From Saccharomycopsis phalli (Eukaryota; Ascomycota; Saccharomycetes; Ascoideales; Saccharomycopsidaceae): 64,000 nucleotides of DNA. Location of the stretch: NCBI GenBank assembly GCA_020342235.1, contig CP073212.1, positions 1,922,001 to 1,986,000 on the forward strand. Direction: 5' to 3'. The position numbers were made by a program, and so were the translations under genes. The stretch's first letter is position 1. Every line of letters starts with the position of its first letter. Positions 1 through 64,000 of the stretch are shown in pieces. Below the pieces are notes generated by a model. The model had not been told where the DNA came from and did not search any database. It was given only the letters and a program-made list of their open reading frames with translations.

Positions 1-3000
1 CGACGAGCAGGAAATGCAGGGCATCTACGTTAACGGGAAACGGCTCCAAGACTCGGAGGACCAGAAGCAAAACTTTATTGACTTGCTTCAGTCGATCGAG
101 ATCGAGTCGGTCTTGGTGAAGCAGCTTCGTGATTCACTTGGAATTGATGCCCACACTGCCAAGAATTTCATCAGTGAATACGCCAGGCTCTCGGCAGTGC
201 AACTCACCACGTCTCTGGAACGGTACGATCTCCGTAACGTGTCGTCGGTGGTGTACTTGAACGACTTGGAAAAGGACGAGGCGTATGCGCACTTTACTAC
301 TGATAAGCTGGCCTGGAAGAAGCCACAGCTTCCGCAGTACAAGGAAAACGTGTTGGATGTGGTATTTGCAGTGGCTTTGTCTGATTTCGACGTCATTGAC
401 GACATTCTCAAGATCGTGCACTTGGTTTTTGCCCAGAAAATGCCGCACCGCTTGGCGATTCTCCCAATCACAAAGCCCCTCGAGACATACAAGGAGATCA
501 CGGTTTCCATTGGCGGAAAATCAAAGACCCTCAGTCCGGAAGAACACCGGCAATTGGACCAGTACCTTGCGGACGATCTCCACCATGTGGCTCGGAACCA
601 GGGAGTGGACTGGGTTCTGTTTTTGAACAACCTCCAAAAGGAGTACCTTGGCAAGGTGTTTTCCCGGAAAAGCAAGCCGCCACACGTTCACCTCGATGGA
701 ATTGAGCAGTTCAACATCAAGGACAACTATGTTGTGGTGGATGGTGTCTTTGGGGCAATGGGCGACTCGTGGCGGCAATTTATCGGCGAGAGATTGCAAA
801 ACGACATCAAGTACATCTCGCAAAACATCGACGGCGTGAAAGATGGCGAGAAAGTCGCCGATCTTCTTTATAAAGACGCACTTGATGTGCGAAACTTGGT
901 GATCAATCCCGACAATGAGGACATCCAGTATCAGCAAGTGACGCCAGAGCTTCTTGGGAAGTTGAGCAAGCACAAGAATACGCTTGTCTTCTCCAACGAA
1001 GTAGGTGCCGACCAAGAACCTCGGATCTACACGTTCTACACCATGATGTTGGCCGGTGACTTTGGCGGTCACGTGACCCAGAAGCAGGCGGTGGAGATGT
1101 TTGAGGCGGAGATTGAGGGGTTGAAGCAGGGCAACCGGACGTATTTGATCAAGTACCGGTTGGTTGACCGGGGCCAGGGTCATGTCATTAAGAAATTGCG
1201 TGGGTTTCTTACCCAGAAGGTGCCATTGATTGATCGGCTTGAGGAAGCCGTCGAATATTTGCGGGAATTGCAAAACGAACCCGAGAAATTGGGCAGCAAT
1301 GCGGTTCTGGACGTTCTTGATTCGGCTGGAATCCATGGCAACGTGTTGTCGCTCAACTCACGTGCGGTGCCGCTTGGCCCACAGCACTATATTGCGTCAC
1401 GGGAATTTGACACCTTGGTGAAGTTTGAGTCGCGGGGCCGGTTGTTCCAGTTGATCCAGCAGATTGGCTACTCTGTGCGTGAAAATGTGACCTCCCTGTT
1501 GGATCGCTACGACTGGTCAGAGTCGTTGTTTTCCGTGTTGACAGCAAGTTACCATGCCGACAGTTTGCGCAGCAGAATGCAGTTGGAGATCTTGCAGATG
1601 GACGGGGCCTCTTTTGAGGTGAATCCCAGCAACGACACGTTGGTCAATGTGGTTGCCATTCTCAATCCAATCGACGAGCAGTCGCAGCGTGTGACTAGCT
1701 GGTTGGTGGCTCTTGAACAGCTGGGAATAGCCACGATCCGGGTGTTGTTTACCCCGAAACTGGGTCTTTCTGAGGTGCCAATCAAGCGGTTTTACCAGGG
1801 GCTTTATGTTCCGCGAGTCGAGTTCAAGGACGGCAAAGTGGACGAGTCACACTACCGTGTGGTTCTTGGCAATCTCCCAGAGACGACGCTCTTTACTTTG
1901 GACACGGATCTTCCTTATTCGTGGGTGGCTCATGCTCGGAAGTCGCAGTATGATCTCGACAACATCAAGCTTGATTTGACCGCCGACCGTCGCATCGAGG
2001 CAGTGTACGAGCTCAGCAACATCATCATTGAGGGGTACTCCACGATCGAAAACACATATGGCGGCCCAGTGGGGTGCCAGTTGGAGTTGTATCACGACAA
2101 GAAGGTGTATGCTGATACCAGTGTCATGGCGATTCTTGGATACTTCCAATTGAAGGCCGGGCCAGGAGTGTGGCAGTTGAAAATCAAGAGCGACACTCCA
2201 TCTTCCACCGTGTATTCTCTTCCAGAAACTCAAGTGTCAGTGCTTGATTTATCCGGCCTGGTGGTGCGGCCACAATTCACTATAAACCCTGGCCAAACCA
2301 GTCTTGCGGATGTCCAAGAAAAGAAGGGTGTGCTTTCGTGGTTCAAGCAAGAGAAGAAACAGGCGGATATCAACATCTTTGCCGTTGCATCGGGCCACTT
2401 GTACGAGCGGCTTTTGAGCATCATGACCGCAAGTGTTCGCAACCACACCGAGCATACGGTCAAGTTCTGGTTGATTGACAACTACATGTCAGCCAACTTC
2501 CGGGCGTTTTTGCCTGACTTGGCCAAGAAGTACAACTTTGAGTATGAGTTGATCAACTACAGATGGCCGTACTGGCTCAGAGACCAGCGCGAGAAGCAGC
2601 GCACGATCTGGGGATACAAGATCTTGTTTTTGGACGTGTTATTTCCTCAGGACTTGGACAAGGTGATTTTTGTGGACGCAGACCAGATCATCCGTACCGA
2701 TTTGCAAGAGTTGAATGACGTGGACTTGCAAGGTGCGCCTTATGGCTACACGCCAATGTGCGACTCGAGAAAGGAGATGGAGGGCTTCCGTTTCTGGAAA
2801 AAGGGCTACTGGAAGCAGATCTTGGGACAGGGCGGCTTGAAATACCATATCAGCGCCTTGTACGTTGTGGACTTGAAGCAGTTCCGCAAGATGACAGCCG
2901 GTGATATTTTGCGGCACCATTATCAGCAGTTGAGCCAGGACCCGGCGTCGTTGAGCAACTTGGACCAGGACTTGCCAAATAACTTGCAGTACCGCTTGAA

Positions 3001-3337
3001 GATCCACTCGTTGGATCAGGACTGGTTGTGGTGCGAGACGTGGTGTTCAGATGAGAGCTTGTCGACAGCCAAGACGATTGATTTGTGCAACAATCCGTTG
3101 ACCAAGGAGCCGAAATTGGACCGTGCGCGTCGGCAGATTCCCGAGTGGAACTTCTATGACGAGGAGATTGGCCAGTTGATGAAGCAGAGCGAGGAGACCC
3201 GGGCGAAAGAACAGGAGCAACTCCAGGAGCAAGATATCACTGAGTCGGTGGGTGAGGAGCAGATGGATGATGGGGAGTCTGAGTATGGATTTGACGACTT
3301 TGGGGCTGACGAGGCTCAAGTGCATGATGAATTGTGA
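1..3337 (+). CDS. UDP-glucose:glycoprotein glucosyltransferase (UGGT/Kre5 family), 5' end outside window
   Basis: C-terminal 1,107+ residues of an ER-lumenal UGGT, the folding sensor that re-glucosylates misfolded N-glycoproteins. The frame is open to the left edge, so the true start lies upstream; the first ATG at 14 is internal. The N-terminal two-thirds resembles the thioredoxin-like/beta-sandwich sensor region. The last ~290 residues form the GT24 glucosyltransferase domain, with the metal/UDP-sugar motif FVDADQI near residue 889 (counted from the ATG at 14), then GAPYGYTPMCDSRKEMEGFR, KYHISALYVVDL, SNLDQDLPNN and WLWCETWC. These are strongly conserved in active UGGTs. The protein ends in HDEL, the yeast ER-retrieval signal. 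S. cerevisiae Kre5 belongs to this family but is diverged in the catalytic domain; this one looks catalytically competent (inference). Confidence 0.95.
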   Translation, partial: DEQEMQGIYVNGKRLQDSEDQKQNFIDLLQSIEIESVLVKQLRDSLGIDAHTAKNFISEYARLSAVQLTTSLERYDLRNVSSVVYLNDLEKDEAYAHFTTDKLAWKKPQLPQYKENVLDVVFAVALSDFDVIDDILKIVHLVFAQKMPHRLAILPITKPLETYKEITVSIGGKSKTLSPEEHRQLDQYLADDLHHVARNQGVDWVLFLNNLQKEYLGKVFSRKSKPPHVHLDGIEQFNIKDNYVVVDGVFGAMGDSWRQFIGERLQNDIKYISQNIDGVKDGEKVADLLYKDALDVRNLVINPDNEDIQYQQVTPELLGKLSKHKNTLVFSNEVGADQEPRIYTFYTMMLAGDFGGHVTQKQAVEMFEAEIEGLKQGNRTYLIKYRLVDRGQGHVIKKLRGFLTQKVPLIDRLEEAVEYLRELQNEPEKLGSNAVLDVLDSAGIHGNVLSLNSRAVPLGPQHYIASREFDTLVKFESRGRLFQLIQQIGYSVRENVTSLLDRYDWSESLFSVLTASYHADSLRSRMQLEILQMDGASFEVNPSNDTLVNVVAILNPIDEQSQRVTSWLVALEQLGIATIRVLFTPKLGLSEVPIKRFYQGLYVPRVEFKDGKVDESHYRVVLGNLPETTLFTLDTDLPYSWVAHARKSQYDLDNIKLDLTADRRIEAVYELSNIIIEGYSTIENTYGGPVGCQLELYHDKKVYADTSVMAILGYFQLKAGPGVWQLKIKSDTPSSTVYSLPETQVSVLDLSGLVVRPQFTINPGQTSLADVQEKKGVLSWFKQEKKQADINIFAVASGHLYERLLSIMTASVRNHTEHTVKFWLIDNYMSANFRAFLPDLAKKYNFEYELINYRWPYWLRDQREKQRTIWGYKILFLDVLFPQDLDKVIFVDADQIIRTDLQELNDVDLQGAPYGYTPMCDSRKEMEGFRFWKKGYWKQILGQGGLKYHISALYVVDLKQFRKMTAGDILRHHYQQLSQDPASLSNLDQDLPNNLQYRLKIHSLDQDWLWCETWCSDESLSTAKTIDLCNNPLTKEPKLDRARRQIPEWNFYDEEIGQLMKQSEETRAKEQEQLQEQDITESVGEEQMDDGESEYGFDDFGADEAQVHDEL

Positions 3338-3385
3338 GGTGGTGTCATGAATAGTGAATGTACATGTGAGTCTGAGTGTAGTTTT

Positions 3386-3453
3386 GAGATATCATGTGGA
3401 TAAGTAAATGTGGAGATATCAGGTGGATAAGTAAATGTGGAGATATCAGGTGG
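3386..3453. repeat. 27-bp tandem repeat, ~2.5 copies
   Basis: Two nearly identical 27-bp units beginning GAGATATCA(T/G)GTGG, plus a partial third, directly downstream of the UGGT stop codon. Confidence 0.85.
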
Positions 3454-3627
3454 GAAAAGGCCGTCAATGGCAAATAATATGTAGTTTGAGTGATTTGGCA
3501 ACTGTCTACAAATGTTTAATAACAATGGCATCAAGACATTGTTAGACATTGCTTGGCAAAGTAGATTCAGCTTGGCTTTCGGTATGAATACGAGTTATAA
3601 AAAGGATATAAAGGAAATGGAAATAAA

Positions 3628-3700
3628 AGGCAATGTCAATATAAAGGCAATGTCAATATAAAGGCAATGTCAATATAAAGACAATGTCAATATAAAGGCA
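3628..3700. repeat. 18-bp tandem repeat, 4 copies
   Basis: Four units of AGGCAATGTCAATATAAA with one variant base in the fourth. No coding potential. Confidence 0.9.
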
Positions 3701-3743
3701 CTCTGATAATTTCCAGTGAGTACGACAATGACTGTATTACGAA

Positions 3744-4054
3744 GGGTTGTCACGTTTGGCGCAGTTGTTCATCCCGCCTGATAGGAAGGCACCATCACGG
3801 GTTCAATTCGATGCTTAGTGACAACCCTACGGCAGGCTACCGTGCTAGTACCCGCGGCGAAAACTCACAGCCTGCCCCATACACCAATTACCAGCACAAC
3901 TACTAAAATCCCGCTTGGAGTTTTTCTACCCACTTGAAGGGTTTTCTCTGAGCAACACATATAGCGGCGCCGTCCCTAGTCTTAGACGGTGAAATATCAA
4001 TCTCTCTGGAGCCGAAGTATAGCTATAGCCTTAAATAAAATAATACAATACAAT
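3744..4054 (+). mobile_element. Full-length tRNA-derived SINE (family S1) with 13-bp target-site duplication
   Basis: A 311-bp element flanked by the perfect direct repeat ACTGTATTACGAA (3731-3743 and 4055-4067). The first 84 bp (3744-3827) look tRNA-derived: GGGTTGTCAC at the start pairs perfectly with GTGACAACCC at 3818-3827. A Pol III A-box-like TGGCGCAGTTGT lies at 3757-3768 and a B-box-like GGTTCAATTC at 3800-3809, about 31 bp apart as in tRNA genes. The anticodon and T stems do not pair well, so it is not a working tRNA. The body contains a GGCAGGCT/AGCCTGCC hairpin and the family core around TAGCGGCGCCGTCC. It ends in TAGCTATAGCC and an A-rich tail of AATAC units. Structure and duplication are read directly from sequence; LINE-dependent mobility is inferred. 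Confidence 0.85.
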
Positions 4055-4422
4055 ACTGTATTACGAAAATCCAGAAAACGGCAACCCACGAATCATGGCA
4101 TTCCACATTCTGCATCCACATTGACATGGAGCCGTGTACTGAACCATGGATCACAGTGGGTGCATAATCTGCTCATGAGTCAAGGACACGGAATATGTTT
4201 GAGGCATGGATGAACCACTATCGTCAGAGCTAGTATAACTTATAGTTTACAATTTACAACTCACTTGATAACTTGAACTTGTCAACTTATATGTCCTAGA
4301 TATCACAGACAAAAGGACATGCAAACACTACATGTAAGACAGAAAATAGATTACCATCCAATTAAATACCGAAATCATAAAAACGTAAAAATAGTGGCGT
4401 GCCTCGAACAAAAGGCATGCCG

Positions 4423-5589
4423 TCACTTGTGCCGACTGTGGATCCGCAAATGCTGCATGCAGTTGTCCTTTCTGGAGAAACGAGAGTGGCATCCTGGGAA
4501 TGTGCAGCTGAATTTCTTTTCGCCGCTGTGGATCTTCTTGTGTCGCGTGAGATGCCCTGCGGTCTTGAACCGTTTATCACAGATCTTGCACTGGAATTTA
4601 CGGTGCTTGAACTGGTCGGGATTCGAGATGAACCGCAGGGTGAAGAAGCCGTTGTCGGCACTGTTGGTGAGAATGTCGAAATTGAGGAGCTTGGCCTCGG
4701 TCTTGTGCAATTTTAGCTTCAATGGGCGGAAGTCGAGCACCTTGGTCAGCAGCTCAAACGAGAACGCTTCCAGCTCCTTGACCGGGGAAATGGGGCTCGT
4801 TGGAGTCGACTGGCGGCTGGGAGTCGACGGGCTAGGAGTCACTGGTGGATTGGCGGGGGTTTGGGTCCTGGAGCTTGGGGTTTGCGGCCGCACAAAGTGA
4901 GGAGGCTGAAGGACTTGCTGGTTGGCTTGGGAAGTGTAAATGGGAAAGCGCCGAATTGGTGAAGAGTGAATTGGCGAAGAGTGAACTGGCGAAGAGTGAA
5001 TTGATGCCGAGCGAATTGATGCCGAGCGAATTGGCGTAGTGCGAATTGGCGTAGTGCGAATTGGCGTAGTGCGAATTGGCGTAGTGCGAATTGGCGCAGT
5101 ACGAATTGAAGGACGAGCCAAAGGGCGAACGGAAGAACGTACTGAAGTGCAAATTGGCGACCGCATTGGCAAGGTGCGAATCGACGACCGAACCGATGAT
5201 CCAACTGGCAAAGATCGAAACGAGTGGTTCAAAGGCTGCAAGCCACTGCTCAAAGACGATTGAAACGGAGCTGGTAGTAAGGGGCCCAGAGGCAGGTGTA
5301 TGCTTCTTGGAGTTTGGAATTGCACATCGTGAGGCTTTGTATCCCAAGTCGCCTTGTTCTTGTGGTTCAGTATAGCCTGTAGTGGGGTGCTGGGTCTATC
5401 AAAGGGCGTGATTGGCCGAGCAAGTACTTGCCTATTCACCTCAGCAGCAGTCGTTGACTGGAACTCCGAAAATACTGGGAAGCTGTTTGGTGAATCTTCG
5501 TTGTTCAAGAGCGCATTTATCTTCAACGACCGGCGCGGCGTCTCAAGAGGTTCCAAGGGCACGCGTGTAAGCTGTGAAAGGGTAGTCAT
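4423..5589 (-). CDS. NRG1: C2H2 zinc-finger transcription factor, Nrg1/Nrg2-like repressor
   Basis: 388 residues from the ATG at 5589; a longer upstream reading is open but lacks family features. Two C2H2 fingers occupy the extreme C terminus (about residues 333-385). The spacing and residues CKICDKRF.TAGHLTRH..IH and GCHSRFSRKDNC.QH are typical of the Nrg repressors of glucose-repressed, stress and filamentation genes. The rest is Ser/Pro/Thr-rich and probably disordered. Residues ~151-213 are a five-residue tandem repeat (IRTTP, IRSAS, IHSSP types), encoded by 15-bp DNA repeats at 4950-5135. The nuclear repressor role comes from family knowledge. Other Nrg/Mig-type fingers are possible, so the exact paralogue is uncertain. 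Confidence 0.75.
   Translation of the reverse strand: MTTLSQLTRVPLEPLETPRRSLKINALLNNEDSPNSFPVFSEFQSTTAAEVNRQVLARPITPFDRPSTPLQAILNHKNKATWDTKPHDVQFQTPRSIHLPLGPLLPAPFQSSLSSGLQPLNHSFRSLPVGSSVRSSIRTLPMRSPICTSVRSSVRPLARPSIRTAPIRTTPIRTTPIRTTPIRTTPIRSASIRSASIHSSPVHSSPIHSSPIRRFPIYTSQANQQVLQPPHFVRPQTPSSRTQTPANPPVTPSPSTPSRQSTPTSPISPVKELEAFSFELLTKVLDFRPLKLKLHKTEAKLLNFDILTNSADNGFFTLRFISNPDQFKHRKFQCKICDKRFKTAGHLTRHKKIHSGEKKFSCTFPGCHSRFSRKDNCMQHLRIHSRHK
4950..5135. repeat. 15-bp coding minisatellite inside the NRG1-like gene
   Basis: About ten to twelve imperfect 15-bp units such as GAATTGGCGTAGTGC. They encode the pentapeptide repeat. Units toward 5040-5095 are nearly identical, suggesting recent expansion; length may vary between strains. 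Confidence 0.85.
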
Positions 5590-6098
5590 ATAGATCGTGG
5601 AGCAATTATCCAGATATATATTGGTATCCTCAATTTGCCATGAGTTATTAATAGCATGAGGCATTCCGCAAGGCCATCGCAAGGCATCCTACATTTCGGT
5701 ACCGGCACCCAGGAGAAAACGCCAAAGCCGTCTATAGCAAATTTTAACGTCACATGAAAGCTACAATAGAACAACTAGAATTTATAGTAGCGTATTCTTA
5801 GTAGCGTTCTTAAAATTCCACACACAGTACACTCTTTCAATTGCACACTATCACTCTTTCAATTGCATAGTATCACTCTTGCAATTGCATAGTATCACTG
5901 TTACAACCATCTTCAGAACAGTATGCCTCATAAAATCATGCCTCACAATAACCCGTAATGATCCATGTTATAATCATATTTCCTTACAATTTGCGCGTCT
6001 CATGTGGACGTCTCGCGTCTCTGGCTTCAGCCTTGTGGAACTCAAGTTGCATGGCATTTTGCATGCAAAATTTTAAAATTATATCGCTAGCTATATAA

Positions 6099-6356
6099 TC
6101 AGTATTCATATGGACTTTGAATATATATCTCTAATCCATCACTCGAATATTTCCAGTAAACTATACTCTTTTTTTTCCCCGGCTTTTCTCCACAGTTAAC
6201 AAAATGTGCAGTTGCTGTCATTCCATCATCTTCTTGGTTCAACGTTTCAATCTGCGCCTCGTTTGAACTTGGCCGTTCCTCAATTGCCTCGATTGAGTCC
6301 TCAAAAATTGTAGCCAAGACAATAAAAAAAAAAGATAATACCAAGGTAATAATCAT
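6099..6356 (-). CDS. Candidate small secreted or membrane-anchored protein, unknown
   Basis: An 85-residue ORF with a true ATG at 6356. Residues 1-18 (MIITLVLSFFFIVLATIF) form a plausible signal peptide or anchor. An acidic stretch follows, then a Lys-rich turn and a C terminus with many aromatic residues (YWKYSSDGLEIYIQSPYEY). It contains one Cys. It lies isolated in a long spacer. No family is recognised. It could be a chance ORF, because the hydrophobic start partly reflects a poly-A/T tract, or a remnant of a larger gene. Confidence 0.3.
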   Translation of the reverse strand: MIITLVLSFFFIVLATIFEDSIEAIEERPSSNEAQIETLNQEDDGMTATAHFVNCGEKPGKKKSIVYWKYSSDGLEIYIQSPYEY

Positions 6357-6907
6357 TAATCAAGCCAACTACAATATACCAGTGCTTGCATCTTCCAACT
6401 TTGGAAGCCAGATTGGGGAATCAACGACAACTTGTTTCCCAAGCTTGCTTAATTGTCTTGTTAGTCTGCTTGTCGTATTGCCATCACTCAGAGGTCTAGA
6501 CTAAGAGTAGTGCCCCACGAAGTCAAGGATGATCTTTGCCCAACATAAACCTCCGGCGAGAAATCGCATGTCCAAGTGTAATATCTGCAAAAATCACTCC
6601 ATGGCCCAGAGTCACTTGTCATAAGAATTAATATTCAGGCAAGATGCAAGGTGAGCCGGAGTTTCTCATGGGTTCAGCCTCGCGGGTCAAACCTTCTGGG
6701 ATAGTTGATGGTTAGGATCAAAATACTGACATGTGTCTAGATGTTGATACTACGAGAGGTTGAGTTTCTACATGACCAACTGTTTACACAGGATTGTATA
6801 CATTTTTGTCAAGAAACCTCATGGTCTTTCAATTGATCAGAGTTTCGAGTTTAAATGGCCATTGACTCAGTAATACTATATATTTGATTATTTCTTTGGA
6901 ATAGAAT

Positions 6908-6995
6908 GATTCAAGTGATGATTCAAGTGATGACTCAAGTGATGATTCAAGTAATGATTCAAGTAATGATTCAAGTAATGATTCAAGTAATGATT
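6908..6995. repeat. 12-bp tandem repeat, ~7 copies
   Basis: Units of TGATTCAAGTGA that change to TGATTCAAGTAA in the second half, which suggests stepwise expansion. Non-coding. Confidence 0.9.
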
Positions 6996-8574
6996 AATTC
7001 TCTATCCGTCATCATAGAAAATAATTCCCCTTTAAAGTTTTCATTTTACTGATATAAATGAATGGCACCCAAAGGGCACACAGAGTTTTGTCCTAATGAG
7101 GAAAACTACTATTAATCCTTAGCTTTAACCCTATGAGGTAAAATTTGTAGATCTCTTTAATGCCCATCTTTTAATCCTGGTCAGGACAAATTTAATACTG
7201 AAGTGTATTTAATAAGTTGATTAGTGGTCGCATCTGAACTACAAGTAATGTAAAATCAGCAATATTCATAGTTAGCCATTCTAAGCAATAATCGGCCCGG
7301 CAATTTGTTACACCAACATCGTGCGACAATAGCCAGTCACTCATTCCAACTGCATCTCCCCTTCCCAGATACTAAGATGCAGATTGCAACAGGATCATTG
7401 CCCAAGAGCTAGGTGGTTGGTATTGTTCAACCGTTGGTAAAACTTGTCTTTGATTCACCAAGGTAGCTAGAATGAATATTTTCTTGACCTGTACCACCGG
7501 TTATTAGGTTTATCCACGTTAAACGTATGCTCAAAATAGACATTACCAAAAACGAACACCAACAATGGTATATTCATTACTATGCAATGCCAATCGTCAC
7601 GTCGACACACTTGAAAAATATTCACATACAAGTCCAATTTACTACTTGAGCCTGAGTTAATGTCTAATATTCTATTATAAAGCAGTCTGTAAGCATAGCG
7701 GGAGTACCTTGCCAAGAAACATTGGATTGTGTAGTATTGGTTGCAAAGCCGTGGATAAAGGCTCTATACAATAAGTGAGCAAGTAATTAAACACCATGCT
7801 AAGCCCTGGATGTTCGTATGCATCCTTTGAGGCCTTTTAAGAACAAAAATGTGTCTTGTTTGCGGTAACTTAACAAAAATTGGTTTCTTGCGGCATAGCA
7901 GCATGGTCAATATGGGAAGGCCATACTTCTCCCACGATCAATGTCTTGGCATTTGAAAACCTTGTCCGTGTGTTGCTTGCATGTTTGGATCGGCTGAGAG
8001 CCACAAGGCGTATCAAATACGCTAGATGCGGGTTAAGCAACGTCTGGGTAAAGTCTGGTGGATGATATCATATCCAACTACAGGTGCGGCGAGAAGCTAG
8101 ATTAACTTTTTGTGATATCTAGTGCGATTTGAAAATTTTTGGCAGTATGCGGTTAGTAGAAGGCCCGAGTGTTAAAGGGCGTAGGATTTTGAGATGGGAC
8201 CATAAATGGGCTTTGACCAAGAGCCGTGGTTTGGCTCGACGATATTTTGCTAGACAAATGGCTAAATATTGTGCCTTGTAGGATTTTTTATGGTAAGCCG
8301 ACTGGATATTAGCTTGGGATGTGTAGATGTGATCATCTGAATACACTATAATCGGTGTATACAGTTAACGGTGTGGTGGCCCTGCATTGCGTATTGGGAT
8401 GTATAAATACAAGTTCATGGGCAGTACTACAAGGCGATATATAGGAGAATAGTTTAAGAGTTTTGATACTGCGCATTGGATCATACGGGGTATTTAAAAT
8501 ATTGACGTTAAACAGGATCTGAGTTGGAGATATACGCAGTTTAAGTTGTATTAGGAGACACGAGTTTGTGATAA

Positions 8575-8745
8575 TTTGATATTTGATATTTGATATTTGA
8601 TATTTGATATTTGATATTTGATATTTGATATTTGATATTTGATATTTGATATTTGATATTTGATATTTGATATTTGATATTTGATATTTGATATTTGATA
8701 TTTGATATTTGATATTTGATATTTGATATTTGATATTTGATATTT
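8575..8745. repeat. Perfect 7-bp array (GATATTT), ~24 copies
   Basis: About 170 bp of essentially uninterrupted GATATTT units, about 390 bp upstream of the FMS1-like start. Such homogeneity implies very recent expansion or active slippage. Because the unit is 7 bp, any frame through it is a 7-residue repeat; the apparent ORF there is an artefact. Confidence 0.97.
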
Positions 8746-9132
8746 TGATAATCTTTTCAATTTTTCAATCTTCTCATTTCCTCATTTCCTCTGCACAATT
8801 TTCTCGATAAAGTGGCCAATTTCCTCAATCAATTTTCTCACTTTTCTCGATCCGTCTCAGCAATTGTCTCAAAAAGTCTCACTCAGTGTCTCAACCAACG
8901 GACACATTGACCAACACACGAACCACATCCACCAAATCAACCACAAATCAACCGCCACATCAGCTACAGCAAACATCACCACATATTATCACCCCTTATT
9001 ACCACCACTTATCCCCCTCACCCACCATCAACGAAAACACCACCGGTCCCGGGCTGCTGCCTTCTAAGTGCATATCCAGGGCACGCAACCTTTATTCGCC
9101 CATATATACCTCCTAACAGAAGAGAGTCGACG

Positions 9133-10593
9133 ATGCCGCAAGTGATAATTATCGGTGCGGGGATCAGTGGGATCAAGGCCGCGAGCGATTTGATCTCAAA
9201 CGGTGTCACGGACGTGTTGATTTTGGAGGCCCGGAACCGTATTGGCGGGCGATTGCTCACAATCAGGACGCCAGAAGGCACGACGTTCGACTTGGGGGCT
9301 CTGTGGTTCCATGACAGCTTGTCGAACCCGCTCTTCCAGAAGTATGTGCTTGAGAACGGCAGCACAAAGATCCACTATGACGATGTCACCGAGAAAATCT
9401 ACACGTACCAAGGCGAAGTCCCCGAGAGCTGGGGTCTTGCACCGGTGGTGGGCGAGATTGAAAAGTACATTGAGATGGAGGTGTTTAGCGAGTTGGGCAA
9501 GGACGACACGTTGTTCAACATGGTGGCCGACTATATATACAAGCGGCGGACGCTTCTCAGTGTGGAACAGGCGAAATATGCGCCTGAGTTTCTCCGCAGC
9601 GTCGAGTTGTGGCATGGCATTGACTGGAAGATGATGAGCGGGAAGTATGCAATGAACGACACCGAGGGCCGCAACGCGTTGAATTTGGACGGCTACTCGG
9701 CCATTCTCCAGGATATGTTAGCCAGCATCCCCGAGAGCCTGATCAAGACCGGGATCCAGGTCAAGAAGATTGTCCAGAGCAGCGACGGGGTGACCATCAC
9801 CACCTGCAAGGGCGAGAGCATCACCTGTGGCCATGTCATTGTCACAGTTCCTCAGTCGATCTTGTCGCTCCCCGAGTCCGACGACGGGGCTCTTGAGTTT
9901 GAGCCCCAGTTGCCAGTGAGCATCCGCGCACCGCTCGAGAAAATGCACTTCTCCGCACTCGGAAAGATCGTGCTTGAGTTCGAGTCCACCAAGGACATCT
10001 TCTGGGACAAGCTGGTGGACAAATTCATGGTGCTTGCCAACCCAGACCCCAGAATCGTGGCAAACTTCAGAGGCACGCGCACTCATGACACTGCACGGCC
10101 CATTGACGTACACCACAGCTACTTCAACTTCCGCGAAAACCCACAAAATGTGCCCCGTGTGGAAGACCATCCGGTGGTGTTTCTCAACTACTATGCTGCC
10201 AAGAAGACTCCTGCTCTTGTGGCGCTCGTGCAGTCGCCAGTGACAAACTACATCGAAGACAGCAGTCTCGAGGACGTCTGGGAGTTTCTCAAGCCCGCGT
10301 TGAAGGTCTTGTCGCGCGGGAAGAGCATCCCCATTCCGAAAAACGTCTTCAAGACAAACTGGACCAAGGACCCGTTTTCCCGCGGATCGTACGCAGTCTG
10401 TGGGCCGGGCGACGACCCCACCGACTTGATCATCGGCCTCAGCAAGGGCGATGGCAATGTCAGATTTGCCGGCGAGCACACCATCTTCGAAGGTGCTGGC
10501 TGTGCACATGGCGCGTGGCTTAGTGGGAAGCGGGAGGCCAACTGGGTAATGAACAAAATGGGAATACTACTGGAGGAAAGTACGTATTACTAA
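9133..10593 (+). CDS. FMS1: FAD-dependent polyamine oxidase (Fms1/Cbp1 family)
   Basis: 486 residues. An N-terminal Rossmann FAD-binding motif (IIIGAGISGIKAA, about residues 5-17) is followed by EARNRIGGRL and the substrate-domain start FDLGALWFH. The C-terminal FAD motif is RFAGEHTIFEGAGCAHGAWLSG near residues 447-468. This is the monoamine/polyamine oxidase fold. Yeast Fms1 oxidises spermine to spermidine and 3-aminopropanal, feeding pantothenate and hypusine synthesis. Candida Cbp1 (corticosteroid-binding) is a close relative, so the exact substrate is uncertain. The length matches Fms1 (508). No signal peptide or C-terminal peroxisomal signal is visible; cytosolic location is inferred. 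Confidence 0.85.
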   Translation: MPQVIIIGAGISGIKAASDLISNGVTDVLILEARNRIGGRLLTIRTPEGTTFDLGALWFHDSLSNPLFQKYVLENGSTKIHYDDVTEKIYTYQGEVPESWGLAPVVGEIEKYIEMEVFSELGKDDTLFNMVADYIYKRRTLLSVEQAKYAPEFLRSVELWHGIDWKMMSGKYAMNDTEGRNALNLDGYSAILQDMLASIPESLIKTGIQVKKIVQSSDGVTITTCKGESITCGHVIVTVPQSILSLPESDDGALEFEPQLPVSIRAPLEKMHFSALGKIVLEFESTKDIFWDKLVDKFMVLANPDPRIVANFRGTRTHDTARPIDVHHSYFNFRENPQNVPRVEDHPVVFLNYYAAKKTPALVALVQSPVTNYIEDSSLEDVWEFLKPALKVLSRGKSIPIPKNVFKTNWTKDPFSRGSYAVCGPGDDPTDLIIGLSKGDGNVRFAGEHTIFEGAGCAHGAWLSGKREANWVMNKMGILLEESTYY

Positions 10594-10847
10594 TGTGATG
10601 TGGCTCTGGGTGCTCGTGGGACTGGTCCGATTACTTGCACAGCCTTGTATATTGGTGTACAGACTGGTTGGCTTGTGTAGCAGATTATAGCAGACTTTAA
10701 TATTATTGCGTTGTATTTGTATTGGTGTTGGATGTATGGCTGAGAATGGGCATGTCATGGGTGTCATGGACAGTTTCATAGGACGGTGTCATGATCCAGT
10801 TTCATCCAGTGTTATTCAATTGTCATCCAGTGTTATTCAATTGTATG

Positions 10848-11070
10848 TATGTATTATTATATTTATGGCTATAGCTATACTATGCTCCAGAGAGTATACT
10901 TTACCGTCCAAGACTAGAGACGGCGCCGCTATGTTGCTCAGAGAAAACCCTTTAAATGGGTAGAAAAACTCCAAATGGGATTTTTAATAATTCTACTGAT
11001 AATTTATACGTGGGGCAGGCTCTGAGCTTTCGCCTCGGGTACTAGCACAGTAGCCTGCCGTAAGGTTGAT
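10848..11070 (-). mobile_element. S1 SINE copy, 5'-truncated
   Basis: It matches the copy at 3744-4054 in reverse orientation: tail side at 10848, core at 10870-10935, GGGCAGGCT hairpin region at 11010-11060. It ends just short of the tRNA-like head, near TCAACCTTACGG in element orientation. Both flanks carry CATCCAGT repeats, which hides any target duplication. Confidence 0.85.
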
Positions 11071-11955
11071 AATCCAGTCATCATCCAGTCATCATCCAGT
11101 CATCCAGTCATCATCCAATTGGTATCTCACTCGATACGCCGCCACCTTCCAAATTCCAGCCCCACATATTTGCTTGCTATAAAACTTTATTCCACGTCAT
11201 AGATTGACAGCCGTATTCTCAAACGTCACGTATCCAATTATGCATATACGTATATATCTCCATTAACAGCTTTAAACTCAGTCTGCAGTCTCCACAATTT
11301 GCTGGCATCGTAATCACCTTGTCTCAGCACTATTTTCAGACTGCCTTGGGACCACGGTGACTATCCACCTTTCTAGTCTCATTCACTTGGTCAATAAAGC
11401 TCCAGTATCTACCAGTCTTGCGTGGATCTGAGCAAAGCTTCCATGTCCCCATCAGGGTGAATCTTCAAATTGCTACTGGGTGGTCAGATCAAGGAGAATT
11501 GCCCACTTGTGAAGCTATATATTGAACCTGTTTTAATGAGTACTCAAAAGGGAGTGTGTCTGGCTTGTATGAAACAGAGTGCCTAAACCAGCCGATTCCT
11601 TATATAGCAGTGTGATTATGTTAAATACTAGCTGGCTAGATGTATATAAGCAATCATGATCTAGTTCTGTTTCAAAAGCAATTATGGTATCTACATTATG
11701 CTTTCTGGGGTTCAGTGGAAATTACATAAAGCGATGAGCTTATTAACGACATTTCCTGAATTGGTGTGTTGTAGTGAGCAATGTTGCTCCTTGCGAGGAT
11801 ATTCTAGTACAAGACTTTAAGCTAAGACAAACTGCAACTAACTGGAATAATAATATTTATTATTTATGACAACTTATGCTTTGACAGTTTATGTATCAGT
11901 ACAAGTATATTTAGGTATGTTCTGATGTAGCTATACATTTTGACCATGGCTGGAG

Positions 11956-12007
11956 TATTGGCTAGAATATTGGCTAGAAAATTATTTACCCAATATTCTA
12001 GCCAATA
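11956..12007. repeat. 18-bp perfect inverted repeat (hairpin), 16-nt loop
   Basis: TATTGGCTAGAATATTGG at 11956-11973 is the exact reverse complement of 11990-12007. The left arm is itself part of a TATTGGCTAGAA direct repeat, and related CCAATATTAA motifs continue to about 12060. No gene lies nearby, so a terminator role is unsupported. Confidence 0.9.
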
Positions 12008-12707
12008 TTAATTGCCCAATATTAACTACCTAATATTAATTTTGACTAGCCTATATTAATTAAACACTATTCACGGAATCTCCCATAAAACCACTGTACT
12101 TCTCTTGATAATTTAACCTTTTGCAGACAATCAAGGATTTTTGCAAGCCGTCAGTCCGAATAATTAATTAGATGCACCTGGTCTGTTATGGTCATTGCAC
12201 CCGTGGATATGTCGTTGATGTAATTGGTTGGTATGTTACCACTAACGATGGTAATTACTTTGCTCAGTTGAGTGACATTTACAATTACTAGATTATCGTT
12301 TAAGCAGTCAAAAATCTGATCCGGTGAGTGTTTTTTCTTGTTTGGTGCAGTGTCATGAAATTACTTAAACGGGTTTGATTTGGTGGAACCGCGTCTTAGG
12401 AGTTTTCCTGGGTAAGACACTCCCAAATTTAGTGTCTTGAATTGATGGATATGAGACATATCGCCAGTTTATTATCTACAGAATGCAAATGATTTTAGGA
12501 AACAATTGATTCAAGACAACCAGACATGTGGCTAGAATTTCGAGCGGGATTTGAAGAATATCAGTTTAATACACTGGTTGAAAAGAGCCGGGATCTGGTA
12601 ATCCAGACGGAAATTCAAAAGGTAATCCATACACTATCCAGATGGAAATTCAAATGGTAATCCATACACTATCCAGAATTAAATCCTCGGCAGTATCAAT
12701 AGATATA

Positions 12708-12911
12708 TTAGCTATTACAAACACCGGGAATTACCACATTAGTCTGACAAACGGCCTTATAATCATTCTCGGCAAGCCTCACACAATGCAGCTGTCCACC
12801 ATGTCTTAGGTTGTATTCCAAGTAGCCAACAGTAGTAAGATACTGCAACTGAGTGAGAAATATATATGTAGTATCACCGTTATCATTGATTTTCACCCAA
12901 TGACATAATTA
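12708..12911 (-). pseudogene. Candidate ORF remnant without ATG start
   Basis: An open stretch of about 67 codons ending in TAA, with protein-like composition (WVKINDNGDTTYIFLTQLQ, then RHGGQLHCVRLAENDYK) and three Cys near the end. It has no in-frame ATG after the preceding stop, so if real it is the 3' part of a broken gene or an exon. No family recognised. Confidence 0.2.
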
Positions 12912-12961
12912 CAACGCACAGGCATGTTTTACATTCATTTTACATCCAACAACCGACCATT

Positions 12962-13276
12962 ATGTTTGATGTTCAAGGCTGTTTTCCTCCAGAATGCACG
13001 TCCCATTTATATGGGTACCGTTCCAGAAGCTTGAGCCGCGGCACTAAACTGACTAAAGCGTACATAAGGCACAATTCTGGTAGTGTAATAATTCACATTT
13101 GCAGAAAGGGTGGTGTCATCGAACATGTCAGCAACTTATCCTGGTATGATCTACACGGGATAATAGACACATTCCTGTATTATCAAGCCGTCTGTGTATA
13201 TAATTTTATAAACCTGGCACTGGGACTGCGATTTTGCAAGTCTGGCATCAAGTGTGATTTTACAAATGTGGCCTAG
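12962..13276 (+). CDS. Candidate small ORF, unknown
   Basis: A 104-residue ORF with ATG at 12962, divergent from the remnant at 12708-12911. The middle (TKAYIRHNSGSVIIHICRKG) looks protein-like, and Cys residues are spread through it. It has no signal peptide, and no family is recognised. It may be a fragment of a decayed gene. Confidence 0.22.
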   Translation: MFDVQGCFPPECTSHLYGYRSRSLSRGTKLTKAYIRHNSGSVIIHICRKGGVIEHVSNLSWYDLHGIIDTFLYYQAVCVYNFINLALGLRFCKSGIKCDFTNVA

Positions 13277-13868
13277 ATTAATTGCCGGGGTTTAATCAAT
13301 GCTCCGATTAAATTTGCTGCAGATTAAATTGCCCCGGAAGTTTCAATTTAAACCCTGAATTTCCTTCTATTTGAGATTGTACAGGTACTAACCTGCGAGG
13401 ATCAGACCATAATGGCGATTGTGAATCCAACCCAGCTGTGAATGACATCATTCCTGGCTCTGGGCAATATTACGGGGTGACTTTTGCGGGGAGCGACAAT
13501 CGTTGTTAATATTGCTCCATTGAATAAGCATAGGTTCACGGTATAGTGGTTGATGGCCGGAGTGTAGCCAGTAGTACTCAGTGCGGCCAGACAGGCCCAA
13601 TTTAAACGTACATTGTTTTTTGAAAAAACGTTTATAATGATTGCATGGTAATTACCTTAATTACTCCACTCATTTCACTGACCCATTGTCATGTCGTTGT
13701 CTCAGTGTGTTAATGCACCCTAATGTTCCCCCCAAGCACACTCAAGGACCCGCCCAGGGCTCCTCCACCGGACCCCTCCACCGGCAGCGACCTGCGCCGG
13801 AAATGTGGTGACATATGCTGTGAACTTTATTCCTGAGGTATATATGTCACCCCGTTGCGGGGCAAACC

Positions 13869-15185
13869 ATGGACCTGATAATCGCCGAGTCGCGTACCGT
13901 GAAAGATGTGTTTGCCCTGTTTTCCAAGAACAAGCCCGACACGGTTGCCTGTGTCGACGATAACTGGCACTTCTTTCTCGAAGAGTACATTCGAAGGGAG
14001 CTTGACGAGTCTTTTCCAGCAAAGGACCATCCCAGTGATGCCGTAAGCCATGTCAGTAGCCAGCTAAGTGAATTCAGCAGCCAAGCAACCGAGTTCAGCA
14101 GCCAGAAAACCGTCTCCACTGCTGCCACTTCCGTCAGATCAAAGTCCCGTTTCCTTGGGAAATTGTTCAGGCACACTGCTCCTCAGCAGGTCAATGAGGC
14201 CGAGCTCGACAAAAAACAGGCCCTCATGGATCTCTGGTTCTTCCAAGTGCACAAACGGCTCTTCAAGTCGCACAGTCTTGTATGCAGAGACAGCTTTCTA
14301 GAATTGTCAGCCACCACCTTCAGCAAGGTCCTTGGGATCAACAACAGCTTCTCACGTCTCATCACCTGGCAGTTGCTTCTCGACTTTGGCGTCACACGTA
14401 CCGTGGTGATTGACACCCAGTTAAATATCGACAGCATTGTCCGCAATTCCCGCCTGGGCTACGTGCGACGCCGCCAAGCTCCAGGCGCCTCCCGGACGCC
14501 CAGCCGGCTTGCGTCCGTGACTTCGGCGGCGTCCAGCGGCTCGCTGGGCAGCCTGCGGACGTCCAGCCCACAGGCCAACAGCTACTTCACTGCGAACCAG
14601 GGTTTGTATGATTTGATTCTCTCGTACGACTTGATTCTTTGCAAGAACAAAATTGGGTTTGACGACATCATGGTGAGTTTCCTCACCAACTTCAAGACCA
14701 TGCTCAAGCCCAACGGGCATCTAGAATTGGTGCACAACAACTTCATTCCAAACTACCATGACCACGCGTTGTTGCAGCGGGTTTTGGGCCGTGAGGATAT
14801 GAGCCAAGTCTCCATTGATGCGGAATTGCTCCGCACAGATATCATCATCCATCAGTTGGACTCGATCTACACCCGGTACGTGAACCAGTACGGCAAGCCA
14901 ATGTCGACGTTGAAACTGACATACAAGGTGTTGCAGCAGGCTGGCTACTGCAATATAAGATCGCTGCTGATGGTGATTCCTCGCTGGATGAATCTGTATC
15001 TGGAGTTGCACAAGAACTTGGAGTTTTATCTTAGCTACTGGGAGTACAAGTTTATCAAGATGGAGAGCCACAGTCGCACGAGCTTGAACAATTTCTACAA
15101 GTTGAAGTCGTTTATCTCGGGCAAGGGCAAGATGGCATTGCTTGGTGTGAATTATTATACCGTGATTTACGCTCAGAAGCCATAG
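13869..15185 (+). CDS. Unknown protein with a degenerate methyltransferase-like domain
   Basis: 438 residues. The N terminus is followed by a Ser/Gln-rich linker (~residues 55-90), a globular section, then a Ser-rich low-complexity insertion (~205-235). The C-terminal half begins YDLILSYDLILC and FKTMLKPNGHLELV, which resemble the post-I and motif III strands of class I SAM-dependent methyltransferases. A clear glycine-rich SAM-binding motif I is not visible; TRTVVIDTQLN may be its altered counterpart. The product may therefore be an inactive or highly diverged methyltransferase. I do not recognise an orthologue. A TATATAT box-like run lies ~20 bp upstream of the ATG. Confidence 0.7.
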   Translation: MDLIIAESRTVKDVFALFSKNKPDTVACVDDNWHFFLEEYIRRELDESFPAKDHPSDAVSHVSSQLSEFSSQATEFSSQKTVSTAATSVRSKSRFLGKLFRHTAPQQVNEAELDKKQALMDLWFFQVHKRLFKSHSLVCRDSFLELSATTFSKVLGINNSFSRLITWQLLLDFGVTRTVVIDTQLNIDSIVRNSRLGYVRRRQAPGASRTPSRLASVTSAASSGSLGSLRTSSPQANSYFTANQGLYDLILSYDLILCKNKIGFDDIMVSFLTNFKTMLKPNGHLELVHNNFIPNYHDHALLQRVLGREDMSQVSIDAELLRTDIIIHQLDSIYTRYVNQYGKPMSTLKLTYKVLQQAGYCNIRSLLMVIPRWMNLYLELHKNLEFYLSYWEYKFIKMESHSRTSLNNFYKLKSFISGKGKMALLGVNYYTVIYAQKP

Positions 15186-15309
15186 CTGGGGCAATGGCAC
15201 TAACCAGGAAATGGATATTAGAGAAGTTGGGCAGAACCTAAGCAGAACGTAAAATGCAAAAGTCAAACAGTATATTAAAGTTTACCCAAGTTAAGGCTCA
15301 AGTTTAATC

Positions 15310-15726
15310 TTAAAGTCCAACAGAGACTACACAACACAATAACATTATAAAAAAGACATAACAAAGATATATTATAACAGAAGCTATGACAGCTTGCAAG
15401 ACAACCACTAGACGGGGTGACAAATACAGCAGATTAATAATTAAACATGTAGCCCGGAAGGTTCTCCGAGGGAAATTCAATCCAGCTGTACCATCTACAA
15501 CACAATACCCATGCAGTGATAAAAACTCACTAGCAAATGTCTCAGATTGACGCCTGTGCTGCTCGGTTGCACCACACTCAATATAGAGGCAGTTGCGCAT
15601 TAAGTTGTATGAAAAAGGGCAAAGTCCAACAAATAACGTAACTGATCCCAAGTAAAACCAAGCCAGAATTTCATCAGCATCAAGACAATTGTCCAATGAC
15701 TTGGTTAATGCGTGCCCCAGCGACAT
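15310..15726 (-). CDS. Candidate small membrane protein, unknown
   Basis: A 138-residue ORF with a true ATG at 15726, convergent with the methyltransferase-like gene. A hydrophobic stretch near residues 25-38 and a strong C-terminal one (about 105-138, VVVLQAVIASVIIYLCYVFF) suggest membrane insertion. It has seven or more Cys. Composition is protein-like, but no family is recognised and a chance ORF is possible. Confidence 0.35.
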   Translation of the reverse strand: MSLGHALTKSLDNCLDADEILAWFYLGSVTLFVGLCPFSYNLMRNCLYIECGATEQHRRQSETFASEFLSLHGYCVVDGTAGLNFPRRTFRATCLIINLLYLSPRLVVVLQAVIASVIIYLCYVFFIMLLCCVVSVGL

Positions 15727-16609
15727 GTTACTTTAACACTACTGTTACATTGTGGAATACAGACGTACTGACCAAGTCCTCTAAAAACCTTGGCGTTTCA
15801 ATACCGTCATATATACAACTGTAAAACACAAGCTACTAGTCTCTTATGATTCATCATATTAGCCTCGAATATGCCACTGGCCTCGGTAATATGATTTGCG
15901 AATATGTCTTTATCTATAATAGAATTATAAGATAGTACTTGGACTGCTTGTCTCATATTTCTTGCCATAATGTCTTACTTACAACGAGGTTGCCTGGTTT
16001 ATGTAATGTCTTAGACCTGCCGATTCACTCACTGGGTCACGTTTACTTTTTGATACCATACCTATTAGTTTGGATATTCTGATATTGATTCGCCAAATAA
16101 TCATAATTACCCACAGTCTGGTGTAAATTGATGAAATTATTCAATCAGGGCTCTTACTCGACTAATCATGATATTGTGATTGCACTCTGGGTAATACTCT
16201 TTCTTGCTTATCCTATAAAAGGGACCTTGCTTCTACAATAGCCTAGGCTTTTGTATGTAAAAGTAGAGTTGCACTCAAAATACAGTACTACGTCTCTGAT
16301 GCCAAATCTAACTTTGGTACTTGGAACTAACGCTACAAATGTCCTCGGTGGTATTTAAATATTAAGCTTTTTCGACTCCCCAGTAGTTGAGTTGTTTTAT
16401 GTGCGCCATGTTCGCTTCAATAATCTATTGCGTGGTATACTCATGAAACTACATTGATTATATTTGAGGATTTCCACCTCCCAAATGGTCTGACGAACTA
16501 GGAAAGGAGCCATAAAAAAGGGTTCAAAAGGGTTCAAAAGAGCTGTGAAAAAGAAATGTAGAAAACGGAATACTTTGAGTGAAAAATGGAATACCTCACA
16601 AGCGCAAAA

Positions 16610-16715
16610 TGAATACTTCCCACGTGCAATACAATTACTTCCCAAGTGCAACAATTACTTCCCAAGTGCAACAAACATTTCCCAAGTGCAAAATAAACAC
16701 TTCCCAAGTGGACAA
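16610..16715. repeat. ~21-bp imperfect tandem repeat, ~5 copies
   Basis: Units built around ACTTCCCAAGTGCAA with short variable spacers; non-coding. Confidence 0.75.
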
Positions 16716-17219
16716 TTCAATTTCACCAATGTATAATTTCATGGGCACCGTGCGGTATTCGCATTTATAAGCATATTCACTGATGATTCAAATGGCATTT
16801 ATGCATTTTTTCACGCCATTTGGTCTTGCCGTTGGCTGTAGCATGTAAGCCCAATCTGGAAATTGCCAAAAAAGTTTGGACAAAGTATCAAATTTTATTA
16901 CTTGATTGGAGCGCAGTTGGACAGGGGCCAAGAAACTAGACAGGACTTGTTACTCACTGCAGGATTATAATTGTCATTGACGTAATACGATTGTGTATAT
17001 TTGCACTATACATAATATTTCAAGGCTGGGCTTACACATCAGATAGAAGACAAGTATTGGGTGAGCAAGATACATTTGGTGAATAAAGTGGCTGGGATTT
17101 GAAACTGGTTGAGGTTTCTGAAAAGTGTGAATTAGTAACGAGTGAATAAGAGTCGAAGCTGATAAACGGGAGATTAAACACAGTCAAACAGCGGACCAAA
17201 TAGCTGAAACACAGCAGGT

Positions 17220-17335
17220 TACACACGGCCAAATAGCGGATCAAACAGTCGACAGATTAACACAATCCAATAGCTGATCAGTCGACAAATTAACATAATC
17301 CAATAGCGGATCAAACAGTTGACAGATCAACACAA
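17220..17335. repeat. Promoter-proximal tandem repeat upstream of TRK1, ~3 units
   Basis: Imperfect units containing CAAACAGT(C/T)GACAGAT and AACACAATCCAATAGC, ending about 50 bp before the TRK1 ATG. A regulatory role is possible but not shown. Confidence 0.7.
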
Positions 17336-17385
17336 TCTATCCAATAACACCACTGGATATTCATCACCTCCCACCAAGTCGCATT

Positions 17386-20300
17386 ATGAAACTTCCAAAT
17401 GGATTGTCCCTCGGTAGACTCAAAACTGCTGCCGAGTCTTTGAGACTCACACGCAGCACCAACACCAAATCAACACGGTCTTCTCGCTCGTCGAAATCAA
17501 AGCCGACAGTTGGAAAACGCATGCGTGATTTCATCTCTTGGCTCGGGAAGGTACTCAGCCCGCTCTTCAAGTACTTTCTTCCCAACTTTATTCACTTCCA
17601 CTACTTCTACATCATCTCCATGGGCCTCATCACCTCGATTCTTGTATATGGACCGAAAAACCTCAAGTACATTGACTGTTTTTTCATGGGGTACGGGGCA
17701 GTGACCCAAGCAGGATTGAACAGTGTCAACATCAACGAGTTGACATTGTACCAACAGATTGCGGTATACTTCATGTGCACGTTGACGACGCCGATTTTCA
17801 TCCACTCGGGATTGATCTTTGTGCGGCTCTACTGGTTTGAGCGGACGTTTGACGATATCAAGGCGAGCTCAAAAGACAATTTCAAAATGCGCAGGAATGC
17901 TACCATAGCGGCCCGGACAATGAGCATGGAGAATCGGAAACGGACCATGAGCATGGATAATCGGCGACGGGCCATGGCTGAGGAGAAGGAAGATACTAGC
18001 AACAGTAGTAGTGAGCCGAAGGAGGTGAAGATGCCAGCACCTGTGCGCAAAAACTCAATCAATCCGACTGATATGTACATGTCGATTGCGATGATGCGGC
18101 AAAATGCGAAATTGAATGAAGACGGAGATGCGGACGAGGAAAAAGAGGGGCCTGTGTTGTATATTCCGGGGGTGAGCGAGGTGGAGAGACGAAAGTTTGG
18201 CATATGGAAGAAGTTGCGGCGGAAGAGCCGACGAAAGAGACGGGCAAGTGAAAATGTAGGGGAGGGGGATGAAGAGAGGAGGAGGAGGAGGAGGAGGAGG
18301 AGGAGGAGGAGGAGGAGGAGGAGGAGGATGAAGAGGAGGATGGTGAAGATGATGGTGAAGATGAAGATGAAGATGATGCCATTGAGAGAGACGAGGAAGT
18401 GGTGGAAGAGTTTGAGATGGAGCAAATCCCGGTAATGAAGTCGCAGGAGCATTCTGATGACGAGGAGGAGCCATTGCCTATTACCAGAAAGGACGACTCG
18501 AGTGATTCGCAGGACTCTGCCGATGCTCGAGGAAATTCCGCTAGGAATTTGTTGAAGTTTTCCAAGGACGACGAGCATTCCAAAGGTGCCAAGAGCTCCA
18601 AGATTTTCAAAAATTCCAAGGGCAATTCCAAGGCTAATTCTAATGCCAATGCCAAACTCCTCACGTCCCCAACAATAGACCTACCGGTAATGAAATCCCA
18701 AGAACATTCTGACGACGAGGAAGACCCATTGCCCGTCACGTCCCAGTCTGCCAACAGATCAAACGAGTCAATCGACTCGCTCTTGTACAATCCAGACAAA
18801 CCCCAAGGCGAAGCACATCAATCCAACCGGCCGCTTCGGATGACGTTCCAGGACAACAAGCCGGTGCGCAAGCCCAAGCGGCTTGGGCTCTCTGAAACCA
18901 TCAAAAGCCGCATTGCCAAGTACCCGTCGATTCTCATGGACGACTTATCGGCAAGCGACGGCATCAAGAAGAAAATGAGCGGCGGATACCTCTCGTTCAC
19001 CCCGACGTTTGGCCGGAACTCGACGTTTGTGCCGTTTGACAACCAGCAAAAGGAGGAGCTTGGCGGCGTGGAATACCGTTCGACCAAGCTCCTTGCCAAG
19101 ATTCTCGTCTGCTACTACCTTGGGTTCCACCTTCTTGCTTTTGCCGTGTTGGGGTTCTGGACGATTCCGCTGAAACTGTATCGCGAGCTTTTCCAGCAGG
19201 ACGGCTTCAAGCCTTCGTGGTGGGCAGCTTTCACAGGAGCTTCCTTTGTCAATGATCTTGGCTTGACACTTACCCCCGACAGCTTTGCGTCGTTTGTCAC
19301 GTCGCGATACGTGCTTCTCTGGGGCTCGTTCTTCATCACCATCGGCAACGTTGCGTTCCCAGTAATGCTCCGGCTCATCATCTGGGTGTTGTTCAAGTTT
19401 GCTCGCGACTTGTCGCTTTTCAAGGAGTCGCTTGGGTTTCTTCTCGACCATCCCCGACGGTGTTTCACGCTCCTCTTCCCGTCGATCCCCACCTGGTGGC
19501 TCTTCTTTGTGCTTGTCATGCTCAATCTCGTCGACTTGGTGCTCTTTTGCATCTTGGACATCCACGACTCCTTCTTGGACCCGTTGAGCACTGCCACCAG
19601 AGTTTTGGCCGCGTTCTTTCAGGCCATCAGCACCCGGACCGCGGGATTCAGCTGTATCAGCTTGTTGGACGTCCATCCTGCGATCCAGGTCAGCTACATG
19701 CTCATGATGTACGTGTCGGCTCTTCCAGTGGCGATTTCCATTCGTCGAACCAACGTCTACGAGGAACAGTCCTTGGGAATCTACTCCAAGGATAACAACG
19801 ACGCCGAGTCGGAGTCCAGCGATACCCTCCAGAACTCCACAAAACGATTCGTCGGTGCCCATTTGCGCCGCCAGTTGCAGTTTGATCTTTGGTACATCTT
19901 CTTGGGGCTCTTTATCATCTGTATCTGCGAGGCAAAGCGCATCAGAGACTTGAACGACCCCTTCTTCTCCATCTTCTCCATTCTTTTTGAAGTCGTCTCT
20001 GCCTACGGCTGTGTCGGCCTTTCCCTCGGATATCCAAACGACAACCGCTCCTTTTCCGCGCAATTCACCGTCGTGAGCAAGTTGGTCATCGTGGCAATGT
20101 TCATCCGAGGACGGCACCGTGGCTTGCCTTATTCCATTGACAGAGCTATCATTCTTCCTTCAGAGTTGATGGACAGACGTGATGGGCTTCAGGCCAATCA
20201 TGCTCGAAGAAACTCTGGGTTGCGAGATGCTGGCTCCTTGGACTTGCACAGAAGTCATGATGATAACAGTGAGGTGATTGAGGAGGAATCGGTGGCACTG

Positions 20301-20423
20301 GAGCCACACGAGGCGGCAAACCAGTCGGTTCCTGTTGAACCCCAGGCGCCTTCTCGAAGACATACCATCAAGTTTAATGCGGACACCTCGTTTACTACTA
20401 ACTACAGCAATTATCAGAGCTGA
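17386..20423 (+). CDS. TRK1: TRK1-type high-affinity K+ transporter, frame shifted inside a GGA microsatellite
   Basis: Plasma-membrane potassium uptake protein of about 1,010 residues, comparable to fungal Trk1. It reads in two frames. Frame one starts at the ATG 17386 and carries the first membrane-pore-membrane unit (pore glycine in VTQAGLNSVN). It then enters GEGDEE at 18262-18276 and would run through poly-Arg to a stop near 18435. The second frame continues from the same place as poly-Glu/Asp into the long hydrophilic loop, then the remaining three pore units: FVNDLGLTLTPDS, STRTAGFSCI and YGCVGLSLGYP. All four pore glycines are therefore present. Within the loop PVMKSQEHSDDEE(E/D)PLP occurs twice, about 80 residues apart. 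The switch is equivalent to one missing base (or two extra) in the GGA tract. A sequencing error, strain polymorphism, true mutation or frameshifting could each explain it. Confidence 0.9.
18276..18328. repeat. (GGA)n microsatellite, ~18 units, at the TRK1 frame break
   Basis: An uninterrupted AGG/GGA tract in the coding region. It encodes poly-Arg in the upstream frame and poly-Glu in the frame of the rest of TRK1. Acidic codons on both sides fit poly-Glu as the intended reading. Confidence 0.95.
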
Positions 20424-20754
20424 TGGTGGATATATTATATTAATTGATAGAATGGTGATAGATCTGTTGTAGTGAGTGAACAGGGATGTGAATTCTGGTT
20501 ACACTGAGGGCTACAAAATTGGACTGTGGAGTTGATGTATAGATGTGTTTTGCAGTTTTATATAATCATCTTTCTTGGCTGAGCAAAAGTTTTTATTGAC
20601 AATCTATTTAAGATTATCCACTCTATACAAGATTATCCAGTCTATTTGCACTGGTTCTACCGCTCTACTTGCTCTACTCTCTTTTTCTACTCGCTCTACT
20701 TGCTCTACACTCTTTTTCTACACTCTTTTTCTACACTCTTTTTCTACTCGCCTT

Positions 20755-21301
20755 TCGTTGAGGCTGAAAACCCCAGTAAGTTACCTACAATGGAGAAGCT
20801 ATTCTACGTTGGATTACTCACGGAATGGCCGAACATGCACAACATGCAGTTGTAACGTAGTGAGCAACTCATGACCATAGGAACTTAGGAGGAGATATCT
20901 CTCCGATAAAGGAGAGATATTTCTGTAGTTAAAAAGAGAAGGAAATTCAATTCAATCATCACTACCGTTACGATTATTCAATTACAGAGGAACTAAATAT
21001 CTGGGCATAAGTTTGTGTTGAGGTTGAGAACCACAAGTAAGACACCTATAACGGAGAAGCAATTCTACGTTGGAATGTACTCACTGAGCAAGACAACTTA
21101 GCGGTTATGCTGTTGTAATAACCAGTGAAACTCATAACAATAGGATCTTATAAGGGAATATTATCTCCTACAAAGAGAGGATATTTCCGTAGTTCAAGAA
21201 AATAACGAAATCAATCCAATCATCACTACCGTTCCGATTATTCAATTATAAAGGAACAAAACTCATCTATAATTAACTAAATATCTGAGTATAAGTTTGT
21301 A
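20755..21301. repeat. Tandem pair of ~260-290-bp units, possible old LTR-like remnant
   Basis: Copy one (20755-21013) and copy two (21014-21301) align along their length. Both begin GTTGAGG(C/T)TGA, share TTCTACGTTGGA and ATCATCACTACCGTT, and end CATAAGTTTGT or GTATAAGTTTGT. The second copy starts TGTTG, a common start of yeast LTRs, but a matching CA end and coding parts are absent. The pair sits inside CTCTACT simple repeats. It could be a degraded solo-LTR tandem or an unrelated duplicated spacer; it looks old. Confidence 0.55.
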
Positions 21302-21717
21302 ACGATGTCACACTCAATAGAAGAGGAATTCGGCATCGATACTTTTTCTACTCACTCTACTCGAATTTCTTGCCTGCATTCTCAATTTTTTACTTGAAAA
21401 TTATCAGACTACGGATATCAAGTAATCACGCTAGCATCTCACTTAGCATCACTTTGCCTCTCGCTCATTGCTGGAATCTACCAATCATACTTTACCCTGT
21501 AATCTACAATATACACCAAGTTACCATTTATTATACATGCCCTTGCTATACACCAAGTCTTGCCATTTCTAAATCACCCTTTCATAGTCCACTACCAATT
21601 CCAAATTTTCAATTATATTCCTTGATCCAGACTTGGTGTTTGACTAAAACAAACGTTTCACAAATACCTAATGACGGTTGAAACATTGAAACTAGAATTG
21701 ACTTGACACTGGGCTTG

Positions 21718-21858
21718 GTTGATATAAAGCTAGCAATTGATATAAAGCTGGCAATTGATATAAAGCTAGGCAACTGATATAAAGCTAGGCAACTGATATA
21801 AAGCTGAAATTGATATAAAGCTGAAATTGATATAAATCTGGCAATTCACATAAAGCCA
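21718..21858. repeat. ~19-bp tandem repeat, ~7-8 copies
   Basis: Units of TTGATATAAAGCT followed by GGCAA, AGCAA or GAAA variants, ending about 75 bp before the RTC3 stop codon. Confidence 0.9.
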
Positions 21859-21932
21859 GTTGATGTATACTCTCCATCCAACACTGCTTCTCATCTGACT
21901 TGCATCTATATTCCAGCTCATACACCAATTTC

Positions 21933-22308
21933 CTACTTACTAAACAGACCCTTGGTCACATTAGTAGTAAACCATCCTTTCTTGAGATCCGAACCCGTGC
22001 GAACCGTGCCCTTTTTCAAGATCGTGATAATTGCTTCCTCGACATGAGAAGTGCCAAACTCAGTTTCCAACTGCTGCTTTCCCACTTCATCCATAATTCC
22101 TTCATTTCCGCCGAGCCTCGATGAGTAGACTTTGAAAATCGAAACCGCATCACTCAATGGCACAGTCGAGTCTTGCTGATACTTTTTGACCGCTTCCTCA
22201 GACTCTACAAACACAAAGTAGTCGCCGTCATTTCCCTTGTACACAACCCTAAATGTCTAGAAGTTAGCACGGGAGCCTTCTGCAAGGTCTACTTACTGAT
22301 TTTGTCAT
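21933..22308 (-). CDS. RTC3: Rtc3-like small SBDS-domain (FYSH) protein, with a 40-nt intron
   Basis: Spliced product of 111 residues, exactly the length of S. cerevisiae Rtc3 (Yhr087w). Exon 1 (22297-22308) encodes MTKS; exon 2 (21933-22256) begins TFRVVYKGNDGDYFVFVESEE. The protein shows the SBDS N-terminal-like pattern VYKG....FVF..S.E, EVF-like FKVYSSR and VE.EFGTSHVEEAI..IL..G. Rtc3 is a stress-induced protein linked to RNA metabolism; its biochemical role is poorly defined. The intron (22257-22296) has GTAAGT, branch TGCTAAC and CTAG. The alternative AG at 22251-22252 breaks the frame, which fixes the acceptor choice. Confidence 0.85.
22257..22296 (-). other. Intron of RTC3, 40 nt
   Basis: GTAAGT donor, GCTAAC branch site and CTAG acceptor; the branch A is about 8 nt from the acceptor. 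Removal joins MTKS to TFRVVYKG in frame. Confidence 0.85.
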
Positions 22309-23328
22309 TTTTGGATTGATCCCAGGGATTTCCACCGCTTTATATACCCCATGATAACGTAATCATGGTTGCTATCCCCTGCATCCCACCACAGTCGGTT
22401 GCTTGGCCCATGACCGGAATTGGAGCCAATGATATCCAATGTTTTATTAAAGTGTTGTAAAAGGTATTTGAATTGTGTGGTTGTTGTAATAACTTTAATT
22501 GGCGTAGTTGGTCTTGGGAGCTTCAAATGGCGTAGATGGTCTCTGCCAGTTTAAATGGCAGGTCTAGCTTTGAATAGCATGGCTCGTTTTCTCCAAAGGA
22601 TGTTGTGATTTACTGGTTAGTTTTAATTTTTGATTTTTGCATGTCTTGTCAAGGTGAATTGGTTGTAAATTTCAAGATTTGATGTGAGAAATAAAGTTTA
22701 GACGAGCCAAGACTTGGACAAGTATGGAAAGGAATAAGAAACGAAGAAACAAACCAAGAAAACAAGTCATGGTGGAAATATATTCATGATTATAAAACAC
22801 CAAGAACTGATATCCTGGCGAGACCCGTGACTCTCGACCATTTTCAAATCCAAATCAAGTCACTTGTTTTTGTCACTGGATATTCGTATACGTTTGTAGT
22901 GCCATTATTAGATGGCATGTCACTTTTTCTGGAGCATATCTCGACCATTGTAAATATTATTACCAAAGAAATGTGAATAAATGGATTACATAAGTCATGT
23001 GAATAAATCGAATAAACAAACCATGTAAATAAATGGATTAAATAAATCAATTATCATGGCAATCAATGGTATATCCCTGTATATTCTCCTGTACTCACTC
23101 AGCCACTTATACATCCATATATACCAACTCTCTACACACCTTGCCAACCAGAAATCCCAAATCTCTCCGTAACGACAAATCCAGTGCCAAAACCAGCATA
23201 CAGTGTGAGACAATTGTATAAAAATAATCAACCTAGCTATCTTCTGTATTTATAGCAAATAACACCATCCAGCCTTTATCACCGCTTCACTATCCATCAC
23301 CACTTCACTATCCATCACCACTTCCATC
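22309..23328. other. Spacer between RTC3 promoter and KEL1 3' end
   Basis: About 1 kb. It contains a short TGTGAATAAATGGATTA-type repeat near 22970-23045 and CTTCACTATCCATCAC repeats at 23284-23325, next to the KEL1 stop. No gene seen. Confidence 0.6.
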
Positions 23329-26300
23329 TCACACCTTGGACGAATTAATCAACTGCTTCCGCACCGCAACAACCTGCTCCTTCAACTCGTCCCGGTCTTG
23401 CTTGATTATAAACAACTCGGCCTCCAAGTCGCGGATCTTCATCGTATACGCCGCATCCTTCAAGTCGTCGTTATCATCGTCATAGTTGCTTCTGCCATCA
23501 GGCGAACCTCCATGCTTCAACTTCAACTCCTCAATGTCGCGCAGCAAGCTCTGGTTAAGATCCTTTTGCTTGCGCAACTCCTTCTGCGACATCTCCAACG
23601 CCTTGCCCGTCTTCATGACACTGTTCATGGCGTTGCGGTAATTCTCCTCGAGCTGCACTGCGTCGCTCGACTTGGACGTCTGGTGTGCCAACTGGTCTTG
23701 CAACTGGGCGATTTCGCGGCCCATGGCATCGGTCTTCATCTCCTGATCGCGGTTGATCTGGATCAACTGGGTGATTTGCGAGTGCAAGTGGTTGACTGCC
23801 CGGCTGTTGGACAGGGTTGATGCATTACTCAACAACGAGCGATTACCTTCGTCCTCATTGGCACTGTCTGCGGATTCGTCGGTGATCAACGAACGATCCA
23901 AGTCCTGCATTTGGTCCCGTTTGCTTTGCCAAAGAAGTACCATCTTGCCAATGTCGCTCAGAATCTTGCTCAACTTGTCGTTGGTGCTGAGCCGCTTCCG
24001 TTCGCTTGAGCCCTGTGCCTGTCGCTTCAACTCGTCCTCGAGCCGCGCGACCTCCTTCTCAAGCCGCAAAGCCTCCTGCCGATACTCGTCGGCACGCCCT
24101 ACTTCCTCAGACAACTCATGGATCACCTGCTGCTGGTGCTCGGTGACCTTGTTCAAGCTGTCGAGCTCGGTGATGGACCGGTCCATGAACGGCTCGGCCT
24201 CGTCGAGCTTCTGCTGCAACGTCTCGTTGTTGGTTTGCAACTTGACAATCTCTGCCCTGAGGCTGATGTTTTCCACTCGGGTGGAGTTCAAGCTACGGTC
24301 CCCCACCGGCGAACTGCTGTCGAGGATATCTGGTTTGTCTTCGAGGTCACTGGTTGCTTCGCGAGTTGCTTCGTGCTTGTCCTTTGGTGTGTGGCTGGCA
24401 TCCAACTTTTGCCACTCCAAGTTGAGCTTGTGCTGATCCGATTCCAACTTCTGCTGGGCCATGCCAAGCTCCATCTGCTCGTGCTCAAACTTCTGCTGGG
24501 CCATTGCATGTTCCTTCTGCTGCTGTTCAAACTTCTGCTGCTCCACTCCAAGCTCCTTCCGCTCCTGTTCAAGTTCCATTCGCTGCTGCTCAAGTTCCTT
24601 CCGCTCCTGTTCAACCTCCTTCTGCCCCTGTTCAAGCCTCTTTTGCTCCCTGGCAACCTCGTCAGCCCGCAGCTCGACATCACGCGACGCTTCTTCGCCA
24701 TTGGCCTGCTTTTGCTTGAGCAAGGCCTCGAACCGCGAAGCAGAGGCCATGTGTTCCTGGGCCTGGCTCTGCAACTCCCGATGACGCTCCTCATGGCTCA
24801 AGGAGGTTTCATCAAACACACGCTGCTGTTCGGCTGCGGCTTGCTGCTGCTTGTGCAATGCGGCCTTGGACTCGTCGAGCGAGGCCTGGAGCTCGTTCAT
24901 GTGCAGACTGTACTCTGCAAGCTGGCTGTGGGAATGCTGGAGCTCTGTCTTGTACTGCAGAAGGTCGTCCTCCAACAACTGGATCTTATCGGAGGCGGTT
25001 TTCGCCTGGGTGTTCATTTCGACCTTGAGCTGGGTCAATTCTGCTTCCAAGTTGTCGACTAACTGCAGGAACTGCTGCTTATCGCCTTGGTTCTGCGGCA
25101 CAGGGCCCAATGTCAGGAGCACGGGATGGGTGTTGTCTGGTGCGTATTTTGCGGTGAGTTTTGGCGAGTGAGACTGGTGAGACGAATTTTTTTGAGAGTT
25201 CTTTTCGTAGTCTTGAGAGTTCTTTTCATAGTCTTGAGATTCCTTTTGATAGTCTTGAGATTCCTTTTGATAGTCCCGCGAGTCCTTTTGATAGTCCCGC
25301 GAGTCCTTTTGATAGTCCCGCGAGTCCTTTTGATAGTCCCGCGAGTCCTTTTGATAGTCCCGCGAGTCCTGTTCATAGTCTTGCAAGTCCGTTTCGTCAT
25401 AGTTTGGCGTCACCGCATAGTTCTTTGGCGTGCCAGTGTACTCCTTTGGCGTGACCACGTACTCCTGTGGCAGCAAGACACTTCCCTTGGCCGAAGTGTT
25501 TCTGGTTGGTGTGCTGCGGTCTTTTGTCGGAGTGTTTCGCCCAGGGTCTCTGGTGGGAATTTCTCTTGTCAGGACATTGCCACCGTCGTGGGAATTATTT
25601 CTCGAGTCGTGGGAATCATTTCTCAAACTGCCTCTCGAATCGTTTCTCAAACTGCCTCTCGAATCATTTCTCAAACTGCCTCTCGAATCGTTTCTCAAAC
25701 TGCCTCTCGAATCGTTTCTCATGACATCCCTCGGAGGATTCGACTCATTTCTCATGCCATCCCTCGGAGGATTCGAATCATTTCTCAAGTTCCCCTCACG
25801 CGACACACTACCCTCTGCCACAGGCGACACGGAAAAAACATCCTTCTGCCCCTCGTTTCGCTTGGGCGACCGCATCGGAATCGACGAGCGCCGCTCAGGA
25901 ACGGTAAAAGCCTCGCCTGTTGGCGTAGTAGGAGTCTCCTGCTGCCGAGGCGTAAGGTCTTGAGCCAAATCCTGCGACGAATTCACATACGTATCCAACA
26001 AGTCAAAGTCGCCCTTGACGTCCTTGGCATCCTTGTGCTTATGCTCTGGAGACGCCTGGGTCGTTGACGGCGGCGTGGAAAAAACTTCAGCTGGCCGCTC
26101 AATCGAGGCGAGCGACGCCTTGTGGCTGGGCACAGTCTCTCTAAAGGACTCCAGCTCGGGGATAGTGGGCTCGAGCAGCGGCTTGCCCGAGGGAATCGAA
26201 CGTGAGAGCTCGCTGTTGCTTCTGGAACGAATCTCCTGAGGCGTGTTTTGCTGGGGAAGAGGCACGCTGGAAACACGCTGGGGCACCTTGTCGCCCCACA

Positions 26301-27975
26301 AATCATGTCCCTTGACACGGATGGACCAGTCGTTGTACAAGTCCAAGTCAAACTGGTAGATCATGGTGCCAAGACCCTCGTCACGGTTTGCCTTTTCAAA
26401 CCCACTAAGCTTGGACGAACAGTAGTCCAACTGGTCGCCGCCCATGATGAGAAGCCTGTTTTTGGAGCCAGAAAGCGGCAGCGACGCAGAGGCGTTGCCA
26501 GAAATGTGTGTCGGCACCACAGACCCTGGGACCATGGTGCTATCAGATGAACCATGTTTCTTGTAGTTGAAAACTGCAGTCACCGAATGGCCGCAGCGCG
26601 GTCCGGGATTCAAGGCAAACAGCTCACATTTTGTCCAACACAAGGAGTTCAAGTTGAGAATGTAGAGATCGTTGACGGTCTCGTTGCTGCTGTTCTTGCC
26701 GCCATATACCACCATCAAGTTCTTGACCAACGTCGCCGAATGCTCCTCGATTGCCGGTGGGATGTCACCGACACACTGTTTGCGAGTCACGCGGTTTGTC
26801 GCTGGATCATAGCAGTAGAGCTCGTTCAGAAGCTGCGCCAAGTTCGATCCGCCAAACACATACAACTTGTAGTTGTACACCACCATCGAGTGGTTTGTGA
26901 GAGCAGGAAGCGGCTCGCTCTCTGGAGCCAACTGCACTTTTTCCCAGTGGGACGTTGGCTTGCGGAACAGCAGAAGGTCGAACATCCAGAGGTCGCTGAA
27001 AATCCGCTGGTCAAGCTGCCCGCCAAAGAGAAACAACTTGGCAGAAACAACTGCCTTGGCCACAACCCCAATGCTATGGCCATACCGGCCACACGGCTTT
27101 GGACCCTGTGGGTGCGGAATCGTCCACTTGAGACTGTTGATGTTGAACAAGTACAAGTCGTTGTCAAGCTCCCCATGCTCGTTCGTCTGGATCGTGTCTC
27201 CGCCAAAGATGATGAACGCATTCCCACACAAACACGAGTTGTGGCCCACTCGCGGCGCAGGAATCCCGTCAAAGTTCTCAATTGAGTCTGCTTCAAACGT
27301 CGCAGTGTTGAGTGCCCACAAGTCGCCGTACACAGACCCTTCGCGGAGTCCACCCATGACAAACACATAGCCCTCTTCGCTGATCACCGACGACGACGTG
27401 TGTCGGTACCGAGGAAACGGCAGCGACCCGAGCTTGATCCGGGTCCACGGGGTGAACCCCTGCGCGGGCTTGCGCCCGGACCCGCCCGTACCATTGGCGA
27501 CCACCGGCCCGGGCCCCGGCGGCTGGGTCTGGCGAAACAAGTTTTTCGACTGGGTTTCAATAGGCAGGAGTGGCTGGCCAGCGGTGGGAATTGCCGAAAT
27601 GGCTCGTCCTTGGTTTACTTGGGTTCCTTGGGGAGCCTGGGATCCTTGAGGAGCCATTTGTCCCGCTTGTCCCGCTTGTCCCACTTGATTTCCTTGGCCT
27701 CCAATGTGTCCCATATGATTTCCCATCTGACTTCCCATTTGATTTCCCATTTGATTTCCCATCTGACTGACCTGCCCTTTTATAAGATCATTGTTGTTCT
27801 GCACATCCAGCGAAACACGCTGGTTCACCGGCGACTCGGTTGGATCCGACAACGACAGACGGGCAGTCGAGTCATTCGACTCAACGGAATTAAACGTGTG
27901 CGGCGACTTCTGATCCTTCTTCGAGGTAGAGTTGCTCCGCTTCGGCTTCTTCTTGCCAAACTTAAACGGTGCCAT
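23329..27975 (-). CDS. KEL1: Kelch-repeat cell-polarity protein Kel1/Kel2 (Tea1-like)
   Basis: 1,548 residues from the ATG at 27975 (MAPFKFGKKKPKRS), the usual Kel start; an in-frame extension upstream is open but unsupported. After a Ser/Gln/Gly-rich N terminus with QMGN repeats, a six-bladed kelch propeller spans about residues 180-520 (YVFVMGGL, HNSCLCGNAFIIFGGD, GRYGHSIGVV, KLFLFGGQ, YKLYVFGGS, LMVVYGGK, LLIMGGD). The middle is disordered and holds two tandem repeats: RNDSRGSL units (about 747-783) and DYQKDSR heptads (about 860-925). Residues ~970-1540 are predicted coiled coil. Kel1/Kel2 act at sites of polarised growth with formins and in mitotic exit (family knowledge). The gene diverges from the ADH6-like gene. 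Confidence 0.93.
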   Translation of the reverse strand: MAPFKFGKKKPKRSNSTSKKDQKSPHTFNSVESNDSTARLSLSDPTESPVNQRVSLDVQNNNDLIKGQVSQMGNQMGNQMGSQMGNHMGHIGGQGNQVGQAGQAGQMAPQGSQAPQGTQVNQGRAISAIPTAGQPLLPIETQSKNLFRQTQPPGPGPVVANGTGGSGRKPAQGFTPWTRIKLGSLPFPRYRHTSSSVISEEGYVFVMGGLREGSVYGDLWALNTATFEADSIENFDGIPAPRVGHNSCLCGNAFIIFGGDTIQTNEHGELDNDLYLFNINSLKWTIPHPQGPKPCGRYGHSIGVVAKAVVSAKLFLFGGQLDQRIFSDLWMFDLLLFRKPTSHWEKVQLAPESEPLPALTNHSMVVYNYKLYVFGGSNLAQLLNELYCYDPATNRVTRKQCVGDIPPAIEEHSATLVKNLMVVYGGKNSSNETVNDLYILNLNSLCWTKCELFALNPGPRCGHSVTAVFNYKKHGSSDSTMVPGSVVPTHISGNASASLPLSGSKNRLLIMGGDQLDYCSSKLSGFEKANRDEGLGTMIYQFDLDLYNDWSIRVKGHDLWGDKVPQRVSSVPLPQQNTPQEIRSRSNSELSRSIPSGKPLLEPTIPELESFRETVPSHKASLASIERPAEVFSTPPSTTQASPEHKHKDAKDVKGDFDLLDTYVNSSQDLAQDLTPRQQETPTTPTGEAFTVPERRSSIPMRSPKRNEGQKDVFSVSPVAEGSVSREGNLRNDSNPPRDGMRNESNPPRDVMRNDSRGSLRNDSRGSLRNDSRGSLRNDSRGSLRNDSHDSRNNSHDGGNVLTREIPTRDPGRNTPTKDRSTPTRNTSAKGSVLLPQEYVVTPKEYTGTPKNYAVTPNYDETDLQDYEQDSRDYQKDSRDYQKDSRDYQKDSRDYQKDSRDYQKESQDYQKESQDYEKNSQDYEKNSQKNSSHQSHSPKLTAKYAPDNTHPVLLTLGPVPQNQGDKQQFLQLVDNLEAELTQLKVEMNTQAKTASDKIQLLEDDLLQYKTELQHSHSQLAEYSLHMNELQASLDESKAALHKQQQAAAEQQRVFDETSLSHEERHRELQSQAQEHMASASRFEALLKQKQANGEEASRDVELRADEVAREQKRLEQGQKEVEQERKELEQQRMELEQERKELGVEQQKFEQQQKEHAMAQQKFEHEQMELGMAQQKLESDQHKLNLEWQKLDASHTPKDKHEATREATSDLEDKPDILDSSSPVGDRSLNSTRVENISLRAEIVKLQTNNETLQQKLDEAEPFMDRSITELDSLNKVTEHQQQVIHELSEEVGRADEYRQEALRLEKEVARLEDELKRQAQGSSERKRLSTNDKLSKILSDIGKMVLLWQSKRDQMQDLDRSLITDESADSANEDEGNRSLLSNASTLSNSRAVNHLHSQITQLIQINRDQEMKTDAMGREIAQLQDQLAHQTSKSSDAVQLEENYRNAMNSVMKTGKALEMSQKELRKQKDLNQSLLRDIEELKLKHGGSPDGRSNYDDDNDDLKDAAYTMKIRDLEAELFIIKQDRDELKEQVVAVRKQLINSSKV
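25193..25399. repeat. 21-bp coding repeat in KEL1 (DYQKDSR units)
   Basis: Nine or so 21-bp units. The central five are nearly identical at the DNA level and the outer ones diverge to DYQKESQ and DYEKNSQ. This edge-to-centre pattern indicates recent expansion from the middle. Confidence 0.9.
25620..25735. repeat. 24-bp coding repeat in KEL1 (RNDSRGSL units)
   Basis: Four to five near-identical 24-bp units encode RNDSRGSL, followed by RNDSHDSRNN. Ser/Arg-rich, probably phospho-regulated (inference). Confidence 0.9.
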
Positions 27976-28231
27976 TTTCTGTAGATATTTTTTTGCGTCT
28001 GGTTTTTTCGTGCAATTTTCAGGCTCGTCTACTAGTGCATTGGCCAAATCGCTCTCCAAAAATACCACCCTTTTCCTCTTACGTCCGCTTACGTCAGCAT
28101 GCATTCCGTTACCCGGTACAGCACGTGTTACACTTACCCTGTTGCATAGCGTCACCTGCAGCACGTGCATTCTCTCCTCATCTCCGCTACTCCACACTTT
28201 CAACTCCACAATTTCCATTCTTCCCAACTTC
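27976..28231. promoter_or_regulatory. Divergent promoter between KEL1 and ADH6-like
   Basis: 256 bp between the two ATGs. It contains two CACGTG E-boxes (28122-28127 and 28162-28167), the Cbf1/Pho4-type site, and TTACCCGG at 28109-28116, which matches the Reb1 consensus. Function inferred from motifs only. Confidence 0.5.
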
Positions 28232-29305
28232 ATGACTTTTCAAGGTTTCGCAGCTCACTCCCCAGATAAATGGGCTGACTTGGACAAAATCTCCTTCACA
28301 GTCAAACCCCTCGACCCGCACGACATCGACATCAAAATCGAAGCTTGTGGTGTCTGCTCCTCGGATATCCACAACCTCAAGGCAGAATGGTCTGACAAAC
28401 CCACTTACATCTACCCAATGGTTGTCGGCCATGAGATCGTCGGCCGTGTCGTCAACGTCGGTCCCGCAGTCTCATCTTTGAAGCTCGGAGACCGTGTTGG
28501 CGTCGGCGCACAGTCGTTTTCCTGTCTCGACTGTCCCGACTGCAAATCCAACAACGAGCCGTATTGCCGCAAATCCGTCGGCACATACAACGCCCGCTAC
28601 CCCGACGGATCACCGAGCTACGGCGGATATGCGTCACATGCCCGGGTCCACGAGCATTTTGTCTTCAAAATCCCCGACAACTTGGACCTGGCCGCAACCG
28701 CTCCAATGCTTTGTGCCGGAATCACAGTGTACTCCCCGCTCGTTCGCAACGGAGCCGGGCCTGGGAAAAAAGTCGGGATTGTAGGGCTTGGCGGACTCGG
28801 ACATTTTGGCGTGTTGTTTGCCAAGGCCCTTGGTGCAGAAGTGTATGTGTTTTCGCGGGGCCAGAGCAAGAAGCAAGACGCGTTCAAATTGGGCGCAGAC
28901 CACTACATTGCGACGTCGGAACCCGGCGCTTTTGACCCGTACGAGCGGCAGTTGGACTTGATTGTCGGCACTGCAAACTCGTCCAAGGGCTACGATTTGG
29001 GACTGTACCTCGGGACTTTGGTCGTCGGAGGCAAATACGTCAGCGTCGGGCTTCCAGCCGACGGAAAATTCGAGGTGAGCACCCGGACGTTCCTCCGAAA
29101 CGCGTGCTTCATGGGCAGCAGCTTGCTCGGCTCCAGAAAGGAGATCTTGGAGATGTTGCAATTGGTCAGCGACAAGAACATCTCCGGGTGGGTCGAGAAG
29201 GTCAGCATCAACGCCGAGAATGCGAAAAAGACGTTGTTGCGCGCCGAAAACAGCGACGTCAAGTACCGGTTTACTTTTGTAGATTATGACCGGGAATTTC
29301 CATGA
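28232..29305 (+). CDS. ADH6: NADP-dependent cinnamyl-type alcohol dehydrogenase (Adh6/Adh7 family)
   Basis: 357 residues from the ATG at 28232, close to Adh6 (360); the frame stays open upstream into the KEL1 promoter but that part lacks homology. Zinc-containing medium-chain dehydrogenase: catalytic-zinc region ACGVCSSDIH and GHEIVG, and structural-zinc Cys cluster CLDCPDCKSNNEPYC. Also present are LCAGITVYSPL and the Rossmann motif GLGGLGHFG. VFSRGQSKK after the second strand (Ser-Arg) fits NADPH preference. The family reduces a broad range of aldehydes and detoxifies furfural and cinnamaldehydes in the cytosol. The natural substrate here is unknown. Confidence 0.9.
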   Translation: MTFQGFAAHSPDKWADLDKISFTVKPLDPHDIDIKIEACGVCSSDIHNLKAEWSDKPTYIYPMVVGHEIVGRVVNVGPAVSSLKLGDRVGVGAQSFSCLDCPDCKSNNEPYCRKSVGTYNARYPDGSPSYGGYASHARVHEHFVFKIPDNLDLAATAPMLCAGITVYSPLVRNGAGPGKKVGIVGLGGLGHFGVLFAKALGAEVYVFSRGQSKKQDAFKLGADHYIATSEPGAFDPYERQLDLIVGTANSSKGYDLGLYLGTLVVGGKYVSVGLPADGKFEVSTRTFLRNACFMGSSLLGSRKEILEMLQLVSDKNISGWVEKVSINAENAKKTLLRAENSDVKYRFTFVDYDREFP

Positions 29306-29519
29306 AGGGGTCACGTGTGGATACAGCATGGCTGGATGTTTAGATGGAATAAATGTTTATATAGAATTTCAGTAATGGGTCGTAGGAGAATATGTCCGAG
29401 GACGTTGGATACGGATTTGTTGTTTGCTTCAAAATGCACTGTCAAAGTAGCAAGACAAGATTTCCATGGCCAGTGTCTGTTCCTCTGCTGGAGATTTGTA
29501 TTTTATTATATTCAATATT

Positions 29520-29617
29520 TTTTCTACTTATTATCTTCTACTTATTTCTTCTACTTATTTCTTCTACTTATTTCTTCTACTTATTTCTTCTACTTATTTC
29601 TTCTACTTATTTCTTCC
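29520..29617. repeat. 13-bp tandem repeat, ~7 copies
   Basis: Units of TTCTACTTATTTC; the first is imperfect. Non-coding, 3' of the ADH6-like gene. Confidence 0.9.
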
Positions 29618-29934
29618 ATTAATTCCCATTATTATATCCATCGTGTTGCTAATGCAGCCTCAACAAAGGCCCTAAACAGCCTAATGCAACTCTTACATTT
29701 GGCATTGTTGAATGGCTCCTGAAATACAATCTTGGAATTCTGAATACCAGAGTGTTGTGATGGTTCGTGTAGATGTTACTAATTGTACGTTCTCTCCATT
29801 GATTGTATATTCGACCGTTGTATATTTTCGTTAGTTGTACATTCTTTGAATGTACATTATTTGCTGTGAATATTATTTGCTGTTCCATATTATTCCGTGT
29901 GTATATATTTCGTGTGTGTATATTTGGTGTTCAT

Positions 29935-30001
29935 ATTATTTCATGAGTATATTATTTCATGAGTATATTATTTCATGAGTATATTATTTCATGAGTATTA
30001 T
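29935..30001. repeat. 16-bp tandem repeat, ~4 copies
   Basis: Units of TCATGAGTATATTATT, three to four nearly perfect. Non-coding. Confidence 0.9.
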
Positions 30002-30909
30002 TTGGTATAGTTGTACATTCCTTCCTTATACATTTGTTATCATAAAATAGAGACATGCAAATAAACATCCAACAATCCAGCCCTGCCATTCACCAATAAC
30101 CTTCATCACAGGTAAACCGCCTCAGCAACAAAAAGCCAATTGCCAAGACGGAAATCAAACCCTCTCAAAACGCCAAGGCAACATCTGGCCGATTATTAGC
30201 TGGCAATATTCTAAACAGAGCCCGACAGTATTGCAGAAATACCGAGGCAGCATTCAAACGAGCAAACCAGGCGTACTTGACCTGTTTTTAGCAAACTTGT
30301 TTCATCTGAGTGATTATCAACCCCCTCAAACTAGGCTTGCCAATTTCAAGTCATTGTGGGCATGATTAGAGCAAAGAAATAAAATCTTTGAATCCGCTGC
30401 TAGCAGGTTTGGTAAATTCAAAGCAATTCAAGTAGCATTCGCATGTAGACTGGATCTATGACTTAATATGTTGCTGAAATATTGCATTGGCCGTATTTTC
30501 CTGGTATATTCTTCAGTTGGATGGCAAAGAGTATCATATTCAACCAATGACATCCAGTTTTACACATCCATCAACAAGTCACGTTACAAACTTCCATTAA
30601 TATCTAATCCTATAGCCATCTGCCCTGGCAATAGACTAGACTGATTAATCCATAAAGTAATCATTAATCAGAGACATCCAAGTGTGCACAACCATTTCTA
30701 GACCCAGTACGTAAACCAGTATACTTTGACAATGAAAGTTGGATATATAAAACTGAATCGTTGCAGAGTAATCATTCTGATGCATCACATATAATATCCA
30801 TCATATAATATCCATCACACACACAAACATATCCTTCTAGACTTTTCTGACTTCTGACTTAATCTTTCAACTCTTCAACTTCACATAACCATTGCAACCC
30901 CGTTTTACA

Positions 30910-31440
30910 TCAACCAAAGGCTACATTAGTACAATAGGAAATCACCAACTCATTGCCAATCGCAAAATTTCGAAACAAATTCCCCACCAACTCATCGTTA
31001 CCTGGTGAAAAACTGCTGTGCACATAACAGTAAACCGAGCCCAGCTTCAACCCTAACTTCTTGACTATAAATCGCACTAGCGCAGACATCTTCTGGCTAT
31101 TCAGAATCTTATATATCTTGGGCAGAATCTGTTTGGTAGAACCCACGGCATGTAGACGAACCAAAATCTTCTCCAGATTTAACTCAGGGGTGATGATCGT
31201 GTCAATGATTTGCTGCCTGTCCAAGACAATGGAATCTTGAATTGATTTGGACAAATCGTCTAGGATTGTTGAGTTGACTGTCGATATTTTCGTGGCCTGG
31301 GCAGCAGTTTCTTGGATAATAGAGGGGTTCTGCGAACTCTGGGGTCTTTGGAGGCTATTTTGAGAGTCTTCGAGCATCGATGACTCGTTTGATTCAAGGA
31401 GACTAGACGAGTCATCATCATCGGAAAGGAGCGGGTTCAT
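30910..31440 (-). CDS. ATG12: Autophagy ubiquitin-like protein Atg12
   Basis: 176 residues from the only suitable ATG (31440). The N-terminal ~85 residues are acidic and Ser-rich. The C-terminal half is the ubiquitin-like domain, starting ILVRLHAVGSTKQI and ending FRNFAIGNELVISYCTNVAFG. Atg12 is conjugated by its C-terminal Gly, through Atg7 and Atg10, to Atg5; the conjugate then promotes Atg8 lipidation at the phagophore. The required terminal FG is present and no processing tail follows, as in other Atg12 proteins. Length agrees with S. cerevisiae Atg12 (186). Confidence 0.95.
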   Translation of the reverse strand: MNPLLSDDDDSSSLLESNESSMLEDSQNSLQRPQSSQNPSIIQETAAQATKISTVNSTILDDLSKSIQDSIVLDRQQIIDTIITPELNLEKILVRLHAVGSTKQILPKIYKILNSQKMSALVRFIVKKLGLKLGSVYCYVHSSFSPGNDELVGNLFRNFAIGNELVISYCTNVAFG

Positions 31441-31991
31441 TGCGATTAAAGAATAAATTTGGATAATCAAGGGGTCGTGGCTGAGAATGTGGTTAACTGG
31501 TGATATAATAAATTATAGAATAGAATGGTTTGTGGCTTGGTCAAGCAGCCAGTAATTCCGATGGGTGATGAGTGGATGGATGCATATTTGTAAAAATTAA
31601 TCTGGGTCAAGTACCAAATAAGACAAGACGGGAGGATACAAGACGAGTACAAGGCTTGGATTTAAGAATATAAGATATGAATAATACAAGACTAGACTAG
31701 AGAATATTAATGGAAGATATAAAAATACACACTCTGCCTTACGATCATCAAATATCATATCTCAGTCTCGGAACCTGACAATATCAGTCACACTAGTCTT
31801 GTTACGTATCATTCAATAACATTGACAAATTAAACAAGAAATTAATTAGCAATTGATTAGCAATTAATCAGAAAAATACCCAACAAATTAATCAGAAAAT
31901 AACCGACAAATTTACAGCAAATCACAAGCTCGTAATCCAAACTCAGACACAGCCATATTCGACACACTGAACCACTCACAGTCCCAATAAA
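31441..31991. other. Divergent spacer ATG12/F-box gene
   Basis: About 550 bp, AT-rich, with an ATTAGCAATT(G/A)ATTAGCAATTAATCAG direct repeat around 31845-31872. No RNA gene or ORF of note. Confidence 0.5.
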
Positions 31992-33485
31992 ATGCCCAAG
32001 AGAAGAGCCAAAAAGTTCAAGGCCCCGTACCGACACTACGGTCCAAATGGTATCATCTCAACCAAGATTTCGCCCAACGATTTCAAATCAGGCAAGTACT
32101 ACAAGTCCCAGGACGAGGATATGTTCTACGTATACTCATATGGCGAGTCTGAATCGTCAGGTGTCATCCTGGAGCCATGTACTACCATTGCTACCGTTGA
32201 TAAAAGACTCCCCATGGCGTTTCCTTCGGAGATATTTTGCGAGGTATTGGCGATTCTTCATGCTACTAATGAACTCAAGGTCAGCCATATGCTAGTTAGC
32301 AGACTATGGTACAAGATTTGCCTTTCTTTAGTGTACTTTGACCCCAAATTAACCAGCAGGAACTTTAATGGATTTGTCGAGTCAATGACAAATGGCTCTG
32401 TTCTAAGTGAACTCAACTACGAGGTAACCCAGCAGCTATTTGCCATGTCCTTGGGTTATAGCGACGGTCTCACGAGAAGATATTTAAAGTACTCAAAGAC
32501 CCCGCTCGTGAAGCGACTCAACTTGACACATATTATTCAAGCGGGAAAAAACTCCAACATCACGAGAATCCTACGACGCTGCTCCTCCTCATTGACCGAG
32601 ATTGTTGCTCCGCAAACCAGCTTTGGAATCACATCGCTAAACATCCTCAAGACATGCCACAGCTTGGTCACACTCGACTTATCGTTGATCTCAGAGACTG
32701 TGAATCTTCTTGAGTTATTCCAGTCGATCCGAACTCTAAAATACTTGAAAACCCTCAAGTTTCCCCGTTCGTCTGTCAACTGCAACTTGGGGAACCAGTT
32801 TGAGTTTCAGTGGCCAGACAACCTAGAGCACTTGAAACTCAGCGGAGCCATCACAAACAGCTTTATAATGGACTTGAAGTTCCCATCGACCCTCAGGAAA
32901 CTCGAGTTTCAGCACTGTACCTTGATCAAAGAGTACTCCATTTACTATCTTCTTGCTAAAATCGGCAGAAACCTACAGTACCTCCTGGTGATTTACCCAA
33001 TGCCGAGTCTCAAAGAAAACTCGCTTGACATGGTATTCAAGTACTGTCCTTTTCTCACCAGAGTCGAGCTCTACGTGGATTATATTTCAGAGTGGTGCTT
33101 TAATGAATCAAACTTTCCCTGGCTAATCGATCCAAGGTACATTGACGGATATACCCTCAATAAGTTTACCGACACGAGGCTAGATGAACACTTGGTGGCT
33201 ACTACGAAGAACTATTTCCCCATGGATGATGATGATGAGCCAACTGAGCTTCAAAGTTTGCGTCCTCTTCTGTCGATGTTTCTTGGATCCTCAGGAACCT
33301 TGGGCCAGGCAGGGAAGATTACGCCGGATGATTTGATTATTGCGTTGATTGAAAAGCGTGTTCCTCACTTGAAGATTTTGCAGGTTTCAAACCGTGTAGG
33401 GTGGCATATTGGCGAGGAGTCCATGTCTCAGTTGGTGGATAGTTTGGCTGACGAAAATGATGGAGGGGTATACATGTGCCCATAG
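31992..33485 (+). CDS. F-box / leucine-rich-repeat-like protein
   Basis: 497 residues. After a basic N terminus (MPKRRAKKFK), an F-box-like segment lies near residues 74-120: LPMAFPSEIFCEVLAILHA followed by VSRLWYKIC. The body shows irregular leucine-rich repeats (LKHLKLSGAI, STLRKLEFQHCT, NLQYLLVIYP, CPFLTRVELY). This suggests a substrate adaptor of an SCF ubiquitin ligase that binds Skp1 through the F-box. It resembles little-studied yeast F-box proteins such as Ydr306c, but I cannot assign an orthologue. Target unknown. Confidence 0.75.
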   Translation: MPKRRAKKFKAPYRHYGPNGIISTKISPNDFKSGKYYKSQDEDMFYVYSYGESESSGVILEPCTTIATVDKRLPMAFPSEIFCEVLAILHATNELKVSHMLVSRLWYKICLSLVYFDPKLTSRNFNGFVESMTNGSVLSELNYEVTQQLFAMSLGYSDGLTRRYLKYSKTPLVKRLNLTHIIQAGKNSNITRILRRCSSSLTEIVAPQTSFGITSLNILKTCHSLVTLDLSLISETVNLLELFQSIRTLKYLKTLKFPRSSVNCNLGNQFEFQWPDNLEHLKLSGAITNSFIMDLKFPSTLRKLEFQHCTLIKEYSIYYLLAKIGRNLQYLLVIYPMPSLKENSLDMVFKYCPFLTRVELYVDYISEWCFNESNFPWLIDPRYIDGYTLNKFTDTRLDEHLVATTKNYFPMDDDDEPTELQSLRPLLSMFLGSSGTLGQAGKITPDDLIIALIEKRVPHLKILQVSNRVGWHIGEESMSQLVDSLADENDGGVYMCP

Positions 33486-34594
33486 ATTATGGAGTATTGG
33501 CCATGGATGGATAGTGATATTGAATGAGCGGGATCGGAGTTGATGTTGTCTAGGAGATGATGTGTTTAATTAGGCATGAAATTATTGGCCATTGGAATTT
33601 GAAGCTGTAATGAGGTGGTGGGTTTTGTTGATAAAGTTTATGGGCAATTGTCTGATGAATCTACAGTGTTTTTGTGGATATTTTGATATTAGGCTGAACT
33701 TGGATGTGTTTATATGGTTTAGTCTGATGTTTTCTAGAATGGGGCTATGTTTAGGTGGGTATTTGGTTTATGATTAGTGATAGGTGCCTAGAATTGAAAT
33801 GTGAAATGCCTGGGAAATTAAGTGGAACTTGTTCAACTCAACATCAGGATGTTTATAAGACCAGCTCGAATTAAGCCCTAGTGGATAAAAACTTTTCAAT
33901 ATCCTACTCAATCTGAAAATCTTACTTGCAACATCCCACTCAATCTAACAATCCTACTTGGCTAAACATCTGAGAAACCCTATACAGTCACTATACTGGA
34001 ATTGTCCATTGATGCAAATTACAAAACCACTAATAAACTCGACTAACATGGCTATATATTTGGCAAATATTAAGTGTGTAGAAATCAGACTGAGACTAGT
34101 GAATATTAGCCAAAGCATGTACCAACATACTGCAAAGCACATTGCATGCTCAGTCAGGTGATTATAATACCGAGTAAATTAAATAAATACATTGTTCATC
34201 TGCCTTTGTTTCCCGGGTTGTTTTCCTTTCAATCGGTATTATTTCCCAATGTGCCACACATTAACTCCCGGACATTGCCCAATTGGGAATGGCAAGGTTC
34301 CATTTTTACGGTAGTTTACAGGATTGACTTGAATTGGATATTAAAATACTGGCGGGTTTCACCAAGGACGAATTAAGGAATTGAGAAATATTTGTCAACA
34401 TCTGTTAGATCTGTCAACATCTGCTGTATCCGTCAATTTTTCTATTTTTGTCAACTTTGGAATTCACTCACAACTACATTGATCCTTGATCCACGTCTAT
34501 ATTGATCCTTGCTTGATCCACTTCTACTTCAATCCTTGATCCACTTCTACTTCAATCCTTTATCCACGGCTACATCAATCCTTGATCACTTCTC
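33486..34594. other. Spacer downstream of F-box gene
   Basis: Mostly unremarkable AT-rich sequence. A CTTGATCCACTTCTACTTCAAT-like repeat occupies about 34480-34585, immediately upstream of the next gene. Confidence 0.6.
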
Positions 34595-35566
34595 ATGGAT
34601 TCCAGATCTACAAGCTACTCCAAGCTATCGTCCTTTGTGTCTTCTGAAGACCTCCATTTGCCCAGCAACAATTCCCTGGAAAAATCAAATATATACATTG
34701 TGGTTGCAGTTCTTGCTCCGACTCTAGTGGTGCTCTTGTTTTCCTCAAAACACGGAGACTTGGGGCTTCTTGCATCCAATCTTGCGTCCATGTTTCTAGT
34801 CGGATGGCTCATGAAGCTCTCCTTGGATGTTCCTGTTCTGTGGTACCATTTGCTAAGCACCAGGTACCACCGGGCAACGCTCAATCTACAAGATACAAAG
34901 AGCAGCATTCTGGGGTACAAGAAGCAGTTACAGGTCAAGAGCAAGCGCTTGGGGTCCATTCACACGGATGTGAAGGATCTGGAGATTTACAAATCGTTGA
35001 TGGCCGGGTTGGAGACCGAAAGCCGCACGTTGAGCCGACATGTCATTGAATTGCTCATCTGGCGCCGAGTGAGTCTTTTGGTGTGCTTGGTGAGTCCATT
35101 TTTGGGTGGTTTGGTGATGAAGTACAGTCGGTTGTACATTGTGGTAGCAGAAACACAACGACCGTTTGTCTTGTCTGATCTCAACATTGTAGCGTTTCTC
35201 ATTGTGGGATATCTCCATGTGATTAGCGAGCTTGGCCAACAACCGGGAATCCAAGAGGCGTCTGGCGATGGGAAAGTCGATACGTTTAACCAGCTCAATG
35301 AGATACAGGTGAGACAAGATCGGTTTATGCTGGAGTTGGATGCGCTTATCCAAGAGAAGGAGTCACGGGTTCGTGAGTTGGGTCAGCAGATGGAAGCGTT
35401 GCAAGAGTTTACGGTGCAGCTATATACTGAGGTAAAGAAGATTCCCAAGGATGCGCGACAAGATACGAGTTTGTTGGTGGAGTGTGCGGGGAATGTTTTG
35501 AAGTTGTGGATGACGATGGTTTTTTATATTCCGATTTCGATTTTGAAGCTGTTGCGGGGTGGATGA
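34595..35566 (+). CDS. Unknown multi-pass membrane protein with coiled coils
   Basis: 323 residues. Two hydrophobic segments occur near the N terminus (about 33-51 and 57-80) and two in the middle (about 157-172 and 192-212). Between and after them lie soluble coiled-coil-like stretches (LNLQDTKSSILGYKKQLQVK, and residues ~225-285, rich in Glu/Gln/Leu heptads). A final amphipathic or hydrophobic stretch (LWMTMVFYIPISILKLL) precedes the C terminus. It has no signal peptide. Topology suggests an endomembrane or mitochondrial membrane protein. No family is recognised. Confidence that it is a gene is high because of length and codon use. Confidence 0.7.
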   Translation: MDSRSTSYSKLSSFVSSEDLHLPSNNSLEKSNIYIVVAVLAPTLVVLLFSSKHGDLGLLASNLASMFLVGWLMKLSLDVPVLWYHLLSTRYHRATLNLQDTKSSILGYKKQLQVKSKRLGSIHTDVKDLEIYKSLMAGLETESRTLSRHVIELLIWRRVSLLVCLVSPFLGGLVMKYSRLYIVVAETQRPFVLSDLNIVAFLIVGYLHVISELGQQPGIQEASGDGKVDTFNQLNEIQVRQDRFMLELDALIQEKESRVRELGQQMEALQEFTVQLYTEVKKIPKDARQDTSLLVECAGNVLKLWMTMVFYIPISILKLLRGG

Positions 35567-36603
35567 TTGATGGAAGTGCAATGTATTGGCTTGGGGTGGT
35601 TTTTAATATTGCTAGAGATGTTCACCAAAGTGTTGCCAATGGGAATTTAAATTGAAATGATAGACTGAATAATTGCTAGATTTGGTACGAGAAAACTACA
35701 TAGTAGCTGTAATATAAACTAGAATGACATGGTAAATGGCTAAAAGTTTGCCAAGTCAAGCTATCCTTGGAGACTTGTTTTTACAAAAGGGCGACAGGTA
35801 TAGTAGTAATAGTATGTAGTTTAGAGTCATTTATAGTTTTTTACTTATCAAGCTGGACATTTTCATGCCAATGGGTCTTTCTAGACACCAAGTTTAGTGG
35901 TGCCGTCCTTGGTATATAGACTGAAGCATCAATCTCGCCTTTTAGGGTACATAATATAGTTGTAGAAGTAATATACTATTATCATTGCCCTTGCAATGTC
36001 CATTACTCTATATATTTGTCAGCATTGGCTGAAGGTTTACATCTGTTGCAGTTTTCTTTGACAACTACATGGCTGTACAGGTAGACGGCAAATTATAATC
36101 TCGGGAGTCTAGTATAGATATAGCCTTGGACAAAAGTGTTAATATTATATCCATATCCACTCGCAAGACCAATCTGGAAGTTTTTCTGCCATCAAGGGTT
36201 TTCTTTCGACACTCAACATAGCGGAGCTACTCATAGTTTCAGCAGTGAAATCTTCTCTGGAGCCTAGTATAGCTATAGCCTTGAACATGATATTATGATG
36301 GTAATATAGTAACTAGGATACGATATAGAAAAATGGCTATTATGTATTCGCTTGACAATTTAAAAGGCTGACTACTTGAGAAAAGACATACTGTGAAAGG
36401 TACTGTGAAAGGAAAAGACATGCTGTGAAAGGAAATGGACCCAACTAGTCCCATTTGTTTGTCACACACAACAAAGCAAAGGAAAAGAGACAAATTGTAG
36501 GATAAACCTTTAGTCATTACAATGTGCCTCGGCCTGATATTCTGTCACGTGACCCGCGTAGTGATGGCAATCTACACGTGATTGACTTTCACGATTACAC
36601 AAC
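35567..36603. other. Spacer with several S1 SINE fragments
   Basis: Plus-strand S1 fragments at about 35880-35990, 36045-36145 and 36150-36299 (listed separately). Two CACGTG motifs (TCACGTGACC near 36545, and near 36572) lie within 70 bp upstream of the HPC2 ATG. Confidence 0.6.
35880..36299 (+). mobile_element. Three diverged S1 SINE fragments in a row
   Basis: Each keeps part of the S1 core: GTGGTGCCGTCCTTGG (35880-35990); AGACGGCAAATTATAATCTC followed by AGTATAGATATAGCCTT (36045-36145); and GGGTTTTCTTTCGACACTCA followed by GGAGCCTAGTATAGCTATAG (36150-36299). They lack heads and clear target duplications, so they are older. Confidence 0.7.
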
Positions 36604-37436
36604 ATGGGGCCTAGTAAGTAGAAACACAAGGAGACGACACTAACGGCAGAAATGGTGAGCATCTCGTCGCTATTGGCGAGCAGTGAGGATAAGGCTGCGC
36701 CAAAGAGTCCAGAGCCGTCGGCGATGCCGCTTTCGAGTCTAGTGAATGGCGACGTTCCCGCGCCATCGCCAGTGGATGTTCCGCTTCATTTGCGGCCGAT
36801 TTCGATTGACGACATTCTCCGGAATGTCAAGGGCCGGCCGTCGACGATCAAGTTGTCTAGTTCTGAGATTCCGCTGGTGATTAAGAATCTTTCGCCTGCG
36901 GTTCAGGAAGCGTTGCGGGAGAGCCGGATTTTCAAGGGCAAGAGTCTTCCTTCGTCGATGACGACGATGCTGAATCCGCTTGGGTTGATTGAGGCCAGTC
37001 GGAAGTACTTGGCGGAGTTTACGGCGAGGTATGATGCAGGTGGGGCAAGTGGAAGCGAGAAAGGGGAGGAGGAGGAGGAGGAGAAGAAGGAGGAGGAGAA
37101 GAAGGAGGAGGAGAAGAAGAGGGAGGAGAAGAAGAGGGAGGAAAAAAAGGAGGAGGAAAAAAAGGAGACGAAAAAGCCGCGGGCAAAGCGCAAGGCGGTG
37201 ACGGATCCAAACAAGCCAAAGCGGCAGCGCAAGACCAAGGCGCAAAAAGAAAAAGAGGAGCGGGAGAAGCAGGCGAAACCGGAGCGGGACGCCGCGGGAG
37301 AAAAAAGTGCGGGCGAAAAAAGCGCGGCGGAGAAGAGCGCAAGAGAAAAAAATGCTTCTTCTGCCGCCAACTCGATCACCAATGCAGTTGCGGCTCTCTC
37401 CACTGCAGCTGCGGCGTTGACGACGGCTGCCGGCAA

Positions 37437-37467
<31 letters not shown>

Positions 37468-38436
37468 GTCGTCAAGGAGGAGCCCAAGACCGAGGCTCCG
37501 AGTCAGGAGACGCCGTTGGTTGCGGTTTCCAAGCCCATGAGTGCGGTTTCCGAGCCCATGGGCGAATTGCCGTCTGCTTCGGTGGTAAAGGTGCGTTTGG
37601 AGGCGAAATCCGGGGCCAAGAAGAGCGAGAGCAAGGGCAAACTGGAATCCGAGGTCAAACAGAAGATGGAATCCGAGACCAAAGGCAAGCCCGAGGGAAC
37701 ACGAATGAAAAAGTTGAGCGACTTACTCAACCAGGACGATCTGCGGATGGAGGATGAGGAAGAAGACGAGGAAGAAGACGAGGACGACGACAAGGAGGTT
37801 GAAGTCGGCGAGGATGACGAGTTTGAGAACTACGATAACCGGCGGCGGCAGGCGGCGATTCCTCTTATTTTGGACGTGCCTCTCAACACAGTTGACGCCT
37901 CGGGCAGCAACAATCTTCTGCAGGGCCAGGTGATTATCAACGTGATGAAACTCGCAGAGGATACGTACGGATTCAAGACGGTGCATCCGGACGCGGCGTT
38001 TGCCCTAGAAAAGGACGACTTGTTTGACGACGACGAGTTCGAGACGGCACGTGAGGACAGCGAGTTGATGAAGGAGTTCAAGGAGAACCAGATGAAGGTG
38101 CAGCGCGAGAAGGAGGAGCGGTTCCACAACCAGCTTGCGCTCGGACAAGATCAGGATTCCGAGGCCCAGCTCAAGGCGTTGGAGTCGCGGAACAACCGAC
38201 GGTTGGGCAAGTACGATCATACGGATCCGTTTATCGATGACGAGGAGTTGTACTGGGAGGAGACGCGGGCAGTGACCAAGGACGGGTTTTTTATCTACTG
38301 GGGGCCTCTCGTGGAGGAGTCTTCGATTGCTTCCAAGGATCTGGGCAGGTATATGAGCAAGTCGGGTAAGGTGGTGAAGAAGAATAGGAGCAAGGCAGCG
38401 CCAAGAAGTAGGAAGGATGAGAAGAAGAAGGGTTGA
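36604..38436 (+). CDS. HPC2: HIR-complex subunit Hpc2 (ubinuclein-like), with a 36-nt intron
   Basis: Spliced product of 598 residues (S. cerevisiae Hpc2 is 625). Exon 1 (36604-36613) encodes MGP plus one base; exon 2 starts at 36650 and gives K then MVSISSLLAS. Splicing keeps the second ATG (36652) in frame, so unspliced RNA could still start there. After a disordered N terminus, residues ~140-190 are an extreme Lys/Glu tract, followed by Ala/Lys-rich linkers. The C-terminal ~200 residues contain the Hpc2/ubinuclein signature: YDHTDPFIDDEELYWEE near residue 527, then KDGFFIYWGPL. Hpc2 works with Hir1-Hir2-Hir3 in replication-independent H3-H4 deposition and histone gene repression. Confidence 0.88.
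36614..36649 (+). other. Intron near the HPC2 start, 36 nt
   Basis: GTAAGT donor, ACTAAC branch and GGCAG acceptor. It lies between ATGGGGCCTA and AAATGG. Same architecture as the other introns in this window. Confidence 0.75.
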
Positions 38437-39181
38437 TGAGAAGAGTGGATGAGAAGCGTGGATGAGAAGTATGAGAAGAAGAAGGGTGGGTGAGAAGGAT
38501 GAAAAGGATGAAAAGGGTGGAGGGTAGGAGAGGAAGGAAAAGTAGAATGGAATAGATTGGAGAGTAGGAAAGTATAATGAAAAGTATAATGAAAAGTACA
38601 TCAATGTACATCAAAAGTATATATTTGCTGGCCACTGGGTTCTTACCGATTCATTGTTTCTGGTTTTATTTAGAGACTCGACTTGAATTTATTGTTAATT
38701 GCCCCTGTAGTTCTGTCCCTTTTACTGGCTTCACATCAATAGAGTATCCGAAATGTTAAATGGTACAACACCATGTCGGAATAATTGACTGGAAAGAAAT
38801 TGTTCCAATGGTAATTGTAATGAAATGAGATTTCTCTCGACTCCTTTCTAGCTGATTCAAACTATTGGCACAAGGAAATGGCCTAGCCAAGTCCATTTCC
38901 TTTTACAGGACGAGTCTCCTTTCTCAAGTAGAAATAGTCAGACTTTTCTTTGAATAGTCAAGCAATATTTTTCAACTATTTTATCCACACATTTAGACTA
39001 TATTACAGTAATGTATATTTTTGTATAGATTTCCACATTAACGTAATCAAGTTGGACACTACTCACATGTGCGGCCCAGTCAAACAAAAATGATTACAAC
39101 CGTTGAGTTCTTTTTATTACTTTAAATAAACATATGATAACTATATGATAAAGGTTTGCGGATAAGTTATGGGCCTTACTA

Positions 39182-39375
39182 ATAATAATAATATTATTTA
39201 TTTTTGTATTTAGCTATATATTGTCTCCGGCAATACGGTTATTCGACAGATATATTTTCACTCAGGAACATCATGAAGACCATTGCTAAAGAAAACCCTT
39301 TGTCAACCCTCATTTGGTTGCTTGGGATTAAAAAATTCAATGAGAGCAGTCTTATTATTGGTACTTAGTGCTTGT
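39182..39375 (-). mobile_element. S2 SINE-like copy with 12-bp target-site duplication
   Basis: 194 bp flanked by the perfect duplication TGGGCCTTACTA (39170-39181 and 39376-39387). In element orientation the order is AAGCAACCAAATGAGG, TGACAAAGGGTTTTCTT, GATGTTCCTGAGTGAAAATA, CCGGAGACAATATATAGCTA and an AAATACAAAAATAAATA(ATT)n tail. It shares the overall 3' layout with S1 (GGGTTTTCT, GTGAAA, TATAGCTA, AT-rich tail) but differs in sequence. No tRNA-like head is visible, so it is probably 5'-truncated. Confidence 0.85.
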
Positions 39376-39484
39376 TGGGCCTTACTAGGTACGGATAGCC
39401 GCTGTGTTGTAGTAAAGAAACAATTACTCGTCAAGAAATAATAATAGTTTTATTCACTTCTCGTCAAGAAATATGAGTGGTATG

Positions 39485-39630
39485 ATAATATTTTTGTATC
39501 CTTGTCCCGGCACACGGTGATTCAAACGTATATGTTCACCAGAAACATCCCTATACAACTGTCAAAGAAAACCGCATCAGCTCTCGAATAGCCATCTGGG
39601 ATTAAAAAATTATATGGATGCCGTCTTCTG
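39485..39630 (-). mobile_element. Diverged S2 SINE-like copy
   Basis: Same order of blocks as 39182-39375 but with many substitutions (GTATCCTTGTCCCGGC, CACCAGAAACATCC, AAAGAAAACC, GGGATTAAAAAA). No clear target duplication; older insertion. Confidence 0.65.
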
Positions 39631-40788
39631 TATAAAGCCTCGCCCTTGTAACGAGTGAAATGAGGTGTACTGCTTCATCTGCCAGACGCAGATATGGTCT
39701 CAATAACCAAATTCAAATACGTTAAACTACGAGCAACACAAATCCGCTTAAAGTTTTCAAGCCAATGAATTGTATAATAGCTAGACATGATTATAACAAT
39801 TTCACTATTTCTCATTCTGATTCTAGTATTATTTTCTCATTGTAGTTTCAATTCCTATTCACGACTTTAACATTGGCAGATGATGATCCACGGGCAAATT
39901 CTAGTGCAACCAATTTCCCACTGAATCATCCTATTACGAAATAAATAGCCAGATTATTTAAATTTTCAAGGAAATATTTAATCATTTCGCACAGCCTAGT
40001 TAATAATCAATAAAACACACCCACATAATTATACTAACTCTCTAACCACATTTGTACATTTACAAATCATCTTGGCAGTTGTAATTTCAAACGTATATCC
40101 ACCTCAATACACTATAGAGTTCCTAATTTAGGAAAACCAAGCCAATACAACTGTTTACAAGACTCAAAATGTCGACAATGTGGGATTAGCTCCCGCTCCA
40201 TGAGCTCCATTTCTCAGAGCTACAAAGTGCCTGACTTCTTTTAAAATAGATAAATAGACTTGCAAATGGAATCCAAAATACCCTTAAAACCCTTTGTTAA
40301 CCACGTATCAGCCCACTAATTGGTTTACCAAATTGCGAGCATAATGTCTCAAAGCATCCAGGCTTTGACTAAATGCACCAGGCTTTGCCCAAATGTATCC
40401 GGGTTTACATCTACACAGTACATTAGTAAACAGCTCCCCAGTTTCTAATCCTTAAAATAGTACTATTCAAGGGTTTTCACCATCAGCTCTGTTGGGATTC
40501 CCGAGTGATGTACATTTGTTTAATGACTGTATTTCTAGACAAGATCAAGCTACAGAAACTAATATAACTATACAAGTAAAAAGTGACAGGGAATAATGAA
40601 TCTGACAGACGGTGGACCGGGGAAATGCCCTGGAACAAGGAGTATTTGTTGCAAAGAGGTTGCCGATTTATCTACTACAGTGAAGATTCCTGGAAATATT
40701 CACACGACTACAAACAATAGCCCAACCCTATGAATAAGAAATATTAACCGGTTCAATGTTCTAGTCAATCTTCATCAGCTCATCAGCT

Positions 40789-41709
40789 CTAATCAACGAC
40801 CTCCACCACCTCATTGTCATGCGAATGATCCTCGTATATATAAAACTGGGCGAAAATCACCGTGTCCATCAAAGTCGAGCCGAGCGCCCCAATGAGCCAC
40901 GAGGTATTCAATAGAATATACTCTGCGTCAGAGCGATAAAACAAAATCTGCAACGCATATGTGACGTTGCCAAACGTCGAAAACAAAAAGAACAACAAGC
41001 TCAACCCGTGCACCGATTTCCGACGGTAGTTGTGGATAATCTGCGGCACACGTGCGCCCAAGTACGCTCCGGCAGAAAGGTATCCCACGATCTGGGGACC
41101 AAACTCCAAGTCGCTTGAAGGAACTTGCGGCAAGTCTCCGTCTGGAGGTGCCAGTTGCGGCGAGAAAACGTACCCGACGACTCCGGCCAAGGACACAAAT
41201 ACTAGCGGGAGCACGTACTTTTTGTATACCGACCATTTGCTCAGCTGGATCACAAGCGAAGAAAGCGAGTCGCGACGCGACCGGGTGCTTGATTTGCGAC
41301 GCGATCCGGTCTCCCGATCAGGGAGAAGCTCTGCGGTTTCGTCTAGCGTGACGTGCACCACCCTGTGCTTCTTTGGGAACACATAGGTGTAGTAGATGTA
41401 CGACCCAATGAGCAGGCCGTCAATGACCAAGAACCAGACGGCTAGCAATATCACTGGGGTGAGAAGATGGGCCCAGACTGCGCCAATGAGGTTGCACAAG
41501 TCTCCAAAGAGCCAGATCAACACACAGCCAATGGCAATGCCGTCGGCGGACTTCAATCTCCATTGCTCGATAAGCTGAGGGATGAGAAGCACGATCCAGC
41601 ATGCAAAACTGAGGTTAGAACGTGCGGCACGGAAGACGAATACTTACCTTATGGATCCTGTAATCCCCGAGAGGGCCACTCGTAAATCTGAAGGTGCGTG
41701 TAAAGACAT
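40789..41709 (-). CDS. PQ-loop vacuolar basic amino-acid transporter (Ypq1/Ypq2/Rtc2 family), with a 39-nt intron
   Basis: Spliced product of 293 residues (yeast Ypq1 is 308). Exon 1 (41648-41709) reads MSLHAPSDLRVALSGITGSI; exon 2 (40789-41608) continues SFACWIVLLIPQLIEQWRLKS, restoring the first PQ-loop motif. The second PQ-loop is GARVPQIIHNYRRKSVHGLS. About seven membrane helices are visible, with a basic Arg/Ser-rich cytosolic loop in the middle. Ypq proteins move Lys, Arg or His across the vacuolar membrane; which amino acid applies here cannot be told. The intron has GTAAGT, TCTAAC and CTCAG. Confidence 0.88.
41609..41647 (-). other. Intron of the PQ-loop gene, 39 nt
   Basis: GTAAGT donor, TTCTAAC branch and CTCAG acceptor, only 6 nt from branch A to the final G. 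Splicing is required to restore the conserved first PQ-loop helix. Confidence 0.92.
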
Positions 41710-42302
41710 GATGACTCTTGAATTGCGTCATGGGGGAAATCTCGACCGATTAGGGCATGCGCCCTGTGCACACGCACGTGATATACTGTATGCCATGACT
41801 GGTTTTTCCTGTTTGTAATTTTCAACTAGGTTTTTCCAACTGTCTGAAAAGTATCCTGGTAGTGTATCATAACTAGAAACAGTAGGTATATTAACATGAG
41901 AAATTATTGAGAATGCAAGTCGTGAATGGAATGCGGAAATTTGAATAAACTGATATTTATAATGTGCCGAGGTAGTCGTGTGCCAACTATTGAACTTGAG
42001 CCAAGGTATCGTGAATCCGAGGTATTGTGAATCCGAGGTATTGTGAATCATCAGTAGTTGTCAATCGACCATGAAATTAGTCACAATGGTTAATAAACTA
42101 TTGCATCCACATGAAGCTGAAATAGAAGAACTGCAAACAATTGGAGGCAGAATTATCCGCAGATGGAACATTGCAAATTCTCGAGGAACACGGCAGACTT
42201 TGTCGATTATTCAATTGCACAATTGGTGCTTTGCCTTTCCGTTTCTCATTTCCGTTTACATTTTCTTCCATTTCCTCACATTTTGTTCAATACTAACTAC
42301 AG
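41710..42302. promoter_or_regulatory. Divergent region with a probable 5'-UTR intron end of RPL29
   Basis: TACTAACTACAG (42291-42302) abuts the RPL29 ATG and matches the branch-plus-acceptor pattern of the other introns here, so RPL29 probably has an intron in its leader. No consensus donor (GTAAGT, GTATGT or GTGAGT) was found upstream, so the 5' end of the intron is unknown. A GAATCCGAGGTATTGT repeat (2-3 units) occurs near 42000-42050, and a GCACGTGATA E-box near 41776. Confidence 0.5.
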
Positions 42303-42488
42303 ATGTCAAAGTCCAAGAACCATACCGCTCACAACCAAACCAAGAAGGCTCACAAGAACGGCATCAAGAAGCCAAAGACCCACAGATATCCTTCCACCAA
42401 GGGTGTTGACCCAAAGTTCAAGAGAAACCACAAGCATGCTTTGCACGGAACTGCCAAGGCCCTTGCTGCTGCCAAGTTAGTGAAATAA
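42303..42488 (+). CDS. RPL29: Large-subunit ribosomal protein eL29
   Basis: 61 residues, beginning [20 protein letters not shown] and containing [20 protein letters not shown], the invariant eL29 pattern. A small basic protein of the 60S subunit near the peptidyl-transferase side. Its length matches S. cerevisiae Rpl29 (59). The stop is 134 bp upstream of the next gene, which runs in the same direction. Confidence 0.97.
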
Positions 42489-42622
42489 ATGTAATGTGCT
42501 AATATAATATTTCTCATGCGAATGTAGAACCCTGGCTTGCGTCTTATATGCCAGTGTCTGCTTAGCGCTGGTAGGAGCCCGGGGCCACAACTATATATGC
42601 TCTAGCCGCTGGGACTCAGCGC

Positions 42623-44166
42623 ATGACAAACTCTGTAAATTTAGCCAGCACTCGCATCAGAGCCAGCTCTGATAGTCTCAGGAACACCAGCACCAAGTCG
42701 CATCCCGGTGGCTCCAGCAAGGAAAACCACACCACCAAGGTCTATGTCTCCCAGGTGCCGAGTGGAGTTACTGAAGAGCGCTTGGGCGAGTTTTTCAGCG
42801 GCTACAGCTTGTAAGTCACTGTCTTTGCGAGCTCTTTCTAACCGCAGCACGTCTATTCTCATTCCCAGCCACACGGTCCGCGCTTCAAAGGGCCGTCGGG
42901 CGCCACTAGGCATGGCATATGTGGATTTTGATACCCATGCGGATGCACAGGCGGCCATCCAGGAGTTGGACGGCAAGCAGTTGGACGGCAAGAGCTTGCG
43001 CTTGAAGTTCTATGTGAAGTACGAGCCCAAGAATGAGCCCAAGGTGGGCCGTCGGCGGTCGATTTTGAATGTGAGTTGGCACGCATTCCCAGCATGCATA
43101 CTAACTGCAGTTTCGCCATGACAACCGGCCAAATGAGGGTGAGCATAAAAGTGGAAAGGAAACGAGTGAAAAAGAAAAGAACCAGGGTGAAAAGAGTGGC
43201 AATGAAAAAAATGGCAATGAAAAAAATGAGGATGAAAACCATGAATACCAAAAGAAATCGAGACCCGAAAGATTCTCCAGAAATTCAAGAGGAAACCCAA
43301 GAGGAAACTCAAGAGGCTACGCCGGAAGACGCGGTCCTTCTCGGGGACCTGCGCGCAGTTTCAAGACCAGAGGTTCTGACCGGGGAAGGGGCTCCGACTG
43401 GAGAAAGGACCCCAGAAGATCCACAAGAACTGGGTCTGACAACGCCACAGGGTGCAATGCAGTTGCTCTTGGAAGGGGACGGGGAACCAGGTACCAGCGT
43501 CGGTATTATATTAGAAGACCTGCCACCCCTGAGTGTGAGTTGTCGTCCGACACAATCTTCATCCATCGGTTGTCGCTCAAGACCACCGACACGGATCTTC
43601 GGGCGTTTTTCGGCGAATATGACCCGAGCGACATTTATATTTTCAAGAGCAACAACACCCGGTCCCGGTTGAAATTAAGACAACCGCGCGTATATGCCTT
43701 GGTGACGGTCATGGCTAGTAACGGGCAGCACGAGGCGATTAAAAAGTTGGCAAACCAGAGAATGAATGGCAGGTACTTGAAAATGAGTCCTGCGCACTTG
43801 CAGAAAATTGAGCAGGTCAAGTCGGTGTTGAATAAAAAGAATGAGGCAAGGCTGAAGCAAGAGGGGGAGGATGAAGACGGGGATGGCGAGGAAGTTGAGG
43901 TTTATAAAGAGGAAGAATATGAAGGGGAAGAATACGAAGAGGAAGAAAATAGTGAAGAAGAAGATGAAGGAGAAGCTGAAGATGAAGGAGAAGCTGAAAA
44001 TGAAGGAGAGGCTGAAAATGAAGGAGAAGCTGAAAATGAAAATGATAATAAAGAGGGGGAGGAAGAGAGAAGAAGTAGTCAAGAGACTGAAGTTGCGGGG
44101 CAAGACGAGGTGCCTGAGCCTAGGACTCCGGATCGGAAAGTAGTCTCTGAAGGTGGGGCGGCTTAG
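42623..44166 (+). CDS. Two-RRM RNA-binding protein with RGG-like linker and two short introns
   Basis: Three exons (42623-42810, 42848-43070, 43111-44166) give 488 residues. RRM1 (about 36-120) begins TTKVYVSQVPSGVTEERLGEFF and includes RNP1-like GMAYVDF, split by intron 1. A charged linker and an Arg/Gly/Ser stretch (RNSRGNPRGNSRGYAGRRG type) follow intron 2. RRM2 (about 280-355) begins SDTIFIHRLSLKTTDTDLRAFF with YALVTVM. The C terminus is a long Glu-rich repeat (GEAENEGEAE). Sc Rnp1 and Rrt5 are two-RRM proteins of similar order, but orthology is not established. Reading straight through the introns gives stops, supporting splicing. Confidence 0.82.
42811..42847 (+). other. Intron 1 of the two-RRM gene, 37 nt
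   Basis: GTAAGT donor, TTTCTAAC branch and CGCAG acceptor; it interrupts RRM1 and removal restores the RRM. Confidence 0.92.
43071..43110 (+). other. Intron 2 of the two-RRM gene, 40 nt
   Basis: GTGAGT donor, TACTAAC branch and TGCAG acceptor. Splicing links the RRM1 end (RRRSILN) to the charged linker in the same frame as RRM2. Confidence 0.9.
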
Positions 44167-44204
44167 TATTTGGCTACAATTGCATTGCTTATAGATTAAT
44201 ATAA

Positions 44205-44642
44205 ATTCACAGCCCTGTAGAGGGTCAACTACAATTGTCATATTTTACAGCCTTTTGACTACATTGGCATAATACATTATAGCTCTACATGAGAATCAAC
44301 TATGATTGTCATATCATAATACAGTCTACAGCCTTACGAGGTCAACTACAATTGATATAATACATTACACATCACACAATGAGAATCAACTACAATTGAC
44401 ATTGTTATAATATACATCATAGCCTTACGAGGTCAACTACACTTGGCATAATACATAACACAGAGCTACATGATAATCAACTACAATTGTTGTATCATAA
44501 TACATTATACATCAAACAATGAGAATCAACTATAGTTGACATTGCCATTCTACAGCTTACGAGGTTAACTACAATATCATTATCATTCTACGCCTTTTCA
44601 CTAAAATTGATAATACATTATAGCTTTACATGAGAATTGACG
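44205..44642. repeat. Imperfect satellite, block 1
   Basis: Alternating units built on (GAGAATCAACTACAATTG) and (CCTTACGAGGTCAACTACA), joined by CATAATACATTATA-like segments. Higher-order period is about 100-120 bp and units are diverged. Confidence 0.8.
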
Positions 44643-44904
44643 GATAGCCAGACTTTGGCCCTGCAAGGACGAAAAAAGACCAAATAAACACGAGGATGAC
44701 CAAGGAATGACAAAAATTAGCGGATACTGATGAGAGTACTCTTTCAGCCCACTATAAAATTCTACACGAAACGGATTCACCGGTGGTTACAACTGTCAAA
44801 GATAACTCTTACTAGCCAAGGCGTTGGCTAGTCCAAAGAAAATTGTAGCCTCAGGAAACAATAGGAAAAGACTCTGTAGCTCCTTCTGAGCCATATCTTC
44901 ACCA

Positions 44905-45036
44905 GTTGAAGATCAAGTTGAAAATTTATCCCATTGTAAGGGCTTCTCTCGACTCAAAATTAGCGGCGCCGTCCTTTGTTTTTTATACGGTGAAATATCA
45001 ATTCCACCCTCTGGAGGAGTGTAGTAATATAAAATA
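44905..45036 (+). mobile_element. S1 SINE copy, 5'-truncated (plus strand)
   Basis: Contains GGGCTTCTCTCGACTCAAA, TAGCGGCGCCGTCCTTTG, ACGGTGAAATATCAATT and CTCTGGAGGAGTGTAGTA, then a short TAAAATA tail. It abuts a minus-strand copy tail to tail. Confidence 0.75.
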
Positions 45037-45227
45037 TTTATTCAAGGGTGTGGCTATACTAGGATCCCAGAGGAGATTTATAATTTGCCGTCTACGACTG
45101 AGGACGGTGCTGCTATGTAGTCGTCGAAAGAAAACTCTGCGACAGAGATGAACATTTGACTAGGGCTTGTAAATATGTAAGGTAGTGAGCATTGGAGGGG
45201 CAATGAGCTTTTGCTTAGATCTTTAGA
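45037..45227 (-). mobile_element. S1 SINE copy (minus strand), same subfamily as 60244-60508
   Basis: Matches the reverse of the 60244-60508 copy through TATTCAAGGG, CCCAGAGGAGATTTATA, GCCGTCTACGACTGAGGACG, TAGTCGTCGAAAG and GTAAGGTAGTGAGCATT, ending CTAGATCTTTAGAG-like. Confidence 0.8.
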
Positions 45228-45249
45228 GTAGCCTAGTATAGCTATAGAA

Positions 45250-45456
45250 GTATTGTATTGTATTATTTTATTCAAGGCTATAGCTCTACTTTGCTCCAGA
45301 GATGTATACTTCACCGTCAAAGACTAGGGACGGTGTCGCTATACATGTTGCTTAGAGAAAACCTTTAAATGGGTAGAAAAACTCCAGGTGATATTTGAGT
45401 AGTTATACTGGTAGTTTGTATGAGACAGGCTGTGAGCTTTCGCTTCGGGTACTACA
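45250..45456 (-). mobile_element. S1 SINE copy (minus strand), same subfamily as 3744-4054
   Basis: Starts at the tail (TATTGTATTATTTTATTCAAG), then TTCACCGTCAAAGACTAGGG, AAACCTTTAAATGGGTAGAA and AGACAGGCTGTGAGCTTTCG, and stops at CGGGTACTA. The tRNA-like head is missing. A short plus-strand 3' fragment (45228-45249) lies between this and the preceding copy. Confidence 0.8.
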
Positions 45457-45477
45457 ATTGGCAAGACATTGGTCTAG

Positions 45478-45810
45478 ATAGAATCAACTACAATGGCATT
45501 GTCATTCTACAGCTCTACATAGACTCAACTACAATGGCATTGTCATTCTACAGCCTTGGCCGACTACAATTGACATACTACTTTACAGATCTACATAGAA
45601 TTAACTACAGTATCATTAAATTGCTTCTTCACTACATTATCATCAGTGATGCTCATTATACATTACAGCTCTACATAGAATCGACTACAGTATCATTACA
45701 TTGCCTCTTCACTACATTGTCATACATTACACTCTACATATAATCAACTACAATTATAATGGTCATTCACGCCTTTACTACATCATCAGTCATACTCATC
45801 ATACATTACT
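45478..45810. repeat. Imperfect satellite, block 2, abutting the SMC2 stop codon
   Basis: Units such as AGAATCAACTACAATGGCAT and TGTCATTCTACAGCTCTACA. The array runs to the SMC2 stop; CTCTACAT of the unit supplies the stop triplet (CTA on this strand). Confidence 0.8.
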
Positions 45811-48800
45811 CTACATCATGCTGACCACCGAGGTTCCGTCCTGGAACCGCGTGCGAAAGACGCTATTTGCATTGGCAAACATGCCCTCCTTCAAGCTCAC
45901 CACGATAAACTGGGACCCCTTGAAGCGGGTCTTGATCAAGTGGCCGATGTTCTGGGTGTGGCTCAAGTCCAACGCGGCGTCGACCTCGTCCAAGATGTAC
46001 ATGGGCGCTGGTTTGAACTGGAGCAAGGCCATGATCAAGCTGAGGGCGACCAAGGAGCGCTGGCCGCCCGACAACTCGACCAAGCTCTCCTTCCAGACCT
46101 TGCCGAGCATGACCTTGACCTCGAGCCCCTCGGTGATGTCGCGGTTTTCCGGGACAACCAACTTGGCAAATGCCCCGGGCAACAAGTCGGCGAAGATCTT
46201 GCCAAAGTCCAGGTTGACCTTCTGCCAGGTCTTGACCAAGGTGTCGCGCTTGTACTCGTCCAAGGTGCGGATGGTCTCCTCGATCTTGGACTTGTCCTTC
46301 TCGATGGTGGTGATCATGGTGCGCAACGCGGTCTCCTTCTTCTCGACGTTGTCGATCATGCTCATGATGTTCGAGTTGACCTTGCGCCGCATGCCCTGGA
46401 ACCGGCCGCGCAAGTACTCGATGCGCGTGCGGCTCGCCTCGATGTCGGCGCCGGGGTTCTGTGCCACGATTGTCCGCACAATGTTATCGTCGGAGATCCA
46501 CTCGTGCTCACGCACAAGCGCCTCGAGGTGTGCCTGCATCTTGCCCGAGCTAGCCTCGAGCTTCTCCAACTCGTGGCCCAACTTCTGGTTCTGCAACTTC
46601 TGCTGGTTCAACCGCCGCGTCTTGTCGTCGACCACCCGCTCAATGTCCGCAATCTCCTGGTTGATGCCGGCCACCGTCGCCTTTTCTTGCTCAATTGCCC
46701 GCACCAACTCGCCTGCCTCGCGGGTCTGTGCCGCCATCGTCGCGTCGATGCGCTCAATCTCCTGGCGATACTCCTCGGCGCTGGCGGCCGTCTCCTGGCG
46801 GCGCGTCTTCAACTCGTCCAAGTCGCCTGCCAACTTTTCAATCTCAAACTGCAACTCCTGGTGCTGCCGCACACTGCTGCCGAGCGACTGCTCGAGCGTC
46901 TCGACGCGCTGCTTGCTCTGGGCAATTTCCTGCTGCAACTGCTGCAACTTCGACCCCTTGTTGCGGTCAAACTCCGCCATGTCGGCTTCCGCCTGCGCCA
47001 ACTCCCGCCGCAACGCCGCCACCAGGGCCTCTGACTCGCGGATCGCGCCGCCAATCGTCTGTTGCTCGGCCACGTTGCCGTCGTGCTTCGTGAGAAGCTG
47101 CTGCGCGCCGTTGGTCGCGCGGTTCCGCACCGCCAACTCCAACGCATGCTGGTCCAAGCTCGCCTGTTTCTGCAAGCTCTGGTTCTCGCGGCCAATTGCT
47201 TCCTGCTCGCTGATCTGCTGGCGGAGCGCAGCCAACTCCTGGGTGCGTGTCTCCAACTCGCGACTGAGCTGGTTGTACTTCTGGATCGTCACCAACACCG
47301 ACGTGGTGTGCTTGCGGCTGCCTCCCGACAACGTTCCTTGCGGATCGTACACGTCGCCGTCGAGCGTCACGCTCCGCGCCCGGATCTTCGGGTTGAATGT
47401 GATCTCCTTTGATGTCTGTGGATCTCGGGTGACAAACACCGAGCCAAAGATGTACTCCATGGCCTTGGCGACGTCATGCTCATAGCCAATGAGATCCAAC
47501 GCAAGCTCGACGTTCCCCGGGCACAAGCTCTTGGCAAGGTCGGTGGTGCTTTTGCCAATGACGCGGGCTGCGATCTTGTTCAAGGGGATGATGGTGACCC
47601 GTTTGCGCAACTGCCCACGCTCCAACAACCGTGCGGCCGTGCGTTCGTTGTCGACGACCACGTTGTACAAACGGCCACCGGCACAGACCTCGAGTGCCGT
47701 CGCCGAGTCGAAGCGGCTCTTGTCCAAGGAAAACAACTTGGCGGCCACGCCCTTGATGCACTGGGGACTCACCTCATGGCGATTGTACTGCAACTCGACG
47801 GCGCTGACAGACCGTCGGAGCAGATCGACCTGGCTGCCGAGCTCGTAGACCTGCTGGCGGAGCTGCCGCTCCTGCTGCTGCAACTGGCCCAAGTGCTCGC
47901 GCAGGAACCCGGCCAGCTCCAACTTCCGCCGCGACGCGTCGCGCGCCTCGGTCAACGCGGCAATCTCGCCGTCGGCCCGCTGCACTTCGGCCCGTGCGCC
48001 AGCCAACTTCGCCGCGTCGCCAGCCAACTCCTGCTCGAGCCGCTGCTGCCTCAACTTCTGCTGCGCCATCTCCACCTCCCGCTCGGCAATCCGGTCCCGA
48101 ATCGCCTGCATCTGGCCCACGTACCCACCAGCTTTGCCCTTGGCGCTGATCCCGGTCTGCAACGACGCCAAAAGCTCCTCCTTGTCCCGGAGCTCCTGCT
48201 GCTGCTGCTGGAGCCGCTCCTGCGCCTCGGGACCTTCGCTGCGCTGCTGCTGCTCCTGTAACCGCGTAATCTCCTGCTCCAACTGCGCAAGGCTCCCTTC
48301 AATCTCCCGCCCCTGCGCCACGTCCTTGTCGCGGCTCTCCTGCTTCAACAGCTTCGCAGTCCCAAGCCGCACAAGCTCCTTGGACAACTCGGCCTCCTGC
48401 AGCTCCAAATCCCGCAACCGGCCGCCCAGCTTCGACTCGCGCTCCTTCTGCGCACGGATCTTGGCCAAGTCCTCGGCCAACGCCTGCAACTCGCTGCTGA
48501 GCCGGCCAATGTTCTCAGTCAAGCTGCGCACGTGCTCCCGGTCCTGGGCTAGCTGCTGCTCATACTGCTCGTGCTTGCGGGAGTAGCTCGAGTAGGTGTA
48601 CGCGTTGACAACGCGCAGCAAGCGGTCCAACTCGGTCTGGGTCTGCTGGAACTCGAGAAACGCCCGCTTCTCCTTGCGCAACTTGTCCAACTTCGGCTCG
48701 ATCTCCTCCAACAACAACGTCTTGATCTCGGTCAACTTGGTGTCCTTCTTGGCCATCGTCTTCACCGCCTTCTCCCGCCGGTCCTCAAAGAGCTTTGTGC

Positions 48801-49308
48801 CCGCCGCCTCCGCAATCAAGGCGAGAATCTGCGCCGGAGGCATGTTGAGCACCTTGGTGATCTTGCCCTGCATTATGAGAAAGTTCGGGTTGTTGATGTT
48901 CAATTGCACCGACTGGAACAACTGCAACACCGTCTGCTGCTGCGCCCGGTGGCCATTGATCAAATACTTGGACGTGCCCCCAAGCACAATCTGCCGCGTG
49001 ATCGAGATCTTGGGGTGCTCCTTGAACCCAATCGGCGACGTCTTCTTGTCCTGGTTATCAAACACTATCGTCACACTCGCCTTCGTCACCCCGGCCTGGC
49101 CCCGCTTGTATATCAAATCCTGGAGACTCGACGCCCGCACCGTCGACATGGACGAAATCCCAAGCACAAAGCAGATCGCATCGAGAATGTTCGACTTGCC
49201 CGACCCATTGAGTCCTGTGATTGCATTGAACTGCGCGTCCCAGCCAGAAATGACCGTCCGCGCAGCATACGACTTGAACCCATCTATGATGAGCTCCTCA
49301 ATCTTCAT
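45811..49308 (-). CDS. SMC2: Condensin ATPase Smc2
   Basis: 1,165 residues from the ATG at 49308 (MKIEELIIDGFKSYAART), matching Smc2 (1,170 in S. cerevisiae). The longer open frame upstream is translated ACATA repeats and is not used. N-terminal head: Walker A GLNGSGKSNILDAI near residue 32-45. Two long coiled coils flank a hinge (about 500-680, HEVSPQCIKGVAAKLFSL, YNVVVDNERTAARLLERG). C-terminal head: ABC signature VELSGGQRSLVALSL, Walker B PMYILDEVDAALD and the D-loop. The protein pairs with Smc4 in condensin, which compacts chromosomes in mitosis. It is convergent with the RRM gene across a satellite-filled spacer. Confidence 0.97.
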   Translation of the reverse strand: MKIEELIIDGFKSYAARTVISGWDAQFNAITGLNGSGKSNILDAICFVLGISSMSTVRASSLQDLIYKRGQAGVTKASVTIVFDNQDKKTSPIGFKEHPKISITRQIVLGGTSKYLINGHRAQQQTVLQLFQSVQLNINNPNFLIMQGKITKVLNMPPAQILALIAEAAGTKLFEDRREKAVKTMAKKDTKLTEIKTLLLEEIEPKLDKLRKEKRAFLEFQQTQTELDRLLRVVNAYTYSSYSRKHEQYEQQLAQDREHVRSLTENIGRLSSELQALAEDLAKIRAQKERESKLGGRLRDLELQEAELSKELVRLGTAKLLKQESRDKDVAQGREIEGSLAQLEQEITRLQEQQQRSEGPEAQERLQQQQQELRDKEELLASLQTGISAKGKAGGYVGQMQAIRDRIAEREVEMAQQKLRQQRLEQELAGDAAKLAGARAEVQRADGEIAALTEARDASRRKLELAGFLREHLGQLQQQERQLRQQVYELGSQVDLLRRSVSAVELQYNRHEVSPQCIKGVAAKLFSLDKSRFDSATALEVCAGGRLYNVVVDNERTAARLLERGQLRKRVTIIPLNKIAARVIGKSTTDLAKSLCPGNVELALDLIGYEHDVAKAMEYIFGSVFVTRDPQTSKEITFNPKIRARSVTLDGDVYDPQGTLSGGSRKHTTSVLVTIQKYNQLSRELETRTQELAALRQQISEQEAIGRENQSLQKQASLDQHALELAVRNRATNGAQQLLTKHDGNVAEQQTIGGAIRESEALVAALRRELAQAEADMAEFDRNKGSKLQQLQQEIAQSKQRVETLEQSLGSSVRQHQELQFEIEKLAGDLDELKTRRQETAASAEEYRQEIERIDATMAAQTREAGELVRAIEQEKATVAGINQEIADIERVVDDKTRRLNQQKLQNQKLGHELEKLEASSGKMQAHLEALVREHEWISDDNIVRTIVAQNPGADIEASRTRIEYLRGRFQGMRRKVNSNIMSMIDNVEKKETALRTMITTIEKDKSKIEETIRTLDEYKRDTLVKTWQKVNLDFGKIFADLLPGAFAKLVVPENRDITEGLEVKVMLGKVWKESLVELSGGQRSLVALSLIMALLQFKPAPMYILDEVDAALDLSHTQNIGHLIKTRFKGSQFIVVSLKEGMFANANSVFRTRFQDGTSVVSMM

Positions 49309-49379
49309 GTCTGTGTTTATGAAAAACCAAGGCCTCAACAACATCGGTTGGTGCACGGGTGTGTGTCTGGGTGTTTCAG

Positions 49380-49600
49380 CTCCAACAGCACAGCACAGCA
49401 TACATAACATACAACACAGCATACATAACATACAACACAACATACATAACATACAACACAACATACACAACATACATATACAATATACAACACAACATAC
49501 ATATACAATATACAACACAACATACATATACAATATACAACACAACACAACATACATATACAATATACAACACAACACAACATACATATATTTATAATAA
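49380..49600. repeat. ACATA-type repeat array in the SMC2 upstream region
   Basis: Two zones: CATACATAACATACAACACA units (49395-49465), then ACACAACATACATATACAAT units (49465-49590). They start about 70 bp upstream of the SMC2 ATG. Confidence 0.9.
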
Positions 49601-49604
49601 TAAT

Positions 49605-49700
49605 ATTTCACAAGACCTATACTAGGCTCCCAGGAGATTTATACTTGCCGACAACCAAGGACGGTGCTGCTATGTAGTCGTCGAAAACACCAGTCCAGCA
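49605..49700 (-). mobile_element. S1 SINE 3' fragment
   Basis: Contains CCTATACTAGGCTCCCAGGA, GATTTATACTTGCCG, AAGGACGGTGCTGCTATGTA and GTCGTCGAAAAC in minus orientation, closest to the 45037-45227 copy. Confidence 0.75.
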
Positions 49701-49877
49701 CAGACGAGTAGAATCCTACAAGATTTTTAAGCTTCGCCTTGTCTGAAAAGAGACGGGCATGATTGGCATTGGTAATTCCTTTGTACATCTGTTGAGCTCA
49801 AAAGGCCAATAGTGCTGGGCACGAAAGTCGTGGAACGTCAATGACGTAAAATCCCCATCTATTGAATGACATTACAC

Positions 49878-50071
49878 AATCAATAGAGCACTAAGAACCA
49901 ACAATATGACTACCCATTGAAGTTTTTAACCTCAAGCAACCAAATGAGGATTGACAAAGGGTTTTCTTCAACAGCAATGCTGCCTCAGGATGTTCCTGAG
50001 TGAAAATATATTCGTCAAATAACCGTAATGCCGGAGACAATATATAGCTAAATACAAAAATAAATATTATT
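49878..50071 (+). mobile_element. S2 SINE-like copy
   Basis: Colinear with 39182-39375 over nearly the same length (GCACTAAGAACCAAC, AAGCAACCAAATGAGG, GGATGTTCCTGAGTGAAAAT, GCCGGAGACAATATATAGCT, tail AAATACAAAAATAAATATT). ATTACAC occurs on both sides (49871-49877, 50072-50078) and may be a target duplication, but is short. Confidence 0.8.
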
Positions 50072-50324
50072 ATTACACGACGGCTGATTTGGCGTTGAAT
50101 AGTCTGTCTTGTCCGCTGAGGAGCTGATCTTGCCATTCTTGGTTACCTTTTTCTGTATAGCTTGTTGAAGGACTGAAAGACGGAAATTTTCCGTTGCTTC
50201 AGTAGGGCCATTTGTAGCGTGGCAGTATCCAGTTTAGTCTGATTTTGAATTAATTATTCAGCCTTTTGGTTGATTCTTGAGGAAACGTCTTTAAATGATC
50301 TTTGATAGGGAATGCTGAGTTACA

Positions 50325-50700
50325 GCACAACATACAATACACTACAATACAACATACAATAGAATACGACATACAATACACTACAATACAACATACAATA
50401 CAATACGACATACATTTATTAGCAGGGTTTGCAGGACTTTAAAGAACTGAAAAGAAGTTCTGCGATAACTTTGAGAAAGAAATTATGGGAAAGAAATTAT
50501 GGGAAAGAAATTATGGGAAAGAAATTATGGTAAAGAAATTCTGGGAAAGAAACGCTACGACAGAGAAACTTGGCACCAGTAAAATAGGCCAACTATTCCA
50601 GTAAGAGACCAACTATTCCAGTAAAAGACAACTACACTGCTAAAAGACCAAATATTACAGTACAATAGACCAACTATTCCAGAGACCAACTATTCCTACG
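50325..50700. repeat. Three short tandem repeats near the OMA1 3' end
   Basis: TACAATACACTACAATACAACA units (50325-50415), 14-bp AAAGAAATTATGGG units (about 50475-50553, five to six copies) and CCAACTATTCCAGTAA-like units (50590-50700). Confidence 0.85.
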
Positions 50701-50756
50701 ACCACCTGCAAAGCCAACTCTTCCAGTAAGAAAATTAAAGTCAACACTCCTACACA

Positions 50757-51704
50757 TCACACCCCCAGCCAGTTCATAAAACCCCCAAATCGATGGTCGC
50801 AATTCGCCGCCTCCCTTCGAAGTCGCGCTTGCGGAAGCCACGCCTCGATATCCGCAATCCGCTGCTCGTTCGTCGGATGCGTACTCAAATACTTCTCCAA
50901 CACATTGCTGCCCATCCGCAGCGCCAGCAGCCGCGCCATCCGCTCCCAGAACTTCGGAGCATTGTCTGGATTGAAACACGCACCGGCCATCATCATGAGC
51001 CCAATGTAATCTGCCTCGGACTCCATCTTCCGCGATGCAGGAAGCGTGGTCAACAACTGGATCAACCAATCAGTGCCTAGGCCAATCTGCGACGCGGCAA
51101 TCGCACCAAGAACAGAAAGCGGTGCCCGAGAAAGACTCTCGCCCTGGTGCCGCGCAATCTGGTGCGCCACCTCATGGCTGAGCACCGTGGCTATCCCGTC
51201 GTCGTCCTGGCAAATGGGCAAGATCAGACTAAAGACAAAGATCTTGCCTCCGGGAATGGCAAACGCGTTCGGAGGCTCCCGGTCCGAGTTGATCACCCAC
51301 ACCTCCCAGTCGATGTTGTCGTCTCGGTCCCGCGAAAAACTCCCGTCGCCAATGTTGTTGTCGTTCGCGTCGATAAGCGTCTGGCCAGACTCGATGATCC
51401 GCGCCACAATCCGCTTGATCCGCACCGTCACCGGGTGATTCTGCGGAAGCAACTGCCCGCGGTACTGCGCCATCATCGTCCGGTACGTCCGCTCGCCCAT
51501 TGCCCGCTCAATGCGCTCAGGAACAAAGATGAACCGCCGCCGACGCGAAATCGGAGCCTCGTGGAGATTCGCAACGTAAAACAACGCCAACGCTCCAGCA
51601 CTCACGGCAAGCGTCTTTTGCGTTGCTTTGTTGTATATGCTAAACGGCTGCGGCGAGTTCTTGAAGTATGTGTATGTGGCATACCTCCGAAGGTGTCGAA
51701 ACAT
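50757..51704 (-). CDS. OMA1: Mitochondrial inner-membrane metalloprotease Oma1
   Basis: 315 residues from the ATG at 51704 (S. cerevisiae Oma1 is 345). The N terminus MFRHLRRYATYTYFKNS is basic and aromatic, a plausible mitochondrial presequence. A hydrophobic helix follows near residues 35-50 (LAVSAGALALFYVANL). The M48 peptidase domain shows SHEVAHQIARHQGE (zinc ligands His-Glu-x-x-His near residue 176) and the third ligand in ESEADYIGLMMMA near 225. Oma1 cuts misfolded or stress-sensitive inner-membrane proteins and works beside the m-AAA proteases. All catalytic residues are present. Confidence 0.95.
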   Translation of the reverse strand: MFRHLRRYATYTYFKNSPQPFSIYNKATQKTLAVSAGALALFYVANLHEAPISRRRRFIFVPERIERAMGERTYRTMMAQYRGQLLPQNHPVTVRIKRIVARIIESGQTLIDANDNNIGDGSFSRDRDDNIDWEVWVINSDREPPNAFAIPGGKIFVFSLILPICQDDDGIATVLSHEVAHQIARHQGESLSRAPLSVLGAIAASQIGLGTDWLIQLLTTLPASRKMESEADYIGLMMMAGACFNPDNAPKFWERMARLLALRMGSNVLEKYLSTHPTNEQRIADIEAWLPQARLRREAANCDHRFGGFMNWLGV

Positions 51705-51789
51705 GATGGGCAAGGTTGCGCATCATGGATATATATTGTGGTCACGTGAGACGGATATAGGACACACCAACACCAGTACACAACACCAG

Positions 51790-51880
51790 TGACAGTAGGT
51801 AAACAGCGAATAGATAACAGCGAATAGATAACAGTGAATAGATAACAGTGAATAGATAACAGTGAATAGGTAAACAGTAC
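51790..51880. repeat. ~15-bp tandem repeat upstream of OMA1
   Basis: Units of GATAACAGTGAATA, five or so copies, with GCGAATAG variants at the start. Confidence 0.9.
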
Positions 51881-52104
51881 AGTACAATAAATCAATAGTT
51901 TAGGTAGTTGAATACACGTGAAAATGCTTGCCAATCAGTCCATAACTTGTATAGTTTACCAGAACGTGTGGAACATGATTCCAACACATGGCGAGATTCG
52001 GCAGTCAAATTTGGCAAGACACCAGGCTTACACTTCAAGTACTGGAAATTGACAAACCCAAAGTGCGTCTAGTCCCAGACTACTATTCGAGAGTTGTGGG
52101 TTTT

Positions 52105-52860
52105 CAGCAATGGCGCCTGATATTCCTGAGTGAACATATGTCGAATAACCGTAATTCCAGAGGCAATATAGCTAAATACAAAAAAATATTATTACAAGGT
52201 ATGGCCTAGTCAAGCGTATAAGCCATTTCTCCAACTTGTATTCTAGTTATTGTATTACACTATACTCTCTACACTATACTCACTCAACTGTGATTTTCTT
52301 ATTTAGTCGCCAAATGGACAGATAAATAGTGCCACATGGTTTATAATATTCATTATTGTATCCAGCTATATTGTCTCCGACACTACGGTGGTTCGACAAA
52401 GCCACTTGTATTGAGTTGCAAGTCAATCGTCATGACTACATCGCTATTCCAATGGTCTCAGTAATAATAGTATTTATTCAAGCTATAGCTATACTGGGCT
52501 CAGAGAGATATATACCAGGCCCTAGTCACAACTCATATGGTTCCAGACAACCACCAAACTTGCTGGTGTCAAAAAATAGTGCCAAAAATAGTGTCAAAAA
52601 ATGGTGTAAAACCTGGTGGTGTCAAAATCTGCCTTGTGACAATAATACATCACTCTATTCAAATTCTGATCTACTTGGAGATGTATTTTCTCTATAAAAA
52701 GGGCAACCAGGCTTGTACAACCACCACAAGTGCTGTGAATTCCAAGCTGCTAAATCAAAGTATTGAATCCCAAGCAGCCGATTGAGGGTTGGCAAAGGGT
52801 TTCATAGCAATCTCGGGATGTTCCTGGGTGAAGATATAATTGTCGAATAACCATTTGGAG
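52105..52860. mobile_element. Cluster of four truncated S1/S2 SINE-like fragments
   Basis: 52105-52195 (+, S2): GATATTCCTGAGTGAACATA through GCAATATAGCTAAATACAAA. 52345-52402 (-, S2): GTATCCAGCTATATTGTCTC. 52465-52530 (-, S1): TATTTATTCAAGCTATAGCT. 52760-52860 (+, S2): CCAAGCAGCCGATTGAGGGT through GTTCCTGGGTGAAGATATAA. All are partial and in mixed orientation. Confidence 0.7.
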
Positions 52861-53159
52861 AATGCGCTGAGATTTTAATTTCATGGTCTGCTAATTGCAA
52901 CTATTTACAATCAAATTGGCTGGATATTCATTAAATTTATCAAGCAGCAGGTGAGTGTTGGTCTATGAATTGGAAGATGAGTAATGGCAAGATCAGATTG
53001 TACTGATGTGAGAATCAACATGCAGTGGAACCAAGGCCATGAATTGATAGCATGAGTTGATGGCATGAATTACATGAATTGACATGAATTGATGACATGA
53101 ATTGGTAAACAATCTGCACACTATCAACCGATGAACATTCCCTGCAATTTCTACATACA

Positions 53160-53300
53160 GTTTAACATTTCTAATGCAATTCAACGTCTAATACAGTTTA
53201 ACGTCTAATACAGTTTAACGTCTAATACAATTCAACGTTCTAATACAATTCAACGTTCTAATACAATTCAACGTCTAATATAGTTTAACATTCTAATACA
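53160..53300. repeat. 17-18-bp tandem repeat, ~8 copies
   Basis: Units of CTAATACA(G/A)TT(T/C)AACGT with one-base length variation; non-coding, 3' of SHM2. Confidence 0.9.
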
Positions 53301-53603
53301 GTTTGTAATATAATAACTAAGATACGTATTGATAGGATTATTAAATATATTTGCTTGACCATTTGAAACAAGGCAGCCTTATATAGTGGCGAAACCAGAC
53401 GTAAGGTACAACTGTCTTGATGCGTCAAATGGTCAGGGAATATGTCTTGGTAATAACCAATGGTAATTGTAGGAGTCAGAGTCTATTGAATTACGATGGT
53501 ACGAAATTACACAATTCACCTCCAATACAATTCGCCTCCACTACCATCCCACTACACCCGTTGTATTCATTTATTATGCCATTGCTACTGTCAGCTAAAC
53601 CAA

Positions 53604-55037
53604 CTACTCAGAGGCCCACTTGTTGACAGCCAATGGGAATTGACCGGCCCACTCGTAAATCTCCTTCTTCAAGGCATCAATCTCCGGCGAACCAGCGGTA
53701 ATGGCCGCCTTAAAGTCCTTCAATCTGTTGGCACCAGCCGGCAAAGCCGCTTGCACCTTCTTGGAGTACTCAACCGCCTTGTCAATATACTCGACAATCT
53801 TCTTGAAATCCTGCTCACCCAAGCCTCTGGAGGTCATTGCCGGGGCGCCAATTCTGATTCCACCTGGAACCAACGCGGACTTGTCACCTGGAATCGAGTT
53901 CTTGTTCAAGGCAATGTTGATGTTCTCGCACACGGTCTCGACACGAGCACCATCAATGCCCTTGTCTCTCAAGGAAACCAACACCATGTGTGAGTCGGTT
54001 CCGTCAGAGACCAACTTGTACCCACGGCTGTGGAACTCCAGCTCCAAGACCTTGGCGTTCTTCAAGACCTGCTCCTGGTACGCCTTGAACTCCGGAGTGT
54101 CGACCTGCTTCAAGGCAGTGGCCAAGGCGGCGATGGTGTGGTTGTGAGGCCCACCTTGATGTCCTGGAAACACCGAGAAGTTGATTGGGTTCTCCAAGTC
54201 GTAGAGCACCTCGTTACCGGTCTTTGGGTTGATCGAGCGCACGCCACGTCTGAAGAAGATCATTGCGCCACGAGGACCTCGGAGCGACTTGTGGGTGGTG
54301 GTAGTGACAATGTCGGCATAGTCAAATGGTGACGGGATCACTTGCGCAGCAATAAGCCCGGAAATGTGTGCCATGTCAACAACCAAGTACGCTCCGACCT
54401 TGTCTGCGATCTGACGCATCCGTTTGTAGTCGATCAAACGGCAATAGGCACTGGTTCCGGCAACAAGCACCTTTGGCCGGTACAACACTGCGGTTTTCTC
54501 CAACATGTCGTAGTCAATGATGCCGGTCTCGAGGTCCACACGGTATGGCATGGTCTCAAAGTACGTCGACACTGCGGAAATCTTTCTGGTGTCGGTCTGG
54601 TACCCGTGGGACAAATGGCCTCCATGTGGGAGATCAAGGCCCATGAGACGCTCGTGCGGCTTCATAATCGCCTGGTACACCTGCAAATTGGCCGGCGACC
54701 CAGACAAGGTCTGCACATTGACTCCCCACTTGTCTGGAGTGACGTGGAATGCCTTCAAGGCCCGGTCCTGGCACAAGAGCTCCATCTTGTCAATGTTCTC
54801 GTTTCCGCCATAGTATCGTGCCCCAGGGTACCCCTCGGAGTACTTGTTGCACATTGGGGTGCCCAAGGCATCGAAAACCGCAGTGGAGGTGAAATTCTCC
54901 GACGCGATGAGCACAATCGAGTGCTGTTGTCTCACGATTTCGTCCTTGATGATTTGCGCGACCTCAGGGTCGGTTTCCTCAAGATGACCCTCTACAAGAG
55001 TCCGGTGCGAAGCAGGCAAGCAGTAAGGAGCAGACAT
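53604..55037 (-). CDS. SHM2: Serine hydroxymethyltransferase, cytosolic type
   Basis: 477 residues from the ATG at 55037. PLP enzyme that converts serine and tetrahydrofolate to glycine and 5,10-methylene-THF. Family signatures: [44 protein letters not shown] and the PLP-lysine motif [15 protein letters not shown] near residue 250. No mitochondrial presequence is visible, so it fits cytosolic Shm2 (469 in S. cerevisiae) rather than Shm1. CACGTG motifs lie upstream (55127 and 55211). It is followed on the same strand by OMA1 and preceded by AGX1, another glycine-forming enzyme. Confidence 0.96.
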
Positions 55038-56865
55038 GATTTAATTCCTCCAGTACCAAGGTTGTTTAATTAAGTATGGTTTGCTAAATAAAAATTTTTC
55101 CTGACTCGGCCTCTCTGAGTCAGACCCACGTGAGGCACTGCAGCCCATTACAGTATCACTCAATCCCACTACATGTCTCTGCGCCAGATGGCATCCTCGC
55201 GTATTCCCACACGTGTATGCAACGTATTAGCTCACTATTGTTGTCTATTATTGACCATTATTGACTACTCTTGACCATTGATTTGCTTGATAGCTTGACT
55301 GCTTGACTTTTTGATAATCGACTTCACTTTTGGCCAACTTCTCGACGGAATTGTCCACCAGGAGTATATCCCAGGCTTTAAGCATCCTTGCAACGTCAAT
55401 GTTCAACTGGCAGTAGCCTAGTTTCTGCCCAACGGATTAAATGGCATGTGACTACATCCCAAGGCAATTACCATAGTAAAAGCCCAGTGGCTATTGTCTT
55501 TAGCCATTGGGCAACTTGTAATTATAGCTAGGCCGTGGCTTGTCTAGAGTCTGCCACCGTTTTTAAACAATCAAGTATTGTACTGATCAAAGGGTTTTCT
55601 TCAACAGCAATGCTGCCTCAGGATGTTCCTGAGTGAAAATATATCTGTCGAATCACCGTATTGCCGGAGACAATATATAGCTAAATACAAAAATAAATAT
55701 TATTATTATTATTATTGTACTGATTCAAGGGCCTTAACATCCGTCTGGTGGCATTTCTTCATCTTTGATTTATTCTCCTCATCTTTGATTTATCATTGAT
55801 TCTCCATGACTTTTCCCAGATTGTAATCGTCACAGGCATAAATGCAGGCATCTCGTACAAGAGTGGTCATGGTATAAAAACTACTCCTCAATTCAGGCAG
55901 GAAAAAAGGTTATATCAACTATAATTACAAAATACCTGCCTTCAAAGGCAATGATGAATTACATATTTCCAAGACACTCACCGTCGATTCACATGCAACT
56001 CGCCTATAACTGGGTAAAATTGTCAGAGCAAGCACTACTAACGACAACTATTCAAACCTTTGAATAGTCAATCAAATGAGTTTATCAGCACATGTCCTAG
56101 TTGCAAAATTATCCATTTTAAATAATGTAGATAGATTAATGCAAGTGAATCACCCTTTGCAGTCGCTATATTGGCACCACACACGGTTCTGTTTAATCAA
56201 GTACCACTCTAGTCATTTCACTCGTGATTCAACCCATGTAAACCAATTCAACCACACTGTATCATTCTTTTCTTTAGGCAGTGCTCAATGTTTTTACCAA
56301 GTGTCAAGCTCATGTAGCCACTCCAGTACACATGACAGTGCTCTACACAGCCTACCACACTATTGGTCTTTGATAAACACCAATGGAGAACATGGCAAAT
56401 TATCAATGGCTAGTCAGATATTAGCAGATGACCAATTATCAATGGCTAGCCATATATTAGCATAGCTATAAGGATCATGAGCCGATGCAGTGTTGCTGAT
56501 ATGGTCCATTGCTCATGCCCAGTTCTTGCAATTACCAGGCATTCCAAACTGCATCGTCATGAAACAGCACCGCTCAATTCTAATCATCAATCCAGGACAA
56601 GTGGGTGGCTCAAGGTTTCTCGGTGAAGATATTATCCGACCACTGTTTCCAGAGGCCAATGCCAAATGGGTATTGATTATTTTAATATGGCTACAATATG
56701 TTTCAATTGATTAAATTTGGTGGAATCTGTTTCAATTGATCAAACTTGGCTATATGCTTCCATTGATTAAACTTGGAGAATCCGTTTATACTACTCAACA
56801 CTCGTCTACATTTGTCTACACTTGCCTACATTTGCCTACACCTGCTAACAGTCTCATCCATTCAA
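55038..56865. other. Spacer between SHM2 and AGX1
   Basis: Includes an S2 copy with target duplication (55588-55712). The rest (55750-56860) has no recognised gene. A short TTATCAATGGCTAG(T/C)CA repeat lies near 56400-56455, and CTACA(C/T)TTGCCTACA repeats at 56808-56848. Confidence 0.6.
55588..55712 (+). mobile_element. S2 SINE-like copy, 5'-truncated, with 12-bp target-site duplication
   Basis: 125 bp flanked by TATTGTACTGAT (55576-55587 and 55713-55724). It contains CAAAGGGTTTTCTTCAACAG, GGATGTTCCTGAGTGAAAAT, GCCGGAGACAATATATAGCT and an (ATT)n tail. Truncation at GGGTTTTCT with an intact duplication is what LINE-type target-primed insertion produces. Confidence 0.88.
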
Positions 56866-58002
56866 CTATTTCAACTGAGAAAGCGCATCAGTAATCGCCG
56901 CCAACGCCACTTTTGTATCTTCCCGACCAGTGACACTCACTCCCATGTGTCCAACCCGGAAATACTTTGGTGCAATAGCCTTGTGGATTCCTCCGGCAAA
57001 CACCACATTGTGTTTCGACGTCAATGGAAAGAAATCCGGGCCAGTGACACCTTCTGGAAAGTACACTGCCGTAAGCGCATGCGACCCGTGGCCTGGTTTA
57101 CTCACAAGACGAAGACCAAGTTTCTCCAACTGGGACTTGAACCAATCGGAGTTCTTGACATGGGCAGCATACCGCTGGTCCAAGTCCTTGGCCAAGATGT
57201 TCTCGAGCGAAACTTTCAAGGCATTCACAAGCTGGACAGACGGAGTAGCAAAATACGCCGGCTTACCAGACTCGTAGGCTCTCATGATCGGAGTCCATCG
57301 CTTCAACGAGGCAAAAAACGTCGAGTCCGTCTTCCGCGCAAGAGCAACGTCCAAGGCACGCTTGGAAATAAAGGAGATGCTCAAGCCTGGAGGAACACCA
57401 ACCGCTTTTTGCGAGGCAGTGAGCACATAGTCCAATCCCCAGTTGTCAAACTGAATGTCCTCCACAGCAACAGAGCACACTCCGTCCACCACAATCAAAG
57501 TCTCAGGGGAGACTTTGCGGATAACTTGTGCGGTTTTCTTGACGTCTGTCAACACTGCAGTAGAAGTGTCCACATGGGTAATGGTCACAATCTTGTACTT
57601 TTTCTTGGAAAGCTGCTTCTCCAATTCGTCCAAAGGCACCGCCTCGCCAAGCGGAGCCGTGAGAACGTCAGTCTCCACACCATAGGTTCTCAAGGCCTCG
57701 GCAAATCCGTCACTAAAGAACCCGGTCGAAAGGACAAGCGCATTTTCCTTTGGCTCAATAAGATTCGACGCAGTGATATCCCAGCCAAGGGTCCCTGATC
57801 CGGCAATCACAAATGCCTGGGAGCCTTCAGCAGTGGATCTGAACAACTTGCGCAAGTTCTGTAACACCTCCTGAAAGATGCCAATAAATGGCTGGTGAGT
57901 GTGACTCAATGAGGAAATGGCATTGGCCTCAAGGACATTGTCGGCGACCTCAATTGATCCGGGGATTAATAATAACGGGTGTTCTTCTTGGCGGAATGGC
58001 AT
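56866..58002 (-). CDS. AGX1: Alanine:glyoxylate aminotransferase Agx1
   Basis: 378 residues from the ATG at 58002 (MPFRQEEHPLLLIPGSIE). PLP-dependent class V aminotransferase making glycine from glyoxylate with alanine as donor. Motifs: AGSGTLGWD (cofactor phosphate side), THVDTSTAVLTD, VDGVCSVAVEDIQFDNW (Asp binding the pyridine ring) and LTASQKAVGVPPG with the Schiff-base Lys near residue 199. The C terminus contains YFRVGHMG. Length is close to yeast Agx1 (385). Start choice: a TTG-initiated extension of three codons is not used. It shares a strand with SHM2 and with the paralogue beginning beyond the right edge. Confidence 0.94.
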   Translation of the reverse strand: MPFRQEEHPLLLIPGSIEVADNVLEANAISSLSHTHQPFIGIFQEVLQNLRKLFRSTAEGSQAFVIAGSGTLGWDITASNLIEPKENALVLSTGFFSDGFAEALRTYGVETDVLTAPLGEAVPLDELEKQLSKKKYKIVTITHVDTSTAVLTDVKKTAQVIRKVSPETLIVVDGVCSVAVEDIQFDNWGLDYVLTASQKAVGVPPGLSISFISKRALDVALARKTDSTFFASLKRWTPIMRAYESGKPAYFATPSVQLVNALKVSLENILAKDLDQRYAAHVKNSDWFKSQLEKLGLRLVSKPGHGSHALTAVYFPEGVTGPDFFPLTSKHNVVFAGGIHKAIAPKYFRVGHMGVSVTGREDTKVALAAITDALSQLK

Positions 58003-58254
58003 GATAAACAAACTGAGATTATCAATTTACGGTCCACCGGGTATAGGCAATGGTTATGGGCCATGGGGATGCGGTATCTAGACAGATAACTATTGCTTAT
58101 GTAAGCATACCATGTTTGCAAATGGGCCATATGGCAAGATCGTCAGTATGGGATCAACTTGCTGATGTAATCAATAAATTTTGTCATGTGTTATTGCTGA
58201 CATAATCAACAAAGGCACGTATCATACATGATCGGCCCACGGATTAATACACAT

Positions 58255-58400
58255 TTATTCAGGGCATAGTTTTAGTAATCCCCTAAAGAGGCTTATACTG
58301 TACTACCGTCTGCAAAACAAGCCGCCACTATTGACATCTGCCAGAAGAAAACCCTGCATCCAAGGACAAAAAGCTTCAGACTTGTAAAGCCTATCCCTTC
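58255..58400 (-). mobile_element. Diverged S1 SINE fragment
   Basis: Retains TTTATTCAGGGCATAG, GAGGCTTATACTGTA, TACCGTCTGC and AGAAAACCCTGCATCC in the S1 order. Old and partial. Confidence 0.6.
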
Positions 58401-58814
58401 CATTCAAAAGGTCAAGATTTGAAAGCGGTGATCCCACATTGAGTAGCATTGTTACCAAAGTACGAATATTTCACACGAGCGGCTTAAGGATCGACAATTT
58501 GATGGTTTAACCACTCGTCAAACGGTGGTCCGTTAATATGAGAGACGAGCCATTTCACTTGAAGACATATAGCTCCTCTATTTTGAAAAGACCTTGACCA
58601 ACGGAAAAACTCTCAAACTGACATTGATTCATGACAGATTTGCACAAAAGCCTATTAGCAGAATATGCTACTGAGAAATTCCGTTGATTGACAAACTGCA
58701 CTAAAACATGCAGAGTGCCTAAGTCACTTTTAAAAAAATTCTCCATTGCTAGCATTAATTCATAAATTCTAAAATTTGTATGGCTCCGGTTGATAATTAC
58801 TTGGCGCATTTATC

Positions 58815-59115
58815 AGGGCACTAATCGGTGCCGTGGAAATCCCAGCCGGAATGCAAAGGTTGCAAGTTGTACAAATTCATTGATTGCCAAAGGTTTGGAA
58901 TATATCTTATCTATATATTGGCAATATTTATTTCTATTGATCTCTTTTCCCTTTTCTACTCACTTTTCCCTCATTTGCTCGTGTTCCCATTGCCAATCTT
59001 TATGCAGTCAATGCCTCTTAATGTTATTTTGACATGTATGGCATTTTCATGAAATGGCATAGTCATCTCCGTTCCAGCCTATTTAATCTGCTTATATCCA
59101 GGATATTTCATCAAC
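58815..59115 (+). promoter_or_regulatory. Duplicated upstream region of secreted gene A
   Basis: 301 bp, equal in length to 60964-61264 and about 95% identical (roughly 16 substitutions, no indels by eye). Shared features include AGGGCACTAATCGGTGCCGT at the start, a TTGCCAA/TTGGCAA inverted pair, a TC-rich tract and TATTTAATCTGCT near the ATG. Confidence 0.8.
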
Positions 59116-60081
59116 ATGAAGATTGCAATTCTTTTCATTCTTTTAATACATGGCATTCACGCCATGTATACTTCGGCACTTACAAAAGGGGACTCTAGCG
59201 AATCCCTATTTTTTAGAGCACCTAGTTGGAGAGCAATCAGATTCATTTATATCTTCATATTGAACGAGGGCATTACTGATATTGAGATGCTGAAACTCAC
59301 ATACGAGGTGAAACAAATGCAAAAAGCTGGTCTTGAAGCTGCCCCAGCCGATTTGCGTGAGCAGTACAACTTTGTAGTTGGAGATGGCCCGATGATTATC
59401 CCATCTAGTCTCACAAAGTATACGGGAAATCGTATTTTCTACGGGTACTTTTTGGAAAGTGTTGCCAAGGAGATTAGCAAAAAGAGCAAAGTGGCCTATG
59501 TTGTTCAAGATGCCGATGGCGGTGTGCCAGCTAACGGAAAAAACATGAACTTAGACCGTACCCATCACTTGAGATCGGAAGGGGGTCATGCTACTGCAAT
59601 CTATGTCTTGGACATTGCTTCCGATATCGACATTACAAGGTACCAACGGAATTTTAATATTTTGCCAAAGATTTGCCAGATTGGTACAAATGATAAAAAG
59701 TGCGAAAAAGACAAAAGCAATGAGAAGCATGCCCTCAAAGTGGCTCTTGGAATGGCCGGTAAGGATAATAGTTGGGCACCTAATGCCCAATGTCTTATGG
59801 TGCCTACCTTCTTCAAGGGAGACACTTCTATAATTGCTGTGCTATCAGGACTTGATGTTGCCTTTAAAGATTATTTTTCCCTTACAAATAAGTACTACTA
59901 CAAGGGTGCGACGTTCACACTTGGTATTGAGTTGCCTGGAATGGGTGCTAATCTTGTTTGGGATGTGATTAATTTTCTTTATGGAAACAATATTAATATC
60001 GATTTTATTGTTCCTAAATTATATCCGCTAGCAGCTCTGGTATTAAGTATGAAGAAAAGTACACAACGAAATATGGCATGA
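59116..60081 (+). CDS. Secreted protein A of a tandem pair, unknown family
   Basis: 321 residues. Residues 1-16 (MKIAILFILLIHGIHA) form a strong signal peptide; no other clear membrane helix follows, so secretion is likely. The mature protein shares blocks with its neighbour at 61265: MQKAGLEAAP, IIPSSLTKYT.NR.FYG.FL, KSKVAYV.QDA, DNSW.PNAQC, VPT.FK.DTS and GIE.P.M.AN..WDV...LY. Overall identity is about 45-50%. Three Cys. The Kex2-type KR found in B is KG here (residues 24-25). C-terminal ~20 residues are unrelated to B. No catalytic motif or known domain recognised. It is divergent from AGX1. Confidence 0.8.
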   Translation: MKIAILFILLIHGIHAMYTSALTKGDSSESLFFRAPSWRAIRFIYIFILNEGITDIEMLKLTYEVKQMQKAGLEAAPADLREQYNFVVGDGPMIIPSSLTKYTGNRIFYGYFLESVAKEISKKSKVAYVVQDADGGVPANGKNMNLDRTHHLRSEGGHATAIYVLDIASDIDITRYQRNFNILPKICQIGTNDKKCEKDKSNEKHALKVALGMAGKDNSWAPNAQCLMVPTFFKGDTSIIAVLSGLDVAFKDYFSLTNKYYYKGATFTLGIELPGMGANLVWDVINFLYGNNINIDFIVPKLYPLAALVLSMKKSTQRNMA

Positions 60082-60243
60082 TATTTCGCAATATTTTACT
60101 TTGACATTTGAAATGTGTAGGACCGAGGAGCCTTGCCTTCTCACTCTCTTCTTTCCTTATTCTCTTCTTTCCTTATTCTCTTCTTTCCTTATTCTGGTAC
60201 TTCTTTACAAGCCGGTAGCTATCTGGGTTAGAAACTTCAATGG

Positions 60244-60508
60244 ACGTTAGGAGGGCTACCGAGTTAGTACCTTGGGGAGGGGGTGGCTAAAGCCACCTCT
60301 AAAGATCTAGGCGAAAAACTCATTGCCCCTCTAATGCTCATTACCTTACATATTTAGAAGCTCTGGTCGAAAGTTTTTTATCTCTATTGCAGAGTTTGCT
60401 TTCGACGACTATATAGCGGCACCGTCCTTAGTCATAGACGGCAAAGTATAAATCTCCTCTGGGAGCCTAGTATAGCTATAGCCTTAAGTAAATATTATTA
60501 TTATTAAA
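60244..60508 (+). mobile_element. S1 SINE copy, 5'-truncated, with 12-bp target-site duplication
   Basis: 265 bp flanked by AAACTTCAATGG (60232-60243 and 60509-60520). It begins just after the tRNA-like head region (GGGCTACCGAGTTAGTACC aligns with GGCTACCGTGCTAGTACC of the full copy). It carries the core TATAGCGGCACCGTCCTTAG and ends GAGCCTAGTATAGCTATAGC with an AAGTAAATATTATTATT tail. The middle differs from the 3744 copy, marking a subfamily. Confidence 0.88.
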
Positions 60509-60772
60509 AAACTTCAATGGGACAGTGTTGCATGTGGCTCAAGATAATATAGGTTCTTGGAAGCCTGGCCAATTTTTCATAGCTACTCAGCACGTCGGCT
60601 ATTGTTACATTAAAGTTGGGTAAATGCGACTTGTTTATATGGAAAGCCAGTTGTTCAATTGCAAGCAAAATACATGGTACAATTATCATAGTCACTACAT
60701 CTTCTGAGTTATGCAACAGGTATTGCGGTTGACCCGACTCTAGTAAGGAGTATCCAGATGGAACGACTATCT

Positions 60773-60873
60773 AATAATATTTATTTTTGTATTTGGCCAA
60801 ATATTGTCTCCGGATACGCGGCTATTCGACAAGTATATTTTCACTCAGAAACATCCTGAGGCAGCATTGTTGA
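60773..60873 (-). mobile_element. S2 SINE-like fragment
   Basis: Tail AATAATATTTATTTTTGTAT, then TATTGTCTCCGGATACG, TTCACTCAGAAACATCCTGA and GGCAGCATTGTTGA in minus orientation. 5'-truncated; target duplication not evident. Confidence 0.8.
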
Positions 60874-60963
60874 TGCAGAATTCTTGTAGTGGTGTGTGAA
60901 AGCCTGGTCGCCCTTGTTGCCTAGTTTGACTGGTGAATTTCCTCATGCGTTGTGTATTCCGTA

Positions 60964-61264
60964 AGGGCACTAATCGGTGCCGTGAAAATCCCAGCCGGAA
61001 TGCAAAGATTGCAAGTTGTACAAATTCATTGATTGCCAAAGGTTTGGAATATTTCTTGTCTATCTATTGGCAATATTTATTTCTATTGATCTCTTTTCCC
61101 TTTTCTACTCACTTTTCCCTCATTTGCTCGTGTTCCTATTACCAACATTTGTGCAGTCAATGCCTCTCAATGTTGTTTTAACATGTATGGCATTTTCATG
61201 AAATGGCATAGTCATCTCCGTCCCAGCCTATTTAATCTGCTCATATCCAGGATATTTAATCAAC
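60964..61264 (+). promoter_or_regulatory. Duplicated upstream region of secreted gene B
   Basis: Partner of 58815-59115 (same 301-bp length). Nearly all differences are single transitions spread evenly, as expected for a young duplication or recent conversion. Confidence 0.8.
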
Positions 61265-62197
61265 ATGAAGATTGCAATTCTTTTCATTCTTTTAATACAT
61301 GGCATTCACGCCATGTATACTTCGGCACTTGCCAAAAGAGACTCTCATGAATCTTATTTTTTTAAAGCCCCTAGACACAATGCTATTGAGTTCTCCTATA
61401 TTTTCATATTGGAAGACGGTATTGATAACAATGCTATGAAGTCACTTGAATTGGAAGTGCAGGGAATGCAAAAAGCTGGTCTTGACGCTGCCCCAGACGA
61501 TTTGCGCAATCGTTACAACTCTATAGCTGGTAAAGCCCCGGGAATTATACCATCTAGTCTTACCAAGTATACGGAAAATCGTGTTTTCTACGGGAACTTT
61601 TTGGAAAGCGTTGCCGAGAAGATTAGCAAAAAGAGCAAAGTGGCCTATGTTATTCAAGATGCCAATGACGGTGTACCAACTAAAACAGATGTCAAGAACA
61701 TGGATAAAACGCATCGCTTTAGATTGGAAGACGGTCATGCTACCTCAGCCTATGTCTTGGACTTTGCTTCCACCATCTATTTAAAAGATTACCTGTTAGA
61801 CTTTAGGAATTTACCAGATATTCTCCTGATGCCGCTGATGAATAAAAATCGCAAGACAATCGAGGCCTATAATATGCACGCCTTATATATGGCTATGAGA
61901 ATAACCGGTATTGATAATAGTTGGGTACCTAATGCCCAATGTTTTATAGTGCCTACCTTGTTCAAGAAGGACACCTCTATGATAGCCATGCTAAAAGCAC
62001 TTAGTTTTGCTATGTCTCATTTTCTTGAAAATTACCAAGAGTACCAAAACAAGGCTGCAACGTTTATGATTGGCATTGAGTATCCAGAAATGGATGCTAA
62101 TCCTATTTGGGATGTGGTTCGTTATCTTTATAGAAAATACTTTCGTGTTGCCGATTTTGTTGTTCCGAAGTCATATTTCCCTCCTTCAAAGCAGTGA
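61265..62197 (+). CDS. Secreted protein B of a tandem pair, unknown family
   Basis: 310 residues. The signal peptide and the next six residues (MKIAILFILLIHGIHAMYTS, then AL) are identical to protein A, and the first ~66 nt are identical too. AKRDS at residues 23-27 provides a Kex2 dibasic site, so a nine-residue propeptide (MYTSALAKR) may be removed. The mature part retains the blocks listed for A but differs widely elsewhere and has one Cys (AQCF). The 3' flanks of A and B are also related (ACCGAGGAGC(C/T)TTGC(C/T)TTCT). No known domain. Possible roles include effector, toxin or cell-surface factor, but nothing in the sequence decides this. Confidence 0.8.
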   Translation: MKIAILFILLIHGIHAMYTSALAKRDSHESYFFKAPRHNAIEFSYIFILEDGIDNNAMKSLELEVQGMQKAGLDAAPDDLRNRYNSIAGKAPGIIPSSLTKYTENRVFYGNFLESVAEKISKKSKVAYVIQDANDGVPTKTDVKNMDKTHRFRLEDGHATSAYVLDFASTIYLKDYLLDFRNLPDILLMPLMNKNRKTIEAYNMHALYMAMRITGIDNSWVPNAQCFIVPTLFKKDTSMIAMLKALSFAMSHFLENYQEYQNKAATFMIGIEYPEMDANPIWDVVRYLYRKYFRVADFVVPKSYFPPSKQ

Positions 62198-62890
62198 CCA
62201 AGTTATCAGTGAATTAAACACTGAAATATGTTTTGATATTTAGCGAAGTAAATTTTATAATGGATTTTGATATGTATAATACCGAGGAGCTTTGCTTTCT
62301 GACACTCTTCCCCTGTGTAATTCACCTCTAGGTACACAAACATTTGACCAAGAGCTCAAGTCTCCTAGTAGATGTTCATTCAGACTTGCAAATACTACAA
62401 TGCTGTCGAGAAACCCTTGCAACTCTGGTAGATGGGCTAAACACTTCAATAGCCTGCATTATGTGAGGGTCAAAACAGAATCCATGATAATATTATCCCC
62501 GCCAAAAGCAATTCTATATAAATTCTAGCGATGATCATTTGGTATCATAGAGAGTACTAGGATACAAGTTGGCGACATGGCTAAAAACTAGTCTGTGACT
62601 TTATTACAGAGTCCATCATATTGTACAACATAAACGTCAATTAATCAATTCCTGTACCAATTTGATATTTGCCGTGATTATTCGTTAGCATTCTGCTTTC
62701 TTATAATTCGGGAAATGTATATTGGTATTTGTATACAGTTTGGCGACAAATTGCAGTGCGTGATACCATAATAGAAAAGGGACACTGGGCATGTCAAAGC
62801 AAGCTGATAGGAATATCACCATTAAAGTACATTGGTGCAGAACTTTGTAAAACCATTAAATGTGTGAGGCATTTTAAACATTCATTCGAT
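62198..62890. other. Convergent spacer after secreted gene B
   Basis: Starts with the duplicated 3' flank (to ~62310). No other gene or repeat recognised. Confidence 0.6.
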
Positions 62891-64000
62891 CTAAGCAGCA
62901 ACTTTCAACTGAGTCTCCACTTGGACAGGAATGCCATTGTGGGTTGGTTTAATGTATCCCATTTCGTCCAATACCTGCCGAATAACATTCAAAGCAACCA
63001 TTGTATCATTTCTGTCCATCACAGAAGTACCCATGTGGCCCACTCTAAAGTGCAAACCTTTCAATTGAGGATGCATGCCACCAGTAAAAATCACGCCCTT
63101 TTCGCTGGCCAATCGTAAAAACGTTTGGCCTTCAATTCCTTCTGGAAAATAAGGCGATGTGAGTGCCTGGGTAGAAACCTCGCGATCAGCTACAAGGGTA
63201 AGCCCCAAGTCCTGTATCTCGTTTTTGAACCACTCTGAGTTGGTCCGATGGGCCCGGAAACGGGTTTCCAAAGGAACAGCAAGGATCTGGTCAAGGGATG
63301 TGTTGAGGGAGTTGATTAATTGAACTGGGGGAGTGGCAAAATACGCTGGAATACCCTGTTCAAAGGACCGGATCACCGGGTACCATCTCTTGAGAGAAAG
63401 GAACACCGAAGCGTCCTTTTTGCGGTTCAAGGCGACGTCCAAGGCGTTTTCTGAGGCGTAGCAGATACACAAGCCCGGAGGAACCCCCAATGCCTTTTGT
63501 GAGGCCGTGAAGACAAAGTCCAAGTTCCAGTTGTCAAACTGAATGTCCTCTACTGCAACAGAACAAACACCATCAACAACAATCAATGTTTCTGGGGAGA
63601 CCTCGCGGGCCATATCGGAAATTGCCTTGAGATTGTTACATATACCCGTAGAAGTGTCGACATGGGTGACTACTAAAGCCCGGTAGGTGTGTGACTGCAA
63701 CATTTCTTTAATGTCTCCAAGAGGAATAACCTTGCCGATTTCCGCAGTCATGACATCGGTTTCGATATCATATGTGCTGAGACAGTCAATGAACTTGTCG
63801 GAGAAAAAGCCGTTGGAAATACACAAGCACTTTTCTCCCGGCTTGACCAAGTTTGTGGCGACAATATCGAATCCCATTGATCCCGAGCCAGGAAGCACAA
63901 AAGCCTGGGTCTGAGGGCGGGACGACTGGAATAGAACACGGAGCTTCCCAAGAGTCTGGGAAAAGATATTGGCAAATTGTTTATCTGCGTGAGAAATTGC
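62891..64000 (-). CDS. Second Agx1-like class V aminotransferase, 5' end outside window
   Basis: 369 codons plus stop in the window; the frame is open at the right edge (AISHADKQFANIFSQTLGK), so the start lies beyond 64000. It is colinear with AGX1 at 56866-58002: LPGSGSMGFD, THVDTSTGICNN, VDGVCSVAVEDIQFDNW and FTASQKALGVPPG with the PLP Lys, then HFRVGHMG. All core residues are kept, so it is probably active. It differs by a ~20-residue C-terminal extension (IKPTHNGIPVQVETQLKVAA) absent from AGX1. Overall similarity is roughly 55-60%, indicating an old duplication, and substrate preference may have shifted (for example serine or another donor). Confidence 0.92.
   Translation of the reverse strand, partial: AISHADKQFANIFSQTLGKLRVLFQSSRPQTQAFVLPGSGSMGFDIVATNLVKPGEKCLCISNGFFSDKFIDCLSTYDIETDVMTAEIGKVIPLGDIKEMLQSHTYRALVVTHVDTSTGICNNLKAISDMAREVSPETLIVVDGVCSVAVEDIQFDNWNLDFVFTASQKALGVPPGLCICYASENALDVALNRKKDASVFLSLKRWYPVIRSFEQGIPAYFATPPVQLINSLNTSLDQILAVPLETRFRAHRTNSEWFKNEIQDLGLTLVADREVSTQALTSPYFPEGIEGQTFLRLASEKGVIFTGGMHPQLKGLHFRVGHMGTSVMDRNDTMVALNVIRQVLDEMGYIKPTHNGIPVQVETQLKVAA

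Follow-up and report, generated by a model that had tools for sequence, protein, structure and literature searches.

LINE/SINE partnerships are well known in animals and plants. We did not find a report of one in a budding yeast, and within the portion of the literature on SINEs and LINEs in yeasts and fungi that was covered, no report of a Saccharomycotina SINE family was recognized. Budding yeasts do harbor LINEs. The Zorro elements of Candida albicans are L1-like LINEs, and we know of no SINE partner for them. L1-like elements of C. albicans are also cited in a Yarrowia lipolytica paper on Ylli, an EN-RT LINE with many truncated copies, a poly(A) end, and no target duplications identified (PMC5014426). 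It raises, as speculation, the idea that tRNA genes may have been dispersed by LINEs, and the available text of its LINE section describes no SINE family. The main text of a Saccharomycotina genome review contains none of the whole words SINE, non-LTR, Zorro, or Ylli (PMC5499181), and the available part of a survey of 625 fungal genomes makes no statement on yeast SINEs (PMC6416283). In the filamentous fungus Aspergillus fumigatus, AfuSINE2-1a has A and B boxes, a short simple-repeat end, and a 3' part that resembles the 3' UTR of the EN-RT LINE I-1_AF; the SINEs of this fungus have named tRNA parents and target duplications of 4–14 bp (PMC5063351). Stringent-type pairs, which include eel UnaL2, zebrafish ZfL2, and Tad1 in fungi, have a SINE/LINE 3' end and a stem-loop in common, and the stem-loop of UnaL2 and ZfL2 is experimentally essential for retrotransposition (PMC5135761).

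The locus described here lies in the Saccharomycopsis phalli genome (14,148,124 bases, 8 contigs). The window, which is the whole 64-kb stretch of DNA analyzed, covers bases 1922001–1986000 of contig 1 and has a G+C content of 45.6%. An earlier note on this DNA had proposed a tRNA-derived SINE in a budding yeast. The host assignment is borne out by Smc2, encoded at 45811–49308 on the minus strand, for which the named proteins among the 120 matches listed (of 4457) are from Saccharomycotina. The highest named ones are Saccharomycopsis crataegensis, a member of Ascoideales (62%), and Wickerhamomyces ciferrii (55%), with Saccharomyces cerevisiae at 51%; the top match of all stands at 63%. UGGT gave no such placement. 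Saccharomycopsis schoenii was rejected as the host on base composition, its assembly having 33.9% G+C (PMC13148404). The CTG codon is rare in the Smc2 frame (45811–49587; 11 against 90 TTG), which would fit a CUG-reassigned clade.

Results

Structure of the SINE1 element

Two open frames, 14–3337 (+) and 4423–5664 (−), converge on SINE1, which lies between their ends and is judged non-coding from the frame list, where no frame of at least 150 residues appears for it. A 17-bp tandem repeat of about five units (3609–3710) lies immediately upstream. The parts of the element are as follows.

3731–3743, no strand: target-site duplication, 5' copy, ACTGTATTACGAA, 13 of 13 bases the same as 4055–4067
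3744–4054, plus: SINE1, full-length copy of 311 bp, with at least 46 genome matches, seven near full length
3744–3753, plus: 10-bp stem closing the head, 5' arm GGGTTGTCAC, from inverted repeat and fold
3757–3767, plus: candidate Pol III A box TGGCGCAGTTG, its first base at element position 14, no mismatches to the consensus
3800–3810, plus: candidate Pol III B box GGTTCAATTCG, at element position 57, one mismatch, 43 bases after the A box
3818–3827, plus: 10-bp stem closing the head, 3' arm GTGACAACCC, from inverted repeat and fold
3913–3953, plus: hairpin 1, with covariation, a lower stem of 8 bp and an upper stem of 3 bp, common to SINEs and LINEs
3919–4039, plus: region in common with LINE 3' UTRs by BLAST
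3921–3925, plus: T5 run followed by CT, a weak Pol III stop context in vitro (PMC5356446, PMC2253867)
3969–3990, plus: hairpin 2 (GCCGTC/GACGGT), 88.3% of alignment cells paired
4016–4039, plus: 24-base terminus AGTATAGCTATAGCCTTAAATAAA, the same in LINE-C copies
4040–4054, plus: AT-rich simple-repeat end, read directly from the letters
4055–4067, no strand: target-site duplication, 3' copy, ACTGTATTACGAA, 13 of 13 bases the same as 3731–3743

The 13-bp target duplication, the 10-bp stem, the A and B boxes, and the AT-rich tail that the earlier note described are all present. The score of the 13-bp repeat was not reached by any of 300 random 5' flanks drawn from the flanks of copies. All 10 bp of the inverted repeat pair without mismatch, and this stem closes the head in its minimum-energy fold; the fold energy of the whole element is unremarkable (z −1.46). 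The boxes were scored against the consensus sequences TRGYNNARNNG (A box) and GGTTCRANNCC (B box). Such a pair of boxes also occurs once elsewhere in the window (minus strand), and the boxes by themselves therefore do not decide the matter. Positions 3744–4054 are a genuine SINE.

The head and its promoter type

The label tRNA-derived is not supported by the comparisons made, in which SINE1 gave no cloverleaf match and no tRNA parent was found. The Rfam tRNA model did not match the heads of SINE1 (E up to 1) or of two further families described below, SINE2 (E up to 5) and SINE3 (E up to 10). Weak matches to other Rfam models in the SINE2 and SINE3 head scans (sX2, SCARNA7, and CRISPR-DR56) were dismissed since they fell below gathering scores. 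Neither Rfam nor ARAGORN called a tRNA at SINE1 in the window, ARAGORN called none on the heads, and the places of the SINE1 and SINE2 heads did not overlap any tRNA place in a partial genome list (63 of 806 candidates scored). When the heads were compared with three tRNA genes, the best of the nine comparisons, SINE3 with one tRNA, was reached by 37 of 1000 shuffles. Relative to tRNA numbering, the 10-bp stem of SINE1 lies about 6 nt further out than the acceptor stem. The A box is near base 14 and the B box at 55–64 in all three families, with the first base of SINE3 uncertain. The head of SINE1 is related to that of SINE3 (none of 2000 shuffles scored as high), and the SINE2 head was not found to be related to either (284 and 389 of 2000 shuffles). 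The safe wording is that SINE1 is a SINE with a predicted tRNA-type (type 2) Pol III promoter.

Copies, truncations, and target duplications

The whole-genome search with SINE1 gave at least 46 matches, including the query, on seven of the eight contigs (40 of 267 candidates scored); this set is not purely SINE1, and some of its short members are LINE tails. Seven copies begin at base 1 or 2 and reach at least base 300; leaving out the query, they are 87–98% identical. The earlier note had staked its reading on other copies with a head and on target duplications, and both were found. The head alone occurs at 13 genome places, 10 of them at 95% identity or more. Three of these copies (L010, L011, and L015) share one 5' flank, with 198–200 of the last 200 bases identical, and are therefore duplicates of one insertion, which reduces the 13 places to 11. 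They lie near contig ends, match SINE1 only to base 201 or 171, and probably represent a subtelomeric duplication.

Target duplications were scored in the 28 tail-bearing copies. A repeat had to end no more than 4 bases from the 5' junction, recur after the tail, and contain no more than one mismatch; matches counted +1 and mismatches −2, and a score of 10 or more was called clear. Four copies that lack the 3' end (L010, L011, L015, and L018) were excluded. Clear duplications flank 12 of the 28 copies (L001, L002, L004, L005, L006, L007, L009, L012, L016, L021, L023, and L029). They are 11–17 bases long, three have one mismatch, and for none of these copies did more than 1 of 300 random flanks reach this level. 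Six of the seven full-length copies are flanked in this way; full-length L003 has a repeat of only 7 bp (p ~0.05). No clear duplication was detected by the flank repeat test in the other 16 copies, among which L020 scored 7 (p ~0.04). Six of the duplicated copies (L009, L012, L016, L021, L023, and L029) begin inside SINE1, which indicates that 5'-truncated insertions also duplicate their target. Two truncated copies lie in the window.

10840–11068, minus: 5'-truncated SINE1 copy, from base 79, found as a genome match
45252–45454, minus: 5'-truncated SINE1 copy, from base 103, adjoining nested LINE pieces, found as a genome match

The start falls at bases 59–79, within the 3' arm of the 10-bp stem or shortly ahead of it, in nine of the 46 matches, as would be expected if reverse transcription frequently halted there.

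Candidate partner LINEs

The reverse transcriptase profile RVT_1 gave 91 genome matches. The 480-bp class is Ty3-like, as judged by eye from its frames; the 654-, 669-, and ~800-bp classes are LINE-like by length, and frames were read for the 654- and ~800-bp classes. Several elements among the Ty3-like L031–L048 are near-identical with long open frames (L037, L038, and L039 are 100% identical over their common part), and LTR elements may also be active. The LINEs were sorted into LINE-B (L049–L057), LINE-C (L058 and L059), and L060, a relative with 62% identity to LINE-C. An AP-like endonuclease (PF14529) and a reverse transcriptase (PF00078) both scored above cut-off in a single frame in L052, L059, and L060, the arrangement of APE-type LINEs. 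The LINE-B, LINE-C, and L060 products are taken as EN-RT proteins from these three scanned members. With regard to the named clades (I, Tad1, Jockey, and L1), database matches are distant (23–29%), and many of them carry RNase H. LINE-B includes four identical open frames of 1124 residues, with a fifth at 99.9%. LINEs have therefore jumped recently, in line with the active or recently active LINE that the earlier note had expected.

That note also asked for a LINE with the SINE tail at its 3' end, and L058, L059, and L060 show such a match in their 3' UTRs. BLAST aligned the sequence after their stop codons with SINE1 bases 176–296 at 84% over 83 bases (L058), 78% over 124 (L059), and 76% over 130 (L060). 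SINE1 and a LINE of the same genome thus have a 3' end in common, as in a stringent-type pair. MAFFT also lines up LINE-C GGCTACCG..TAGTACC with the SINE1 body upstream of the BLAST-matched tail, as judged by eye. The 24-base terminus occurs at 162 genome places with two or fewer mismatches, compared to none for the reversed control, and the exact 24-mer lies 1.29–1.32 kb past eight reverse transcriptase matches of the 800-bp class. A different tail, called D-type, follows L060 and also lies about 1.3 kb past 669-bp-class matches. Because the SINE1 tail is only 76–84% identical to the three LINEs compared, the LINE that moves SINE1 may lie outside those read. LINE-B was considered as the partner and rejected because BLAST found no match between it and SINE1; by eye, a T5-A hairpin of similar appearance is present in the LINE-B tail, the final 40 bases of which resemble those of LINE-C (87.5%). 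A fragment with the partner type of tail is present in the window.

60244–60506, plus: LINE-C 3' UTR fragment, partner type of tail, 94.7% identical to the L059 tail

Other LINE remnants were seen in the window. Nested insertions at 44634–45454 consist of a D-type LINE piece (44869–45026 and 45230–45252) split by an inverted LINE-C piece (45022–45232), and a truncated SINE1 follows directly after them. About three degenerate LINE/SINE tails stand in tandem at 35869–36299. A 128-bp LINE-B tail fragment at 55588–55715 is 100% identical to LINE-B and is probably a very recent truncated insertion.

A covarying hairpin common to SINEs and LINEs

Thirty tails (17 SINE1, 1 SINE2, and 12 LINE) were hand-picked from 64 distinct matches for diversity and completeness and aligned. 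RNAalifold, unprompted, returned seven pairs of the hairpin 1 lower stem, four of which are changed on both sides in some sequence. The named hairpin structure pairs in 89.6% of 509 cells, compared to 34–47% for slid structures. Both sides are changed in 47 cells, whereas shuffles average 19.6 and none of 500 was as high. Two of the five covariation measures were not above shuffles: double-change pairs (6; 118 of 500) and further pair types (20; 271 of 500). Few independent events are involved; most separate SINE1 from LINE, and SINE2 adds one pair. The stem-loop of a stringent-type pair is thus seen here through covariation that comes from few independent events.

SINE2, SINE3, and mosaic tails

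SINE2 was found in L090 at about 1314–1640, with candidate boxes at bases 14 (A box, TGGCCGAATTG) and 64 (B box, AGTTCGACTCC), followed by a D-type tail. Five copies (query included) are 99–100% identical and five are 83–90% identical; for the C6 copy at 1540382, the match to the head query is confined to its final 31 bases. SINE3 lies in L002 at 2828–3084 on the minus strand and has four copies at 77–100%, query included. Its boxes fall at bases 14 (A) and 55 (B) if its first base is 3084, and one base later if it is 3085; two of the three other copies begin matching one base earlier (3085) and the third begins three bases earlier. Judged from their sequences, SINE2 and SINE3 are further SINE families with the layout of SINE1. 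The tail of SINE2 is a mosaic. Its last 46 alignment columns are identical to LINE-D L091 (46 of 46), and its inner hairpin is identical to an old SINE1 copy, L008 (25 of 25 columns), compared to 22 of 25 for LINE-D. The SINE2 hairpin would either have passed between SINEs or have arisen twice.

Context of the T-runs

Runs of T stop Pol III. In vitro, with the Saccharomyces cerevisiae system, T5 followed by CT is a weak stop and T5 followed by A or G is a strong one (PMC5356446), and the CT effect is gone at T6 (PMC2253867). Both papers cite Braglia et al. 2005. An in vivo yeast study cited in PMC5356446 found read-through to be uncorrelated with the sequence right after the stop. A literature search on SINEs and Pol III stops returned no paper.

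The runs were tallied in the 64 distinct tail matches, with identical ones, L095 among them, merged. Classification by the upstream part assigned 24 of the 64 to SINE1. Seven of these are runless, and all 17 that retain a five-T run read T5-CT (17/17); T5-CT is a second run in L013, L017 has an additional T5-GA, and L010 is a partial match. The one SINE2 tail and SINE3 also read T5-CT. In LINE tails with a T-run, the next base is A in 17 of 17 cases, 10 of which were classed as LINE by their upstream part and 7 of which are distinct D-type stretches. Seven LINE-classed tails are runless, and two of them (L079 and L080) are SINE-like in sequence. Six LINE-B tails read T5-A. Fifteen tails were unclassed, and T5-CT was seen there in L025, L028, L002:2960 (which is SINE3), and window position 36164; the other runs in this group are T5 followed by AT, CA, AC, or GT, and one T6 followed by AA. 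A second T-run, in the loop of hairpin 2, reads T6-A in 39 of 46 motif places, T4-G in five SINE2 copies, T4-CT in one place, and T5-CA in one. The five T4-G copies stem from a single expansion and were counted as a single event; five older SINE2 copies lie outside the 46 places. The T-run contrast fits selection for Pol III read-through, with few independent events behind it.

Discussion

The genome contains a multicopy SINE1 family with a head, a LINE-like tail, target duplications, and truncated copies, along with open LINE frames. SINE1 is very probably a non-autonomous retrotransposon whose RNA, made by Pol III, ends in a copy of a LINE 3' UTR and is moved by the EN-RT of a LINE with a C-type tail. 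We infer Pol III transcription, recognition of the tail by the LINE protein, and selection for read-through from sequence features. In the life cycle we propose, Pol III would start at or near the G-rich first base of SINE1, 13 bases upstream of the A box, and would read through the weak T5-CT stop, where some polymerase could still halt. The transcript would end in the LINE 3' UTR copy, in which the alignment shows both hairpins (1 and 2) and the terminus TATAGCTATAG..TAAATAAA. The EN-RT protein of a C-type-tail LINE, the presumed enzyme for this RNA, would recognize the tail, nick the target DNA, and reverse-transcribe the SINE1 RNA from its 3' end. Products of the kind expected are seen as target duplications of 11–17 bp, variable simple-repeat ends, and 5'-truncated copies. 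SINE2 would use the D-type LINE tail.

There is next to no chance that these repeats are merely the 5'-truncated 3' ends of LINEs. The SINE1 tail is LINE-like, truncated LINE tails are abundant in the window and the loci, and many SINE1 matches start at bases 59–103, all of which speak for such an origin. However, the same head stands at 13 places (11 with duplicates counted once), and the sequence upstream of the L058, L059, and L060 tails is ORF2, not a SINE head. The full-length copies start at the same base, six of seven with target duplications, and the A and B boxes occupy the same place in three families. A truncated-LINE origin is ruled out for the copies with a head. Pol II could instead make the SINE1 RNA from neighboring promoters or within longer RNAs, leaving the A and B boxes as relics, and the internal T5 and T4 runs that precede the SINE1 tail speak for this. 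We consider it very improbable, since both boxes are kept in three families with nearly the same A box offset, the 5' end is constant as an internal promoter predicts, and the T-run context is weak in the SINEs and strong in the LINEs.

The explanation of the T-run contrast is more evenly contested. SINEs that take on a LINE tail would meet a conflict, in that the hairpin required by the LINE protein holds Pol III stop signals. Our model is that the SINE families edited these stops, from a T-run followed by A to T5-CT and from T6-A to T4-G, and kept the hairpin, while the remaining tail tracks the active LINE, so that the hairpin and the 3' end would be exchangeable modules. We regard this model as equally balanced between right and wrong. 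T5-CT may instead be a matter of ancestry, a single SINE hairpin having spread among families by descent or recombination for reasons that have nothing to do with Pol III. Such a single origin is possible from the SINE2 mosaic, in which the inner hairpin equals an old SINE1 copy (25/25) and the 3' end equals LINE-D, and it gains from the relatedness of the SINE1 and SINE3 heads and from the unclassed degenerate tail at window 36164, which reads T5-CT and might be a LINE. Against it, LINE tails of two types that have the run have A next in 17 of 17, and the second stop, T6-A at 39 of 46 places, has become T4-G in five near-identical SINE2 copies. That two distinct changes point the same way is suggestive, but the events are few, and we give shared ancestry somewhat less than an even chance. 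Through the T-run contrast, the practical matter of how a SINE can carry a LINE tail without stopping Pol III becomes a simple in vitro test. With its three SINE families, tail-matched LINEs, and recent jumps, this compact yeast genome would bring the LINE/SINE partnership within reach of yeast genetics.

The S. phalli elements can be set beside the known systems. SINE1 is like AfuSINE2-1a in its A and B boxes, short simple-repeat end, and 3' part resembling the 3' UTR of an EN-RT LINE, and target duplications are likewise present in the SINE1 family (PMC5063351). The two fungi differ in that no tRNA parent is visible for the S. phalli SINEs, and in that the set found here comprises three families with two types of tail and a hairpin that covaries. 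The S. phalli LINEs resemble Ylli as budding-yeast EN-RT LINEs with many truncated copies, whereas Ylli has a poly(A) end and no target duplications identified (PMC5014426). As in UnaL2, ZfL2, and Tad1, the SINE and LINE have a 3' end and a stem-loop in common (PMC5135761). Hairpin 1 of SINE1 lies about 100–140 bases from the 3' end, with hairpin 2 nearer, and the likeness to these stringent-type pairs is drawn at the level of layout.
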